Virus record (IMG/VR): IMGVR_UViG_3300043100_000037 | Coordinates: 1 to 40,681 of that record | From: a virus | DNA: 40,681 bases | Direction: 5' to 3' (one strand) | In this document: positions 1-40,681 of the stretch, piece after piece | Numbering within the stretch: the first letter of the stretch is position 1 | How the letters are laid out: every line of letters starts with the position of its first letter | Program-made: the position numbers and the translations under genes | The notes under the pieces: model-generated | What the model saw: the letters and a program-made list of their open reading frames with translations, nothing else | What the model was told of the DNA's origin: nothing | The model's database searches: none

Positions 1-142
1 AGCCGCGGCGGGCACGGACGGAACCCTGCACAACAGCGGGGCTCTGGTGTTCAACGGACCGGCGACGGCATTTCAGGCATTCGATCCCACGGGCAGCTGC
101 ACCCGCGCGAATGTTTTGTATCTGCCGTGGATCAACCCGAAG
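1..142. repeat. Left copy of 142-bp terminal repeat
   Basis: These bases recur at 40540-40681 with two mismatches, at positions 4 and 16. The reading frame that begins at 40253 continues in phase here, so the two ends join into a circle of about 40,539 bp. Most likely this is the overlap left when a circularly permuted or circular genome was assembled. A genuine short direct terminal repeat is possible but less likely for a P22-like headful packager. Confidence 0.9.
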
Positions 143-697
143 TCGGGAAACTTCTCCGATTGCTTGGGGGGTCAATGGGTGACCGGCGATAGCTGGCCGC
201 TCCAGGTGACGGCGTTCCGTGTGCTCGCCCCGAACTCCGGGGGCACGGCTTACACCGCGCTCAACACCAACGGCACCACGCTCGCCGCAACCACCATGTA
301 CTGTTCGGAAATCGATCTTCCCTACAACAAGTATTTGACGGGGATCGGCGTGATGAACGGTACGACCGTCGGCACCGACAACCACCTGGTCGCGCTTTAC
401 GACGCGAGCGGGAACTTGCTCGCGAACAGTGCCGTGGCTGGAGTTTTGGCGGCCAACGCCTCCACCTACCAGAACATTGCGTTCACCAAAACGTTTTTCG
501 CGGTGGGACCGGCGCAGTATTTCGGCTGCGTGCAGACCAACGGCACCACGGCGACGATACGAATGCTCGTCACGGGAACCCAGGACACCTATTTGACCAA
601 GGGTGTCACCGGGCAAACCTTTGGGACGATTCCGGCCACCATCACGGTTCCGACCACGTTCACGACAGCGGTCGGTCCGTACCTGTTGCTGTACTAG
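2..697 (+). CDS. C-terminal part of the secreted protein that starts at 40253
   Basis: The frame is open from the window edge and is the continuation of the gene starting at 40253; joined across the circle the product is 327 residues. This portion has no recognised family. It is rich in Gly, Ala, Thr and Asn, looks beta-rich, and has a few cysteines. Its place directly downstream of the coat gene suggests a head-associated or decoration protein, which is inference. The N-terminal half (see 40253) carries a hydrophobic export-like segment, which is odd for a capsid protein. A strong hairpin follows the stop codon. Confidence 0.8.
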   Translation, partial: AAAGTDGTLHNSGALVFNGPATAFQAFDPTGSCTRANVLYLPWINPKSGNFSDCLGGQWVTGDSWPLQVTAFRVLAPNSGGTAYTALNTNGTTLAATTMYCSEIDLPYNKYLTGIGVMNGTTVGTDNHLVALYDASGNLLANSAVAGVLAANASTYQNIAFTKTFFAVGPAQYFGCVQTNGTTATIRMLVTGTQDTYLTKGVTGQTFGTIPATITVPTTFTTAVGPYLLLY

Positions 698-721
698 CTT
701 CTCCCTCGAACCCCGCACTGA

Positions 722-758
722 CCGGGGGTGGTCCCAAAGCCGCCCCCGGATTTCTTCC
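722..758 (+). terminator. Probable intrinsic terminator after the secreted protein
   Basis: Arms CCGGGGGTGG (722-731) and CCGCCCCCGG (740-749) pair over 10 bp with one G-U wobble and an 8-base loop. They are followed by ATTTCTTCC, a weak T-rich tail. It sits 25 bases after the stop codon at 697 and could end or attenuate the coat transcript before the next genes. Confidence 0.6.
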
Positions 759-774
759 GCAAAGGAATCCGTTC

Positions 775-1191
775 ATGGAAAACAAATTCTATGTAAAGCC
801 CTTCGGTGGCTCTGAGCACGATCCCGAGGAAAAGATCACCTTCCTCACGCCCGTACCCAAAATCATCTCGAAGTCCGACGCCGTAAATCTCTGCGCCAAC
901 ATCGTGGTTTTACTCAGCTCCGAAGATCGCAATCGAATCGGCAAGCTGGTCTCGGGTGAAGAGAAAGAACCGTCTTCGACCGAGTTCCCCAAGATGCTCT
1001 ACGACCACAAGCGCAACAAGGAAATCACCGTCGCCAACGCCGCGGAGGAAAAATCAGCGCGCGCAGCCGGTGCGACCGAGAAGCCACTCGCAAAGTACGA
1101 CCACGGCGCTGCCCAACGGGCTGAGGAAGCCGCTTCCTCCGTACCCGACGCAACTGGTGATGCCGCGGCTGCCCCTGTCTCCCGGGCCTAA
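775..1191 (+). CDS. Hypothetical small acidic protein, paralogue of the next gene
   Basis: The product is 138 residues, starting at ATG 775 behind AAAGGAA at 761-767. It is not recognised by function. Residues around 66-90 hold a motif, FPKMLYDHKRN then ITV, that matches FPKTVYHHKTG then LTV in the next gene, so the two share a small domain. The C-terminal third is low-complexity and rich in Ala and Glu. It lies between the coat-region secreted protein and the gp4-like tail factor, so a role in head or neck assembly is possible but unproven. Confidence 0.75.
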   Translation: MENKFYVKPFGGSEHDPEEKITFLTPVPKIISKSDAVNLCANIVVLLSSEDRNRIGKLVSGEEKEPSSTEFPKMLYDHKRNKEITVANAAEEKSARAAGATEKPLAKYDHGAAQRAEEAASSVPDATGDAAAAPVSRA

Positions 1192-1196
1192 CCGCC

Positions 1197-1613
1197 GTGC
1201 CTGTCAATGAAGCCTCCCAGAAGCTCAAGCCCCGCCTGCGCGACCGTTTGGGCTTCTGGGACATGGACAACCAACAAATCAAAGAGGCGCTGAAACAAGC
1301 GCCACCGGAGCAATTTATGGACTCGACACTTCAGCCCGCGGCCATCGTCGACATCAACAACCCGAAGATCCCGCGAGCCCCGTACCAGGAATTTCCCAAA
1401 ACCGTCTACCACCACAAAACCGGCCACGTGCTCACCGTGAAAGACGAGGACGAGCTGAAGGCCCAGAAGAAGCGCGGGTTTAAGACCGAGCCCTCACCCA
1501 ACCACGACTACTCGCAGATCCAGCACGGGCGGGCCGCGCTCAAAGCGAAAGATCCGGACGCATTGCCGGAGCCGGACGAAGATTTCAACGAAGAAGAAGA
1601 CGAACAGGCCTAA
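1197..1613 (+). CDS. Hypothetical protein with shared FPK-x-x-Y-x-H motif
   Basis: The product is 138 residues with a GTG start 5 bases after the preceding stop. No clear ribosome-binding site is visible, so translation is probably coupled. ATG at 1263 is an in-frame alternative. Residues about 65-92 contain FPKTVYHHKTGHVLTV, homologous to the preceding protein. The C-terminus is strongly acidic and ends in a run of Glu and Asp. The function is unknown. The next gene starts 4 bases downstream, consistent with one structural operon. Confidence 0.75.
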   Translation: MPVNEASQKLKPRLRDRLGFWDMDNQQIKEALKQAPPEQFMDSTLQPAAIVDINNPKIPRAPYQEFPKTVYHHKTGHVLTVKDEDELKAQKKRGFKTEPSPNHDYSQIQHGRAALKAKDPDALPEPDEDFNEEEDEQA

Positions 1614-1617
1614 CTGA

Positions 1618-2370
1618 GTGGGGTACACCGCAGGCCAAATCATCACTTCTGCGTTGCTTGAGATCAACGCGATCGCCGCCGGGGATATTGCCTCGGCGGA
1701 CGATTCCGCGATCGGTTTGCAGAAGTTCAACGACCTGCTCGATGAGTGGGCGGCGCGTAAGGTCTACGCCTGGACCACCGAGTTTGGTTTGTTCACGCTT
1801 CAGGCCGGGCTTTCGCCGCACCTGATCGGGCCGACCGGAACGGCAACCTTCGTGCAGACGCAGGTTCCGGTAAAGATCGTCTCGGCCGCGTTCATTTTGA
1901 ACGAGTCGAGCGGCATCGTGGACGCTCCCATCATCCGCATTCGCGATCACGCCTGGTGGGCGGCGCAGCAGGTAAAAAACCTCACCACCAATGTAGTCAC
2001 CGACCTCTACTACTCTCCCGATCAGCCCAATGGGTCACTGTTTTTCTGGCCGGTGCCGAGTGCCGGCGGACAGGTCCGGCTTGAGCAGCTGGTGGTGCTC
2101 GCGCAGCTCGCCGCCCTCGCCACTACGGTCATTCTTCCGCCGGGCTACCGCCAGGCTTTCACCCTTTCGCTCGCCGAGCGGCTTTGTCCCGCGTTTGAAA
2201 AAGAACCTTCGCCGAGCTTGATGCGATCGGCGCTCTTGGCGCGCAAAGCGATTCAGGGAAACAACGATCAATCACCACGCATTGCAACCGCCGATTACGG
2301 GATGCCACAGACGGGCGGTTCGCGCGGCCGGCGTTACGACTTCAACTGGTTGACGGGAAACCTGGGATGA
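1618..2370 (+). CDS. P22 gp4-like tail accessory factor / head completion protein
   Basis: The 250-residue product resembles the P22 gp4 family, proteins that bind the portal ring after DNA packaging, close the head and form the platform for the tail. The helical N-terminus (GQIITSALLEINAIAAG, then LNDLLDEW-like residues) and the later pattern of LPPGYRQAFTLSLAERL are typical of the family. Its place upstream of a gp10-like gene agrees with P22 order. The start is GTG 1618, 4 bases after the previous stop. The stop overlaps the next start by 4 bases. Confidence 0.85.
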   Translation: MGYTAGQIITSALLEINAIAAGDIASADDSAIGLQKFNDLLDEWAARKVYAWTTEFGLFTLQAGLSPHLIGPTGTATFVQTQVPVKIVSAAFILNESSGIVDAPIIRIRDHAWWAAQQVKNLTTNVVTDLYYSPDQPNGSLFFWPVPSAGGQVRLEQLVVLAQLAALATTVILPPGYRQAFTLSLAERLCPAFEKEPSPSLMRSALLARKAIQGNNDQSPRIATADYGMPQTGGSRGRRYDFNWLTGNLG

Positions 2371-3479
2371 AACGATTCTCGCTGATTGCGATCGCAGTTT
2401 TGTTGGCGCTGCCTGGTTTTGCCCAGACGGCTGGAACGGTGCTTCCAACGCCGATTCCCGAGCCCCAGTTCTTCGATCAGAACGGCGTGCCGCTGAACGG
2501 TGGCTTTGTTTACACCTACTCGAGTGGCACCACCACGCCTCAGGCGACCTACACCGACACCACTGGGCTTACGCAGAACGCGAATCCCGTCGTGTTGAAC
2601 TCCGGCGGCTTTCCCTCGAACGGATCGACCATCGTGGGAATTTTTCTGCTGCCCTCGGTCGCGTACACCTTCTGTGTGGCGACGTCGGCGAATGTGCAGC
2701 TCTACTGCGTCGACGGAATCGCCGGCCTCTTACCCACCTCGAGCGGCGGCGCCGTCACCCAGGTTACGGCCACGGTTCCCTTCACTTCTTCGGGCGGAAG
2801 CGCTCCCAACATCAGCGCGACGCTTACCGGCAACGGCGCGGCAGTGCAGACCTCGAACGCCACCGGGGGCACCGTCAACGGCCAGGTTTGCACTTACGAT
2901 GGCAACGGAAACACCGGCAACAGCTCGACTCTGTTGAGCGCGATCGCGCTGCTCGCAAGCCCCGCCTTCACCGGGAACCCAACGGCGCCCACCCAGGTAA
3001 ACACCGACAACAGCACCAAGCTCGCCACCACCAACTTTGCGCGCACCGCGGGGATCTTGAAGGCGACCACGCCGGTCACGGTCACCAATCCCGGAAGCAC
3101 CACCACCGGGCAAAGCATCAGCGTTCCTTCGGGTTTTGTTCCAACCGCCACCAAAGTCCACATCAGTTACGGCATCCGCCAGTCGGTCGGCTCGGTCGGT
3201 GTGAACGTGCGGGTCAACATCAACGGCACGGCCCTGAATAATTTTCCGGTTTCCGGTGTTGGCGACTCCGTGGTGGGCACGGTCGATATTGCCGTGGGAT
3301 CTGGGGGCACCGGGGGGATGTACCTGAGCACCTCCGGGCAGTCGGGTGGTTCGCAGAATCAGGTGGGTCTGTACGTCGGCACCTCACCCACTCTGACTGG
3401 CGCCTGGACTCTGAAAACAGAAGTTACGGCCGGAAACGACACCATCGTTTTCGACTATCTCTCGATCGAAGTTCACTGA
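2367..3479 (+). CDS. Tail fibre/spike protein with head-binding-like domain and signal peptide
   Basis: The product is 370 residues. Residues 1-20 form a typical Sec signal peptide (MKRFSLIAIAVLLALPGFAQ). Residues about 30-85 resemble the tailspike head-binding type (FFDQNGVPLNGGFVYTY, then TTPQATYTD and NPVVLNSGG). Around residues 195-225 there is a tail-fibre repeat motif (SPAFTGNPTAPT, then KLATTNFA). The C-terminal third is a probable beta-rich trimerisation or receptor-binding region. A cleavable export signal on a fibre protein is unusual, because virions of P22-like phages assemble in the cytoplasm. The start overlaps the gp4-like gene (ATGA). Confidence 0.85.
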   Translation: MKRFSLIAIAVLLALPGFAQTAGTVLPTPIPEPQFFDQNGVPLNGGFVYTYSSGTTTPQATYTDTTGLTQNANPVVLNSGGFPSNGSTIVGIFLLPSVAYTFCVATSANVQLYCVDGIAGLLPTSSGGAVTQVTATVPFTSSGGSAPNISATLTGNGAAVQTSNATGGTVNGQVCTYDGNGNTGNSSTLLSAIALLASPAFTGNPTAPTQVNTDNSTKLATTNFARTAGILKATTPVTVTNPGSTTTGQSISVPSGFVPTATKVHISYGIRQSVGSVGVNVRVNINGTALNNFPVSGVGDSVVGTVDIAVGSGGTGGMYLSTSGQSGGSQNQVGLYVGTSPTLTGAWTLKTEVTAGNDTIVFDYLSIEVH

Positions 3480-3488
3480 GGAGGAAGC

Positions 3489-3605
3489 GTGCTGCACTTC
3501 ATGCTGTTTTTCGTTTTACTGTTCGCCCCGCAAGCGGAGAGTCCGCGCCGCGCCCATCGTGGGGCGTGTTATCCGCAGGGCCTTGCCCACTGCCCAAATC
3601 GCTAA
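3489..3605 (+). CDS. Small hydrophobic peptide ORF, 38 residues
   Basis: A GTG at 3489 follows GGAGG at 3480-3484 with a 4-base gap and reads 38 codons to TAA at 3603. The N-terminus is hydrophobic (MLHFMLFFVLLFAPQAES), followed by a basic segment with two cysteines. It fills the 129-base gap between the fibre and gp10-like genes and stops 3 bases before the latter. It could be a small membrane or exported peptide, or only a leader that couples translation of the next gene. No homologue is recognised. Confidence 0.45.
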   Translation: MLHFMLFFVLLFAPQAESPRRAHRGACYPQGLAHCPNR

Positions 3606-3608
3606 TCT

Positions 3609-5117
3609 ATGTCCCGTTTCGGTTTTGTCGGTCCCAGCTACCTGAGCACCTCGCCCATCGCGGACGCGGAGGAGTGCATCAACTTCTACCCGGAAGCGAT
3701 CGAAGGCCAGGGGAAGACTGCGTATGCGCTTTACCCGACGCCTGGGCTGAAGCCGGTCTCGAAATTAGTGAACGAGACCGCCATCTGGGGACAGAAGTGG
3801 GTGCCCGCGGCGGGAAGATATTTTGCCGGGGGTTCGCATCTCTACGAACTGGACCAGAATTTCACGATCACCGACCGCGGCGCACTCACCGCACCCACTG
3901 GGCCGATTACCATCATCTGCAACCAGACTCAGCTCCTGATCCTCTCCGCGGGCTTGTTGTGGGTGTTCACGCTCGCGACCAACACCTTGGCCGCGGTGGT
4001 GAGTCCGCCGTTTCCCGCAGTAGCTGCGATCGGTTTCAGTGACGGCTTCGCAGTCGCCGTGCAAAGCTCGCCGGCGGACATCGCGCTTTCTTCGATCGGA
4101 GATTTCTCCACCTGGAACGCGATCAATACCTCGTCGATTTCGCTCTTTCCCGACAACATCGTTTCGATGGTGGTCGACCACCGCGAGCTGGTGCTCTTCG
4201 GCAACACCAAAAGCGTGGTCTACGCCAACGCCGGCGCCGCCATTTTTCCCTTTCAGCCGGTGCCGGGGGCTTTCATCGAACAGGGTGCGGATTCACTCTC
4301 CGGGCAGGTCCAGCTCGACAACTCCGTCATGTGGACGTCGTTCGATGAGCGCGGCCACCTGGTCGCCTACCGATCGCAGGGCTATGTGGGACAGAGGATC
4401 TCGAACCACGCCGTCGAACAGCAGTGGCAAAGCTATGCGACGACGTCAGATCTGATCTCCTACAGCTTGCAGATGAACGGCCACCCCTGGTGGCACCTCT
4501 ACTTCCCCACCGCCGGCGTCTCCTGGCGTTACGACGTCGCGACCGGAATGTGGCATAAGGCTCTGGGCTGGCTGAATGGCGCCTACACCGCCCACAACAC
4601 GCAAAACCATGCCTTCGCCTTCGGCAAGCACCTGATGGGCGACTGGGCTTCAGGAACCATCTACCAGATGGCGATGCCGAGCTACAACGGCGCGTCGTGG
4701 GATTTTTGCAGCGATGGCGCGAATCCCATCCGCCGGCTGCGCCAGAGCCCTTACGTGCAGACCGAGGGTGTGCGCGTCTACCACAACCGGTTGCAATTCG
4801 ATCTGGAAACCGGCCTCGGCCCGATCCCGCCGCTCCGAGACGCAATGGGCAACCCGCGCGATCCCCAGATGATGGTTTCCTGGTCGAACGATGGCGCGAA
4901 AACTTTTTGTCCGAACAAAATCCTGAATTGCGGCCAGGGCGGCAACTACTCAAAGCGCGTCTTCCTCAACCGCCTGGGAAGCACTTTGCATGGACGGGTG
5001 TACCGCGCGGTGATGACGGATCCGATCCCGTGGCGGTTTGCTGACGCCTGGCTCGACGCGGATCCGGGATTCAAACCAACACAGCGACTGGCCGACCAGT
5101 TGAGGGCGAGAGCCTAA
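3609..5117 (+). CDS. P22 gp10-like tail hub / packaged-DNA stabilisation protein
   Basis: The 502-residue product matches the P22 gp10 family (packaged DNA stabilisation; P22 gp10 is about 470 residues), which forms the hexameric tail hub below gp4. Family hallmarks are the N-terminus with INFYPEAIE and PTPGL, and the C-terminal MMVSWSNDGAKTF, NYSKRVFLNRLG and FRIAV-like YRAVMTDPIPW. The start is ATG 3609, 3 bases after the small upstream ORF. The next gene starts immediately after the stop. Confidence 0.9.
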   Translation: MSRFGFVGPSYLSTSPIADAEECINFYPEAIEGQGKTAYALYPTPGLKPVSKLVNETAIWGQKWVPAAGRYFAGGSHLYELDQNFTITDRGALTAPTGPITIICNQTQLLILSAGLLWVFTLATNTLAAVVSPPFPAVAAIGFSDGFAVAVQSSPADIALSSIGDFSTWNAINTSSISLFPDNIVSMVVDHRELVLFGNTKSVVYANAGAAIFPFQPVPGAFIEQGADSLSGQVQLDNSVMWTSFDERGHLVAYRSQGYVGQRISNHAVEQQWQSYATTSDLISYSLQMNGHPWWHLYFPTAGVSWRYDVATGMWHKALGWLNGAYTAHNTQNHAFAFGKHLMGDWASGTIYQMAMPSYNGASWDFCSDGANPIRRLRQSPYVQTEGVRVYHNRLQFDLETGLGPIPPLRDAMGNPRDPQMMVSWSNDGAKTFCPNKILNCGQGGNYSKRVFLNRLGSTLHGRVYRAVMTDPIPWRFADAWLDADPGFKPTQRLADQLRARA

Positions 5118-5489
5118 ATGCCCGTCACTGCCATCACGATTAAGCCGCCGTCGCAGGTGCAGCGGCCGATTGTGGATAAGGCCGGGATCATGCTGCGTGA
5201 GTTTGTGACTTACCTGCTCTCACTCACCAACACTTTTCAGCTTTTCACCGCCGACACCACCGCCGGCAACTTCACGCAACCGTTGCCACTCGCGGCCAGC
5301 TTACCCAACCAGGAGGTGTTCGCCATCAAGATTTCAGCCGACGGCAACACCTTCTCACTCTCTGCGCAAGGCTCAGACAAGATCAACAAACAGGGCGCGT
5401 GGGGAGCTTCTGCGTTGGCGGTGGGCACAGCGCAGGGCGCAGCGGCGAGACTGAAGAGTGACGGGAACTCGAACTGGTACGTGATATGA
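5118..5489 (+). CDS. Hypothetical tail-associated protein (gp26 position)
   Basis: The 123-residue product is unrecognised. It sits where P22 encodes the tail needle gp26 but is about half that length and lacks an evident long coiled coil. The C-terminal half is beta-rich and ends in SDGNSNWYVI, a pattern seen at the end of small fibre or tail-tip domains. ATG 5118 abuts the stop of the gp10-like gene, and its own stop overlaps the next start (ATGA at 5486). A minor tail or plug protein is the most reasonable guess. Confidence 0.7.
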   Translation: MPVTAITIKPPSQVQRPIVDKAGIMLREFVTYLLSLTNTFQLFTADTTAGNFTQPLPLAASLPNQEVFAIKISADGNTFSLSAQGSDKINKQGAWGASALAVGTAQGAAARLKSDGNSNWYVI

Positions 5490-5746
5490 CCTCAGAAGAA
5501 CAGATCCTAGAAATGTTGCGCGACTACGCTGGCGGCGAGGCGCTAACTCCGGATACCAGGCTCGACTCCCTGGCTCTTGATTCGCTCGAATTCCTCGACA
5601 TCCTACAGCAGGTCGAGGACCGCTTCAGCTTCACCATCGACAAACAAGTTGTTCCCCACATCAACACCATCCGTGATTTGTGCCAGCTCGCGCTCAGTGC
5701 CGACGGCCAGTTTCACCCGGTCTATGAATCTCGTCTATCAAGTTGA
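5486..5746 (+). CDS. Acyl carrier protein
   Basis: The 86-residue product has the length and layout of a discrete acyl carrier protein. Helix I is at about 3-16, then a loop, the DSL phosphopantetheine site at Asp32-Ser33-Leu34 (LALDSLEFLDILQQVEDRF), an acidic helix II, and a last helix near 58-70. Such proteins carry acyl chains on 4'-phosphopantetheine at the serine after modification by a host phosphopantetheinyl transferase. It is translationally coupled on both sides: ATGA overlap with the preceding gene and a 23-base overlap with the GNAT gene downstream. An acyl carrier protein inside a phage tail operon is very unusual. The residues after about 72 are an extra tail. Confidence 0.88.
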   Translation: MTSEEQILEMLRDYAGGEALTPDTRLDSLALDSLEFLDILQQVEDRFSFTIDKQVVPHINTIRDLCQLALSADGQFHPVYESRLSS

Positions 5747-6185
5747 GCCGCTGAGCGCCCTCGAACGCGACATCTGGCCGCTGCTTCCGCTGCACTGGGA
5801 AGAACTGGCGCTCGATAAATCGCAGATGAAGGTGGACGTGTTCGTCTCCCGCTACAAGGAGTTCGAGCAGAATGGAAACCTGCACATCGTCACCATCCGC
5901 GAAGAAGGCCGACTGGTGGGCTACTTCATTTTGATGCTGGGCGAACATCTGCACTATCACAACGCCGGCCGCATGGCCTATACCGACGTCTACTTCATCC
6001 ACCCGGAATTCCGCAGGGGGGGCGCCGGCGTGAAGCTCTTCACTGAAGTGGAACGTACCTTGCGCGATCGCGGCGTGGTAAAGGCCTATTTCACCTGCAA
6101 GGTTCACCAGGATCACTCCGCGATCTTCGAGAAGTTGGGCTGGAACTGGACCGACAAAGTCTTCACGAAAGTGTTTTCCAACTAA
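5724..6185 (+). CDS. GNAT-family acyltransferase partnered with the acyl carrier protein
   Basis: The 153-residue product has the GNAT fold signature. The beta-strand TDVYFIHPEFRRGGAGVKLF contains the R-x-x-G-x-G cofactor loop (RRGGAG), and FEKLGWNW near the C-terminus matches motif B. GNATs usually acetylate amines from acetyl-CoA, but some (FeeM/LuxI-like and HlyC-like acyltransferases) take acyl chains from acyl-ACP. The overlapping acyl carrier gene makes that donor plausible here; this is inference. The start is set at ATG 5724, which leaves a 23-base overlap. Its position between tail and ejection genes suggests a virion or host-envelope substrate. Confidence 0.85.
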   Translation: MNLVYQVEPLSALERDIWPLLPLHWEELALDKSQMKVDVFVSRYKEFEQNGNLHIVTIREEGRLVGYFILMLGEHLHYHNAGRMAYTDVYFIHPEFRRGGAGVKLFTEVERTLRDRGVVKAYFTCKVHQDHSAIFEKLGWNWTDKVFTKVFSN

Positions 6186-6190
6186 CCGCC

Positions 6191-7660
6191 ATGTCACTGG
6201 GAATCGGAACCGCGCTAGGAATTGGAGCTGGTGTCAGCGGAGCCGCGAGTATCGGCGCAGCGGCGATCGGGTCGAGTGCAGCCGGGGCCGCCGCCAATAC
6301 GCAAGCGGGCGCAGCCGAAATCGGGGCGCAGGACCAGCTCCAGCTTGGCGAAGAAAATCTCGGACTGCAATCCCAGATTTTCAACACCGAGCAGTCGAAC
6401 GAGAAGCCGTTCCTCGAGGCCGGCCAGAACGCGATCACGCGCATCAACTCGCTGATGGGCCAGAACCCGCTTTCCTCGGCCCCCGCCGCGAGCACTCCAC
6501 CGATTTCCCCGCCCAGCCTCTCCGGGGTTTCAACGACCATCCCAGGAGCGCCTTCGGTCGCGCCGATCGCCCGCGCCAGGGGTGGCCCGGTGGTTCCCTT
6601 CTACATGCAGGCAGCCACCCGCTACAAAGTCGGGGAAAAAGGCCCGGAAGAACTCGACATGTACCCGAACGGAACCGGGGTGGTCATTCCCCACGATCAA
6701 CTCCTCAAGCGCGGCCGCTACGCCAGCCTGATCCCGCGCGCGATGGGTGGCCCGGTAGGCAGCGAGAGTCCAGCTCCACAGCAACCGTGGAACCAGCCAG
6801 GATGGGGAGCGCCGGCACCAGTCACGGGGCCGATCTCGGGTGGCCCGAGCACGCTGCCGCCGAATCTTTACGGCAAAACTGATCCCGGAGGACCGCCGGT
6901 TGGCACGCAACCCAACCAGCCGCTTCCTGCGCCGGCGAATGGCAGCGCACCTGGTGCACCTCCTGGCGCGTCTATGGGGAATCCCTGGGGCAGCGATCCG
7001 AACGCGACCGCCGATCAAAACAATCCCCTGGTCTCGGGCGGTTCTGCCACGCCCACGCAGAACGTTCCCTTCTCTGCCTGGACGCAGCAATTCACTGCAC
7101 CGACGGCCGCGCAAGCCGCCGCCACTCCTGGCTACCAGTTCGCCTTACAGCAAGGCGAGAACGCGATTACCGACAACGCCTCCGCTCTCGGCACCACCGG
7201 AAGCGGGGCGACGGGTGCGGCTCTCGATCAGTACGCGAACAACATGGCGTCGACGAACTATCAGCAGGTCTACAACAACGCCCTGCAGCAGTATGACCAG
7301 AATTACAACATTTTCTCGAACAACCAGGCGAACCAGTGGAACCGCCTAGCTTCAACGGCTGGCATCGGGCAGACCAGCGCGGGGCAGCTCACTTCCGCCG
7401 GCGGAAATTTTGGAAACACTTCGAGCACCGCACTGATGAACGCCGGAAATTCGATCAACAACAGTTTGAACAATGAAGGCGCGGCGCTCGGATCGGGCTA
7501 CGTGGGCTCGGCGAATGCGTGGGGTGGGGCGCTTGGAAACATCGGAAATTCGGCGATGATGCCGCTCTACATGCAGATGCTCAACCAGCAAGGAATTCCG
7601 GGCGCTCCTGCGACGACCGGCGACCCCAGCGTTGATTTCCCCGGATACGGTACATACTAA
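6191..7660 (+). CDS. DNA ejection / internal virion protein with GEKGPE motif
   Basis: The 489-residue product occupies the P22 gp7 position. Residues 1-35 are an Ala/Gly-rich hydrophobic segment that could insert into a membrane. Around residues 140-170 there is a tape-measure-like motif (YKVGEKGPEELDMYPNG then VVIPHDQL). The middle is Pro/Gly-rich and disordered. The C-terminal half is Asn/Gln/Ala-rich (QQYDQNYNIFSNNQANQWN, then AGIGQTSAGQLT), a pattern common in podovirus ejection proteins. It probably leaves the capsid with the DNA to help it cross the envelope. Its TAA overlaps the next ATG (TAATG). Confidence 0.75.
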   Translation: MSLGIGTALGIGAGVSGAASIGAAAIGSSAAGAAANTQAGAAEIGAQDQLQLGEENLGLQSQIFNTEQSNEKPFLEAGQNAITRINSLMGQNPLSSAPAASTPPISPPSLSGVSTTIPGAPSVAPIARARGGPVVPFYMQAATRYKVGEKGPEELDMYPNGTGVVIPHDQLLKRGRYASLIPRAMGGPVGSESPAPQQPWNQPGWGAPAPVTGPISGGPSTLPPNLYGKTDPGGPPVGTQPNQPLPAPANGSAPGAPPGASMGNPWGSDPNATADQNNPLVSGGSATPTQNVPFSAWTQQFTAPTAAQAAATPGYQFALQQGENAITDNASALGTTGSGATGAALDQYANNMASTNYQQVYNNALQQYDQNYNIFSNNQANQWNRLASTAGIGQTSAGQLTSAGGNFGNTSSTALMNAGNSINNSLNNEGAALGSGYVGSANAWGGALGNIGNSAMMPLYMQMLNQQGIPGAPATTGDPSVDFPGYGTY

Positions 7661-9264
7661 TGGCTTCCATTCCCTTACCCGCTCTCGGTGTGCAACCACC
7701 CCAAGTCCAGAACCCCATCCAGGGGTATCGCGACTTCATGGCGATCAAATCGGCGCAGCAGAACCAACAGTTACAACAGCAGCAGATGGCCGCCAATCAG
7801 CAAGAACAGCAGATTCGCGCCCAACAGATCGCGGACCAGCAGGCCCGGACTGCGGCGATGAAGGACGCCGATCCCACTTCTCCGACTTATTTCGAGGACA
7901 TGGCAAAGGGTGTCTTGAAGTATGGCGGATCGGCGGATGCGGCCCAGCAGGAAGCGCAGAGAGGCCTCGGGATCAAGAAAGCGATCTCCGACATCGCCGC
8001 GACCGATGCAACTACGGGCTCTAAGAATTTGCAAACCTTCATTGACGCCCACAAGGCCGTCGGCGACGCCCTGGAGGGCTTGGTAGACCCAAAGACGACC
8101 CCTGACGACCAACTGCACGCCGCTGCGACTCAGACGGTCAACGATTTAACCAAAAACAAAATCCTCGATCCCGGGTCAGCCCAGAGGGCCATGCAGATCA
8201 TTCAGTCAACGCCTGATCCAGCGGCCCTGCGAACTGCCATCGACGGAGTTGCAAAGACTTCGATGGGCGCGAAGGCGGTAGCCGAGCAGCAGCAGGCGCA
8301 ACAGGCTCTCAAAGAGAGCACAGCGAAGACTGGTGAAGCTGAAGCCACCACCGCCGAGAAGCAAGCCACCGCCCAGTGGTACAAGGACCATCCCGGCACC
8401 GGCGCACCTGGCGTGCCCGCAGAAATCGTGCAGCAGTCGGACTGGCTGAAAAATAATCCCGGAAAAGGCCCGTCGGATTTTCTCGCCTGGAAGGCGAAAC
8501 AGGCTCCGCTCGCCACGTTCAACCTGCAATCGGGATTGCTCACCGACCAGGCGAAGGACATGGCGGCCGAGAATTACTTCCAGACCGGCCAGCTCCCCGC
8601 GGGCGCGCGTAGTCCGGCCATGATTGCGCAGATCATCGACCGAGCCGGGCAGCTCCATCCCGGCGGAAGTCTCGCCGGCAACAAGGCGGCCTATGACGCG
8701 AACAAGAAGTCTTACGACAATGTGACCGGCACACTCGACACGCTCACCGCATTCGAGAACACCGGGTTAAAGAATCTGAAGCAGTTCACGGATCTCGCGG
8801 AAAAGATTCCCGACACCGGAGTTCCCTGGCTCAACACGCCGGTGCGCCTGCTGAATCGCAACTTAGTCGGCGATGCCAACATGGCGGCCGTCGAAGCCGC
8901 GCGCAGTGTGGCTCTCCGCGAAATCGCGCGCGTGACCAACGATCCGAAGCTCTCAGGGCAGTTGACCGATAACGCGCGTGGCGAAGTCTCTGGCTTTAGT
9001 CCTCAGAACGCCACGTTGCCGCAAATCAAAGCAGTCGCCCAGGTCCTCCAGCAGGACATGGCCAACGTGCATCAGTCGCTCGCCGCACAAAAAGCCGACA
9101 TCGGAAAGAGGCTGGGGATCGCGGAGCAACCGGCGGCGACCACGACACAATCAGGCGGCGGAGGCGGAGCCAAGGTCGGAGATCTGATCGTGCAAAACAA
9201 TAAAACCTTCAAGGTCACGAAGGTTGACGCGAACGGGAAGCCCGTCGCCGCAGTCCCACAATAA
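7660..9264 (+). CDS. Probable internal virion / DNA ejection protein
   Basis: The product is 534 residues. It has a Gln-rich coiled-coil N-terminus (about 25-70), long Ala-rich helical stretches, a conserved-looking middle around AAENYFQTGQLP and MIAQIIDRAG, and a Gly-rich linker before a short C-terminal beta domain (GDLIVQNNKTFKVTKVD). It is not recognised at the family level, but its place as second of three consecutive proteins of this type matches P22 gp20. It starts at ATG 7660, overlapping the previous stop by one base. Confidence 0.7.
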   Translation: MASIPLPALGVQPPQVQNPIQGYRDFMAIKSAQQNQQLQQQQMAANQQEQQIRAQQIADQQARTAAMKDADPTSPTYFEDMAKGVLKYGGSADAAQQEAQRGLGIKKAISDIAATDATTGSKNLQTFIDAHKAVGDALEGLVDPKTTPDDQLHAAATQTVNDLTKNKILDPGSAQRAMQIIQSTPDPAALRTAIDGVAKTSMGAKAVAEQQQAQQALKESTAKTGEAEATTAEKQATAQWYKDHPGTGAPGVPAEIVQQSDWLKNNPGKGPSDFLAWKAKQAPLATFNLQSGLLTDQAKDMAAENYFQTGQLPAGARSPAMIAQIIDRAGQLHPGGSLAGNKAAYDANKKSYDNVTGTLDTLTAFENTGLKNLKQFTDLAEKIPDTGVPWLNTPVRLLNRNLVGDANMAAVEAARSVALREIARVTNDPKLSGQLTDNARGEVSGFSPQNATLPQIKAVAQVLQQDMANVHQSLAAQKADIGKRLGIAEQPAATTTQSGGGGGAKVGDLIVQNNKTFKVTKVDANGKPVAAVPQ

Positions 9265-9265
9265 A

Positions 9266-10576
9266 ATGGGCGGAACTCAAGTTCAATTCGATCCGACCGC
9301 GAGCTATCAGCCCGCGCCAGCTCCGGCGACGGCCGTTTTTGATCCGACGGCCAGCTATACGCCTGCTCCCGCGCCCCGCACGGCGATGGACTCCGCGAAA
9401 GATTTCGCTTCGGAACTCTGGAAGCAGGTGAACCCGGTTTCGGCGGTTAAAGGATTGAACCAGGCAGTGAGTCATCCCATCGACACACTGAAATCCGACG
9501 CCGACGTGCGGCAGGATGTTTACGATCAGGCCGAAGCCGCCTTCAAGAAGGGCAACTACACCGAAGGCGCAGCTCATCTGCTCTACTCATTCATCCCGTT
9601 CGCAGGCCCGCAGCTCAACGCGGCCGCCGACAGCTTCCTGAAGGGCGATTACGCAAAGGGTGCAGGAGCGAGCACGGGGATGGGATTGGCGCTGGCGGCG
9701 CCGGAAGTCCTAAAGGGCGCGGGCGATCTGTTGAATCCCGCCATCAAAGATGCAGCCCAGGCGAAGGCAGCGGACATGTATCAAAGCGCGCTGAAGCCTT
9801 CCACTACCCTCTCGCCAACGAAGGCCGAGAGTGCAATTTCTACCGGACTCGCGAAAGGCATTCCGGTGAGCGAAGATGGCGTCGCAAAACTTTCCGGATT
9901 GATTGATGACCTAAACAGCAAAATCAAGGCGACGGTAGCTGCGAACCCCACGGTGCCGATCAACAAGTTTCAGGTTGCCTCGCGACTATCGGACACGGCC
10001 GACAGATTTTCAAGACAGGTGAATCCTGAAGCTGATCTCGACGCCATCAGTGATGCTGGTAATGAATTCCTGCGCAACCAGCCCGGGGAAATTCCGGCGG
10101 CCGACGCACAGGCTCTCAAGACTGGAACCTATCAGCAGCTGAAGGGGAAATCCTTCGGAGAGCTGAAGACCGCCAGCATCGAGGCACAGAAGGCGCTCGC
10201 GCGCGGACTGAAAGAAGAACTCAACACTGCATTCCCTGAGCTGAGCGGCTTAAATGCTCAGGAATCTCGCCTGTTCGATCTGCAACCGCTTCTAGAAAAA
10301 GCGGTCGCCCGCAACAGTAATCACCAATTGATCGGAATCGGTACACCCGCCGCTGCGGCCGCAGGTCGCATGGTCACAGGGAGTGGTGCTGGTGCGGGAG
10401 TGGCTGCCGTTCTGAAGGCGGTTGTTGACGATCCGATGATTAAATCGCGCCTAGCAATTGCGCTGAATCGAGCGGGTGTTCCGATGGCGAGTGTCAATAC
10501 TAGGCTTGCTGCGTATTCCGCTGCGCTCGGGAACGCCACCACGGCCGAGGCCCCCAATGGTGCTTCGGGTCAATGA
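9266..10576 (+). CDS. Probable ejection protein (P22 gp16 position) with N-terminal repeats
   Basis: The product is 436 residues from ATG 9266, one base after the preceding stop. The N-terminus carries two copies of FDPTASY-x-PAPAP (about residues 7-39), a low-complexity repeat seen in podovirus internal proteins. The remainder is helical and Ala-rich, with hydrophobic patches (GAGASTGMGLALAAP and AAAAAGRMVTGSGAGAGVAA) that might contact membrane. It lies third in the ejection cluster and ends the plus-strand tail block. Its last 77 bases overlap a minus-strand gene. Confidence 0.7.
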   Translation: MGGTQVQFDPTASYQPAPAPATAVFDPTASYTPAPAPRTAMDSAKDFASELWKQVNPVSAVKGLNQAVSHPIDTLKSDADVRQDVYDQAEAAFKKGNYTEGAAHLLYSFIPFAGPQLNAAADSFLKGDYAKGAGASTGMGLALAAPEVLKGAGDLLNPAIKDAAQAKAADMYQSALKPSTTLSPTKAESAISTGLAKGIPVSEDGVAKLSGLIDDLNSKIKATVAANPTVPINKFQVASRLSDTADRFSRQVNPEADLDAISDAGNEFLRNQPGEIPAADAQALKTGTYQQLKGKSFGELKTASIEAQKALARGLKEELNTAFPELSGLNAQESRLFDLQPLLEKAVARNSNHQLIGIGTPAAAAAGRMVTGSGAGAGVAAVLKAVVDDPMIKSRLAIALNRAGVPMASVNTRLAAYSAALGNATTAEAPNGASGQ

Positions 10577-10715
10577 AAGTGCCGATGGGTCTTGGGGTTC
10601 GATTTTCTCGCGCGCGCCGCTCACGGCGGGCGAAGTACCAATGAAGTAGGCCCACAACGCCCTGAGCGAACCAGATGGCGAGGATTACTTCGGCAACGAG
10701 TTCAATGGCCCACAT
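10500..10715 (-). CDS. Small membrane protein, minus-strand island
   Basis: The 71-residue product from ATG 10715 has one strong hydrophobic segment (AIELVAEVILAIWFAQGVVG) followed by a basic cytoplasmic tail (FARRERRARENR). GGGGA and AAGGGGAA lie upstream on the coding strand; a TTG at 10751 is an alternative start. With the coiled-coil gene at 10765-11010 it forms a two-gene leftward island between rightward virion genes, typical of a moron. The function is unknown; a lysis-timing or superinfection-exclusion role would be speculation. Confidence 0.55.
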   Translation of the reverse strand: MWAIELVAEVILAIWFAQGVVGLLHWYFARRERRARENRTPRPIGTFIDPKHHWGPRPWWRSRAQRNTQQA

Positions 10716-10764
10716 AGCGTCAATGTTCCCCTTTTTCTCCCCTGAAGTCAATGCGAAAAACGGT

Positions 10765-11010
10765 TCACGCTTTGAGTAGGGCTTCCAGGCGCTGCATCGA
10801 CATGAGCAGGTTCACGTCTTCTTCGCGCTGGGCTTTTTCGTCGCGCAACTGCTTCAGTCGTCGGCTGAATTCGTCATGGCCTGGCGGCAGGGCTTTTTCG
10901 AGGGCTGACTCGAGGGCGCGGATTTCCATCTCCTGGTTCCTGCACTTGGCGACGGTAGCTAGCAAGGCCTGGACTAGCTCTTTTGCGGCTTCCTCTGTGA
11001 TGGGCGACAT
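10765..11010 (-). CDS. Small coiled-coil protein, minus-strand island
   Basis: The 81-residue product from ATG 11010 is almost entirely helical and charged (EMEIRALESALEKALPPG, then DEFSRRLKQLRDEKAQREED), so it probably forms a coiled coil. There is no Shine-Dalgarno sequence. Instead a perfect TATAAT sits only 7 bases before the ATG, suggesting a leaderless mRNA. The membrane-protein gene follows 49 bases downstream and may be co-transcribed. The function is unknown. Confidence 0.6.
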   Translation of the reverse strand: MSPITEEAAKELVQALLATVAKCRNQEMEIRALESALEKALPPGHDEFSRRLKQLRDEKAQREEDVNLLMSMQRLEALLKA

Positions 11011-11017
11011 GTTCCAA

Positions 11018-11023
11018 ATTATA
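11018..11023 (-). promoter_or_regulatory. TATAAT -10 box for a likely leaderless transcript
   Basis: On the minus strand TATAAT is followed by TTGGAAC and then the ATG at 11010, so transcription would start at or one base before the start codon. No good -35 box is visible at 16-18 bp. The consensus -10 stands out against the GC-rich background. Confidence 0.5.
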
Positions 11024-11064
11024 GCTCTCGCCTGAAACCCACTCCCGATTACCAAGGACACTCC

Positions 11065-13827
11065 ATGAAAAAACTCTGCCTAGCCATCTTGTTCGCCTCC
11101 GTCTTTTCGCTCGCGCAGATCCCGAACGCCAACAGCAACATCACCGCCTCTGCCTCTAGCTGCACGCCCGCGAACGGACCCTCGACCAATGGCGCGTGCG
11201 TGTCGCTGGCAATTCCGCCCAGCGTGGGCGCGGCTTCGATCACACTCGGCCCCTCCGGGAGCAGTTTTTCAGCGACGGTGCAGTTTGAAGTCTCGGGCGA
11301 TGGTGGAAGCACCTGGTACTCGATCACCGGCACTACGCCCACCGGAACGACGGCAACTTCCGCCACGGCGGTCGGAACCTGGAAGTTCGATGGATCCAGC
11401 TGGACGAATTTGCGGGCGCGGGCTTCCGCCTTTTCCTCCGGCCCGCTGAATGTCAACATTCAGGCGTCCTCGGCAAATGCCAACCTGCCTCCCAGCCTGC
11501 CCGTGGTCGACGTCAGCAAGCAGCCAGGATCCACATTTGACGCGCGACTGAATGCCTGCTTGGCGAAAGTCTCAGCCAACGGGGGTACGTGCGACGCCCG
11601 ACAAGATTCCGGCGGGGCCGTCGCAGCCAGCATCGCGGAATCACAATCCAACATCACGGTCCTGCTGCCCACGGTGCCAGTCACCTTTGGGGCGGGTCTC
11701 TCCTGGACGGTCTCCGGCAACGACGACCTGGTGATGTGTCAGGCGCGACAGAACATCGTCCTCGATTTCTCGCAGAACGGAAACGCGACCGACATCACGC
11801 TGAGCGGGGTCGGCGACTCGATCGCTCACTGTGGCCTCAAGGGTTCTCTTCTCAATAGCGGCACTGGCCCCTCAATCCAACTGGGCTCAACCACGGCGAC
11901 AGGCGCGACCGACGACATTGCGGTTGATAATTACGTGCTCTGGGCCGGCGCCGTCGGCGTCTCGATGGCCAACTGCACGCGCTGCTTCGCCGCCGGCAAT
12001 CGTGTCCAACAATCCGGCACCAACGGCATCCAGGCGAACGCCGTGAATGGCGGGATCGCGACCGATGACTGGATCCTCGACAACGAACTCGACGACACCA
12101 ACAACTGTGTAGGCTGTGTCGCGAACGCATCGAACGGCGAAATCAACGTTCTCGCAAACACTGGGTTGGGTGCGCTTCAGAACGTAACCATCCGTGGGAA
12201 TCACATCCACAACTCGAACCCGAACAACGCCGGCCAGGGCGGGGGCGCCGCCAGTTGCCCGATCTCGAACATCACCAACAATGGCACCACCTGGACCGTG
12301 ACCTGCTCGGTCGCGATGCAGATCTGGACCGGGCAGAACATGGTGATCCAGGCGAGCGTCAGCACCTTGTGCTCAGTGAGCACCTGCTACAACGGAACTT
12401 TTGTGGTCGCGAGCGTCGGCGGGACCTCGGGCCAGAACAACACGACTTTCACCATCACCAACTCCGGGACGGCGACTTACTCGAGCGGCGGCACCGCGAT
12501 CTGGGGAACCTGTTCGGCGGTTCAGACCGGCGGCCACAACCAGTACGACACCGGATGCCGCGAAGGAATTCAAGTCTCGAAGACCGTTTACAACGTCCAC
12601 ATCATCGACAACGATTTGCTGCACGTGAACTCCGAAGGTATCGTGGTCTCGATCGGCCCGGCCGTCATTATCGGCAACGTTGAAAACCAGATCGGAGAAA
12701 ACGCTCCCGGAGTGGGCTGCATCCTGTTTGGCGCGACCAACGCGCCGCTGATGTCGTCGGTAGTGATCAAGGGCAACACCTGCAACGACGCGCCCTATGC
12801 GGTCTACATCAGCATCGGCTTTAATCAGTCGATCAATCAGATCCTTTCGCAGCTCGACATCGAAGGCAATACTGCCGGCGTCATCACGGGCTACCCGGTG
12901 TTGGGGATCGGCTTGCAAATGAAAAACGTCGGCCCCGCGGGCTCTACGATCACCGCGCTTTCCTGTTCCGCCGGCACTTGCACCGAAACCCAGACCCACA
13001 ACCTGACCGCGAATTGTGCCGCCGGCCAGACCTGGTCCATCCGCAACGTCACCGGATCCACCAACGTTCCCACTTACAACGGCGACTTCGTTATTTCGAG
13101 TCCCACCAACGACGGCACTGGCTGCACCGGCTTCACCTTCTCCGGTAGCCAAACTGGAACCGCCGCCTTCGCCGCCGGCGCCATCGCCTACCCTTCGCAG
13201 TTTGTGAACTCGGCCATAATCCAGGGCAACGACTGGGCGGCTGCATCGACGCCGATGAGCATCTGGTCCTCGACGAACATCCCCTCGGGCTTCCTGGACA
13301 TCTGGGGCAACAAAGAATCAGCACTTCCACAGACCTGGCAGGACGTCGCCGGTCCGGAGCCGAATTACGCCGGCACCGCCGCCGGACCTCTCGTCCATCG
13401 CATCACCAGCGGCCACCGTATGCAGTTCACCGGGGCGAGCGGCGCACTGGGAGCGCAGGTGGTGTTGAGCTACACCACGGGCAGCACACAGCTCGTCGGC
13501 GGTTACATTCTCTGGTCGATCGAAGCGGAAGACGCGACCGGCGCCAATTCTTGCGAACTCTCCGGAATGACAACCTATGGCGGCGTAAACAACCTCGGCG
13601 TATTCGTCACCCAGATCCAGACCACAGCGCAATCGACGGCGGCATGCACCTCGGGGGACAGCCTTGCAGCCACCTGGACCGCGACCGGCGGCTCGGGTCT
13701 CGTGAAAGTGAACGTGAACCCGAACGTGAGCTTTGCGCCGCTCGGCACCTATCGCATGTTCTACGAAGTCCACAATCTCGGGCTGATTGATCCGACCTAC
13801 CTCACCAACCCCGTGAGCATGAAATAG
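11065..13827 (+). CDS. Secreted-type parallel beta-helix tailspike
   Basis: The product is 920 residues. Residues 1-18 form a signal peptide (MKKLCLAILFASVFSLAQ). A beta-sandwich-like domain spans about 20-140. FDARLNACLAKVSANGGTCD (about 158-177) is the usual entry to a tailspike parallel beta-helix, and repeated N-x-I-x-G-N strands follow to about 740. A C-terminal beta domain follows. Such proteins bind and often cleave host surface polysaccharide. Two related inserts interrupt the helix at about 395-478 and 626-708. The protein is cysteine-rich, with many C-x(3-6)-C pairs, unusual for a cytoplasmically folded spike and in keeping with export. The start follows AAGGACAC. Confidence 0.8.
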   Translation: MKKLCLAILFASVFSLAQIPNANSNITASASSCTPANGPSTNGACVSLAIPPSVGAASITLGPSGSSFSATVQFEVSGDGGSTWYSITGTTPTGTTATSATAVGTWKFDGSSWTNLRARASAFSSGPLNVNIQASSANANLPPSLPVVDVSKQPGSTFDARLNACLAKVSANGGTCDARQDSGGAVAASIAESQSNITVLLPTVPVTFGAGLSWTVSGNDDLVMCQARQNIVLDFSQNGNATDITLSGVGDSIAHCGLKGSLLNSGTGPSIQLGSTTATGATDDIAVDNYVLWAGAVGVSMANCTRCFAAGNRVQQSGTNGIQANAVNGGIATDDWILDNELDDTNNCVGCVANASNGEINVLANTGLGALQNVTIRGNHIHNSNPNNAGQGGGAASCPISNITNNGTTWTVTCSVAMQIWTGQNMVIQASVSTLCSVSTCYNGTFVVASVGGTSGQNNTTFTITNSGTATYSSGGTAIWGTCSAVQTGGHNQYDTGCREGIQVSKTVYNVHIIDNDLLHVNSEGIVVSIGPAVIIGNVENQIGENAPGVGCILFGATNAPLMSSVVIKGNTCNDAPYAVYISIGFNQSINQILSQLDIEGNTAGVITGYPVLGIGLQMKNVGPAGSTITALSCSAGTCTETQTHNLTANCAAGQTWSIRNVTGSTNVPTYNGDFVISSPTNDGTGCTGFTFSGSQTGTAAFAAGAIAYPSQFVNSAIIQGNDWAAASTPMSIWSSTNIPSGFLDIWGNKESALPQTWQDVAGPEPNYAGTAAGPLVHRITSGHRMQFTGASGALGAQVVLSYTTGSTQLVGGYILWSIEAEDATGANSCELSGMTTYGGVNNLGVFVTQIQTTAQSTAACTSGDSLAATWTATGGSGLVKVNVNPNVSFAPLGTYRMFYEVHNLGLIDPTYLTNPVSMK

Positions 13828-13834
13828 GGCATTC

Positions 13835-14152
13835 ATGGCTGGAACCCCTTCAACAGGCTACGCGACCAACACCTTCTCGATCGACAACAGCGCCCGCTAC
13901 CAGGTGATCGCGCAGACTTATTGCCGACGGATCGTGGTGCAGGAGAACTACAACTCCGCGAATACGCCCACGTGTGACCTGCTGATGGCCGCTCCAGCCG
14001 GCGCCACCCAGGTTGCGATCGCCAAAGGAACGCCGGCAATTTTCACCCCCCCCACGGGCAGCCTTTTGTTCACTCCTGGGCAGCTCGTCGGCGACATCGA
14101 AACAGCCTCCGGCTCGTGCACCGTGCAGCAGGTGGAAAGCCAACAGGTATGA
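13835..14152 (+). CDS. Hypothetical virion-associated protein
   Basis: The 105-residue, beta-rich product starts at ATG 13835, 7 bases after the tailspike stop. It contains CRRIVVQENYNSANTPTCDL and ends near CTVQQVE. No family is recognised. Its place between the tailspike and the S74 locus suggests a minor structural protein or a spike-associated factor. Its stop overlaps the next ATG (ATGA), so translation is coupled. Confidence 0.65.
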   Translation: MAGTPSTGYATNTFSIDNSARYQVIAQTYCRRIVVQENYNSANTPTCDLLMAAPAGATQVAIAKGTPAIFTPPTGSLLFTPGQLVGDIETASGSCTVQQVESQQV

Positions 14153-14817
14153 GCGACCGACATCCTGATTACGTGAGACACTACGCGGCCTGGAAGCGAA
14201 CGCTGCCAGGTGCGGACCATGAAATCCTGCACGCGAAGACGCTCGCGCAAATCGAGTGGCAGGAGAACGCGAGAAAGCGGCCCGAATCGGCCCCTTCCCT
14301 TCCCGCGCCGGTGTGGGCTCCCACGGTTCATGTGAGTCATCCGCCCGCGCACACGAAGCTACTCTGGGCCATCGTGATTCTGTTGGGGTTGATGCTCTTG
14401 GTGCTCTGCATTCCCCGAGCCCACGCGCAGTTCTCGCACATCAACACCATTCAGACGCAGAACTCGGGCTCGAATATCGGGTTTCACGCCGCACCCTTCA
14501 CCATCAACTGCGCGAGCGCGGACTGCACCGACAATGGCAGCGTCTTCACCATCAACGGCTCCGGAGCCGCCGGGCAACTTTTTCATGGGGGCGGCTCCGG
14601 CCGGGGGAACGCTGACAGGGACAGCCTTGTGCTCCTACACGCTTTCAACGTTCTTCTCTTTTGCCCCGTGCGCGAGCCTTCGTCAATACAAATCTCACGT
14701 CCGATCCTTGGGGCTTGCGGTCCCCGAAGTATTAAAACTGCACCCGGTGTCCTACACCCTAAAAGCGACCGGGGAAAAACAGCTCGGCTTCATCGCAGAG
14801 GAAGTGGAGAAAGTTGA
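14149..14817 (+). CDS. Membrane-anchored protein, 5' part of a possible frameshifted S74 tail protein
   Basis: The reading frame gives an N-terminal cytoplasmic segment of about 70 residues. A strong membrane/signal segment follows (LLWAIVILLGLMLLVLCI), then a signal-peptidase-like site AHAQ, then a short Asn/Thr-rich stretch (HINTIQTQNSGSNIG). After about residue 145 the reading becomes Arg/Pro-rich and unlike protein, while an S74 chaperone domain is encoded in the +1 frame of the same stretch. The true product may therefore shift frame near 14578-14620, where runs TTTTT and GGGGG occur. Alternatively, the tail after that point is real and the domain is made separately. Confidence 0.6.
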   Translation: MSDRHPDYVRHYAAWKRTLPGADHEILHAKTLAQIEWQENARKRPESAPSLPAPVWAPTVHVSHPPAHTKLLWAIVILLGLMLLVLCIPRAHAQFSHINTIQTQNSGSNIGFHAAPFTINCASADCTDNGSVFTINGSGAAGQLFHGGGSGRGNADRDSLVLLHAFNVLLFCPVREPSSIQISRPILGACGPRSIKTAPGVLHPKSDRGKTARLHRRGSGES

Positions 14818-14965
14818 CCCGCGCAATTCCACCTACGACAGAGCCGGGAAACTCATTGGCGTGCAGTACTCCAACATGGTGGCCCTGCTCACTAAGGCGA
14901 TTCAGGAGCAGCAGGCCGAGATCGAAGCCCTCAAGAAAGAAATCGCGGCACTCGCCTCCCGCTAA
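14534..14965 (+). CDS. S74-type intramolecular chaperone domain of a tail protein
   Basis: In the +1 frame relative to 14149 the sequence encodes the S74 chaperone/autoprotease domain found at the C-terminus of trimeric fibres and spikes. It has SLRQYK, then LKLHPVSYTLK, EKQLGFIAEEVEKVDP and VQYSNMVALLTKAIQEQQAE with a terminal coiled coil. The catalytic Ser and Lys keep the usual spacing (Ser, four residues, Lys), so self-cleavage before Ser is plausible. ATG 14534 is the only in-frame start and has no convincing ribosome-binding site, which favours production by frameshift from the upstream gene, or a mutation or assembly error in a homopolymer. Confidence 0.75.
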   Translation: MAASSPSTAPEPPGNFFMGAAPAGGTLTGTALCSYTLSTFFSFAPCASLRQYKSHVRSLGLAVPEVLKLHPVSYTLKATGEKQLGFIAEEVEKVDPRNSTYDRAGKLIGVQYSNMVALLTKAIQEQQAEIEALKKEIAALASR

Positions 14966-14981
14966 CCCTCACAGCTTTGCC

Positions 14982-15392
14982 ATGTGGACCTTCAACATCC
15001 TCGCGCACTCGCTCTCAAAAGACGGGATCCTGGTCGACTCCGATGTGTACTCGGGCGCGCTGGGGGAAGGCTTCGACGATCCCACCAAAGAAGCTGTCCG
15101 CGACGAAGGCCCGATTCCCGAAGGCTTCTGGAAAATCTGCGGACCGCCCTACACCGACAAGGAACATGGCCCTTACGTTCTGCGCCTGGAGCCGGAAGCG
15201 GGCACGCAAACTTACGGCCGCGTAGGCTTTTTGATGCACGGCAAACCGCTGCCCCCAAAAGATATTCGCTCAGGATCGAAGGGCTGCATCTGCGCCGGAC
15301 CGGATACGCGGCGAAGAGTCTACCAATCGGCCGACACCAGGCTCGAAGTGATCTCAGGAATTGTGGCCATCGACCCAGAAATCACCACCTAG
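14982..15392 (+). CDS. Tlde1/DUF2778-like L,D-transpeptidase-fold endolysin candidate
   Basis: The 136-residue product carries the DUF2778/Tlde1 pattern: GPIPEGFWKI at 43-52, then GRVGFLMHG with His86, then SGSKGC with Cys102. These match the His and Ser-x-Gly-Cys residues of YkuD-like L,D-transpeptidases. Family members cut or exchange peptidoglycan stem peptides. With a holin-like gene 84 bases downstream, a role as the phage lysis enzyme is likely. There is no signal peptide, consistent with holin-dependent release. No other muralytic gene was recognised in the genome. Confidence 0.75.
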   Translation: MWTFNILAHSLSKDGILVDSDVYSGALGEGFDDPTKEAVRDEGPIPEGFWKICGPPYTDKEHGPYVLRLEPEAGTQTYGRVGFLMHGKPLPPKDIRSGSKGCICAGPDTRRRVYQSADTRLEVISGIVAIDPEITT

Positions 15393-15416
15393 GATTTTCT
15401 ACGACGCATCGCCCGA

Positions 15417-15449
15417 GCGTGAGTTGATCGGGTCCCTACCCACCATCAG
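15417..15449. repeat. Dispersed 33-bp repeat, copy 1
   Basis: This stretch matches 25559-25591 at 27 of 33 positions, with an identical 16-bp core GATCGGGTCCCTACCC (15426-15441). Related shorter copies occur at 21845 (one mismatch in GGGTCCCTACCC) and inverted at 29688-29699. It lies between the endolysin and holin genes. CCCGA upstream can pair with TCGGG here to form a small stem. Confidence 0.55.
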
Positions 15450-15476
15450 CAAATTTCAAATTCACAGGAGGAAACC

Positions 15477-15647
15477 ATGAAGGACTGGAAAACTACACTC
15501 GCAGGCGTGGCCACCATTTTGGGCACACTCTGCTCGGCTGGGCTCGCCCTCTATCACGGCCAGCCGCTGAACTTCCCTGTCGTCACCGCTGGCATCACCG
15601 CCGGCATCGGCCTGATCCACGCCGCCGACTCGAAACCCGCCGCCTAG
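15477..15647 (+). CDS. Holin-like small membrane protein
   Basis: The 56-residue product starts at ATG 15477 after a strong AGGAGG (15467-15472). It has the MKDWKTTLAGVATILGTL opening and a second hydrophobic segment (VVTAGITAGIGLIHA) before AADSK, a pattern common to small phage proteins encoded beside endolysins and annotated as holin-like. Two membrane segments at about 8-25 and 32-47 fit a class II-like holin. The convergent gene on the other strand ends at the same point. Confidence 0.7.
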   Translation: MKDWKTTLAGVATILGTLCSAGLALYHGQPLNFPVVTAGITAGIGLIHAADSKPAA

Positions 15648-15817
15648 CTCTTTCTGGGCTTCAGTTTCAATTGTCCGGGCGCGATGTCCACGATGACAAA
15701 CTTGCCGCCTTTTAGATCGACCTCTTCCCCGACCTTAAAGACTGGGCCTTTATCCCACGTCTTCGCTTGCTCCTCGGTGACTTCGTGGAGCGTTCCGTTT
15801 TGTGTGTCCATCGCCAT
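15644..15817 (-). CDS. Small hypothetical beta protein on the minus strand
   Basis: A 57-residue frame starts at 15817 with an excellent AAGGAGG six bases upstream. The C-terminal half (VFKVGEEVDLKGGKFVIVDI) looks like a small beta-barrel. Its stop codon overlaps the convergent holin stop. No function is recognised. It is a solitary leftward gene in a rightward region, so possibly a moron. Confidence 0.7.
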   Translation of the reverse strand: MAMDTQNGTLHEVTEEQAKTWDKGPVFKVGEEVDLKGGKFVIVDIAPGQLKLKPRKS

Positions 15818-15843
15818 GTGTTGCCTCCTTCGCTGAATCTATC

Positions 15844-16161
15844 ATGGGCATCTTCCAGATCCCCGATCCGGTGTCGATGTTCGAGTCCGCCAAGAACGCG
15901 GGCCTCGAGCGCGAAGTCGCGAACGCCCTGGTTTCCGCCACGCTCTCAGCGGCGATCACGGGCATGTGGCGCTCCGGATCGGCGAAATGGGCCGACTGGA
16001 CCGGCGAAGGGCAGGCGCTCAAAGACGCGGCCACTGTGATGTACCTGTCGCTTCGGGATCTCGAACGACAAAACTTTCTGACTCTCACCGTGCCCAAAGA
16101 CTTAGAGGACGCGGACAACCTCAGTCGATTTCAAACCGAACACCAGGAGAAGAAGAAATGA
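15844..16161 (+). CDS. Hypothetical helical protein
   Basis: The 105-residue product from ATG 15844 is mainly helical (FESAKNAGLEREVANALVS, then AKWADWTGEGQALKDAATVM). No clear ribosome-binding site is visible; an in-frame GTG at 15802 is possible but would overlap the divergent gene start. The two divergent genes are only 26 bases apart, so their promoters must overlap them or lie elsewhere. The stop overlaps the next ATG. The function is unknown. Confidence 0.6.
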   Translation: MGIFQIPDPVSMFESAKNAGLEREVANALVSATLSAAITGMWRSGSAKWADWTGEGQALKDAATVMYLSLRDLERQNFLTLTVPKDLEDADNLSRFQTEHQEKKK

Positions 16162-16448
16162 GCGACAAGAAGCAGTCAGCCATCATCACCATCGCTAAAG
16201 ACGTTGAGATCGCCGCCGAAGACGCCCTGCACTTCGTACAGAAGGCGGAAGAGAAAACCCCGCAAGTTGCCGGCGCCCTGGGCGTGGTGCTGGGCGGCGT
16301 AGGAAAAGCGATCGCGGATGTGGACTCGATCGCCGGCGCACCCGCGCAGACCCTGAGCATCTCTTTCGACCAGGCGGTCCTCGCGGATCTGAAAGCAGTG
16401 TGGCCTGAGCTGAAGGATTTCGTCGCCACACTCGGTGTGAAGCTCTAG
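16158..16448 (+). CDS. Hypothetical small amphipathic protein
   Basis: The 96-residue product from ATG 16158 overlaps the previous stop (ATGA) and has AGGAGAAGAA in front. It contains a Gly/Val-rich helix (VAGALGVVLGGVGKAIADV) flanked by charged helices and no cysteines. The family is unknown. It ends 4 bases past the stop of a convergent minus-strand gene. Confidence 0.65.
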   Translation: MSDKKQSAIITIAKDVEIAAEDALHFVQKAEEKTPQVAGALGVVLGGVGKAIADVDSIAGAPAQTLSISFDQAVLADLKAVWPELKDFVATLGVKL

Positions 16449-16873
16449 CCGGCCAGCCGCTTCGTCGGCGACGCCGTCTCCCCTTCCCTCTCGATCACCA
16501 CAGGCAGGGCGAGTGTCTTTTTGAACTCGCTCCACGCCTTGATGATTTTCGCTTCCGAGAGCGCGGGAACAGACAAGCCCTTTTCCTTGCGTAGCGCGAT
16601 CCAGCTCAGGAAGGTGAAGCTGGGATCACTGGCGACGATCTCCTGGACGAGCTCGTAGACCAGGTGATCAAGCGGCCGCGTTCTCTGTGGCGGCTCGTCG
16701 CCCTTCGACATCAGGTCGGTGCAGGTGACACAGATGCACACCGAGGCCTGCGGGGAGCGGATGGCTTCCTCGATGCCGACGGTGCGCAGGCGAATGTCGG
16801 CGACCAGGGCGGCTTCGCTGATTTCAATCATCTCGTTGCAGCGGATGCAGGGTGCGGCTTGACGGGCGGGCAT
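16445..16873 (-). CDS. Putative zinc-binding protein with upstream tandem repeats
   Basis: The 142-residue product starts at 16873 behind AGGAGG. The N-terminus has C-x2-C (CIRC, residues 9-12) and later CICVTC (about 46-51), so a four-cysteine zinc site is likely. The remainder is helical with no known domain. Three 12-bp direct repeats lie 18-53 bases upstream of the start and look like a repressor or activator array. A transcriptional regulator is possible but not shown. Confidence 0.65.
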   Translation of the reverse strand: MPARQAAPCIRCNEMIEISEAALVADIRLRTVGIEEAIRSPQASVCICVTCTDLMSKGDEPPQRTRPLDHLVYELVQEIVASDPSFTFLSWIALRKEKGLSVPALSEAKIIKAWSEFKKTLALPVVIEREGETASPTKRLAG

Positions 16874-16890
16874 AAGAACCTCCTGGGGTG

Positions 16891-16926
16891 TTTTGGAAAC
16901 CGTTTTGGAAATGGTTTTGGAAACGC
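16891..16926. promoter_or_regulatory. Three tandem 12-bp repeats upstream of the minus-strand zinc protein
   Basis: TTTTGGAAACCG, TTTTGGAAATGG and TTTTGGAAACGC follow each other with an exact 12-bp period. The last runs into GGAAACGCTTTCC, a small palindrome. Their place just upstream of the start at 16873 points to operator function. Confidence 0.6.
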
Positions 16927-17016
16927 TTTCCGGCTGCCATCCTACACCGAGGCTGCGAGGGGCGCGTTACTTCGGGCATCTAGCCAGTAAACAGGGAAGA
17001 GATCGAGACTCGACGC

Positions 17017-17361
17017 ATGTGCTACGACCAAGAGAAAACCCAGGCCGCGCCCGACGCGAGTTTACGTGAGCGCATTGAGAAGAATTTTCACCGTGAGCGC
17101 GAGGCGGCTAACCCAGCCGGCGGTCTTGCAGGCCGCTCCTTCAGCCACAAAGAAATCCTCGCCGAACTTTTCAGCTACCACCCACCGACGCCAGAGACGC
17201 TGCCGAAATATTCCGCGATTAATCAGGCGGCAAAAAACTTCGCGGAAGTGGTGATGCAGAACTGCCCACCGTCGCGGGATTTCTCGCGGGTGATCGAACT
17301 CATCCAGGACGCGCGCATGACGGCGAACCGCTCGATCGCACTGAATGGGTTGTCGCTTTAG
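17017..17361 (+). CDS. Acb2/Tad1-family hairpin-domain protein (anti-CBASS/anti-Thoeris candidate)
   Basis: The product is 114 residues. Residues about 52-110 match the Acb2/Tad1 hairpin domain: LFSYHPPTPE, then YSAINQAAKNFAEVVMQNCP, then a final helix ending MTANRSIALNG. Characterised members bind and sequester cyclic nucleotide or cyclic ADP-ribose signals, blocking CBASS and Thoeris immunity. The N-terminal 45 residues are an extra polar segment. It is followed 13 bases later by a small phage protein that often occurs near such genes. The family call is fairly strong; ligand choice cannot be read from sequence. Confidence 0.75.
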   Translation: MCYDQEKTQAAPDASLRERIEKNFHREREAANPAGGLAGRSFSHKEILAELFSYHPPTPETLPKYSAINQAAKNFAEVVMQNCPPSRDFSRVIELIQDARMTANRSIALNGLSL

Positions 17362-17374
17362 TAGGAAATTTTAG

Positions 17375-17647
17375 ATGAAGTACACCGCCAATCCCGTCGT
17401 GGTTTCCGCTTTTGCTGTCCTCGAAATTCGCGGGGGGCGCGAAACGCCCGAAGGCCCGGAAATTGAACTAGTGATCGGCGACGACCAAAACCCCAGCCAG
17501 GTCGTGTGGGCAACCGCCGCGATGTGCTCTCGAATGACACCGAAAGTTGGCGACTATTGGGTCATTCAGTCCGACGGCTACGTGTACCTGAACCCCAAAG
17601 AAGTCTTCGAGCGAAAATATTCAGCGCTCGCGGACACTACTTCTTGA
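17375..17647 (+). CDS. Small phage protein of the MKY-x-x-x-PV type
   Basis: The 90-residue product opens MKYTANPVVVSAFAVL and ends with VGDYWVIQSDGYVYLNP then FERKYSAL. This is the layout of a widespread small phage protein (usually MKFRKKPVVIEA, then GDWIIKGV, then FEKTYE) of unknown function. TAGGAAAT lies upstream of the start. It is probably co-transcribed with the Acb2/Tad1-like gene. Confidence 0.7.
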   Translation: MKYTANPVVVSAFAVLEIRGGRETPEGPEIELVIGDDQNPSQVVWATAAMCSRMTPKVGDYWVIQSDGYVYLNPKEVFERKYSALADTTS

Positions 17648-17655
17648 TTCCCAAA

Positions 17656-17982
17656 ATGCCGAAGAAACTCACCAGCGCCGAACTCTCAAAGCTCGCCAGT
17701 GAAGCCCTGGTCTCGCTCGCGCTAGGGAAGGCCTACTACAAACACCAGGATCACCTGGTCGAGGCGCTGCTCGACGCCACCAAAAAACGCCGCGATCTCA
17801 AATTCGCCGTGAAGGTGGACCGCGCCGCAGTAAAAAAGCAGCTCGACTCCGCCCTGGAGATGATCTGCGCGACGATCGACGGCAAAACCTTTGCGATCGC
17901 CGACAAATTCGAAGACCGGAACTCGATCGGCGTAGGGCTCTCCGCCCGGCGGTACGAACTCGAAGAAGTCACCGCACCGTAA
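17656..17982 (+). CDS. Hypothetical basic helical protein
   Basis: The 108-residue product from ATG 17656, 8 bases after the previous stop, is helical and basic (LLDATKKRRDLKFAVKVDRA) with a short acidic C-terminus. No family is recognised and no strong ribosome-binding site is seen. It is the last gene before a 600-base non-coding stretch with iterons. Confidence 0.6.
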   Translation: MPKKLTSAELSKLASEALVSLALGKAYYKHQDHLVEALLDATKKRRDLKFAVKVDRAAVKKQLDSALEMICATIDGKTFAIADKFEDRNSIGVGLSARRYELEEVTAP

Positions 17983-18281
17983 ACTATCCATTTTCCCCCG
18001 CGTTTTGAGGCCGCAGTTTCCGCCCGGTTGTTCCCGCCCGCGTCTCCACTCCTGAAATCTCTCCTGGGTTTTGGTCCTCGGTTTGCTTCGCCGCACTTAT
18101 CAGGCGGGTGTTGGGGTTGCACGTCCAGAAAATGCAGTTTGATTGCGCGCGAAAGGAAAGGCGATCGGCTTTTCAGGTCGAGGGCGCGCCACCGCACTAG
18201 GTTTTGGGGACCCCTTACCATCTAATCGGGTGTTTGGATCTTAACTGCTCTAACCAACAGCAAGATCAAGAACTTTTCTTC

Positions 18282-18345
18282 GACAAATTGTCACTCGTAC
18301 ATGTTGTCGCTGCTACAGAGTGTCGCCCGTGCAAATTGTCATGGG
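18282..18345. repeat. Four tandem 16-bp iterons
   Basis: Four consecutive units with exact 16-bp spacing are GACAAATTGTCACTCG, TACATGTTGTCGCTGC, TACAGAGTGTCGCCCG and TGCAAATTGTCATGGG. C at position 3, A at 4 and TGTC at 8-11 are invariant; units 1 and 4 share CAAATTGTCA. Such arrays are typical binding sites for replication initiators in plasmids and phages. Here the likely partner is the DnaA domain I-like protein at 19372. Confidence 0.7.
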
Positions 18346-18549
18346 TAGGCTGAGAGTCGGCGCTGCTCGGGAGGTTCGGACTGGTGAGCGCCTCTTCGCC
18401 GCATGAACACGGTGTGATTCTGGCCAGGCTGCGCGGGGCTGTGATCGCGTAGGATCGGGGAACCTCGCGAGCTACCCCCCCCCCGAAGTCGGTGGTTTCA
18501 GTGGAGTTTTGTATGGTTTTTGCGCGGGAACTACAGATTTTACTTGCGA

Positions 18550-18562
18550 ACCACTACGCATA
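18550..18562. promoter_or_regulatory. Operator-like element upstream of GGK protein 1
   Basis: ACCACTACGCATA differs at two positions from the 13-bp element ACCGCTACGTATA found twice before the paralogous gene at 28723. It lies 19 bases before the ATG at 18582 and is part of the partial palindrome ACCAC...GTGGT (18550-18568). Confidence 0.5.
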
Positions 18563-18581
18563 GGTGGTACAAATCGCGGTC

Positions 18582-18923
18582 ATGGCACCAAAAACGGAAG
18601 GCGTCGCAACAACTGAACTGCTCACCGCAGAAGAGTGGGCGAAGCGAATCGGCAGGCAGGGCGGCAAGACCCGCGCTAGTCGCATGACTGCCGAGCAACG
18701 AAAAGAGAGCGCGCGCCTCGCGGCCAAAGCCCGCTGGAAGAAGAAAAACGGCGGTGGTGGCAACGGTGGCGGCGGCAACGGATCGCCGCTGAGCGAGGGG
18801 CCAACTGTCGATCAGCGTCCGATAATGACAGGTATTAGGTTAAGTTCGCGACGCCCGCCCCATCGCAAGCCCGCCAGTTCCGTAAATCCTACAAAACGGT
18901 CGAGGTTCGCCGATGCCGCCTGA
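18582..18923 (+). CDS. Small GGK-R-A type putative DNA-binding protein 1
   Basis: The product is 113 residues. Residues about 22-50 carry IGRQGGKTRASRMTAEQRK and the A-rich ARLAAKARW helix, a motif of small bacterial and phage proteins thought to bind DNA. It is paralogous to the protein at 28723 (LGRRGGKARAGNMTQEQR...ARKAVQARW). A Gly/Asn-rich linker follows, and the remaining 40 residues look non-conserved. The upstream DNA has a diverged copy of the element found before the paralogue, suggesting autoregulation or cross-regulation. Confidence 0.65.
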   Translation: MAPKTEGVATTELLTAEEWAKRIGRQGGKTRASRMTAEQRKESARLAAKARWKKKNGGGGNGGGGNGSPLSEGPTVDQRPIMTGIRLSSRRPPHRKPASSVNPTKRSRFADAA

Positions 18924-18943
18924 AGCTCTGCTACAAGCGGCGG

Positions 18944-19288
18944 ATGCCCAGCCCCCCGTTCTGCCCTTTCGTCGAGCGCGTTCTCGGGCGCCTCTGGCAG
19001 GCCGAGCTGCACGAACCCAACCCCCATTTCCAGTGCGACTATCGCATCGCCTGGCTCACCCTGCTCTATGCAGCCCGCGGCTACTCGCAGCCGTTTGTGG
19101 CGGCGACCTACTCGGTCCTGGGGCTTCACCCGGACAAAGTCTGGCCCGCGATCGTCGAGCGGCGGAAGGCTCTCTTGGGTTCGTTGTTCGAAGAATTCTG
19201 GGGCGCGAGCGTTTCCGTTCAAACTCAGCCGCCCAAAAAGCCAGCGCAGTCGGAACGCCAAAAAAATCGCCGCACCGAAGCGGCATGA
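18944..19288 (+). CDS. Hypothetical protein in replication region
   Basis: The product is 114 residues from ATG 18944. It includes HFQCDYRIAWLTLLYAARG and GLHPDKVWPAIVERRKALLG, well-formed helices, and a basic C-terminus. The frame is open back to 18839 with protein-like codons (for example YKTVEVRRCRLKLCYKRR) but has no ATG, GTG or TTG before 18944. The true N-terminus may use CTG, arise by frameshift from the overlapping gene at 18582, or be lost. Function is unknown. Confidence 0.55.
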   Translation: MPSPPFCPFVERVLGRLWQAELHEPNPHFQCDYRIAWLTLLYAARGYSQPFVAATYSVLGLHPDKVWPAIVERRKALLGSLFEEFWGASVSVQTQPPKKPAQSERQKNRRTEAA

Positions 19289-19314
19289 AGGGAGAACTCT
19301 TCGGGTAAAAGCGA

Positions 19315-19342
19315 ACGGCGCGAAGGGACATCTTCGCGCCGT
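19315..19342. promoter_or_regulatory. Strong hairpin upstream of the replication gene
   Basis: ACGGCGCGAAG (19315-19325) pairs perfectly with CTTCGCGCCGT (19332-19342) across a 6-base loop. No T-run follows. It sits 30 bases before the start of the DnaA domain I-like gene and could be a leader structure, a Rho-assisted terminator, or an origin hairpin. Confidence 0.55.
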
Positions 19343-19371
19343 GAATTGCGTCAGCCCCCGCCTAAGAGGCT

Positions 19372-20358
19372 ATGGCAACAGCCACAGCATACCGCAACTT
19401 GCCGGAGTCGGAAAGTGGAAAATTGTCTCCGCTCGCCCTCGAAAGAATCGAGGCCTCGAATCTCAAGCCCGGCGTTGCGAGAACCCTCCGCTACCTCGTC
19501 ATCCGCAGCCAGTACGGCCCCGATCTCTGGGCTCCCACTTTCAAAGTAAGCGTCGATGCGGGCTTTCACTACCGCACCGTGCAGCGCCACATCGACAAAC
19601 TGGAGCGGCTGAAAGTTTTGAAGTTGAAGCACTCGGCCAACACCCACGTCAACGGAAAGATTCGCCGCTCGGCAACCTACGTGTTACACCCGGAGTCGGC
19701 GAAGCACCTGACACCGCGCCAGAATTTCGAGCAGTGGAAAAAGTGCAACGGGCGCGAGACTCCGCTGCGCTTCCGTCCGCAGGCAGCCGCCCCGATCACC
19801 CCGATTGCCGCGCCCACAGCCGATCAACGGCCTCACTTCCCGAGCGACGACGTGAAATCGCGCAAACTCACGCGCGATGAAAAATCTGCCCTGGTGCGCC
19901 GCGTAGTCTCTCTCACCAGGGTAGCTCCAACTCAATCGCAGCCCGTTCCCCCGCCCGAAGTCGAGTCCGAGTCCAACTGGTCGCGCGTCCTGAAAGTGCT
20001 GGAACACAAAATCAACCGGCACTCGTTTGAAACCTGGATGCGGCCCACCCGCGGCCACCACGAAGTCGGAGGCGTTCTCTACGTCTCGGTTCCGACGCCG
20101 GACTTCCTGCACATCGGCGACAAGCACAAACTTCTGCTCGCCGACGCCCTCCGTGAATTGAGGATGCCCTACAGCGCCGTCCAGTTCATCGCGCCGGAAC
20201 AGGTTAAGGCTCAGCCCGCGATGAGCAAACGGGCCGCGCTCGCGCAAGCCTGCCAAGAGTTGAGCACCCCACAGCGCCGCATTTCGATCGAGGACGGAAT
20301 TGTCGCGTTGCGGCTTGCGGGGTACTGGAATTTCGAGGACGCGGACAAGGGGCCGTGA
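19372..20358 (+). CDS. Putative replication initiator: helix-turn-helix plus DnaA domain I-like fold
   Basis: The product is 328 residues, starting at ATG 19372 after AAGAGG. Residues about 30-105 look like a winged-helix DNA-binding domain (FKVSVDAGFHYRTVQRHIDK followed by a beta wing). A Pro-rich linker follows. Residues about 203-275 resemble the DnaA N-terminal domain (WSRVLKVLEHKINRHSFETW then GVLYVSVPTPDFL), used by DnaA for self-assembly and helicase loading. No AAA+ domain is present. With iterons upstream and no phage polymerase or helicase in the genome, it probably recruits the host replisome. This role is inferred. Confidence 0.75.
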   Translation: MATATAYRNLPESESGKLSPLALERIEASNLKPGVARTLRYLVIRSQYGPDLWAPTFKVSVDAGFHYRTVQRHIDKLERLKVLKLKHSANTHVNGKIRRSATYVLHPESAKHLTPRQNFEQWKKCNGRETPLRFRPQAAAPITPIAAPTADQRPHFPSDDVKSRKLTRDEKSALVRRVVSLTRVAPTQSQPVPPPEVESESNWSRVLKVLEHKINRHSFETWMRPTRGHHEVGGVLYVSVPTPDFLHIGDKHKLLLADALRELRMPYSAVQFIAPEQVKAQPAMSKRAALAQACQELSTPQRRISIEDGIVALRLAGYWNFEDADKGP

Positions 20359-20360
20359 GT

Positions 20361-20385
20361 TTGTTCGGTTTTCGGAACAAAACCG
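20361..20385. terminator. Overlapping hairpins after the replication gene
   Basis: CGGTTTT (20366-20372) pairs with AAAACCG (20379-20385) around CGGAAC. TTGTTC (20361-20366) can instead pair with GAACAA (20375-20380). The two structures exclude each other. They begin 3 bases after the stop codon, so they may form a weak terminator or attenuator. Confidence 0.4.
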
Positions 20386-20462
20386 GCCAGCCGCGCGCGT
20401 TCTCGCGAATTTGAAGTAGAACGATTTTTGCCGTCAGACCCGCCTAGGAGGAAAGGAAGACT

Positions 20463-20702
20463 ATGGCTTCAACCGCAGTCACGAGAATTTCCCGTCCACC
20501 GCGAACCTTCGCTCGGGTTCGCATTCGCCGCGAGCGTTCCCAACAAGCCTCGATCGAGTTGCGCGAAGTTCTCCCCGGCTCCGTCGCCCGCGACTTAGAC
20601 GATCTGGTAGCGATGGGCTTCCTTGAAGCCTTCCGCGACGAGCACAACGTTCTCCGCTACCGGCCGCTGAAAGGAGCAGTGCGCCATGACTTCGCAGCTT
20701 GA
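20463..20702 (+). CDS. Small putative winged-helix protein
   Basis: The 79-residue product starts at ATG 20463 behind AGGAGGAAAGGAAG. The basic N-terminus is followed by SVARDLDDLVAMGFLEAF and HNVLRYRPL, which resembles the recognition helix and wing of a winged helix-turn-helix. A DNA-binding regulator is possible. It heads a chain of coupled small genes running to about 22855. Confidence 0.6.
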   Translation: MASTAVTRISRPPRTFARVRIRRERSQQASIELREVLPGSVARDLDDLVAMGFLEAFRDEHNVLRYRPLKGAVRHDFAA

Positions 20703-20931
20703 CACTGCCCCGAACAGTTCAGGCCGCGAGCTGGGCGGTGGTGGTTCTGGAGGAGACATCACCGCCCTCGATCCCTTCGTCTGTCAGGACATGCGCTGGT
20801 GCGTAAACTGCGGCGGCGAGCAGGTCTTTGTCGAAGTGTTTGAATTCGACGGCGGACGAATGGGAGTTTGTCTCGGCTGCGGCGACGAGCGGATCGCGCC
20901 CTTCAGCCGAACCATTGCGGAGGTGGCCTGA
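20686..20931 (+). CDS. Small zinc-ribbon protein
   Basis: The 81-residue product starts at ATG 20686, inside the end of the previous gene, with AAGGAG upstream. It has a Gly/Ser-rich N-terminus and a zinc ribbon WCVNCGG...CLGCG with two C-x2-C pairs. The stop overlaps the methyltransferase start. The function is unknown; short zinc ribbons of this kind are common in phage accessory operons. Confidence 0.7.
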   Translation: MTSQLDTAPNSSGRELGGGGSGGDITALDPFVCQDMRWCVNCGGEQVFVEVFEFDGGRMGVCLGCGDERIAPFSRTIAEVA

Positions 20932-21725
20932 TGATTTCCTGTCGCGTCTCGCCGGTCCGCGACGACGGTTATGTAGGTGTCGCTTCTACCGGCGGAAGCG
21001 ACGCGTCGCAGGTGGCCACAAGTTACGCGTCTCTGGGATCCGTCCGCGACGTCGACCAGCGACACTGCCGATGGTGTGAAGCCGTCCTTCCGATATCGGC
21101 GCGACGGGATTCCAAGTTTTGCGGCAAACGATGCCGCCAAGCCTCGTGGCGGTTTCGCGTGGGTCGCTCTGAGCTCGAGGCGACAGATCGGCCAATGGTT
21201 TTCGCCTACGCCGACCCTCCTTATCCCGGCAAAGCGCTTCTCTACCCTGAAAAATCCGAAGTCGATCATGCGTCGCTCCTGCAGCTCTTGACGGCAAACT
21301 ACCCGGACGGCTGGGCGCTCTCCACGTCGTCTGAGGCCTTGCGCGACGTTCTGTCGCTTTGCCCGGAGGGAGTCCGAATCTGCGCGTGGTTCAAAGGCCC
21401 GCGCCACACCAAGAGCCGCCGCGCCCTGGTTTCCTGGGAGCCGCTAATCGTCGCAGGTGGCCGTCCGTTACGGGTAGATGTCGTTCAGGACCTGAGCGAC
21501 GGATTGGTCGCGCGCGGCCGCTTTCGCAGTTTTCCAGGCGCAATGGTGGGCATGAAGCCCCCGGCTTTCGCGGAGTGGATGTTTCGCCAACTCGGGGCGT
21601 CGCGTGTCGATCGATTAGACGACCTTTTCCCCGGCTCCGGCGCAATCCGTCGTGCGTGGATCCGCTATACGGGTCAAGAGTCGGCGATCGTGAGAAACGA
21701 CGGAAGAAAGGCGGTCATGGCGTGA
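20931..21725 (+). CDS. DNA methyltransferase with N-terminal zinc finger
   Basis: The product is 264 residues. A zinc finger C46-x2-C49...C64-x3-C68 (HCRWCEAVLP then DSKFCGKRCRQASWRFR) precedes the catalytic part. DPPY at 95-98 is motif IV of amino-methyltransferases, and the SAM-binding FPGSG lies at about 233-237. Motif IV before motif I is the permuted beta order used by N6-adenine and N4-cytosine enzymes. It probably modifies phage DNA against restriction. No cognate nuclease is adjacent. ATG 20931 overlaps the previous stop. Confidence 0.7.
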   Translation: MISCRVSPVRDDGYVGVASTGGSDASQVATSYASLGSVRDVDQRHCRWCEAVLPISARRDSKFCGKRCRQASWRFRVGRSELEATDRPMVFAYADPPYPGKALLYPEKSEVDHASLLQLLTANYPDGWALSTSSEALRDVLSLCPEGVRICAWFKGPRHTKSRRALVSWEPLIVAGGRPLRVDVVQDLSDGLVARGRFRSFPGAMVGMKPPAFAEWMFRQLGASRVDRLDDLFPGSGAIRRAWIRYTGQESAIVRNDGRKAVMA

Positions 21726-21928
21726 AAGCTGAATTCACGAATCTCTGGCTGTTCGCTTTGGTGTTGACCAAGGTCTTCGCCCTTTGTGGCTTCGGGTTGT
21801 TCGGGATTGTCATCTACGCAGGCGGGAAGCTGGCGAAACTCCGCCGGGTCCCTGCCCGCAATCGTCCGGTGAACGTGGTGAGCATCGAACGGCAACGGCT
21901 GTGCCGGACGGTGAGGAGGAGCGCGTGA
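21722..21928 (+). CDS. Small single-span membrane protein
   Basis: The 68-residue product with a GTG start overlaps the methyltransferase stop (GTGA). One membrane helix (LFALVLTKVFALCGFGLFGI) is followed by a basic tail (KLAKLRRVPARNRP). The codons for RRVPARN overlap a diverged copy of the dispersed GGGTCCCTACCC repeat. Function unknown. Confidence 0.65.
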   Translation: MKAEFTNLWLFALVLTKVFALCGFGLFGIVIYAGGKLAKLRRVPARNRPVNVVSIERQRLCRTVRRSA

Positions 21929-22116
21929 AAGAGCACCACACGCTCAACACGGTTTCCGTCTCCGCCTGGTGCGGCAAATGTCAGAAGCAAACCCAGCACC
22001 GCGTCGATGATCGCAGGAAAGGCCCGTGTCTCGACTGCATCGCGCGACTCGAAGAGGAACACCGGAAAGAGTTCCTCCGCGAGCGCCAACAACCGGAGCT
22101 ATTTTCGCATGCGTAG
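21925..22116 (+). CDS. Small zinc-ribbon protein
   Basis: The 63-residue product starts at GTG 21925, overlapping the previous stop, with GAGGAGG upstream. The pattern VSVSAWCGKCQKQTQHRVDD then GPCLDCI is a small phage zinc-ribbon family with two C-x2-C pairs. It ends with a helical ELFSHA tail. The function is unknown; DNA or RNA binding is possible. Confidence 0.7.
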   Translation: MKEHHTLNTVSVSAWCGKCQKQTQHRVDDRRKGPCLDCIARLEEEHRKEFLRERQQPELFSHA

Positions 22117-22384
22117 AACCATCGAAACTCCGGGCGGGTTCGCGATTATCTGCGGCGGCCATTCGCGCCCGAAATTCTGCGCCTGCGGGAGAGAGGCGAC
22201 GAGCCTCTGCGACTGGAAAGTTTCATCGCACAAATCAGGGACGTGTGACGAGCCGATCTGTGCTGCTCACTCTGAGCGCGTAGCTCCGAACAAAGACCTT
22301 TGCCCGGCCCACCAGCAGGCTTATGCGCAGTGGAAGCTGAAACACCCGCCTGCTCAGCAATCGTTGTTCGAGGAGGCCACATGA
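22109..22384 (+). CDS. Zinc-binding phage protein with CDW-K motif
   Basis: The 91-residue product starts at ATG 22109. Cys and His residues are arranged as CACGREATSLCDW, GTCDEPIC and CPAHQQAY, a small zinc-binding family seen in many phages next to other zinc ribbons. The C-terminus is QQSLFEEAT. Function unknown. A 13-codon frame at 22381 links this stop to the next gene start. Confidence 0.7.
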   Translation: MRRTIETPGGFAIICGGHSRPKFCACGREATSLCDWKVSSHKSGTCDEPICAAHSERVAPNKDLCPAHQQAYAQWKLKHPPAQQSLFEEAT

Positions 22385-22418
22385 AGCGAGTCGAGCCGAG
22401 CACGGAAAGGAAGGCGGC

Positions 22419-22682
22419 ATGAAACAAAAACAGTCGTGGGTGTGCGAAGACTGCGGGTTGACTGGTGCGACCGAATACGACCCGAGGGAAGGCGTTTTTG
22501 CCGTCGTTCGTGCGTTGCGCGATCACCACGAAACTCTCGCCAGTAAATACGCGCCGACATGTCACTTCGATATCGACCGGGTTCGCGTGCGGAATCCCGA
22601 GTTGATGGACGAGTACGAGTGGAATCGCTCTGTGGTTGAGATCGAGCGGAAGACGGCGCATAAGCGGAGTCCCCAGCTATGA
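22419..22682 (+). CDS. Small zinc-ribbon protein
   Basis: The 87-residue product starts at ATG 22419 behind AAGGAAGG. It opens WVCEDCGLTGATEYD, a zinc knuckle, and has a later Cys and His (PTCHFD), then a charged helix. The stop overlaps the next ATG. Function unknown. Confidence 0.65.
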   Translation: MKQKQSWVCEDCGLTGATEYDPREGVFAVVRALRDHHETLASKYAPTCHFDIDRVRVRNPELMDEYEWNRSVVEIERKTAHKRSPQL

Positions 22683-22855
22683 CCGAAGTCCAACCCTCTC
22701 CCGTCTCTCGGCCATGCCGGAAAGTAACCCGCCACGACGATCTCTACTCCACCTGCCCCCGCTGCGGCCACATCCACCAGGGCGAACGCGAGTGCGGGGA
22801 AGACATGGGCGGCGGCCGGATCTGCCGCTGCGAAATGGAGTGTGTGCCGGCGTAA
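22679..22855 (+). CDS. Cysteine-rich 58-residue protein
   Basis: A frame of 58 codons from ATG 22679 overlaps the previous stop (ATGA). It has STCPRCGHIH, then REC and ICRCEMEC, so one or two zinc sites are likely. It is the last of the zinc-ribbon run and is followed by the secreted GH2-like gene. Function unknown. Confidence 0.65.
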   Translation: MTEVQPSPVSRPCRKVTRHDDLYSTCPRCGHIHQGERECGEDMGGGRICRCEMECVPA

Positions 22856-22906
22856 CGATTTTTTGCTCGATCCCCTCCCCCAACAAAAACGAAAGGGGAA
22901 CTACAA

Positions 22907-24898
22907 ATGAAAGCTGTCGTCGCTTCGTCGCTCGTGTTTCTGCTTCTCTCCGTCGCCTCCGCGCAGGACCTCGTCTCCTCCGCGCTCCGCGTCTCCCTGA
23001 ACTTGAACGGCACCTGGCAGTACGTTCTCAATCAACCGCAGTCTTCGATTCCCACCGCCGGCTGGCAGCCGATGCGCGTGCCCTCAGCGCCATACATCGA
23101 CGGCACCAGCTCCGTCTGGTACGAAGCTCCGCTCAACATTCGGCCGAACTGGATCTCCGCCGGCCGGCGATTCTTTTTGGAGCTTGAGAAGTGCGGCCAC
23201 TACTGCGCCGTCTACGTGAACGGCTCTTTCGCCGGCGATCACTATGGCCAGTTCTCACCCTACGAAGCCGAGATCACTCCGTTCGTCGTCGCCGGCGCGA
23301 ACGAAATCGAGATCTACGCGCACATCGCCGACGACACCTACACTCGTCGTGGGGCGACCCTCGATCAATCGAAATGCCCTCCGGCGAATCCGAACTGTCT
23401 CGCGAATTCCTACCGGCCATCTTCGATCACCGACGTCCAGCGCGACTGGGTGGGCATCATGGGCGACGTCACCTTCTCCTGGCGCGGATCTGCGAACGAA
23501 TACATTTCCGACGTCCAGGTCATCACCAGTTTCCAGAACGGCACACTCACTGCGAACGTTACGGCCGTCAACGCCGGAGCCGCGGCCACCGTGAGCGCCT
23601 CAGTGATGGATGGATCGACCGACGTGCTCGATCTTCCCGCGGTGCCGATCGTGAATGGATCCGCGCAGCTTACGGCGCCCTGGGCGAATGCCATTCTCTG
23701 GCAGCCGGGAAACCCGAAACTCTACCAGCTGCACACCTTCTTGACCGATGGCCAGCTCGCCGACGAACGCTACGATCGTTTCGGTTTCCGTGAAGTCTGG
23801 GTCGAAGGAAAAACAATTCTGCTGAACGGGATCCCGCTCTGGATGACGGGCGACTACGAAGTCAAATTCTCGCCCACTCGCCTTTTGAGCGATCGCCGGC
23901 CGCTCGCGATGCTGTTCCACATCCAGCAGCAATCGGGCTTGACGGCCGCGGAATTCCATTGGGACGATGCCGGCCGGGAGTTTCTCGATCTCGCGGACGA
24001 AATGGGGATCCTGGTCCTCGGCGTTTTTTATTGCAATGGCCCCGACGTCACCCAGGCCCAGGTCGACAACCAGGCCGACTGGCTCGCCTGGATGCAGGCA
24101 ACGGCCACCGAGTGGGCACAAGCTGAGCGGAACCACCCCTCGATCGTGCTCTGGCGCCCGATGGACGTTGTGCCTCCAGGATCCGGACACCAGGCCACAG
24201 TTTTTCCCGCGATCGCCGCGGCGGTGCACCTGGTCGACACTACGCGGCCGATCGCCGATGGCAGCGACGTCGACACCTGGGCGCAGAGTCTCGTCGATCC
24301 GAACGATCCCACCGAGTGCGACGACGGATCCGCCTTCGCCCAGAAGCTCGCTGGTGAAACCAAGCCGCTGCTGATCAAAGAGCTGTACGGTTTTGGACTT
24401 CCCTGCGCCCCAGCCACCATCAAGACGCTTTACAACACCGCCTGGATGGGCGGCGGCGCCGGCATGATCGTGCAGCAGCTCGGGCTGTTTGGCACACCAC
24501 CCTTCACGCCCACCTGGTTCTCTCAAAGCGGAATTGGAAACCGAGCGACAGCCGCCGGCGACATGCCGGACTGGATCACCGAGCAGTGGACGGCGACAAA
24601 TTGGAGCCAGGAATTCGCCGCGCTCTACGCCGCGGATCCGGGTCTCGGTTTGCCGAACACCACCCCACTCGACGGCGAATATCAGGCCGCAGATTTCCCT
24701 CTTCCCTTTTCAAGTGAGCAGCTCGCGGTGTTTCTCGTGCCGCCGGCACGCACGGGAATCCCGGTGGGTGTGATCGCATCCGGCGGATCTGTAGATCTCT
24801 TCACCGAGCAAGCTGGGGAGAATACGCTGAGCTACTGGAACGGCGCCCAGGACGTTGAGCAGTCGGTAATCGCGCCGGCGCCGGGGCCACTCAAGTGA
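22907..24898 (+). CDS. Secreted GH2-like glycoside hydrolase homologue, acid/base residue missing
   Basis: The product is 663 residues. The signal peptide is MKAVVASSLVFLLLSVASAQ. A GH2 sugar-binding domain (LNLNGTWQYVL; AVYVNGSFAGDHYGQFSPYE) spans about 30-150, an Ig-like domain about 195-285, and a TIM-barrel-like domain follows (FGFREVWVEGKTILLNGIPL; REFLDLADEMGILVLG). In active GH2 enzymes NHPS...W is followed by GNE; here it reads NHPSIVLWRPMDV, with Val421 where the catalytic acid/base Glu belongs. The nucleophile-type Glu492 in KPLLIKELYG is kept. The protein may be inactive or use another mechanism. AAAGGGG lies before the start. A secreted sugar-active protein on a small phage genome is unusual. 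Confidence 0.75.
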   Translation: MKAVVASSLVFLLLSVASAQDLVSSALRVSLNLNGTWQYVLNQPQSSIPTAGWQPMRVPSAPYIDGTSSVWYEAPLNIRPNWISAGRRFFLELEKCGHYCAVYVNGSFAGDHYGQFSPYEAEITPFVVAGANEIEIYAHIADDTYTRRGATLDQSKCPPANPNCLANSYRPSSITDVQRDWVGIMGDVTFSWRGSANEYISDVQVITSFQNGTLTANVTAVNAGAAATVSASVMDGSTDVLDLPAVPIVNGSAQLTAPWANAILWQPGNPKLYQLHTFLTDGQLADERYDRFGFREVWVEGKTILLNGIPLWMTGDYEVKFSPTRLLSDRRPLAMLFHIQQQSGLTAAEFHWDDAGREFLDLADEMGILVLGVFYCNGPDVTQAQVDNQADWLAWMQATATEWAQAERNHPSIVLWRPMDVVPPGSGHQATVFPAIAAAVHLVDTTRPIADGSDVDTWAQSLVDPNDPTECDDGSAFAQKLAGETKPLLIKELYGFGLPCAPATIKTLYNTAWMGGGAGMIVQQLGLFGTPPFTPTWFSQSGIGNRATAAGDMPDWITEQWTATNWSQEFAALYAADPGLGLPNTTPLDGEYQAADFPLPFSSEQLAVFLVPPARTGIPVGVIASGGSVDLFTEQAGENTLSYWNGAQDVEQSVIAPAPGPLK

Positions 24899-24915
24899 GG
24901 GAGGTAAGCGAAACC

Positions 24916-25356
24916 ATGAAAACTTTTCTGATCGTGCTTTTGCTCATCGGATCGGCGGCGGCACAGGAGACCTCCTCTGTCGCGATCACCGACAACTATT
25001 TTGTGAATACCACGCTCGATTGCTCGCTTCCCTTTGGCCCATTCCCGCACGACTGGAGCTTCAACAATCTCGAAATCGACTGCGGGAATAAAATCGTCAG
25101 GCCTCGCGCTGATCCTTCCGAACCACTGGAGGTTGAGGCGACGCGGGTGAAGGTGAACGGAATGCGGCACAGCGAATGCCTTTTGGCCAATGGCTGGTCG
25201 CAGTGGCCATATACGCACGACTACTGCGCGAGCCTTCACGGGAAAGAATATGTCTGGTTCGACGATGCAGTCGAATATCGCTGCCCTGGTATCTTTCACT
25301 GGATTCTCGAAGGGGCGACCGACGGAACGTACTGGTGTCGTCGGGTTGGGCGATGA
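24916..25356 (+). CDS. Secreted cysteine-rich hypothetical protein
   Basis: The 146-residue product from ATG 24916 follows GGGAGG (an in-frame GTG at 24895 is possible). Signal peptide MKTFLIVLLLIGSAAAQ is followed by a mature part with six cysteines, probably disulphide-bonded. No family is recognised. It directly follows the secreted GH2-like gene, so both may act in the periplasm or outside the cell. The stop overlaps the next start. Confidence 0.7.
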   Translation: MKTFLIVLLLIGSAAAQETSSVAITDNYFVNTTLDCSLPFGPFPHDWSFNNLEIDCGNKIVRPRADPSEPLEVEATRVKVNGMRHSECLLANGWSQWPYTHDYCASLHGKEYVWFDDAVEYRCPGIFHWILEGATDGTYWCRRVGR

Positions 25357-25613
25357 GCACCGCGCCCAGGCTTGCAATTTCTTCGGTGAAGGTCACCTAC
25401 CAGCAAGGGCGCTGGGAAGTAGCTGTAGTCTGGGAAGGTCTCCCGTTTCTTTTAAGAGTGGGAACGGGAGACAGCCCAGAAGAAGCAGTAGAAAATGCGT
25501 TGAAGCAAGTGGTGCAGGACACGCAAGACGAACTTTTGTCTACGAAGCTGGACCGTGGGCGAGAGCAGATCGGGTCCCTACCCGCAGTCAGAATGGAACG
25601 TGGTGAGAGATGA
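25353..25613 (+). CDS. Hypothetical small protein
   Basis: The 86-residue product from ATG 25353 overlaps the previous stop. It reads as two or three strands and a helix (YQQGRWEVAVVWEGLPFLL, then SPEEAVENALKQVVQD). The codons for its C-terminus lie in copy 2 of the dispersed repeat. Function unknown. Confidence 0.65.
   Translation: MSTAPRLAISSVKVTYQQGRWEVAVVWEGLPFLLRVGTGDSPEEAVENALKQVVQDTQDELLSTKLDRGREQIGSLPAVRMERGER
25559..25591. repeat. Dispersed 33-bp repeat, copy 2
   Basis: This stretch matches 15417-15449 at 27 of 33 positions, sharing the core GATCGGGTCCCTACCC (25568-25583). It lies inside the 3' end of a coding sequence. Confidence 0.55.
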
Positions 25614-25894
25614 CCGACGACGAGCGCATTCTTCTGGCGGTTCTCGCGGAGCGCGGTTATTTGGTAGCTGATCTTGGCCGGGATTTCAGGCCGGGGGAGC
25701 CGCTGGATAAAACTCCCCAGATGTGTGACCCCTGCACGGGCTGGCGTCCTACTGAAACCGCGCAACAATTTTTCGTAATTCGCAAAACCGACGAGGCCGA
25801 TGCGGAAGAGCACTTACGTGCGATGGTTCGCCACGGTGTACAGACGCGTGGAGACTGGCCTTATAAAAACTTCTATCGCGTGGGCACCGACTAG
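25610..25894 (+). CDS. Hypothetical protein
   Basis: The 94-residue product from ATG 25610 overlaps the previous stop. It contains MCDPCTGWRPTETAQQFFVI and a helix EADAEEHLRAMVRHG. The pair C-x2-C is alone, so zinc binding is uncertain. It ends the rightward accessory operon and converges with the HNH gene (stops overlap). Confidence 0.6.
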   Translation: MTDDERILLAVLAERGYLVADLGRDFRPGEPLDKTPQMCDPCTGWRPTETAQQFFVIRKTDEADAEEHLRAMVRHGVQTRGDWPYKNFYRVGTD

Positions 25895-26256
25895 CCCTTC
25901 TCTATGTTGCACACCCAGTGCGCCGCCCCGTTGACCCAGTTCCCTGCCTGGTCTTCGATCCGGTCATCCCGGAATGCCGCTCCCATCCCTCGCCTGCGTT
26001 GGTGCTCAAAGGTGGCGTCCTTGATCGTCAGGCGGCGATTACAGAGGCAGCAGCGAAATTCCTGGCGTCTGACCATCTCCTCCACCCGGCGTGCGTACTC
26101 GCGCCATCCGGCGGCGTTGGGCTGGCAAATCTGACGGCCATCAGGAAATTCGATCGCGGCTCCGCCCAGGATGGTCGAGTAGCGCAGGGAGTTTACTGGT
26201 TTGGTTCCCCTTGACCAGGAGTAGGCGGAGCGGGGGATGGGACGGCGGCGGATCAT
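25891..26256 (-). CDS. HNH-family endonuclease
   Basis: The 121-residue product starts at ATG 26256, overlapping the upstream stop (ATGA). It has C-x2-C (RCCLCNRRL, about 69-72), ATFEHQRRRGMGAAFRDDRI with His85, and NGAAHWVCN with Asn109/His113, the ordered residues of a small phage HNH family. HNH enzymes nick or cut DNA using a His-metal centre. The last C-x-x-C partner is reduced, so the zinc site may be incomplete. It is the last gene of the leftward operon with the Sak4-like ATPase, so a role in recombination or replication is plausible. Confidence 0.7.
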   Translation of the reverse strand: MIRRRPIPRSAYSWSRGTKPVNSLRYSTILGGAAIEFPDGRQICQPNAAGWREYARRVEEMVRRQEFRCCLCNRRLTIKDATFEHQRRRGMGAAFRDDRIEDQAGNWVNGAAHWVCNIEKG

Positions 26257-26426
26257 GGTTTGCATCCGGCTTCGCGCAGCACCCACTCTAGTGCGCCGAT
26301 GTTCCCTTCGAGCCTGTGAATGGCGATAAAATCTCCAGCACCATCCCGCAAGCCTTGTAGCCTTTTCTTTAGCTCCGTGATGCGCGCGCGAATTTTGACT
26401 TCGTAGTCGGCCGTGATGTGAACCAT
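26253..26426 (-). CDS. Small helical protein upstream of the HNH gene
   Basis: A 57-codon frame from 26426 has GGGAGG five bases upstream. It is helical and charged (KIRARITELKKRLQGLRD, then EGNIGALEWVLREAG). It is coupled to the HNH gene by an ATGA overlap. Function unknown. Confidence 0.65.
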   Translation of the reverse strand: MVHITADYEVKIRARITELKKRLQGLRDGAGDFIAIHRLEGNIGALEWVLREAGCKP

Positions 26427-26526
26427 TTTGCCTCCCTGGCTCCGCGAGAGGAGCGCCCCCTCGTAAACTCTCCATCGACAACCCGCAGGATGAGTCCCGA
26501 TTCTTCGCTCCCCTCGCGCGGCCAGG

Positions 26527-26548
26527 GATATAAGAATTTTCTTATATC
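26527..26548. repeat. AT-rich perfect palindrome between leftward genes
   Basis: GATATAAGAA and TTCTTATATC are perfect inverted 10-bp arms separated by TT. The stretch is strikingly AT-rich against its surroundings. It lies 18 bases beyond the Sak4-like stop and about 100 bases before the next leftward gene, so it could be a terminator hairpin with a larger loop, or a dimeric protein-binding site. There is no T-run after it on the minus strand. Confidence 0.6.
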
Positions 26549-26566
26549 GACCGCGCCCTGCTCCTC

Positions 26567-27811
26567 CTAGAACGGCACCTCCCATTCTTCCGACTCGCCA
26601 CGATCGTACTCGGCGATCGCGTCGGCCACCTGGCTGAGAACATCTTCCTTCGATTCGAGCTTGTGGACGGGGAATTTTTCGTAGGCGTGCAGGATGCGCA
26701 GCCCGCGTTCCAGCTTTTCGAGCGGCAGCGCGTCGGCGGCTTCTTTCGACTTCACCCCGAAGATCAGGTCGGTAACGGCCAGGCGGACCTGGACGTCTTC
26801 CTTCGCGCGGCCGGCGAACGAAACATCGAGACAGGCTTTGATCTCGGCCGAGATCGCCGCCTTGCGCTCGCGTGCCTGGTAAAACTCCCCGTTGCCGTTT
26901 GAGTCGATCATGGCCTCTGAACTCGCCGTGGTGTCGAGCTGCACGATGCCCATCGTCTCCTGGACGGCGGCGAAGTGCGGCTTGAGGCTCTGCCACACCT
27001 GCGCGTAGCCGCCGGGTTTGTAGCCGACCTTGTCCGACCAGCGGAACTCCTCGCCATTCAGCGCCCAGGTGCGGTCTTTGAGAACGTAGGCCACGTGATT
27101 CATGCGGCCGGCGTTTTCCTCGACCTTGCCGCCCTTGCGCCGGGGCTTCTGCTCGAGCTTCATGCGCAGCACCAGGTGGGGCTCGTAGCCGAAGTTGTTC
27201 GAGCCGCCGGCTTTCATCTTCTCGCCGGTTTTCACGCGAGTGATTTCGCCTTTGTCGTCGACCAGGTCGTCGGTGACGTCGCCCACGCGGCCGAGCGCGA
27301 TGCAGTGCATTTTTGAGTTGAGAAAGTGCGCCACGTATTCGGTCCACAGCGCGTTCAGTTCGTTGCCCCAGTTCGAGCCCGACTTCGCGCGAACGGTTTT
27401 GAGCAGCTCGATCCAGATCTTCTGGAGTTCGACCATCCACACGCAGGCGCCGGCACGTTCGGCGTCGCGCATGTCGGTCAACATCGCCTTGAAAGTGGGA
27501 ACGGTCCGCTGCACGAACTCGATCTTCTCCGGTTTGAAAATGGTGTGCTTGGGAAACTGCATCCCAAGTTCAGGATCGGTGCCCCACACCGGAGCGCCCG
27601 AGTAGAACTCTTTCGAGATCGCGGCTGCGTAGAGACAGGCGGTTGTGGTTTTCCCGGTTCCCTGCTCGCCGAAGATCGCGAGCTTCGTGGGAATCGGAGT
27701 GGCTTTCTGCATCGCCGGCGGATTGACGACGGTCGGTTGCGGAGGTTTCGGTCTGCGGACGTCGTGGACGTCCATAAAGTTCGGCGTGAGTGGGTGCTGT
27801 TGAGTTGCCAT
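26567..27811 (-). CDS. Sak4-like single-strand annealing/recombination ATPase
   Basis: The 414-residue product starts at ATG 27811 with AAAGGAG upstream; a longer frame to 28054 runs through other genes and is not used. Walker A GEQGTGKTT is at about 48-56 and a hydrophobic strand ACVWMVEL at about 113-120. The single RecA-like core followed by GGSNNFGYEPHLVLRM is typical of phage nucleotide-binding proteins of the Sak4 type, which aid homologous recombination. The C-terminal 150 residues are a less conserved helical region. It is translated with the preceding small gene (TAATG). Confidence 0.75.
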   Translation of the reverse strand: MATQQHPLTPNFMDVHDVRRPKPPQPTVVNPPAMQKATPIPTKLAIFGEQGTGKTTTACLYAAAISKEFYSGAPVWGTDPELGMQFPKHTIFKPEKIEFVQRTVPTFKAMLTDMRDAERAGACVWMVELQKIWIELLKTVRAKSGSNWGNELNALWTEYVAHFLNSKMHCIALGRVGDVTDDLVDDKGEITRVKTGEKMKAGGSNNFGYEPHLVLRMKLEQKPRRKGGKVEENAGRMNHVAYVLKDRTWALNGEEFRWSDKVGYKPGGYAQVWQSLKPHFAAVQETMGIVQLDTTASSEAMIDSNGNGEFYQARERKAAISAEIKACLDVSFAGRAKEDVQVRLAVTDLIFGVKSKEAADALPLEKLERGLRILHAYEKFPVHKLESKEDVLSQVADAIAEYDRGESEEWEVPF

Positions 27812-27990
27812 TACTGTGTTCTCCTTTGGTTGCGAATTTTCTCGGCCGCGAACTGCTGCATCACGGCCTGAGGGTCGAACTTGCCGGCGAGGTAATCGGC
27901 GAAGGCCTGGCGGAAGATCGGTCCTGCCGGCGGACCACCAGTTCTCGGGTGAAAGACTTCGTCGTAGAACCTGAATTCCTGTTCCGTCAC
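27811..27990 (-). CDS. Small hypothetical protein upstream of Sak4-like gene
   Basis: A 59-residue frame starts at GTG 27990 with AAGGAGG and a 5-base gap, and ends by overlapping the Sak4-like ATG. It has FRFYDEVFHPRTGG and a helical FRQAFADYLAGKFDPQAVM. Function unknown. Confidence 0.65.
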   Translation of the reverse strand: MTEQEFRFYDEVFHPRTGGPPAGPIFRQAFADYLAGKFDPQAVMQQFAAEKIRNQRRTQ

Positions 27991-28155
27991 CTAGACCTCC
28001 TTGATCGTTGTCGGTGCCGGAATGCCTCTCTCCGCGCACCAGGCGATGACGCACTCGGTGAACCGATCGACCTGGTTGCAGACTTCCTGCAACAAGGCGG
28101 CTTCGACCAGGTCACGCTCGGCGTCGGTGGTGTAGATCAGCTCGCTGAACTTCAC
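27991..28155 (-). CDS. Small helical hypothetical protein
   Basis: A 54-residue frame starts at GTG 28155, overlapping the upstream stop (GTGA). It is mainly helical (DAERDLVEAALLQEVCNQVD) and has three cysteines. It belongs to the leftward operon. Function unknown. Confidence 0.6.
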   Translation of the reverse strand: MKFSELIYTTDAERDLVEAALLQEVCNQVDRFTECVIAWCAERGIPAPTTIKEV

Positions 28156-28535
28156 AGCGCCCCCATCAACTCGAAGTGTTTGGGGCAAAGATCGAGTTCA
28201 CTCGCCAGATCGTGAACGGTGCCGGTGTGGTTGCAGCGTTGTCCGCCGTCGCACGCGCCCCACGAGGATTCGGGAGTTTCGTATTCGCAGAAGCCCATCG
28301 CGGGCTCTTCGAGGTGCCGGTTGAGCTGGGCGCAGCGGCGGAGAGCTTCGCGCAGGTTTTTGTGGCGGGAGATGGTGCGGTTGGTTTCGATGCCGACGAT
28401 CTTCCAGACGTAGGTGTCAGTGCGGGTGGGGAACACCATGAATTCGAGCTTGGGGCGAGGCGGAACCACGGGGCGGAGAATCTCGACGAACAACGGATGG
28501 AGAGAGGGTATTTTTGGTACTGTGGATGTAGCCAC
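28152..28535 (-). CDS. Zinc-binding protein, first gene of the leftward operon
   Basis: The 127-residue product is taken from GTG 28535, which has GGAGG five bases upstream; TTG 28556 is an alternative. The middle is a beta-rich domain (FPTRTDTYVWKIVGIETNR). The C-terminus has GFCEYETP, GACDGGQRCNHTGTVH and LCPKHF, a probable zinc-binding module. It is the first gene after the promoter at 28615-28643, with a leader of about 70 bases. Function unknown. Confidence 0.65.
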   Translation of the reverse strand: MATSTVPKIPSLHPLFVEILRPVVPPRPKLEFMVFPTRTDTYVWKIVGIETNRTISRHKNLREALRRCAQLNRHLEEPAMGFCEYETPESSWGACDGGQRCNHTGTVHDLASELDLCPKHFELMGAL

Positions 28536-28614
28536 GTTGGCCTCCAGTAAGGTCAATTTTGGTTAGGGCCGGGTGAGTGTTGGTAGCACTCGCCCGATCC
28601 GTTCTACGCCTCAC

Positions 28615-28643
28615 ACTTTATTTCTACCGCTACGTATAGTCAA
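28615..28643 (-). promoter_or_regulatory. Sigma-70-type promoter of the leftward operon
   Basis: On the minus strand TTGACT (28643-28638) and TAAAGT (28620-28615) are separated by exactly 17 bp. The 13-bp element ACCGCTACGTATA fills the spacer, so a bound protein would block RNA polymerase. This is the best -35/-10 pair found in the control region. Confidence 0.6.
28626..28638. promoter_or_regulatory. Operator-like element, copy A
   Basis: ACCGCTACGTATA lies within the spacer of the leftward promoter. An identical copy begins 52 bp further right, and a diverged copy lies before the paralogous regulator at 18582. Confidence 0.6.
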
Positions 28644-28677
28644 GGACTTTATTCGCCCTGATTTCATCGAGTTACCA

Positions 28678-28690
28678 ACCGCTACGTATA
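28678..28690. promoter_or_regulatory. Operator-like element, copy B
   Basis: ACCGCTACGTATA ends 32 bases before the ATG at 28723. The 52-bp spacing from copy A, about five helical turns, would put bound proteins on the same DNA face. It could repress the rightward transcript. Confidence 0.6.
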
Positions 28691-28722
28691 TGTCCGTGGA
28701 ATCTCGTGGTAGAAATGCAGCA

Positions 28723-28947
28723 ATGACACACAAAGACCCTGCGGCGGTTTCACTCGGTAGGCGCGGTGGCAAGGCCCGCGCCGGGAACATGACACAGGAA
28801 CAACGTTCAATCGCCGCACGCAAGGCCGTGCAGGCCCGCTGGGCTAAACTGGAAAAGTCCGTCGCCCAGCTCGACGCCGATTCCAAAGCCCTCCTCAAAA
28901 AGGTCGAGGCGCGGAAGAAGGCGAAGCAGAAGAAGGAAGCGAAGTGA
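28723..28947 (+). CDS. Small GGK-R-A type putative DNA-binding protein 2
   Basis: The product is 74 residues from ATG 28723 (ATG 28690 is in frame but overlaps operator copy B). SLGRRGGKARAGNMTQEQRS and ARKAVQARW match the protein at 18582, and a Lys-rich tail ends KAKQKKEAK. It stands first in the rightward operon, divergent from the recombination operon, where a control protein would be expected. A regulator of the early/late choice is inference. Its stop overlaps the next GTG. Confidence 0.7.
   Translation: MTHKDPAAVSLGRRGGKARAGNMTQEQRSIAARKAVQARWAKLEKSVAQLDADSKALLKKVEARKKAKQKKEAK
28920..28947 (+). repeat. 28-bp direct repeat, copy 1 (stop/start junction)
   Basis: The 28 bases are identical to 29177-29204. 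Each copy carries AAGGAAG, codons for AKQKKEAK, and the GTGA that ends one gene and starts the next. Confidence 0.8.
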
Positions 28948-29204
28948 CGCAATTCACTCTATGGCTCGCGTTCTGGATGCTTGCGGGGAAACGGCAACAG
29001 TTGATTGTTCCCTATTCCAACACCACTCTCTACGTCGTTCACTGCGTTTCAGAGAAGCCAGCGACGCTCTATGCCGACGAAACGATAGTGACCCTGTTGC
29101 CGAATCCCATCATCTCCAATGGACGCGTCTCGTTCGTGGTGGGCTCGCCTGGCTGCTACGAAATCTTCACAGACTGGGCGAAGCAGAAGAAGGAAGCGAA
29201 GTGA
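28944..29204 (+). CDS. Hypothetical small protein
   Basis: The 86-residue product starts at GTG 28944, overlapping the previous stop. It has a hydrophobic N-terminus (FTLWLAFWMLAG) and a beta-rich middle (LYVVHCVSEKPATLYADETI). It ends in the same AKQKKEAK tail as the previous protein because the gene junction is duplicated. Function unknown. Confidence 0.6.
   Translation: MTQFTLWLAFWMLAGKRQQLIVPYSNTTLYVVHCVSEKPATLYADETIVTLLPNPIISNGRVSFVVGSPGCYEIFTDWAKQKKEAK
29177..29204 (+). repeat. 28-bp direct repeat, copy 2 (stop/start junction)
   Basis: Identical to 28920-28947; it ends the 86-residue gene and begins the zinc-ribbon gene at GTG 29201. Confidence 0.8.
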
Positions 29205-29434
29205 GCGCTCCGATCGCAGACATCGAAAAGGTGTTAGACCGCTGGAACCGCGAGCGCATCTTCATCCCCCGCAGTGACTGGACGTGCGTGCAGTGCGGCG
29301 GAAAGCCCTTCTTGGTTTCCTGGGGCGGCGAGTTCTGGTGTGTCGTCTGCGACGGCTGCCACAACGAGTACGAGCTGCTCCCGAACGGCTGGGTGAGGCT
29401 CACGCGCGAGCCCGCCCGGGAGCCGCACCCGTGA
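29201..29434 (+). CDS. Small zinc-ribbon protein
   Basis: The 77-residue product from GTG 29201 has DWTCVQCGGKPFLVSWGGEF then CVVCDGCHNEYELL, a clear four-cysteine zinc ribbon, and a short basic tail. Its stop overlaps the next GTG. Function unknown. Confidence 0.7.
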   Translation: MSAPIADIEKVLDRWNRERIFIPRSDWTCVQCGGKPFLVSWGGEFWCVVCDGCHNEYELLPNGWVRLTREPAREPHP

Positions 29435-29736
29435 GCCTCGCGCTCGCATGTCTGCTTCTCTCGCACTGCCCCTTTCCCGCCGCGCTTGCACTCTACCCGC
29501 CGAACGTGATGATCTTCGAGTCCGGCACCTACGCGGTGGTAGGAGAGGAGGTCGTTTGCGGTCGCCTCGGGAATTTCTATGACTGCTGGCTTGACGGGCG
29601 CGGCGTTGCGAACCTAAACGGAAGCAAACTGGTTCACGGGAACATTTTCTATCCGCCCGGAATGCCCACCACCACTCCGCCGCCGGCGGGTAGGGACCCA
29701 TCCCACCGGTTCTCCCCACGGAGCCGCACTTCGTAG
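29431..29736 (+). CDS. Hypothetical exported small protein
   Basis: The 101-residue product from GTG 29431 has a hydrophobic N-terminus (SLALACLLLSHCPFPAALAL) that may be a signal sequence. The rest is beta-rich (YAVVGEEVVCGRLGNFYDCW). Its last 25 residues are Pro/Arg-rich and lie over an inverted copy of GGGTCCCTACCC. Function unknown. Confidence 0.5.
   Translation: MSLALACLLLSHCPFPAALALYPPNVMIFESGTYAVVGEEVVCGRLGNFYDCWLDGRGVANLNGSKLVHGNIFYPPGMPTTTPPPAGRDPSHRFSPRSRTS
29688..29699 (-). repeat. Inverted copy of the GGGTCCCTACCC core
   Basis: GGGTAGGGACCC here is the reverse complement of the core of the dispersed repeat at 15417 and 25559. It may be only a chance 12-mer, but flanking bases (GAT, then GCC) also agree. 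Confidence 0.35.
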
Positions 29737-29845
29737 ACCACGAAAGCCTTGCTGTTGGCCCTCTTCGGGTGTAGCACGCTAGTAACTTGCTTCTGTTCCC
29801 TTCTGCGCAGCATTCTCGAAGCTGTTGTCGGCCCATTGAAGGCCG

Positions 29846-30253
29846 ATGTTCTCGTATCCCGTGCTCCCAGGCACACCTGTTCGAACGCCCGCCGGCGCGT
29901 CGCAGCCGCGCATACCGCAGAACCCCATGAGAATTCCTGTCTTTGCTCGACGGTCGAATCCCGCGATTGACCGTCCCTTCCTCAAAAAGAGCCTGTTCTA
30001 CGTGACCGAGCAGGTCGAAGCCGGCCGCGCGGACTGGGTGGATCCACAACATCCGGAGCGTGGCATCATCTGCCGCGAGCTGCTCTACTTCGGCGAACGT
30101 CCGACCAGAGTCGAAACGATCGCGATCTCGAAGATCGGCTTTACCACCGGCGAAATCCCAGGCCTGCGCTGGGTGGGACCGAAGCCGAAGATCCAGTTGG
30201 TGGCCACACCGCCGGCCGAATTCCAGCAATATGCGGGAGCGGCCACCGCGTGA
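29846..30253 (+). CDS. Hypothetical protein
   Basis: The 135-residue frame from ATG 29846 (GAAGG upstream) may really begin at ATG 29927 (MRIPVFARRSN), since the first 27 residues are Pro-rich and unconvincing. The later part is well formed (LFYVTEQVEAGRADWVDP, then ICRELLYFGERPTRVETIAI). The 109 bases before it hold no confident gene; short frames exist on both strands. The stop overlaps the next GTG. Confidence 0.55.
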   Translation: MFSYPVLPGTPVRTPAGASQPRIPQNPMRIPVFARRSNPAIDRPFLKKSLFYVTEQVEAGRADWVDPQHPERGIICRELLYFGERPTRVETIAISKIGFTTGEIPGLRWVGPKPKIQLVATPPAEFQQYAGAATA

Positions 30254-30618
30254 CTCCTAACTTGCCCAACGAAATCGAGCTCACTGACTCCCAGAAAGAA
30301 GCTGGGCTGCTGCACGCGGGCTGGAAACGGGTGTTGAAAAAGATGTGGAAGTCGCCTGGTGGCAAGCTCTACGGAAACCTACGCTCTGCGTGGGCTGCTG
30401 CGAAACAGGCACTTCAAGGACCGCCGGCTTTAACGCGAAGCGCAGAGCGAGCTCCGGCGGGAACGGTTTGCGCGAGCAGGGAGGCTGACATCGTTTGTGG
30501 TGAGCCCAGAGAGGCCCACACCATCGAAGCCGCCCGAGGCGACGTAGGAATGGATCACGAGTTCATTCCGGCCACGTGGGACGATGAAGAGCCGATGCCG
30601 AGCGGAGCCACCGCGTGA
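30250..30618 (+). CDS. Hypothetical protein
   Basis: The 122-residue product from GTG 30250 has a basic helical N-terminal half (AGWKRVLKKMWKSPGGKLYG then SAWAAAKQALQG) and an acidic C-terminus. It is coupled on both sides by GTGA overlaps. Function unknown. Confidence 0.55.
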   Translation: MTPNLPNEIELTDSQKEAGLLHAGWKRVLKKMWKSPGGKLYGNLRSAWAAAKQALQGPPALTRSAERAPAGTVCASREADIVCGEPREAHTIEAARGDVGMDHEFIPATWDDEEPMPSGATA

Positions 30619-30851
30619 TTCTCTGGCTCAGGCGTTCAGACAAGCCGAAGGTTGGAATGTGCGTCATGGTGACCGCCGGAATTTATCGCGCCACACATGA
30701 AAGCTTTCGCCGAAACGGACAGCTCGACCAACCCGAGAGGCCCGTGACGGCCACCATCACCAAAGTCCATGAAACACCTTCGCCTCACACTTCCCGACAA
30801 GCTCCTCGAGGAGCTGCACCTGGCAGCCGCCGACACCGGCGAGCTGGATGA
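30615..30851 (+). CDS. Hypothetical protein overlapping an RHH-like gene
   Basis: The 78-residue product from GTG 30615 begins plausibly (ILWLRRSDKPKVGMCVMVTA then YRATHESFRRNG) but its last 27 residues are Arg/Pro-rich. They overlap the start of the better-formed gene at 30769 by 83 bases, so the C-terminus may be incidental. Confidence 0.45.
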   Translation: MILWLRRSDKPKVGMCVMVTAGIYRATHESFRRNGQLDQPERPVTATITKVHETPSPHTSRQAPRGAAPGSRRHRRAG

Positions 30852-30942
30852 GCCCGAAGTGTGCTCGATCGAAGATTTCGCGCGGGAGTGCATTGAAGTC
30901 GTGATCGCCGATCGGCGCGCCCGCCGCTTCGCCAGCAACTAA
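30769..30942 (+). CDS. Ribbon-helix-helix-like small protein
   Basis: The 57-residue product opens MKHLRLTLPDKLLEELHLAA, a basic beta-strand followed by a helix, and has a second helix (IEDFARECIEVVIADRRARR). This layout fits a ribbon-helix-helix DNA-binding protein. No ribosome-binding site is obvious. It may be a regulator of the surrounding small-gene operon. Confidence 0.6.
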   Translation: MKHLRLTLPDKLLEELHLAAADTGELDEPEVCSIEDFARECIEVVIADRRARRFASN

Positions 30943-30946
30943 GACC

Positions 30947-31096
30947 ATGAGTAAACCGAACCACGCGCGCAAACGCCAGGCCGCCTGGTGGAGCTACTTT
31001 CTCCAGTTCCGCGACGGCTGGAACTACGCACCAGGCAAGGCCCGCCACTACGCGAGAATGGCCGTCGATAAAGACTTGGCCGCGGTCCGTGACTAA
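30947..31096 (+). CDS. Small basic hypothetical protein
   Basis: The 49-residue product from ATG 30947 is rich in Arg, Trp and Tyr (KRQAAWWSYFLQFRDGWNYA). It starts 4 bases after the RHH-like gene stop. Function unknown. Confidence 0.5.
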   Translation: MSKPNHARKRQAAWWSYFLQFRDGWNYAPGKARHYARMAVDKDLAAVRD

Positions 31097-31105
31097 TATT
31101 TCCAT

Positions 31106-31441
31106 TTGTTCCGCTTTTCCGAAATCGAAGCCAGTGTTCACCGCCTAATGGACGCCATCGCCAAAGCCCACCAGCTCGGCACCCTGAACGCCCAGGACCG
31201 CTCGCGCCAGTACGAGGACATGAACCAGGCCCAGCTGCTGCGTGCGGTCAACGACGCCTGGGCGAAGATCCGAGGGCTCGAAGCCGCCGGGTTAAAGAAG
31301 GACCAGGCCCTCACCCAACTGCACAGGCGCGTCGATCGCTACCGCTGGGTGAACATCGCGCTGACCTCGATCGTGACCGCACTGGCCGTCGAAGGGGTCA
31401 AGGCGCTGGTGCCCTATTTGGCGGGGTTTCTGAGCCGCTAG
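31106..31441 (+). CDS. Tail-anchored coiled-coil membrane protein
   Basis: The 111-residue product starts at TTG 31106 (ATG 31148 is the in-frame alternative). A helical region (MNQAQLLRAVNDAWAKIRGL) leads into a C-terminal membrane segment (VNIALTSIVTALAVEGVKAL). The topology, with the membrane helix at the C-terminus, is opposite to an inner-membrane spanin. It directly precedes the recombinase gene. Function unknown. Confidence 0.6.
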   Translation: MFRFSEIEASVHRLMDAIAKAHQLGTLNAQDRSRQYEDMNQAQLLRAVNDAWAKIRGLEAAGLKKDQALTQLHRRVDRYRWVNIALTSIVTALAVEGVKALVPYLAGFLSR

Positions 31442-31472
31442 CGGCTTCACACTACGTTGTTTTGTGAACTTT

Positions 31473-31506
31473 TTTGATTGTTTTTGATTTCTGATGGGAA
31501 AGCAAA
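31473..31506. repeat. Recombinase-associated site 1
   Basis: TTTGATT (31473-31479) and TTTGATTT (31483-31490) are direct copies. The second is mirrored by AAAGCAAA (31499-31506; 7 of 8 complementary) across an 8-base spacer CTGATGGG, which contains the recombinase ATG. The layout of short inverted arms around 8 bases resembles a tyrosine-recombinase core site. Confidence 0.5.
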
Positions 31507-32030
31507 GCCTCGATCGGGAGCAAATCCTCGCGCTGCTCGGCGCCGCGAAAGCCAAGCGGGAGCGCGACTACCTGATGATCTGGCTGGCCTTCTGCCACGG
31601 ACTGAGAGCGTCGGAAGTGGTTGCACTGACAAGAAATAACTTCGACGGCGAGCACATCACCGTGCAGCGGCTGAAGGGATCTCTGAAGACAACCCAGCGC
31701 CTGGTCGAGCACGCGGATCCGCTCCTGAACGGCCGAAAAACCCTGTTTGATTTCCTTTGCTTATTCAGGGGAAATCAAAGACTGTTCCCGATCACCCGCG
31801 AGTGGTTCTGGCGCCTGGTCCAGGAGTACGGGAAAGCCGCCGGGATCCCCAAACACCTCCGCCACCCGCATGTGCTGAAGCACTCGATCGCCATGCAAAC
31901 CATTGAGCAGGCGGGAATTCAGAACGTGCGCCAGCATCTCGGTCACAAATCGATTTCTTCGACCGGCGAATACTTGAAGGTCACTGACGCCGCCGCCACC
32001 GCCGCCGTCCAGGGTGCTCTCGCTGTTTGA
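31494..32030 (+). CDS. Minimal tyrosine recombinase (catalytic domain only)
   Basis: The product is 178 residues, close to FimB/FimE size and far shorter than arm-type phage integrases (about 330-400). Active-site residues visible are Arg38 (CHGLRASE), a Lys near 61-64, His126-V-L-Lys129, His151 (LGHKS) and Tyr160 (GEYLK). The second arginine of the H-x-x-R motif is replaced by lysine. No core-binding or arm-binding domain precedes it. The start ATG 31494 has no ribosome-binding site and lies inside the spacer of repeat site 1. It may integrate the phage, invert DNA, or resolve genomes. Confidence 0.8.
   Translation: MGKQSLDREQILALLGAAKAKRERDYLMIWLAFCHGLRASEVVALTRNNFDGEHITVQRLKGSLKTTQRLVEHADPLLNGRKTLFDFLCLFRGNQRLFPITREWFWRLVQEYGKAAGIPKHLRHPHVLKHSIAMQTIEQAGIQNVRQHLGHKSISSTGEYLKVTDAAATAAVQGALAV
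31746..31779. repeat. Recombinase-associated site 2 (inside the gene)
   Basis: TTTGATTTCC (31746-31755) and GGAAATCAAA (31770-31779) are perfect 10-bp inverted arms around 14 bases, within the recombinase coding sequence. The spacer is longer than in the other two sites. Confidence 0.45.
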
Positions 32031-32058
32031 TTCTTTTGATTTAGTAGGCGAAATCAAA
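32026..32058. repeat. Recombinase-associated site 3
   Basis: TTTGATT (32026-32032) and TTTGATTT (32035-32042) are direct copies. The second is mirrored perfectly by AAATCAAA (32051-32058) across the 8-base spacer AGTAGGCG. The layout repeats site 1 at the other end of the gene, overlapping its stop codon. The 8-base spacers of sites 1 and 3 differ. Confidence 0.5.
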
Positions 32059-32062
32059 GCCC

Positions 32063-32233
32063 GTGCCCGTTCTCACCGATCTCGATCGTTATCAACGATA
32101 TATGTCGTGGTGCCTGATTTTGGGCGTGGAGCCGGCGAGTTTCGACGCCTGGCGGCTCCAGAACCGCAAGATCTACGACCGGCTGCCCATCGCCTGGTGT
32201 GCCCAGGGCGGCCACCGCAAACAGTTCGCATGA
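32063..32233 (+). CDS. Small hypothetical protein between recombinase and terminase
   Basis: A 56-residue frame from GTG 32063 (ATG 32102 also in frame) reads YQRYMSWCLILGVEPASFDA then LQNRKIYDRLPIAWC. It overlaps the next ATG (ATGA). It starts directly after recombinase site 3. Function unknown. Confidence 0.55.
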   Translation: MPVLTDLDRYQRYMSWCLILGVEPASFDAWRLQNRKIYDRLPIAWCAQGGHRKQFA

Positions 32234-32481
32234 TCGACACCCAACCTATCGCAGAGCAGCCCGTGGTGGTCAATCCCGATCGCTTCTTGGCGAACCGGCC
32301 GGGCTCGAGCGCTTTCGGCAGACCGCTGGTCGTCCGCAAGCCCTGGCCAGGAACTCGGGCGCCGATGTGTCACTGCTGCATGCACGGCCAGCACCGCAAA
32401 TGTTCCACGGGAAAGTGCGGCTGCGCGTGTCTCGGAGAATTTCGCGTCGCTCACCTGAACGAACTCTTTCCCTACACCTAA
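32230..32481 (+). CDS. Cysteine-rich small protein upstream of the terminase
   Basis: The 83-residue product from ATG 32230 has APMCHCCMHGQHRKCSTGKC followed by GCACLG, giving seven cysteines and two histidines, so a binuclear zinc cluster is plausible. The N-terminus is polar. The next gene, the putative small terminase, has its own CTCGKC cluster. Function unknown. Confidence 0.6.
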   Translation: MIDTQPIAEQPVVVNPDRFLANRPGSSAFGRPLVVRKPWPGTRAPMCHCCMHGQHRKCSTGKCGCACLGEFRVAHLNELFPYT

Positions 32482-32484
32482 ACG

Positions 32485-32964
32485 ATGCCCGAGAAAAAAG
32501 GCCGCGGCGGATCTCGCAAGCACCCCAAGGATTGCACGTGTGGGAAGTGCCCCCAGGTGGGCAGGAAAAAAGCCGAGCGGCCCACCAACGCAAACGTCGC
32601 CGCAAAAGTTCTCGCCGAGGCGAAAGCGGAAAGGCTTTGGGGCTCGCTGATCGAACTCGAATGCAATCGGCTCGGGATCGATCCGGAAACCGGTGTAGTG
32701 GTTGAGCTGAGTAAGAAGGAAAAGAAACAGAACGCAGACGAAGGCGTGATCAGCGGCCCAGACTACCAGGGCAGATTCTCAATCATCCCGCTTACGAACG
32801 TGTTGCGCTATCTCGAAGATCGGGCCTACGGCCGGCCAATGGAGAACTCCACCATCAACCACCTGCACGACAAGCCGCTCGACGTGAACATGAACCTCAC
32901 TCTTTCCGAACGCATGTTGAAAGCCCTGGAGAAAGCAGAGCAACGTGTCAGCCGTCGCAAATAG
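32485..32964 (+). CDS. Putative terminase small subunit
   Basis: The 159-residue product directly precedes and overlaps the large terminase gene by 20 bases. The N-terminus is basic with CTCGKC (about 18-23). The C-terminal half has LTNVLRYLEDRAYGRPMENS then DVNMNLTLSERMLKALEKAE, a pattern seen in small subunits that bind pac DNA. No classical helix-turn-helix is evident. The call rests on position and the C-terminal pattern. Confidence 0.65.
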   Translation: MPEKKGRGGSRKHPKDCTCGKCPQVGRKKAERPTNANVAAKVLAEAKAERLWGSLIELECNRLGIDPETGVVVELSKKEKKQNADEGVISGPDYQGRFSIIPLTNVLRYLEDRAYGRPMENSTINHLHDKPLDVNMNLTLSERMLKALEKAEQRVSRRK

Positions 32965-34489
32965 CTTCGATTGGCAGCAGGCCATGACCGACAGGCTGAT
33001 CGAGCTGCAACACGATCCCCTGGGCGCCGTGCTCTACGGATTCCCCTGGGGCGAAGGCGAGCTTGCAAATTACAGTGGGCCGCGCGAGTGGCAGGGCGAA
33101 GTTCTCGACTATATCGGCCGCTGGTTCAGTAATTCTCTCGCCGGTGAGGATCGTAAGCGGTTCGGAGCCGAAACGCGCGACAAGGTGTGTCGCATTGCCA
33201 TCAGCTCAGGTCAAGGTCCAGGCAAAACCACTCTCGGTGTCTTTGTTGGCTGGTGGGGCAATTCCACATTCCTTGATTCAATGGTGCGCGTGACCGCGAA
33301 CACCGATCGCCAACTCACCACCGTCATGCAGCCGGAATATTCCCGCTGGTATCGCCGTGCATTGAACAGCGCCGACTGGCAGGTCCACACCCAAGCCATC
33401 AAGGCCGCGGATGAGCGTCACGAGGACACCTGGCGCCTGGACCTGATGCCCTGGTCCGCCGACAACCCGCAGGCGTTCGCGGGAAAGCACAACGCCGGCC
33501 GGCGAATGATCTTCATCTTTGAAGAGGCCAGCGAGATCTCCGACGAAATCTTCCGCGTCGCCAACGGCGCCCTCACCGACGAGAACACAGAGAAGCTGTT
33601 TCTCATCATCTCGAATCCCACGCGCAACACCGGCTACTTCTACGAGGCCGTGTTCGGACATCAACGCGATCGCTGGAAGAGTTGGGTGATTGATTCGCGC
33701 GACGTGGAAGGCTGCAATGTTGATGAGATCAACGGCTGGCTCTCGGAATGCGAAGGCAACGATGACGCCGACTATTTCAGGGTCCGCGCGCGCGGTTTGT
33801 TCCCAAAAGGCGCCGCCGGCCAGTACATCGACCTCGACACCATTCGCAAAGCCCAGGACCGCCCAGCTCGCGCACTGCCCGATGATCCACTGATTGCCGG
33901 CACCGACTTCGCCTGGGGCGGAGCCGATGACAACGTGGTGCGCTTCCGCAAGGGTCTCGATGCGCGATCGATTCCGCCGATCAAAGTGAAAGGCGAGTTC
34001 ACCCGCGACCCCGCGGTAATGGTGGGGAAACTGGCGGATGTTCTAAGCGCGACCTACAACGGCGAGAAGATCGCCATGATGTTCGTCGATTCCGCCGGCA
34101 TCGCCGGCCCGGTGGTAGCCAGGCTGCGCGCGCTCGGTTTTACCAACGTCACGGAAATCAACTTCGGCGCCCATTCCCCGGATACGCACTACGCCTACTT
34201 CCGCGATTTTATGTGGGGAAAATCGAAGCAGTGGCTGGTGGACGGCGGAGCGATCGACAAAGATCCTGGTCTCGCCGCGGATCTCGCCAAACCGATGTTG
34301 GTGAGCGATCCCAAACAGCGCGTGAAGCTCGAATCCAAAGAAGTCATGCGGGCACGGCTGAAGAAGTTGGGAATTGAATCTAGTTCGCCGGACGACGGAG
34401 ACGCTCTGGCCCTGACTTTTGCCATGCCCGTGGCGCCGGCGAAACCCAAGCCGCAGACCCGCAAGCCGCATGTGAGTGCGTGGACCTAA
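32945..34489 (+). CDS. terL: Terminase large subunit
   Basis: The 514-residue product has the terminase ATPase and nuclease parts. Walker A is the variant SSGQGPGKTT at about 88-97, Walker B is MIFIFEEAS at about 188-196, and the RuvC-like nuclease acids appear in GTDFAWGG (about 319), MFVDSAG (about 379) and DDGDALAL (about 480). It powers DNA translocation into the procapsid and cuts the concatemer. GTG 32945 starts inside the small-subunit gene; ATG 32984 is an alternative. Confidence 0.92.
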   Translation: MSAVANSFDWQQAMTDRLIELQHDPLGAVLYGFPWGEGELANYSGPREWQGEVLDYIGRWFSNSLAGEDRKRFGAETRDKVCRIAISSGQGPGKTTLGVFVGWWGNSTFLDSMVRVTANTDRQLTTVMQPEYSRWYRRALNSADWQVHTQAIKAADERHEDTWRLDLMPWSADNPQAFAGKHNAGRRMIFIFEEASEISDEIFRVANGALTDENTEKLFLIISNPTRNTGYFYEAVFGHQRDRWKSWVIDSRDVEGCNVDEINGWLSECEGNDDADYFRVRARGLFPKGAAGQYIDLDTIRKAQDRPARALPDDPLIAGTDFAWGGADDNVVRFRKGLDARSIPPIKVKGEFTRDPAVMVGKLADVLSATYNGEKIAMMFVDSAGIAGPVVARLRALGFTNVTEINFGAHSPDTHYAYFRDFMWGKSKQWLVDGGAIDKDPGLAADLAKPMLVSDPKQRVKLESKEVMRARLKKLGIESSSPDDGDALALTFAMPVAPAKPKPQTRKPHVSAWT

Positions 34490-34492
34490 CAC

Positions 34493-34651
34493 GTGGATCA
34501 GAGCAAAGGATTATGGAGATTCGGGCCGCTCATCCTCTACTGGGGCGCACAAATGGAGGTGATCGACGGCACTGTTTATGTCCTCTACGGCATCGCGCTC
34601 GCTTTTGGTCGGTTGCGAATCCCGGTGCGGATAAGTGTTCTGGAGGCTTGA
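34493..34651 (+). CDS. Small hydrophobic hypothetical protein
   Basis: A 52-residue frame from GTG 34493, 3 bases after the terminase stop, contains two hydrophobic stretches (RFGPLILYWGAQM and VYVLYGIALAFG). It may be a small membrane protein. No ribosome-binding site is clear and no homologue is recognised. Confidence 0.5.
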   Translation: MDQSKGLWRFGPLILYWGAQMEVIDGTVYVLYGIALAFGRLRIPVRISVLEA

Positions 34652-34655
34652 GACG

Positions 34656-34916
34656 ATGACCCAACCCATCCGAGGATTTCACGATGTTCGCCCGCACGTC
34701 GGCAAACTGACGGCCGCAAAACGTAAGAAGATTCCCACGTCGAAGTTCGGTCTGCCGAAACAGCGCAAATATCCGATGCCCGACCGCTCGCATGCGGCCA
34801 ACGCGAAGGCCAGAGCCACACAGATGGTGAAGAAGGGCAAGCTGTCGCGCTCGGCCGAGAAAACCATCGACGCCAAAGCAAACCGGATTCTGAATCGCCG
34901 GATGAAGAGTTACTGA
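34656..34916 (+). CDS. Small basic protein with DUF6582-like motif
   Basis: The 86-residue product from ATG 34656 is Lys/Arg-rich. It contains KFGLPKQRKYPMPDRSHAAN then RATQMVKKGKLS, close to the FALP...R-K-x-P-x-x-D-x-x-H-x-x-N-A motif of the DUF6582 type seen in phage structural gene clusters. GGAGG is 12 bases upstream. It lies between terminase and portal. Function unknown; nucleic-acid contact is plausible. Confidence 0.6.
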   Translation: MTQPIRGFHDVRPHVGKLTAAKRKKIPTSKFGLPKQRKYPMPDRSHAANAKARATQMVKKGKLSRSAEKTIDAKANRILNRRMKSY

Positions 34917-34965
34917 TCGTGGCGAAACGAGCAATTCGACGACAGACGGCAACCTAGGAGGATTT

Positions 34966-35208
34966 ATGGCAAAGAGTTGCGAGAAAGACATGCGGTCGCA
35001 CGGCTTCAGCCGCACTGAGGTGGACCATCACACCGATGGCTCCCACTCGGTGCGTCACTACCCCATCGCGAAATCCTCAAAGAGTGGGGCGTTCATGACT
35101 TCTGGAGAACCTCACTCCTACGCCGCCGAAGATGGCGATCAGCTGCTGGCGAAAGTCGGCGACAAGTTGGGGATCGAGCCCACGGAAGAGACCGAGAGCG
35201 AAGCGTAA
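34966..35208 (+). CDS. Small hypothetical protein
   Basis: The 80-residue product starts at ATG 34966 behind TAGGAGG. It contains MRSHGFSRTEVDHHTDGSHS and is His-rich, followed by an acidic C-terminus. The next gene starts at the base after its stop. Function unknown. Confidence 0.65.
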   Translation: MAKSCEKDMRSHGFSRTEVDHHTDGSHSVRHYPIAKSSKSGAFMTSGEPHSYAAEDGDQLLAKVGDKLGIEPTEETESEA

Positions 35209-35841
35209 GTGGCCCTCAAAAAGAAAATCTTCGACTCCCGCACCCTGATCGAGCAGGGGCAGATCAACAAAGCCCTCGCCGAAAAAGGCCTGGGCCAGCT
35301 CCACGAGGAAGGCTTGCTCGACCAGCTCGCCATGTGCGTGCAGACCCATGATCGCTTCCGGAAACTACTCGCCCGCACACCTCCCGAGCAGCGACAGAAC
35401 TGCTACGACTGCCTGGCGCCGCGATTGATATTCAAGGCTTTGCCACTCGAAGACTACATGTCGGAGACGAAGGAACTGGCGTCGGCCAGCGTGTCGCGCA
35501 TGGAACCGGTGGTAGTGGGAGAAAAGCCGTCTCTATCGGTCGAGCAAGCGGAGCGCATCTTTGAACGTGCTGCCAGCAACGGCGTCAGTCCCGCAGGCGT
35601 CGAATCCGCGCAACGACTGATTCACCGCGTGACCTACCTAGAAGATGAAGAGACCGCAAAGACTGTGGCGCGTGGGCGGCTCACCATCGCCTGCCATCGC
35701 CGCAAGTGCATCACCGAAGCTACCGTCTACGCCATGAATCGCGCCGATGCTTTTGAAACCCTCGCCGCGATGGGCTGGAAGTTTGAAGGCGACAAAGCCT
35801 GGTGTCCGGAATGCGCGAAGCCGCTGAGGAAGAATGGCTAG
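35209..35841 (+). CDS. Hypothetical zinc-binding protein upstream of the portal
   Basis: The 210-residue product has a GTG start directly after the previous stop. A helical N-terminal half contains C-x2-C (NCYDCLAP). The C-terminal part has CHRRKC and CPECAKPL, so zinc binding is likely. It overlaps the portal start by 8 bases. The function is unknown; in this position it could assist packaging. Confidence 0.6.
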   Translation: MALKKKIFDSRTLIEQGQINKALAEKGLGQLHEEGLLDQLAMCVQTHDRFRKLLARTPPEQRQNCYDCLAPRLIFKALPLEDYMSETKELASASVSRMEPVVVGEKPSLSVEQAERIFERAASNGVSPAGVESAQRLIHRVTYLEDEETAKTVARGRLTIACHRRKCITEATVYAMNRADAFETLAAMGWKFEGDKAWCPECAKPLRKNG

Positions 35842-37870
35842 AGAAGTAGATTTCACCGACGATTCCGCGCTTCGCGAGCTGCGCCAGCAGTTCGAGGAAG
35901 ACACCAACGCCTGGGCGGACATCCGTTCAGAAGCGCAGACCGACATGCGCTACGTCGCCGGCGATCCCTGGGAAGACGCCGACAAGCGGGCTAGGAAAGA
36001 CGCAGGAAGGCCCTGCATCTCGCTCGACCAGATCAACCAGTTCTGCAATCAGACCATCAACAACATCCGACAGAACAAGCGCGACGGCCAGCTCATCCCG
36101 GAAGGTTTTGGTGCGAACGACGAAGACGCCCGGCTGCGCGAGGACGCGATCCGCGGCATCGAATACCGCTCGAAGGCCCAAACCGCCCACATCTGCGCCC
36201 TGCAAAACGCCGTCCATCGCAGCTACGGCTTCGAGCGCATCCTCACCAAACCAGAACTCGCCTCCGAGAAAAACGAACTCGGCATTTACATCAAGCGCGT
36301 TCCCAACCCCGACGTCATCACCATCGACCCGAACTTCACCGAAGCCGACGGAAGCGACATGAAGCGGGCCTGGGTGCTCGATCTCTGGACTAAAACCAAA
36401 TTCCGCGAAGAGTTCCCCAAGGCGAAGATCCAGGCGTTCGGCCCGGACATCATGCGGATCGCACCCAACTGGATCCGTAAGTCGCACGTGCAGGTCTGCG
36501 AAGCCTGGAAGATCAAAAAGGGCAAAGTCATCCAGCAGATCATCAACGGCGTCGAGATCGTGAGAGAGACGACCTGGCCCGCGAGCCGGATCCCGATTCC
36601 CTGCTGCTTCGGGATGGAGCTGTGGCTTGATTCTGGAGCGGGTCCGGAGCGCAAGCTGCTATCGCTGGTCCGCCTGGCACGCGATCCACAAATGCTCGCC
36701 GCGTTTCTTCAGTCGCAGATGTGCGAGGAAGCTGGACTGACGCCGAAAACTCCCTTTGTCGGCTACAAGGGGCAATTCGAGTCGGACTCCGAGGCCTGGG
36801 AATACGCCACCAAGATCGCCAGAGCCTACCTGCAAGTCGATCCCATCGTCGACCAGGCGACGGGGCAAATTCTTCCGCTGCCTACACGCCCGCAATTCAC
36901 TCCCAACTTCGCCGCTTACGTCGCCGCGAACGACATGGCCGGTCGCGCGATCCAGGCTGCGATGGGCATCATGCCCTTACCGACCGCCGCGCAGCGCATG
37001 AACCAGAAGTCCGGCGTGGCCATCGAGCGCATTCAGTCCCAGGAATCGATCGGCAGCTACCACTTCGTCGACAACTATGACGGGCTGATCGAAAACGCCT
37101 GGCGGCAGATGAACGAACTGCTCGACCCGATCTACGACACCGCCCGCCACGTCCCCGCAGTCAAAAAAGACGGAACGAAAACGCTTCTGCGAGTGAACGA
37201 CCCCACGTGGGCCGCTCAACACCCTGACGACGATCATCTTGCACTCGGCGACCAGGCGGGAACCTATGGCGCCACCATCATCATCGGGCCGAACATGCAG
37301 TCGGAGCGCGAATCGGTTTCAGACTTCGTGGATACGCTGCTCGAGAAGTTGCCGACGCTCGGGCTTCCGGCACCGATCAACGCGAAAGTGCTGTCGATTG
37401 CCATCAAGATGAAGAACCTGGGCGCGAAGGGCGACGAGCTCGCGGAAATCATCTCGCCCAAAGACCAGAACAACATTTCTCCCGCCGCGCAGGCGCAAAT
37501 TGCGCAGTTGCAGGCGAAGATCGCCGAACTCGGCGGCCAGCTCTCGCAGCTCTTGCTTGAGCGCCAGGGGAAAAACCTCGAACTGCAAACCAAAGAGCGC
37601 ATCGAGCACGGCAAGAACCTGGTCGAGATGTCAGAAGGCGACAAAGACCGCGAAGCGAAGATCGCAGTGGCGGAGATTTCAACCAAGGCCCAGCGCGACA
37701 GCGAACGCGAGGCCTTAGTGGCCGATTTGATGAAGCAGTTCCACATCGCAGCCCACGACATCGCGAAACAAGCGGCGGACCAGGCGCACCAAAGAGCGAT
37801 GGCGCAATTCAACGCGGCGCAGCAGCCGCCGCCAGGAGTGGTCGAGCCGCAGGCAGCGCCGACACAATGA
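35834..37870 (+). CDS. P22-like portal protein
   Basis: The 678-residue product fits the P22 gp1 family (725 residues), the dodecameric ring at one capsid vertex through which DNA enters and leaves. The N-terminal WADIRSEAQTDMRYVAGDPW and INQFCNQTINNIRQNKRDG are characteristic. The C-terminal 120 residues form a charged, Gln-rich coiled coil like the P22 barrel. ATG 35834 overlaps the preceding gene. Confidence 0.9.
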   Translation: MAREVDFTDDSALRELRQQFEEDTNAWADIRSEAQTDMRYVAGDPWEDADKRARKDAGRPCISLDQINQFCNQTINNIRQNKRDGQLIPEGFGANDEDARLREDAIRGIEYRSKAQTAHICALQNAVHRSYGFERILTKPELASEKNELGIYIKRVPNPDVITIDPNFTEADGSDMKRAWVLDLWTKTKFREEFPKAKIQAFGPDIMRIAPNWIRKSHVQVCEAWKIKKGKVIQQIINGVEIVRETTWPASRIPIPCCFGMELWLDSGAGPERKLLSLVRLARDPQMLAAFLQSQMCEEAGLTPKTPFVGYKGQFESDSEAWEYATKIARAYLQVDPIVDQATGQILPLPTRPQFTPNFAAYVAANDMAGRAIQAAMGIMPLPTAAQRMNQKSGVAIERIQSQESIGSYHFVDNYDGLIENAWRQMNELLDPIYDTARHVPAVKKDGTKTLLRVNDPTWAAQHPDDDHLALGDQAGTYGATIIIGPNMQSERESVSDFVDTLLEKLPTLGLPAPINAKVLSIAIKMKNLGAKGDELAEIISPKDQNNISPAAQAQIAQLQAKIAELGGQLSQLLLERQGKNLELQTKERIEHGKNLVEMSEGDKDREAKIAVAEISTKAQRDSEREALVADLMKQFHIAAHDIAKQAADQAHQRAMAQFNAAQQPPPGVVEPQAAPTQ

Positions 37871-37881
37871 CTTTCACGCCC

Positions 37882-37899
37882 GCCCGAGCGTCATCGGGC
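37882..37899 (+). terminator. Hairpin between portal and scaffold genes
   Basis: GCCCGA (37882-37887) pairs with TCGGGC (37894-37899) around a 6-base loop. No T-run follows. It may reduce read-through or protect the mRNA so that scaffold and coat are made at a higher level. Confidence 0.4.
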
Positions 37900-37939
37900 A
37901 ACCTAACGTAATTCCGCATCGTTCCCGGAGACCAATTCC

Positions 37940-38947
37940 ATGAGCACAACCGCAGTTACGCCGAAAACCGCCGACTCGGCCCCGGCAATCCAGATTCCCG
38001 AGCGTGGCACCCCGGAATACTCGCACTACCGGATGACCGGTGAGTTGACCATGCCCGAGAAGAAACCGGCAGCCTCGGACCCTGCCAAGCAAGACGACAC
38101 CGAAAAGAAAACCGACACACCCTCCGGAGGCGAGAACAAAACGCCCGAAGCTGCCGCGGCCCCGGAAGCCGCTAAACCGCAGGAACGGCCAAGACGCGGA
38201 GACGCCGCGCGCCGCATCCAGGAACTGCTCGAGGAAAACCGCCAGCTCCGCCAAAAGACTGAAGGCAAGACGGACGGAAAGCCGGAATCGTCCACCGGCA
38301 AACAGCCCGAGGTGAAGGCGGAAGAGTACAAGCCGCTCGACGAGACCCAGTTCTTCAAAGACAACCCGAATGCGACCTACGAACAATTCATTCGGGCGTC
38401 GGCGAAGCACGAGGCCAAGTGGGAAGTCGCGCAGGCCCTCAAAGCAGACCGCGAAGCGCGCGCAGGAGAACAGAGAGCCACTGAGGTTCAAAAGCAGAAC
38501 CAGGTCCTGATCAAAGAATTTCAGGGCAACGTCGATGCCGCGCGCAAAAAGTATGCGGACTTCGACAAGGTGGCATTCAATGAAGATTTCGAGAAGCTGA
38601 TCCCCGCAGGCTCGATCATCGACCTCTGCATCTTGCAGACGCCGCTCGGTGCCGAGACTCTGTACTACCTGGGGCAGCACCCCGAGAAAGTCGGCGAGAT
38701 CCTGAAGCTCACTCCGTTCAAGCAATCCGAAGCGCTGGTGAAGATCCAGATGTCGCTCGAGAAGCCAGCCGCCACCGTCCCTGCAAAAAAGAAATCCGAT
38801 GCCCCCGATCCACCCACCGAACTCGGCCAGACGGCCGCCGCGGTTGGGGATGAGACCGAGCGGGCCACCAAGGCAGGCGACTTCGAGGCCTACCGCGAAG
38901 CCGCCAACGCCCGAGACCTCGCAAAATTGACGAGGCGAAAGGGATAA
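37940..38947 (+). CDS. Scaffolding protein
   Basis: The 335-residue product lies between portal and coat, the P22 gp8 place, and starts at ATG 37940 after CGGAGA. It is highly charged and mostly helical, with a disordered Pro/Ala/Lys N-terminal third, a coiled coil (RIQELLEENRQLRQKTEG) and a basic C-terminus (LAKLTRRKG) suited to binding coat protein. It would direct procapsid assembly and leave before DNA packaging. Confidence 0.8.
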   Translation: MSTTAVTPKTADSAPAIQIPERGTPEYSHYRMTGELTMPEKKPAASDPAKQDDTEKKTDTPSGGENKTPEAAAAPEAAKPQERPRRGDAARRIQELLEENRQLRQKTEGKTDGKPESSTGKQPEVKAEEYKPLDETQFFKDNPNATYEQFIRASAKHEAKWEVAQALKADREARAGEQRATEVQKQNQVLIKEFQGNVDAARKKYADFDKVAFNEDFEKLIPAGSIIDLCILQTPLGAETLYYLGQHPEKVGEILKLTPFKQSEALVKIQMSLEKPAATVPAKKKSDAPDPPTELGQTAAAVGDETERATKAGDFEAYREAANARDLAKLTRRKG

Positions 38948-38953
38948 AACTCC

Positions 38954-40195
38954 GTGGCAAACCAATTCCTCGACACGAACTGGGTGTCTATGGAAGCACT
39001 CCGCTTTCTGTTGAACGACCTGACAGTGGCCGAGTACTTCAATTCCGGCTACCAAAAAGATTTCAACCAGGACTTCGCCGTGGGCGCAACCATCCAGGTG
39101 AAGTTCCCGCAACCTTTCACCATCCGCGACGGCTTTGGGTACGCTCCCCAGGGCATCAACCGGATCTCGACCACCATCTCCGTCGACCAGCCCTTCGGCT
39201 GCGATTTCGAGTGGGATGATTACGAAGCCGCCGTCAAGGCGGAGCGCTCGGAAGAGGAAATCCGCAAACAGTATCTCGAACCCCTGGGAGCGCAACTCGC
39301 CCAGGAGTGGGATTCGCGCGCGGCTCTCTGGGCCAAAAACAACACCTCGAGTGTCGTGGGCATTCTCGGCACCGACGCGACCGCCGTCAACACCTACTAC
39401 CAGGCTCGGCGGGTTTTGAAGCAGAAGTCCGTGCCCAAGGGGAAGAAATGTTTTATCTGGTCTTCCTCGATGATGCAGTCTCTCGGCCAGAACATCACCA
39501 CCCTGTTCCAGCCGGGCGATGAAATCGCGCACGCCTTCAAAGAGGGCTACCTGGGCCGTCTGGCCGGCTTCGATGTGTACGAATCGAACTCGCTCTACTC
39601 CCACACCGCGGGAACCTGGGCGGGTTCGGTGACCGTCAACGGCGCCGGGCAATCCGGCACGGCTCTAGCGATCACCTGCACCGCCGGCGACACCTTCCTG
39701 CAGGGCGACAAGTTCTCGGTCGCGAACGTGAACGCGGTCAACCCGCGCACTCGCCGCACCGCCGGACCACTGACTGCGCAGGACTTCACCGTCGTCCAGA
39801 ACCTCACGGGTTTGGGCGCCGGCAACGCCGCCGACGTGCTGAGCATTCTGCCCGCGATCTACGGGCCGGGTTCGCAGTACCAGAACGTCGATTCCCTGCC
39901 CGCAGGGGGCGCGGCTTTGACGCTCTGGCCGGGAACCGCTTCTCCGAACGGCAAGGTGGGCACGGTGGGCCTCGCGCTCTCCGAGCAAGCCTTCGCCATC
40001 GCCGGCATGAAGCTCTACAAACCGAAAGCCGTGGAGATGTCTTCCGCGGTGCAGGACAAGCAGACCGGCATCCCGGTCCGTATGGTGCAGCAGTGGGACG
40101 GCGTTCGTTCGATGAACATCCACCGCGCCGATACGGTCGGTGGTTTCGGCAACCTCTACCAGGACAATGGCGCCCTCGCCATTGCAGGAGCGTAA
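38954..40195 (+). CDS. P22-type major coat protein
   Basis: The 413-residue product starts at GTG 38954, 6 bases after the scaffold stop. Its length and the N-terminal pattern WVSMEALRFLLNDLTVAEYF, with KVKFPQPF-like QVKFPQPFTIRDG, agree with P22 gp5 (430 residues), an HK97-fold shell protein. The C-terminal part contains a beta-rich stretch and GVRSMNIHRADTVGGFGN. The gene is followed by a structured leader before the secreted protein. Confidence 0.88.
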   Translation: MANQFLDTNWVSMEALRFLLNDLTVAEYFNSGYQKDFNQDFAVGATIQVKFPQPFTIRDGFGYAPQGINRISTTISVDQPFGCDFEWDDYEAAVKAERSEEEIRKQYLEPLGAQLAQEWDSRAALWAKNNTSSVVGILGTDATAVNTYYQARRVLKQKSVPKGKKCFIWSSSMMQSLGQNITTLFQPGDEIAHAFKEGYLGRLAGFDVYESNSLYSHTAGTWAGSVTVNGAGQSGTALAITCTAGDTFLQGDKFSVANVNAVNPRTRRTAGPLTAQDFTVVQNLTGLGAGNAADVLSILPAIYGPGSQYQNVDSLPAGGAALTLWPGTASPNGKVGTVGLALSEQAFAIAGMKLYKPKAVEMSSAVQDKQTGIPVRMVQQWDGVRSMNIHRADTVGGFGNLYQDNGALAIAGA

Positions 40196-40210
40196 CGGAA
40201 AAAGGAGAAT

Positions 40211-40243
40211 TCCCCGCCTCGCAAGCTCATTTTGCAACGGGGA
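40211..40243 (+). promoter_or_regulatory. Leader hairpin covering the ribosome-binding site of the next gene
   Basis: TCCCCG (40211-40216) pairs with CGGGGA (40238-40243), and GCAA (40221-40224) with TTGC (40232-40235). The right arm contains the GGGGAG that would serve the ATG at 40253. The structure could lower translation of the secreted protein relative to the coat. Confidence 0.45.
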
Positions 40244-40252
40244 GACAAAACT

Positions 40253-40681
40253 ATGAAAAACAAACTCTTCAAAATCGCGCGCGTCCTGTTCTGGTATTTC
40301 ATCTTCGACGCTCTGGTCCTCGGCTACGCCGGCTTTCTGCCCGGTGTGCAGATGGCCGGAGCCCAGACGCTCGTTCCCATGACCACCTTGGGCGCGGCCA
40401 TCACCTCGAAATCCACCACGTTCATCAACGTGGCGTCCTCGACCGGCATGACGGCCGGCGTGACCTTCCTCTACGTCGACGGGGAGTTCATGTTCGTGAA
40501 CGCGGTGCTCTCAAACGGCAACCTACAAGTCCAACGGGGAGCTGCGGCGGGCACTGACGGAACCCTGCACAACAGCGGGGCTCTGGTGTTCAACGGACCG
40601 GCGACGGCATTTCAGGCATTCGATCCCACGGGCAGCTGCACCCGCGCGAATGTTTTGTATCTGCCGTGGATCAACCCGAAG
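40253..40681 (+). CDS. Secreted protein after the coat gene, N-terminal part
   Basis: The frame runs off the window edge and continues in phase at base 2 (stop at 697) for 327 residues in all. Residues 1-38 contain a basic start and hydrophobic core (KIARVLFWYFIFDALVLGYA) and end in MAGAQT, a plausible signal-peptidase site. The next stretch (TTLGAAITSKSTTFINVAS, then VQRGAAAGT) is a beta-rich domain. Position suggests a head decoration or accessory protein; the export-like segment argues for an envelope location. The family is unknown. Confidence 0.75.
   Translation, partial: MKNKLFKIARVLFWYFIFDALVLGYAGFLPGVQMAGAQTLVPMTTLGAAITSKSTTFINVASSTGMTAGVTFLYVDGEFMFVNAVLSNGNLQVQRGAAAGTDGTLHNSGALVFNGPATAFQAFDPTGSCTRANVLYLPWINPK
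40540..40681. repeat. Right copy of 142-bp terminal repeat
   Basis: Matches bases 1-142 except at 40543 (T against C) and 40555 (T against G). Both differences lie in the first 16 bases, at the extreme left edge of the window. Confidence 0.9.

Follow-up and report, generated by a model that had tools for sequence, protein, structure and literature searches.

An acyl carrier protein gene coupled to a GNAT gene between the tail and ejection genes of uncultivated short-tailed phages

GNAT-fold enzymes that use acyl-ACP as donor include HlyC-type enzymes, LuxI and FeeM. In phages, GNATs and acyl carrier proteins (ACPs) are each in print, separately. The GNAT of cobaviruses adjoins internal virion proteins and has been proposed as the counterpart of T7 gp13 (PMC6775973). 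The gene for gp13 lies between the tail tube gene 12 and the internal virion gene 14, a position like that of the GNAT described here. Phage ACPs have been described as auxiliary metabolic genes (PMC8224337, PMC11705849, PMC5463345), and three roseophage ACPs are accompanied by fabG and fabF. As far as the excerpts of these papers go, the auxiliary-gene ACPs show neither a GNAT partner nor a tail or ejection setting, unlike the ACP of this study. Among bacteria, SbzC and SbzI of SB-203208 biosynthesis are GNAT N-acyltransferases fed by stand-alone carriers, and the same paper cites FeeM as a GNAT-fold enzyme supplied by an ACP (PMC6331615). No report of an ACP-GNAT pair in phages was found in the open-access literature. 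An earlier note on this DNA was aware of no described phage system of this kind; this holds for the pair, which is apparently new, but not for its two halves.

The window analysed here, meaning the whole stretch of DNA, is a virus record of 40,681 bp with a 142-bp direct terminal repeat, and would fit a complete genome that is circularly permuted or circularised. The genes of interest are listed in Table 1. The earlier note had placed them in a P22-like operon, and this setting was recovered: a phrog_578 head-closure (Hc3) gene lies upstream, a phrog_598 DNA ejection gene lies downstream, and the genome also encodes a P22-type portal, a large terminase and a major head protein. Both junctions that the note had described were likewise confirmed in the sequence. 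The ACP start codon sits in an ATGA that overlaps the TGA stop of the upstream small tail gene, and the ACP and GNAT genes share 23 bases. The small tail protein itself had no family match among Pfam and PHROG profiles.

Table 1. Features of the tail-ejection region of the window. Positions are those of the whole stretch; residue numbers refer to the encoded protein.
Feature	Positions	Strand	Basis
Head-closure Hc3 / P22 gp10-like tail protein gene	3609..5117	+	phrog_578, E 5e-78
Small tail protein gene preceding the ACP gene	5118..5489	+	ORF and sequence
Acyl carrier protein (ACP) gene, 86 aa	5486..5746	+	PF00550, E 5e-9; AF2 model; Foldseek
Ser33 codon in D-S-L-E-F, predicted phosphopantetheine site	5582..5584	+	Invariant in 16/16 homologues; start of helix II (model)
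ACP/GNAT gene overlap, 23 nt	5724..5746	+	Sequence
GNAT-fold transferase gene, 153 aa	5724..6185	+	PF00583, E 6e-11; phrog_1249, E 1e-12; AF2; Foldseek
R97-R-G-G-A-G102 loop (R-x-x-G-x-G; position of the CoA/pantetheine pyrophosphate loop)	6012..6029	+	Sequence
DNA ejection protein gene, N-terminus MSLGIG..., candidate acceptor (inferred)	6191..7660	+	phrog_598, E 4e-18

Elsewhere in the window, positions 22907-24898 encode a glycoside hydrolase family 2 protein of 663 aa whose N-terminus has a signal-like segment; this is an unusual cargo for a phage. A 178-aa tyrosine integrase-type protein and a DnaA N-terminal-domain protein are encoded at 31494-32030 and 19372-20358, respectively. Judging from these last two sequences, the phage may be temperate.

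By family match and predicted fold, the 86-residue protein is a true stand-alone acyl carrier protein. Its score against PF00550 (36.7 bits) exceeds the curated cut-off of 20.8, and it also matches the PHROG family annotated 'acyl carrier protein' (phrog_5934, E 1e-5). In the AF2 model (pLDDT 82), helix II spans residues 33-47 and begins at Ser33, the serine that had been singled out from the DSL motif, and the best Foldseek matches in the PDB are acyl carrier proteins. Fold prediction, Pfam and Foldseek thus all agree with the original assignment. A profile of the 16-member ACP family described below matched the Aquifex acyl carrier protein in the PDB (8.9e-14), and PF00550 was matched by 16/16 members, with E-values up to 0.1. 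D32-S33-L34, G17, L29 and T61 are invariant across all 16, while the residues around D-S-L vary. The ACPs reported as auxiliary metabolic genes (phrog_5934; Rhodobacteraceae prophages, Alteromonas phage R22Y and Erythrobacter phage R6L) have the same stand-alone fold and phosphopantetheine serine.

The downstream gene had been read as a GNAT, and both its PF00583 match and the predicted fold (AF2 pLDDT 85) agree. By profile match it is a member of the podoviral GNAT family phrog_1249. Its PDB fold neighbours, among the Foldseek matches listed, are small GNAT acetyltransferases, and its viral neighbours include the GNATs of phages VpV262 and CRP-4. The earlier note had also drawn a comparison with HlyC, LuxI and FeeM. 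This kinship is unsupported: no match to any of the three was found in Pfam, NCBIfam, PDB sequence or the top 50 fold hits, and the GNAT instead resembles a small acetyltransferase. N-myristoyltransferase (NMT) identity was discarded as well, since the Pfam hit (E 0.07) was far under the cut-off and came from a single member. The R-x-x-G-x-G loop is intact in the window, as had been noted, but is not conserved throughout the relatives that carry the pair. R97, G99 and G102 are kept in these relatives, and the loop is one residue shorter in 8/14, so the motif is not a defining trait.

If FeeM with its carrier, LuxI and HlyC-type enzymes are set aside for want of a family or fold match, SbzC and SbzI would, by analogy, be the better precedent. 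They are small GNATs with carrier-borne acyl or aminoacyl donors, as is proposed here for the phage enzyme. They differ in serving antibiotic biosynthesis in bacteria, where the pathway has its own adenylating enzymes and the acceptors are small molecules, and a close sequence relation to the phage GNAT is not established.

To ask whether related phages carry the same gene pair was a test set beforehand, and the pair was found in 15 further diverged viral contigs (L026, L035-L039, L044-L049, L051, L053 and L055), giving 16 loci with the window. At every one the ACP gene directly precedes the GNAT gene. The ACPs of the 15 contigs are 58-79 aa long. The two genes overlap by 4-23 nt in 14/16 loci; the overlap is 0 nt in L037, and L046 has a 4-nt gap that is as uncertain as its start codon, which was chosen by script. 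Single-protein scans of viral contigs with the window ACP or GNAT returned no relatives. These were reached first through a 40%-identical Hc3 (L026) and then by scans with two-sequence GNAT and ACP alignments. Relatives identified by MCP had no GNAT or ACP match. Two scans of bacterial genomes with GNAT alignments, a method that relies on short conserved peptides, returned no bacterial or prophage relative. All pair-bearing phages are short-tailed, uncultivated and from environmental DNA. In the relatives checked, Hc3 lies on one side of the pair and a phrog_598 ejection protein follows the GNAT. It should also be noted that Hc3 is 776-792 aa long in L038, L039 and L055, compared to 477-502 aa in most relatives; the additional sequence in L038 is internal, as if a domain had been inserted into this tail component.

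This conservation bears on whether the ACP gene could be auxiliary, unrelated to the GNAT and its neighbour by accident. Isolated phage ACPs do exist elsewhere, as in Vibrio phage 249E41-1, and ACP alleles recombine separately (see below). However, order and coupling are kept at 16/16 diverged loci, which makes a chance neighbourhood very unlikely, and a query with either protein returns the other: ACP-led scans gave GNAT-bearing loci (L053, L055) and GNAT-led scans gave ACP-bearing loci (L044-L051). We therefore regard an accidental association as already highly improbable.

The GNAT has relatives in sequenced phages, where it usually lies between tail or head-closure genes and internal virion genes. 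The phrog_1249 GNATs of Zobellviridae and Pseudomonas phage PfAn1 belong to the same family and mostly occupy the same position between tail/head-closure and ejection genes as the window GNAT. Bbp24 of BPP-1 is a distant relative, and the cobavirus GNAT is alike by position. In BPP-1 and two spring-water podoviruses the gene lies near the terminase instead. A PF00550 search of six of these phage records gave no matches, and annotation places no ACP beside the GNAT in the remaining sequenced phages that have it. Many podoviruses thus keep the GNAT by their ejection genes with no detected ACP, suggesting that its basic role needs none.

The wide distribution of the ACP-less GNAT beside ejection genes favours an alternative in which the ACP, added in one lineage, is a partner but no donor. 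The GNAT would then act as an ordinary acetyl-CoA enzyme or, where T7 has gp13, as a non-catalytic assembly factor. The ACP itself would be a structural stabiliser, like mitochondrial ACP with LYR proteins. The gp13 equivalence proposed by the cobavirus authors (PMC6775973) and the acetyltransferases among the PDB neighbours of the GNAT point the same way. Equivalence to gp13 by sequence was rejected, as the relation is undetectable: the GNAT has no profile similarity to gp13 (phrog_308), and hhalign with a single gp13 sequence gave a probability of 0.1. The D-S invariant in 16/16 ACPs also argues for phosphopantetheine use, although structural ACPs are modified too. Overall, we consider a non-donor ACP unlikely, if a serious possibility.

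The GNATs that do have an ACP appear to form one group with its own sequence marks, though with modest branch support. A tree of 26 GNATs places all 14 sequences that come with an ACP on one side of a single branch (support 64/86, which is modest), and none of 500 label shuffles gave a value as low. As marks, HLHY is followed by an additional residue, position 79 is basic (14/14) and position 120 is K/R; these are absent from most ACP-less relatives, and the phrog_1249 podoviral GNATs without an ACP lack most of them. Acidic ACP surfaces are commonly bound by basic patches.

The ACP gene has a history of its own. The ACPs of L038 and L048 share only 60% identity, with a near-saturated dS of about 2.3, whereas identity is 87-94% for their tail, GNAT and ejection proteins, at dS values of 0.44-0.61. 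Between L036 and L037, identity is 57% for the ACP, 72% for the GNAT and 98% for Hc3. This excess divergence suggests that ACP alleles have been replaced by recombination more than neighbouring genes. In L038, L048, L049, L036 and L037, the much closer flanking genes make the ACP gene look like a spot of allele exchange. Because the ACP allele can be swapped between close relatives whose GNATs remain about 94% identical, the two proteins are not tightly matched as partners. In the two comparisons with unsaturated dS (L038/L039 and L044/L045), ACP dN/dS was about 0.15-0.19 over a small sample of 62-76 codons, which points to purifying selection and a gene that is kept functional.

Rapid exchange of ACP alleles would suit a host-facing specificity, as expected if the pair made a small diffusible or membrane product (an N-acyl amino acid, aminolipid or similar) that acts on the host envelope or signalling in the manner of FeeM or LuxI. 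FeeM, a GNAT-fold enzyme, is ACP-fed according to the paper that cites it (PMC6331615). However, the phage GNAT has no FeeM or LuxI family match, and the virion is the likelier destination given that the pair is placed in a morphogenesis operon and that GNATs of this family are widely linked to ejection genes. A small product therefore seems improbable to us.

The presence of the pair suggests that a carrier-borne chemical group is attached to a part of the virus itself or to a host molecule. We favour, with a probability of roughly 0.4, a late, carrier-fed N-acyltransferase module that probably acts on a virion (ejection) protein. The simplest reading of a dedicated carrier, encoded by a gene coupled to that of the GNAT, is that it serves as the donor, and a virion protein is the first acceptor to consider because this GNAT family is linked to ejection genes. 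In favour of this reading are the invariant D-S-L, the conserved pairing, the marks shared by ACP-bearing GNATs, the purifying selection on the ACP and the precedent of SbzC and SbzI. By established ACP biology, a host phosphopantetheinyl transferase would modify Ser33 and so give the holo form of the phage ACP. Host enzymes might then supply the carrier with its cargo, an acyl or related group, which the GNAT would move from the carrier onto an amine, as suggested by gene coupling and family precedent. In the weakest step, the acceptor would be a virion component of the same operon, the favoured target being the N-terminus or a lysine of the downstream ejection protein, which must enter the host envelope. 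Neither a phosphopantetheinyl transferase (PF01648) nor an AMP-binding enzyme (PF00501) was found in the eight phage records searched; activation of the ACP and loading of the carrier would accordingly both fall to the host. Against a donor role for the ACP, the nearest solved folds of the GNAT are acetyl-CoA acetyltransferases and not ACP-using acyltransferases; the loose matching of ACP and GNAT alleles and the many podoviruses with an ACP-less GNAT also weigh against it.

Gene pairing would suit either direction of transfer. The ACP could itself be the acceptor, with the GNAT transferring an acyl group from CoA to the carrier phosphopantetheine or otherwise modifying the ACP; diversion of host fatty-acid synthesis is one conceivable purpose. 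Carrier loading by GNAT-like domains has a precedent in the CurA loading module. However, the phage genomes, as far as annotated, revealed no protein that would make use of a loaded carrier downstream, and the CoA pyrophosphate-binding loop is eroded in 8/14 pair members. Transfer to the carrier is, in our judgement, decidedly improbable.

Returning to transfer from the carrier to a virion protein, position 2 of the ejection proteins encoded after the GNAT is Gly or Ser in the loci read, which represent few lineages, and the N-terminus otherwise has no strict consensus. These residues are compatible with N-terminal acylation after Met removal, though unspecific. An MGxxx motif of the kind seen in N-myristoylation was considered for the ejection protein and rejected as too weak, since only G/S at position 2 recurs and in few lineages. 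A bolder form of the proposal, which we hold to be doubtful, is that a carrier-dependent phage system acylates or lipidates its own ejection protein for envelope insertion at DNA delivery, after a single acquisition of a dedicated ACP by a podoviral GNAT lineage that is older.

GNAT-like genes adjoin the ejection genes of many short-tailed phages, where their role is unassigned, and the carrier-bearing lineage offers a handle on both the chemistry and the target. Acylation of a virion protein, if it occurs, would mean that a virus encodes a protein-acylation system complete with a carrier, and would be relevant to the passage of ejection proteins into or across bacterial membranes.

Follow-up and report, generated by a model that had tools for sequence, protein, structure and literature searches.

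Our analysis of the window, i.e., the whole stretch of 40,681 bases that makes up virus record IMGVR_UViG_3300043100_000037, argues for a theta-type replication module in which ORF 19372-20358 (+) encodes an origin-binding initiator acting on 16-bp iterons and docking the host helicase or its loader through a domain resembling domain I of DnaA, a reading to which we assign a probability of about 0.6. The 328-aa product of this ORF is most likely the theta-replication initiator of the phage. The initiator role put forward in a preliminary description of this DNA is supported by an architecture that matches bona fide initiators (the RepA family of plasmid pBS72 and the protein of phage Jenst) and by an AT-rich stretch adjoining the repeats. 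We propose a model in which (i) the N-terminal winged helix would bind the four iterons at 18284-18347, (ii) the protein-iteron assembly would help open the adjoining AT-rich stretch at 18220-18289, (iii) the DnaA domain I-like module would, judging from homology, bind the host replicative helicase DnaB or a loader or adaptor, bypassing host DnaA, and (iv) host helicase, primase, and polymerase would then copy the phage DNA. Opening and helicase docking are the best reading in the light of what is known of DnaA domain I and of pBS72-type plasmids.

The candidate origin region (17983-18563) is a gene-free stretch of 581 bp, close to the 600 bases first estimated, with no plausible gene in the ORF list. 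Within it, repeat inspection and pattern search delimited four tandem 16-bp units of the pattern CANNNTGTCNNNNNTN at 18284-18347 (+), with unit starts at 18284, 18300, 18316, and 18332 (CAAATTGTCACTCGTA, CATGTTGTCGCTGCTA, CAGAGTGTCGCCCGTG, and CAAATTGTCATGGGTA, respectively). Alignment of the units and shuffles confirmed the four tandem units and the exact 16-bp spacing given in the preliminary description, as well as its invariant CA and TGTC, which stand at positions 1-2 and 6-9 in all four units together with a T at position 15; the 16-mers flanking the array on either side do not match the unit pattern. The three-unit pattern CANNNTGTC at 16-bp spacing was found only in this array (0 expected from 100 shuffles), and single occurrences of CANNNTGTC outside it are at about the chance rate. 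When any four-unit array with a period of 9 to 30 was scored, the array reached 8.45, against a maximum of 7.6 in 60 dinucleotide shuffles of the whole window. The same scan of the window gave an equal score (8.46) at 4137, where the period is 24 bp and the repeats lie within a coding ORF, so that this score marks the array as significant without making it unique. The array ends two ORFs and 1,024 bp ahead of the start of ORF 19372-20358, in agreement with the distance of one kilobase described earlier, and a small ORF lies between the two (18944-19288, +; 46% identical to the ORF at the same place in the related phage G001).

An AT-rich stretch at 18220-18289, our candidate unwinding element, adjoins the array and overlaps its first unit; with 63% AT over 70 bp, against 40% AT for the genome, it is the second strongest AT peak in the window. 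The same intergenic region holds a block (18031-18150) that is conserved in the syntenic intergenic region of G001 (69% over 131 columns, E=1e-9), and the strongest AT peak of the G001 genome lies in the intergenic region equivalent to that of the array; a nucleotide search of the origin region among phages returned no match. Detrended cumulative GC skew, proposed earlier as a check, is lowest at window position 15947 and at G001 position 47726, which are equivalent positions about 2.3 to 2.5 kb before the respective AT peaks, and the window maximum lies 20 kb from the minimum, i.e., half a genome away. The skew thus fits an origin here and is supportive, not decisive, since gene orientation also shapes it. 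The recruitment of host DnaA suggested in the preliminary description is not supported: no DnaA box lies closer than 13 kb to the array, even when one mismatch is allowed, and the sole exact box in the window is at 5171, so that we reject recruitment of DnaA through DnaA boxes and take recruitment of the helicase or its loader as the better reading. The absence of a box near the array would fit a DnaA-independent start.

The repeats could also be read otherwise, with the protein still an initiator, the 16-bp array being the operator for a regulator of the early operon that begins at about 18.56 kb, and the origin sites lying elsewhere. The array does stand in an intergenic region ahead of a plus-strand operon, its first unit makes up an almost perfect palindrome (GACAA-A-TTGTC, 18282-18292), units 16 bp (about 1.5 helical turns) apart are atypical of iterons, and the pBS72- and Paenibacillus-type relatives have their repeats beside or just after rep. 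We nevertheless judge this explanation unlikely, since a search of the window's initiator gene and the bases just behind it (19300-20480) turned up no repeat array, the ORFs scanned showed no clear phage repressor gene, the array region gave no sigma-70-like promoter, and an adjoining AT-rich stretch is typical of origins. That the repeats arose by chance as a short array without function, as the repeat-free G001 and the equally scoring array inside a coding ORF might suggest, is very improbable for an array that beats 60 of 60 whole-window shuffles, is non-coding, adjoins an AT peak, and shows a strict three-unit pattern with zero expected chance occurrences.

The putative initiator, preceded by a ribosome-binding-like site (AAGAGG) just upstream of its ORF, comprises an N-terminal winged-helix-like region, a linker, the DnaA domain I-like module, and a short C-terminal helical tail. 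The predicted DNA-binding region (about residues 47-107; 19510-19692, +) is delimited by weak PHROG and Pfam matches and by its helix/strand pattern. With the full protein as query, it matches the O-like replication initiation family phrog_391 (3.2e-4 over residues 51-222) and phrog_1032 (1.1e-3), the former falling to 0.022 when the N-terminus alone is the query. The helix-turn-helix-like N-terminus of the preliminary description is a tentative assignment, with its O-like match and weak matches that concur, but not at the Pfam cut-offs, below which HTH_36 (0.075; 13.3 bits against a cut-off of 25), eWH (0.012), and Replic_Relax (0.083) all remain; several weak, concordant matches point weakly to a winged-helix-like region. 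Structure models predicted without an alignment were of low confidence (mean pLDDT 48 and 57) and served for secondary structure alone, and fold searches with them gave no match at E 0.001.

The module at residues 201-276 (19972-20199, +) is better defined. The resemblance to DnaA domain I first noticed at residues 203-275 was borne out by Pfam DnaA_N, which matches residues 201-242 above its curated cut-off (E=5.5e-7; 29.6 bits against 24.6), and by the PDB, where the top match over residues 202-276 is domain I of B. subtilis DnaA (4tps, 4.4e-7). The DnaA model TIGR00362 matches at positions 1-89 of 437 only (17.5 bits, with a cut-off of 343.9), so the AAA+ domain III and the DNA-binding domain IV of DnaA are absent; Pfam and related profile scans likewise found no AAA+ match in the 328-aa protein, as had been claimed. 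Residue alignment with B. subtilis DnaA pairs W203 with W8, F219-E220-T221-W222 with F24-E25-T26-W27, and F245 with F49, in the native numbering of the B. subtilis protein. According to PMC10201431, B. subtilis T26, W27, and F49 are essential for the recruitment of DnaD to oriC, and the phage protein keeps all three as T221, W222, and F245. In E. coli, the equivalent face of domain I touches DnaB through Glu21 and Phe46, as described in PMC5448010; Glu21 aligns with Ser218, and B. subtilis likewise has Ser there. W203 occupies the position of E. coli Trp6, which dimerises. Divergence is seen in the C-terminal third of DnaA_N, where the DW motif that follows F49 (around E. coli Trp50) is lost.

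These conserved surface residues would also suit a decoy that sequesters the partners of DnaA (helicase, DiaA- or DnaD-like adaptors) and thereby shuts down host initiation or diverts the helicase, and phage-derived proteins acting on domain I do exist, e.g., the E. coli prophage protein YfdR, said in PMC5448010 to bind via Phe46; this is nonetheless a slim prospect for a protein that also has an O-like winged-helix region and the same layout as known initiators, in a phage where no other initiator was recognised among the scanned ORFs. The statement that the phage has no polymerase or helicase gene stood when most of the early and middle ORFs were scanned with Pfam and PHROG, but has to be qualified by a P-loop ATPase at 26567-28054 (-), with weak AAA_24/Sak4-like matches and a match to phrog_1366. 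With an initiator as the preferred reading, the locus offers a small system to ask whether an origin-tethered domain I alone suffices to load the replicative helicase without DnaA.

The window is best explained as a roughly 40.5-kb dsDNA phage from soil, an environmental phage without a close match among phage records. Its two terminal stretches of 142 bases share 98.6% identity, so the genome is probably complete and circularly assembled; since G001, a phage record of 55,884 bases with a terminase 76% identical to that of the window, is also terminally redundant (97 bp), both are probably complete. Synteny between the two spans 15.8 to 20.9 kb of the window. Within it, another gene cassette fills the place in G001 between the homologues of window 18944-19288 and 20686-20931, and searches of the G001 record found neither the initiator gene, nor any DnaA_N, nor the 16-mers. 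The preliminary description had tied the origin to conservation of the 16-mers in relatives; they are absent from this one syntenic relative, which is not decisive against an origin because G001 also lacks the initiator gene. The replacing cassette (L011 4095-5339) encodes, by eye, a J-domain-like protein (phrog_9210) and a cold-shock-like protein, so G001 may start replication differently. A doubtful hypothesis would be that an unrelated winged-helix protein independently gained DnaA domain I in a soil phage lineage, yielding a phage initiator made of a single protein that would dock on the host helicase without an intermediary and work on 16-bp half-turn-phased iterons, in a cassette that related phages exchange as a whole (gene and repeats are absent together from G001).

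Searches of IMG/VR, phages, and plasmids with the whole protein yielded no homologue, the single plasmid match being a true DnaA. The C-terminal part as query in phages brought up chance matches and two complete DnaA proteins on faecal contigs, neither of them a fusion. Back-translated FETWM[..]P and FETW[LF]RP in IMG/VR (36 and 12 stretches) led to unrelated ORFs only and to no DnaA_N protein, and a domain alignment scan for DnaA_N relatives confirmed none. Moreover, 289 genomes from the phylum of a Spartobacteria MAG with a 40% terminase relative held no relative. The precedents discussed below were found with B. subtilis DnaA domain I, not with the window protein, as query against plasmids and phages.

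Several other features of the window deserve mention. Just upstream of the origin region, 17017-17361 (+) encodes an Acb2/Tad1 hairpin-domain protein (Pfam PF24729, E=4e-12), likely an anti-CBASS/anti-Thoeris cyclic-nucleotide sponge, with a homologue (32% identical) at the same place in G001. A 38-bp block at 18813-18850 (CAGCGTCCGATAATNNCAGGTATTA...) is 84% identical between both phages (L011 3031-3068) and has the look of a dif/Xer site; in both it is read in frame as coding sequence, with synonymous changes nevertheless nearly absent, and it was found in no other IMG/VR contig. A dif-like reading was considered and is not established. The small proteins of 18564-18923 and 28573-28947 (+) share a GGKxRAxxMTxEQR...ARW motif (paralogues by eye) and match the same G001/L003 stretches, the former also matching phrog_2384 weakly. 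Further along, 22907-24898 (+) encodes a family 2 glycosyl hydrolase of 663 aa, here in a phage genome, and visual inspection of the ORF list points to an acyl-carrier-protein-like ORF with a GNAT-like acetyltransferase ORF behind it at 5486-6185 (+). ORF 31494-32030 (+), which comes after the highest AT peak in the window (31445-31514), encodes a 178-aa tyrosine recombinase consisting almost of the catalytic domain alone (Pfam Phage_integrase, 3.6e-18), which suggests a temperate or Xer-like lifestyle.

Compared with bacterial DnaA, the window protein has domain I in common, but carries it at the C-terminal and not the N-terminal end. In lambda, four iterons lie beside an AT-rich stretch and inside the O gene, and O recruits DnaB through P. 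Four repeats beside an AT-rich stretch give the window a lambda-like layout, and its protein shows weak N-terminal similarity to lambda O-type initiators (phrog_391, phrog_1032); unlike lambda O, it carries DnaA domain I, and its repeats lie outside the initiator gene.

The novelty implied by the preliminary description has to be given up, as the design already exists in Bacillus and Paenibacillus plasmids and in at least one phage. Proteins joining a winged helix to DnaA_N are found on Bacillus, Paenibacillus, Thermobacillus, Terribacillus, and Cytobacillus plasmids, annotated as "helix-turn-helix" or "DnaA N-terminal domain-containing," and the same one is on pBS72 and on the vector pHT01_cbiA. 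A seven-member family (pBS72 RepA and six others, including that of Jenst) combines HTH_36 and DnaA_N without AAA+, HTH_36 being below the Pfam cut-off in 2 of the 7. Like the window protein, pBS72 RepA and its plasmid relatives (about 327 to 359 aa) have a winged helix in the N-terminal half and DnaA_N in the C-terminal half without AAA+, and several members have repeats near the gene. In hhalign, the DnaA_N part alone aligns with this family (E=3.7e-6), and the winged helix has no significant match (profile comparison probability 1.4%, E 0.035); hence, the window protein is of the same kind by design and not a demonstrated full-length homologue. The repeats differ as well, lying beside or just after rep in the pBS72 and Paenibacillus types, spaced about 22 bp apart or dispersed (Paenibacillus lautus and Thermobacillus have tandem 22-bp repeats next to the gene, and in pBS72 dispersed copies closely follow repA), whereas those of the window are spaced 16 bp apart and lie 1 kb upstream.

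For pBS72 itself, Titok et al. reportedly described in 2006 an iteron origin, a dispensable DnaA, and homology between a domain of RepA and the domain with which DnaA binds the helicase. The title of the paper speaks of a theta mechanism (Titok 2006, PMID 16622063, cited in PMC1866360), and PMC5615212 calls a pBS72 derivative DnaA-dependent, so that DnaA independence is at most a tentative reading. In B. subtilis, the plasmid origin oriN with RepN is described in PMC10201431 as independent of oriC and DnaA and still in need of DnaD and DnaB.

The closest phage counterpart is the replication initiation protein of Brevibacillus phage Jenst (YP_009199065; 347 aa), which is likewise phage-encoded, combines HTH_36 and DnaA_N, and has a tandem repeat upstream of its gene (0.45 kb); Jenst differs in its 126-kb genome, a partition gene nearby, a repeat period of 11/22 bp, and a winged helix above the HTH_36 cut-off. 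The Rubrobacter TrfA/RPA-DnaA_N and Hymenobacter Rep3_C-DnaA_N plasmid proteins have the same DnaA module, but join it to unrelated DNA-binding domains of the Rep_3, RPA, or TrfA type, which shows that the module has been borrowed repeatedly. Our study supports the view of domain I as a portable helicase- or loader-docking module on several unrelated initiators (winged-helix, TrfA/RPA, Rep3), and adds an environmental phage to the carriers of the DnaA domain I initiator design, which had been mainly plasmids of Firmicutes. Altogether, a winged helix joined to DnaA domain I without the motor is already known, and this phage has a version of it with a divergent DNA-binding half and unusual 16-bp repeats.

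Follow-up and report, generated by a model that had tools for sequence, protein, structure and literature searches.

The locus analysed here raises the question of what a tyrosine recombinase of only 178 residues does in a phage, and on which DNA site it acts. The window, i.e., the whole stretch of DNA that was studied (40,681 nucleotides), is of phage origin: it encodes a P22-like portal (Pfam match) together with terminase, scaffold, and major head proteins (PHROG matches). A 126-bp repeat is shared by the two window ends (17-142 and 40556-40681), as would be expected if the genome, about 40.5 kb, is complete and either circular or terminally redundant. The recombinase gene (int) occupies 31494..32030 on the plus strand, with an ATG at 31494 and a TGA stop at 32028-32030. 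It is followed on the same strand by a small ORF (32485..32964), which is called small terminase by position and size only, and by the gene of the terminase large subunit, TerL (32945..34489; phrog_2, E 1.1e-29). For the small ORF itself, neither Pfam nor PHROG gave a match; ORFs related to it stand before terL in other loci. Elsewhere in the window, positions 22907-24898 code for a glycoside hydrolase family 2-like protein with four Pfam GH2 domains over the cut-off, possibly an auxiliary gene or a tail enzyme, and positions 19372-20358 for a replication-initiator-like protein (Pfam DnaA_N, the DnaA N-terminal domain, E 5.5e-7; O-like in PHROG).

Relatives were collected by protein and profile scans of viral contigs and by one scan of genome contigs, which gave about 50 close ones, two of them in Acidobacteriota metagenome-assembled genomes (MAGs). 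Duplicate contigs (L039, L043, L044, and L053) and distant loci (L046, L076-L078, L081, and L083) were removed before counts were made; L079, L080, L082, and L084-L105 never entered.

The recombinase consists of a catalytic domain

The PF00589 domain covers residues 5-165 of the recombinase (E 3.6e-18). The AlphaFold2 model (mean pLDDT 94) aligns over its full length to the catalytic domains of XerA, XerH, lambda Int, and Cre, the best structural matches being XerA (Z 18.6), XerH bound to difH (18.3), and an integron integrase (2a3v; 18.2), with Cre at about 15.9. Since the whole length is accounted for by catalytic domains, core-binding and arm-binding domains are absent, in agreement with the first-pass annotation of this DNA. 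The same annotation had noted H-x-x-K in place of H-x-x-R, and H126-x-x-K129 is indeed read in the sequence. Residues R38, K61, K129, H151, and Y160 are invariant in all 45 aligned recombinases, with lysine at the second arginine position (Arg-II) throughout. A classification paper (PMC8138268) describes recombinases as having a core-binding domain, and calls the RKHRH pentad plus Tyr otherwise strictly preserved. The 178-aa protein belongs to PF00589 by catalytic-domain sequence and fold; it departs from the simple tyrosine recombinase layout (core-binding plus catalytic) by the absence of the N-terminal domain, and from the full pentad by the lysine, the other residues being present.

The motif is H-x-x-R in 14 of the 26 wider relatives inspected and has lysine in the other 12; lysine at Arg-II is thus a recurrent natural state. 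A keyword search of one open-access library found no paper on an H-x-x-K tyrosine recombinase. We infer, with moderate confidence, that the 178-aa protein is catalytic despite the substitution.

A core of inverted arms lies upstream of the gene

Between the preceding gene and the repeats at the int start codon lies a 23-bp sequence overlooked by the first-pass annotation, TTCACA-N11-TGTGAA (TTCACACTACGTTGTTTTGTGAA; 31446..31468, plus strand). Its 6-bp inverted arms surround an asymmetric 11-bp centre, and its conservation and covariation lead us to propose it as the binding and crossover site. Relatives have the same 23-bp layout with other outer bases (GTAACA, GTCCCA, GAGACA, TTTACA, and others). 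In 42 hand-curated cores from 46 loci (L061, L067, L068, and L144 have none), positions 1-4 pair with positions 23-20 in 40, 31, 37, and 40 cases, while 27.8, 20.7, 14.4, and 26.1 are expected from column make-up (0/5000 permutations at each position). Position 5 pairs in 42/42 cores and hardly varies. Positions 6-11 show no excess of pairing, and their polarity is conserved.

Because the curated cores had been picked by eye, the pairing test was repeated with an anchor on the inner 13 bp only and a leave-one-out matrix. In 46 loci (L003 and L051 have no upstream sequence and were dropped both here and from the spacing count below), a mean of 4.30 of 5 arm pairs was obtained, versus 1.39 in the outer-flank control. 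The blind scan picked the curated core in 39/46 loci, and missed or changed it in seven. No second copy of the core was found at one mismatch or fewer in the window or in the loci searched, L036 aside, whose true core the automatic pick had missed.

In L040, a second half-core-like sequence, AGTTCTGTCACC, lies at about 370-390, about 20 bp upstream of the core, and is possibly the remnant of a rearranged site. In L143 (contig G583:C66, about 8360-8600), the core has the opposite orientation to int, and composites of the TTTGATT type follow in reversed order at a greater distance upstream. This region belongs to a 12.7-kb element bounded by RNase P RNA repeats and has the look of a rearranged copy. 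In the G477 and G510 contigs, the end of a gene similar to the ArdC gene of G498 (described below) is found upstream of the recombinase, and a core-like repeat downstream.

Outer arm bases covary with one helix of the recombinase

The covariation between core bases and recombinase residues was analysed by mutual information and nearest-neighbour tests in 40 loci (L040 and L054 are outside alignment A3). Out of the five top covarying columns (of 146 variable ones), core positions 1, 3, and 4 have three, four, and three, respectively, within residues 100-112. These are residues 107, 111, and 104 for position 1, residues 103, 101, 104, and 108 for position 3, and residues 106, 103, and 110 for position 4. 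Position 2 is weaker, with only residue 101 from this stretch in its top five, and positions 6-18 have between 0 and 2. According to DSSP, the residues in question fall in helix 102-115 of the model, the last helix before H-x-x-K; codons 100-113 (31791..31832, plus strand) encode most of this predicted DNA-recognition helix. A C at core base 3 goes with Arg, Glu, or Lys at residue 103 (10/10, versus 0/30 for the others), a C at base 4 with Gly or Gln at residue 106 (7/8 versus 0/32), and a T at base 1 with both Glu or Gln at residue 111 and Arg or Trp at residue 104 (8/8 versus 0/32).

To control for kinship, neighbours of 60% identity or more were removed before arm bases were predicted. Six helix residues, chosen after covariation ranking on the same data, then predicted 3.02 of 4 arm bases, compared with 2.00 for the rest of the protein, at most 2.66 for six random columns (300 draws), and 2.2 for random pairs. 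A scan with 13-residue windows, which involved no such choice, placed the starts of all of its best eight windows at 96-103. On a tree built without the helix, the helix/base traits changed 7, 5, and 3 times; since well-supported branches hold only one independent co-change pair, a sign test on this tree is without power. Because the outer arm bases track helix 100-112 better than they track other parts of the protein, the sequence at 31446-31468 is, as far as covariation can tell, very probably the recombinase's own binding site.

In Cre, helix J residues 259 and 263 set specificity and contact bases, according to PMC7438526. Equating helix 100-112 with helix J rests on the order of structural elements, as the sequence alignment with Cre (hhalign/MAFFT) is unreliable in this region.

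Covarying arms would also be produced by the stem of an intrinsic terminator (hairpin plus T-run) of the preceding gene, with TTTGATT as AT-rich background, and CTTTTTTG or a similar sequence does follow the core in many relatives. Yet covariation ends at 5-6 bp, the centre of 11-13 nt with conserved bases would make for a weak stem, and the T-run is absent from the core-like repeats of chromosomal homologues. A terminator also does not explain why arm bases track a recombinase helix, and we consider this explanation hardly credible.

TTTGATT composites flank the gene

The start codon of int lies within a composite of two direct half-sites, an 8-bp spacer, and an inverted half-site (31473..31506, plus strand), which reads TTTGATT GTT TTTGATTT CTGATGGG AAAGCAAA. 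A second composite in the same orientation overlaps the stop codon (32026..32058) and reads TTTGATT CT TTTGATTT AGTAGGCG AAATCAAA. Both are as the first-pass annotation had described them. TTTGATT occurs 10 times in the window, versus 4.5 times expected, and 7 of the 10 occurrences are at the recombinase gene; the arrangement TTTGATT-N0-20-AATCAAA occurs three times, versus 0 expected (100 shuffles). In 48 loci, composites were scored at the 5' end of the gene in 28, at the 3' end in 16, and inside the gene in four, so the sites at the gene ends withstood a check on relatives that had been set beforehand. Away from the gene, only two composites were found in the 718,229 bp of these loci.

The 3' site of the closest relative (77% identical), 8-bp spacer included, is the same save for one base, and its flanks differ. 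In L003, the arms of the 3' composite have changed together with length constant; in L070, L072, and L061, TTTGATT half-sites are missing from both gene ends. TTTGATT starts 4 bp past the core in 33 loci and 5 bp past it in two (35 loci with both elements; 11/46 were not scored). At the 5' end, half-sites of the TTTGATT/TTTGCTT types pair as A-T in 22 loci, A-G in three, C-G in three, mixed-T in two, and C-T in one; at the 3' end, the pairings are A-T in 16, C-G in three, and A-G in one. Coupling of the half-sites across a site is only partial. In its right half, the 5' site doubles as coding sequence for a conserved Leu-Ser-Lys.

The composites had been suggested to be either attP-like or self-regulatory. 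They were rejected as the crossover site, as their spacers differ within the genome and their half-sites stay nearly constant while the core changes; simple excision of the gene between them is not to be expected, for the reason of differing spacers that had already been given. Being nearly constant while the core arms change, the TTTGATT sites look like accessory or regulatory sites. A perfect 10-bp inverted repeat inside the gene (31746-31755 and 31770-31779; 31746..31779, plus strand) is present as had been reported. As a site it is unsupported, because its DNA counterpart is found only in the nearest relative (L001/L028) and its codons give conserved F-D and N-Q pairs; composites in the middle of the gene were picked by script in 4/48 loci. 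It is likely a by-product of codons.

The same arrangement could be expected of a recombinase-fold DNA-binding regulator like MrpR or SroF, with the core and TTTGATT sites as operators for int and for terminase or late genes. The core and 5' array are at the int start, and the 3' array immediately precedes the terminase genes. Repressors with a recombinase fold are known (PMC10516654), PDB entries 9rgl and 9rd5 match the model at Z 12.5 and 12.0, and Arg-II is replaced. MrpR, however, has lost most catalytic residues, while R38, K61, H151, and Y160 are invariant in 45/45 of the proteins studied here. Repressor operators recur, whereas the core is single-copy and TTTGATT composites are almost never found elsewhere; in some chromosomal homologues, moreover, the core-like repeat is downstream of the gene. 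We regard a regulator as improbable.

The module adjoins terminase genes

Out of 40 loci with more than 4.5 kb of downstream sequence, the module lies directly upstream of terminase genes in 36. A TerL like that of the window or of the G583 prophage was found within 3.7 kb in 22/40 loci; among the other 18, a large ORF was scanned in 17, and a terminase-family match was obtained in 14. The module thus holds its position even though the terminases that follow it are divergent. A keyword search of the same open-access library revealed no paper on a Cre-like recombinase beside a terminase among the top matches listed. Such a fixed position would also be expected if the arrays were part of a packaging start (pac/cos) and the recombinase acted at genome ends during packaging, but the islands G498 and G583:C66 have no recognised packaging gene among the ORFs listed, and this role is very unlikely.

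Some relatives carry separate integrases

Were the recombinase the phage integrase, the core would be attP, and a host sequence would share its centre. The core does lie beside int, the usual place of attP, and the minimal protein is the only PF00589 match, and the sole site-specific recombinase found, in 14/20 near-complete phage records, window included; serine recombinases were absent from 21 virus records. In the other six records, there is a second PF00589 match in a longer frame (302-422 aa).

Contig G583:C236 is a prophage. It is bounded by two 42-bp copies of a tRNA-Met end, at 972 and 38200, host genes follow on the right, and an integrase of 374 aa is encoded next to the tRNA; the minimal recombinase and an intact palindrome lie inside the prophage. 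Four more chromosomal elements have boundary repeats, at tRNA-Met, tRNA-Arg, tRNA-His, and RNase P RNA, and in each a PF00589 protein of 386-422 aa adjoins one repeat. Of the 13 chromosomal contexts viewed (G583:C236, G583:C66, and G749 among them), five could be seen to have flanking repeats and an integrase at the boundary. One island, G498, has an ArdC anti-restriction gene (L162, 17969-19570) directly upstream of a 213-aa H-x-x-K recombinase, and a SAM-I/IV riboswitch (L171, 13304-13420) lies within the stretch between the tRNA-His repeats of G480.

No convincing second copy of the phages' own cores was found in the two MAGs that hold them. The inner core of one subtype matched 19 places in 399 genomes and the reversed control 10, and the phage itself was the only place where the arms were palindromic. 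The window's core was found in 0/150 genomes at three mismatches or fewer. Ten large ORFs upstream of int in five contigs show no clear host gene. A tRNA-type attachment site was also rejected: the window contains no tRNA, and T-arm-like motifs beside int were absent from the relatives. The attP-like part of the first-pass proposal is not supported, in that no attB-like copy was found in these searches and the mapped boundaries of relatives carry another, full-length integrase. Given these boundary integrases in one prophage and four islands, the second recombinase in 6/20 records, and the lack of an attB, the minimal recombinase is, judging from relatives, probably not an ordinary integrase; an integrase acting at the core is an unlikely reading.

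Proposed role of the module

Against this background of conservation, covariation, a helix-base code, terminase linkage, and separate integrases in relatives, all obtained in silico, our best single guess is a self-contained Cre/lox-like recombination module for cyclisation or monomer formation, to which we give a probability of about 0.47. It would consist of the catalytic-domain-only recombinase and its own lox/dif-like core directly upstream of the gene. For this protein we infer DNA binding and catalysis with lysine at Arg-II: two protomers would bind the inverted core arms through helix 100-112, and strand exchange would take place in the asymmetric centre. The TTTGATT arrays may be accessory or regulatory sites for a DNA-binding partner or for a second surface of the recombinase; their overlap with the start codon and constant spacing from the core could link recombination to expression. 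As there is one core per genome, the useful reaction would be one between two phage genome copies. Terminally redundant linear DNA, a dimer, or a concatemer would be turned into a circle or monomer, as by P1 Cre-lox, rather than integrated.

Several observations count against the cyclisation reading. Lysine at Arg-II in all 45 proteins could mean poor or no catalysis, and the minimal protein is the sole PF00589 match in those 14/20 records, with no serine recombinase, so that it may yet be the integrase of the window phage. The well-supported branches offer one independent co-change pair and the cores were picked by eye; neither a two-core molecule nor a recombinant junction was seen.

A broader proposal, in which our doubts outweigh our confidence, is that a second, non-integrative recombination system is common in Acidobacteriota phages. 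A natural catalytic-domain-only recombinase would work with lysine at Arg-II and read its site through one helix, by a code that links residue 103 to base 3, residue 106 to base 4, and residues 104, 107, and 111 to base 1. In phages that are otherwise divergent, it would stand ahead of the terminase genes and act on DNA that is packaged or concatemeric to yield circles or monomers; accessory TTTGATT arrays, in fixed phase with the core, would gate the reaction. If true, this would provide a relative of Cre that is half its size and domain-free, together with dozens of recombinase-site pairs from nature, and site choice by tyrosine recombinases, a long-standing question, could be tested directly on natural variants. 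The annotation of such small phage proteins as integrases could then be wrong; their function may be to cyclise genomes or to form monomers beside packaging. The universal lysine raises the question of whether the arginine at this position is truly needed.

Comparison with known systems

MrpR of SPbeta and SroF of phi3T likewise represent phage use of the recombinase fold to bind DNA elements. MrpR keeps its core-binding domain and has lost most catalytic residues; the window protein is the reverse, with only Arg-II replaced. Its core is single-copy, and composites away from the gene number two in 718 kb, unlike an operator repeated across a phage genome.

FimB/FimE-type invertases are proteins of about 200 aa with the same fold, and flip a segment between two inverted sites. 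The core, unlike theirs, is single-copy in the window and the relatives searched, with no pair of inverted sites. The NCBIfam models PRK09870 and PRK09871 ("tyrosine-type DNA invertase"; 200 and 198 positions), which we take to be FimB/FimE, score 49 and 47.5 bits against cut-offs of 221 and 222.

The XerC/XerD/XerA and XerH recombinases with dif/difH match best, both in fold and by profile (E 2.4e-21 for archaeal Xer, PDB 4a8e), and share a dif-like palindromic site. Unlike them, the window protein is not chromosomal, is without an N-terminal domain, and scores far below NCBIfam equivalog cut-offs.

Cre of P1 has the same tyrosine recombinase fold (Cre chains match the model at Z about 15-16). 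The window protein differs in having no core-binding domain and lysine at Arg-II, and its core differs from P1 lox in the shorter arms, the surrounding TTTGATT arrays, and the terminase linkage. In contrast to P1, ParA was not found in 19/20 records; with ParA of the family searched in only 1/20, a plasmid-prophage life like P1's is not supported. The P1 record places half of lox at 1-17 and cre, a "cyclization recombinase", at 436-1467, likewise a short inverted-arm core near the gene. The window module resembles Cre/lox in its phage setting, in its one core per genome, and, judged from covariation and the helix-base code, in an inverted-arm core apparently recognised by the recombinase itself.
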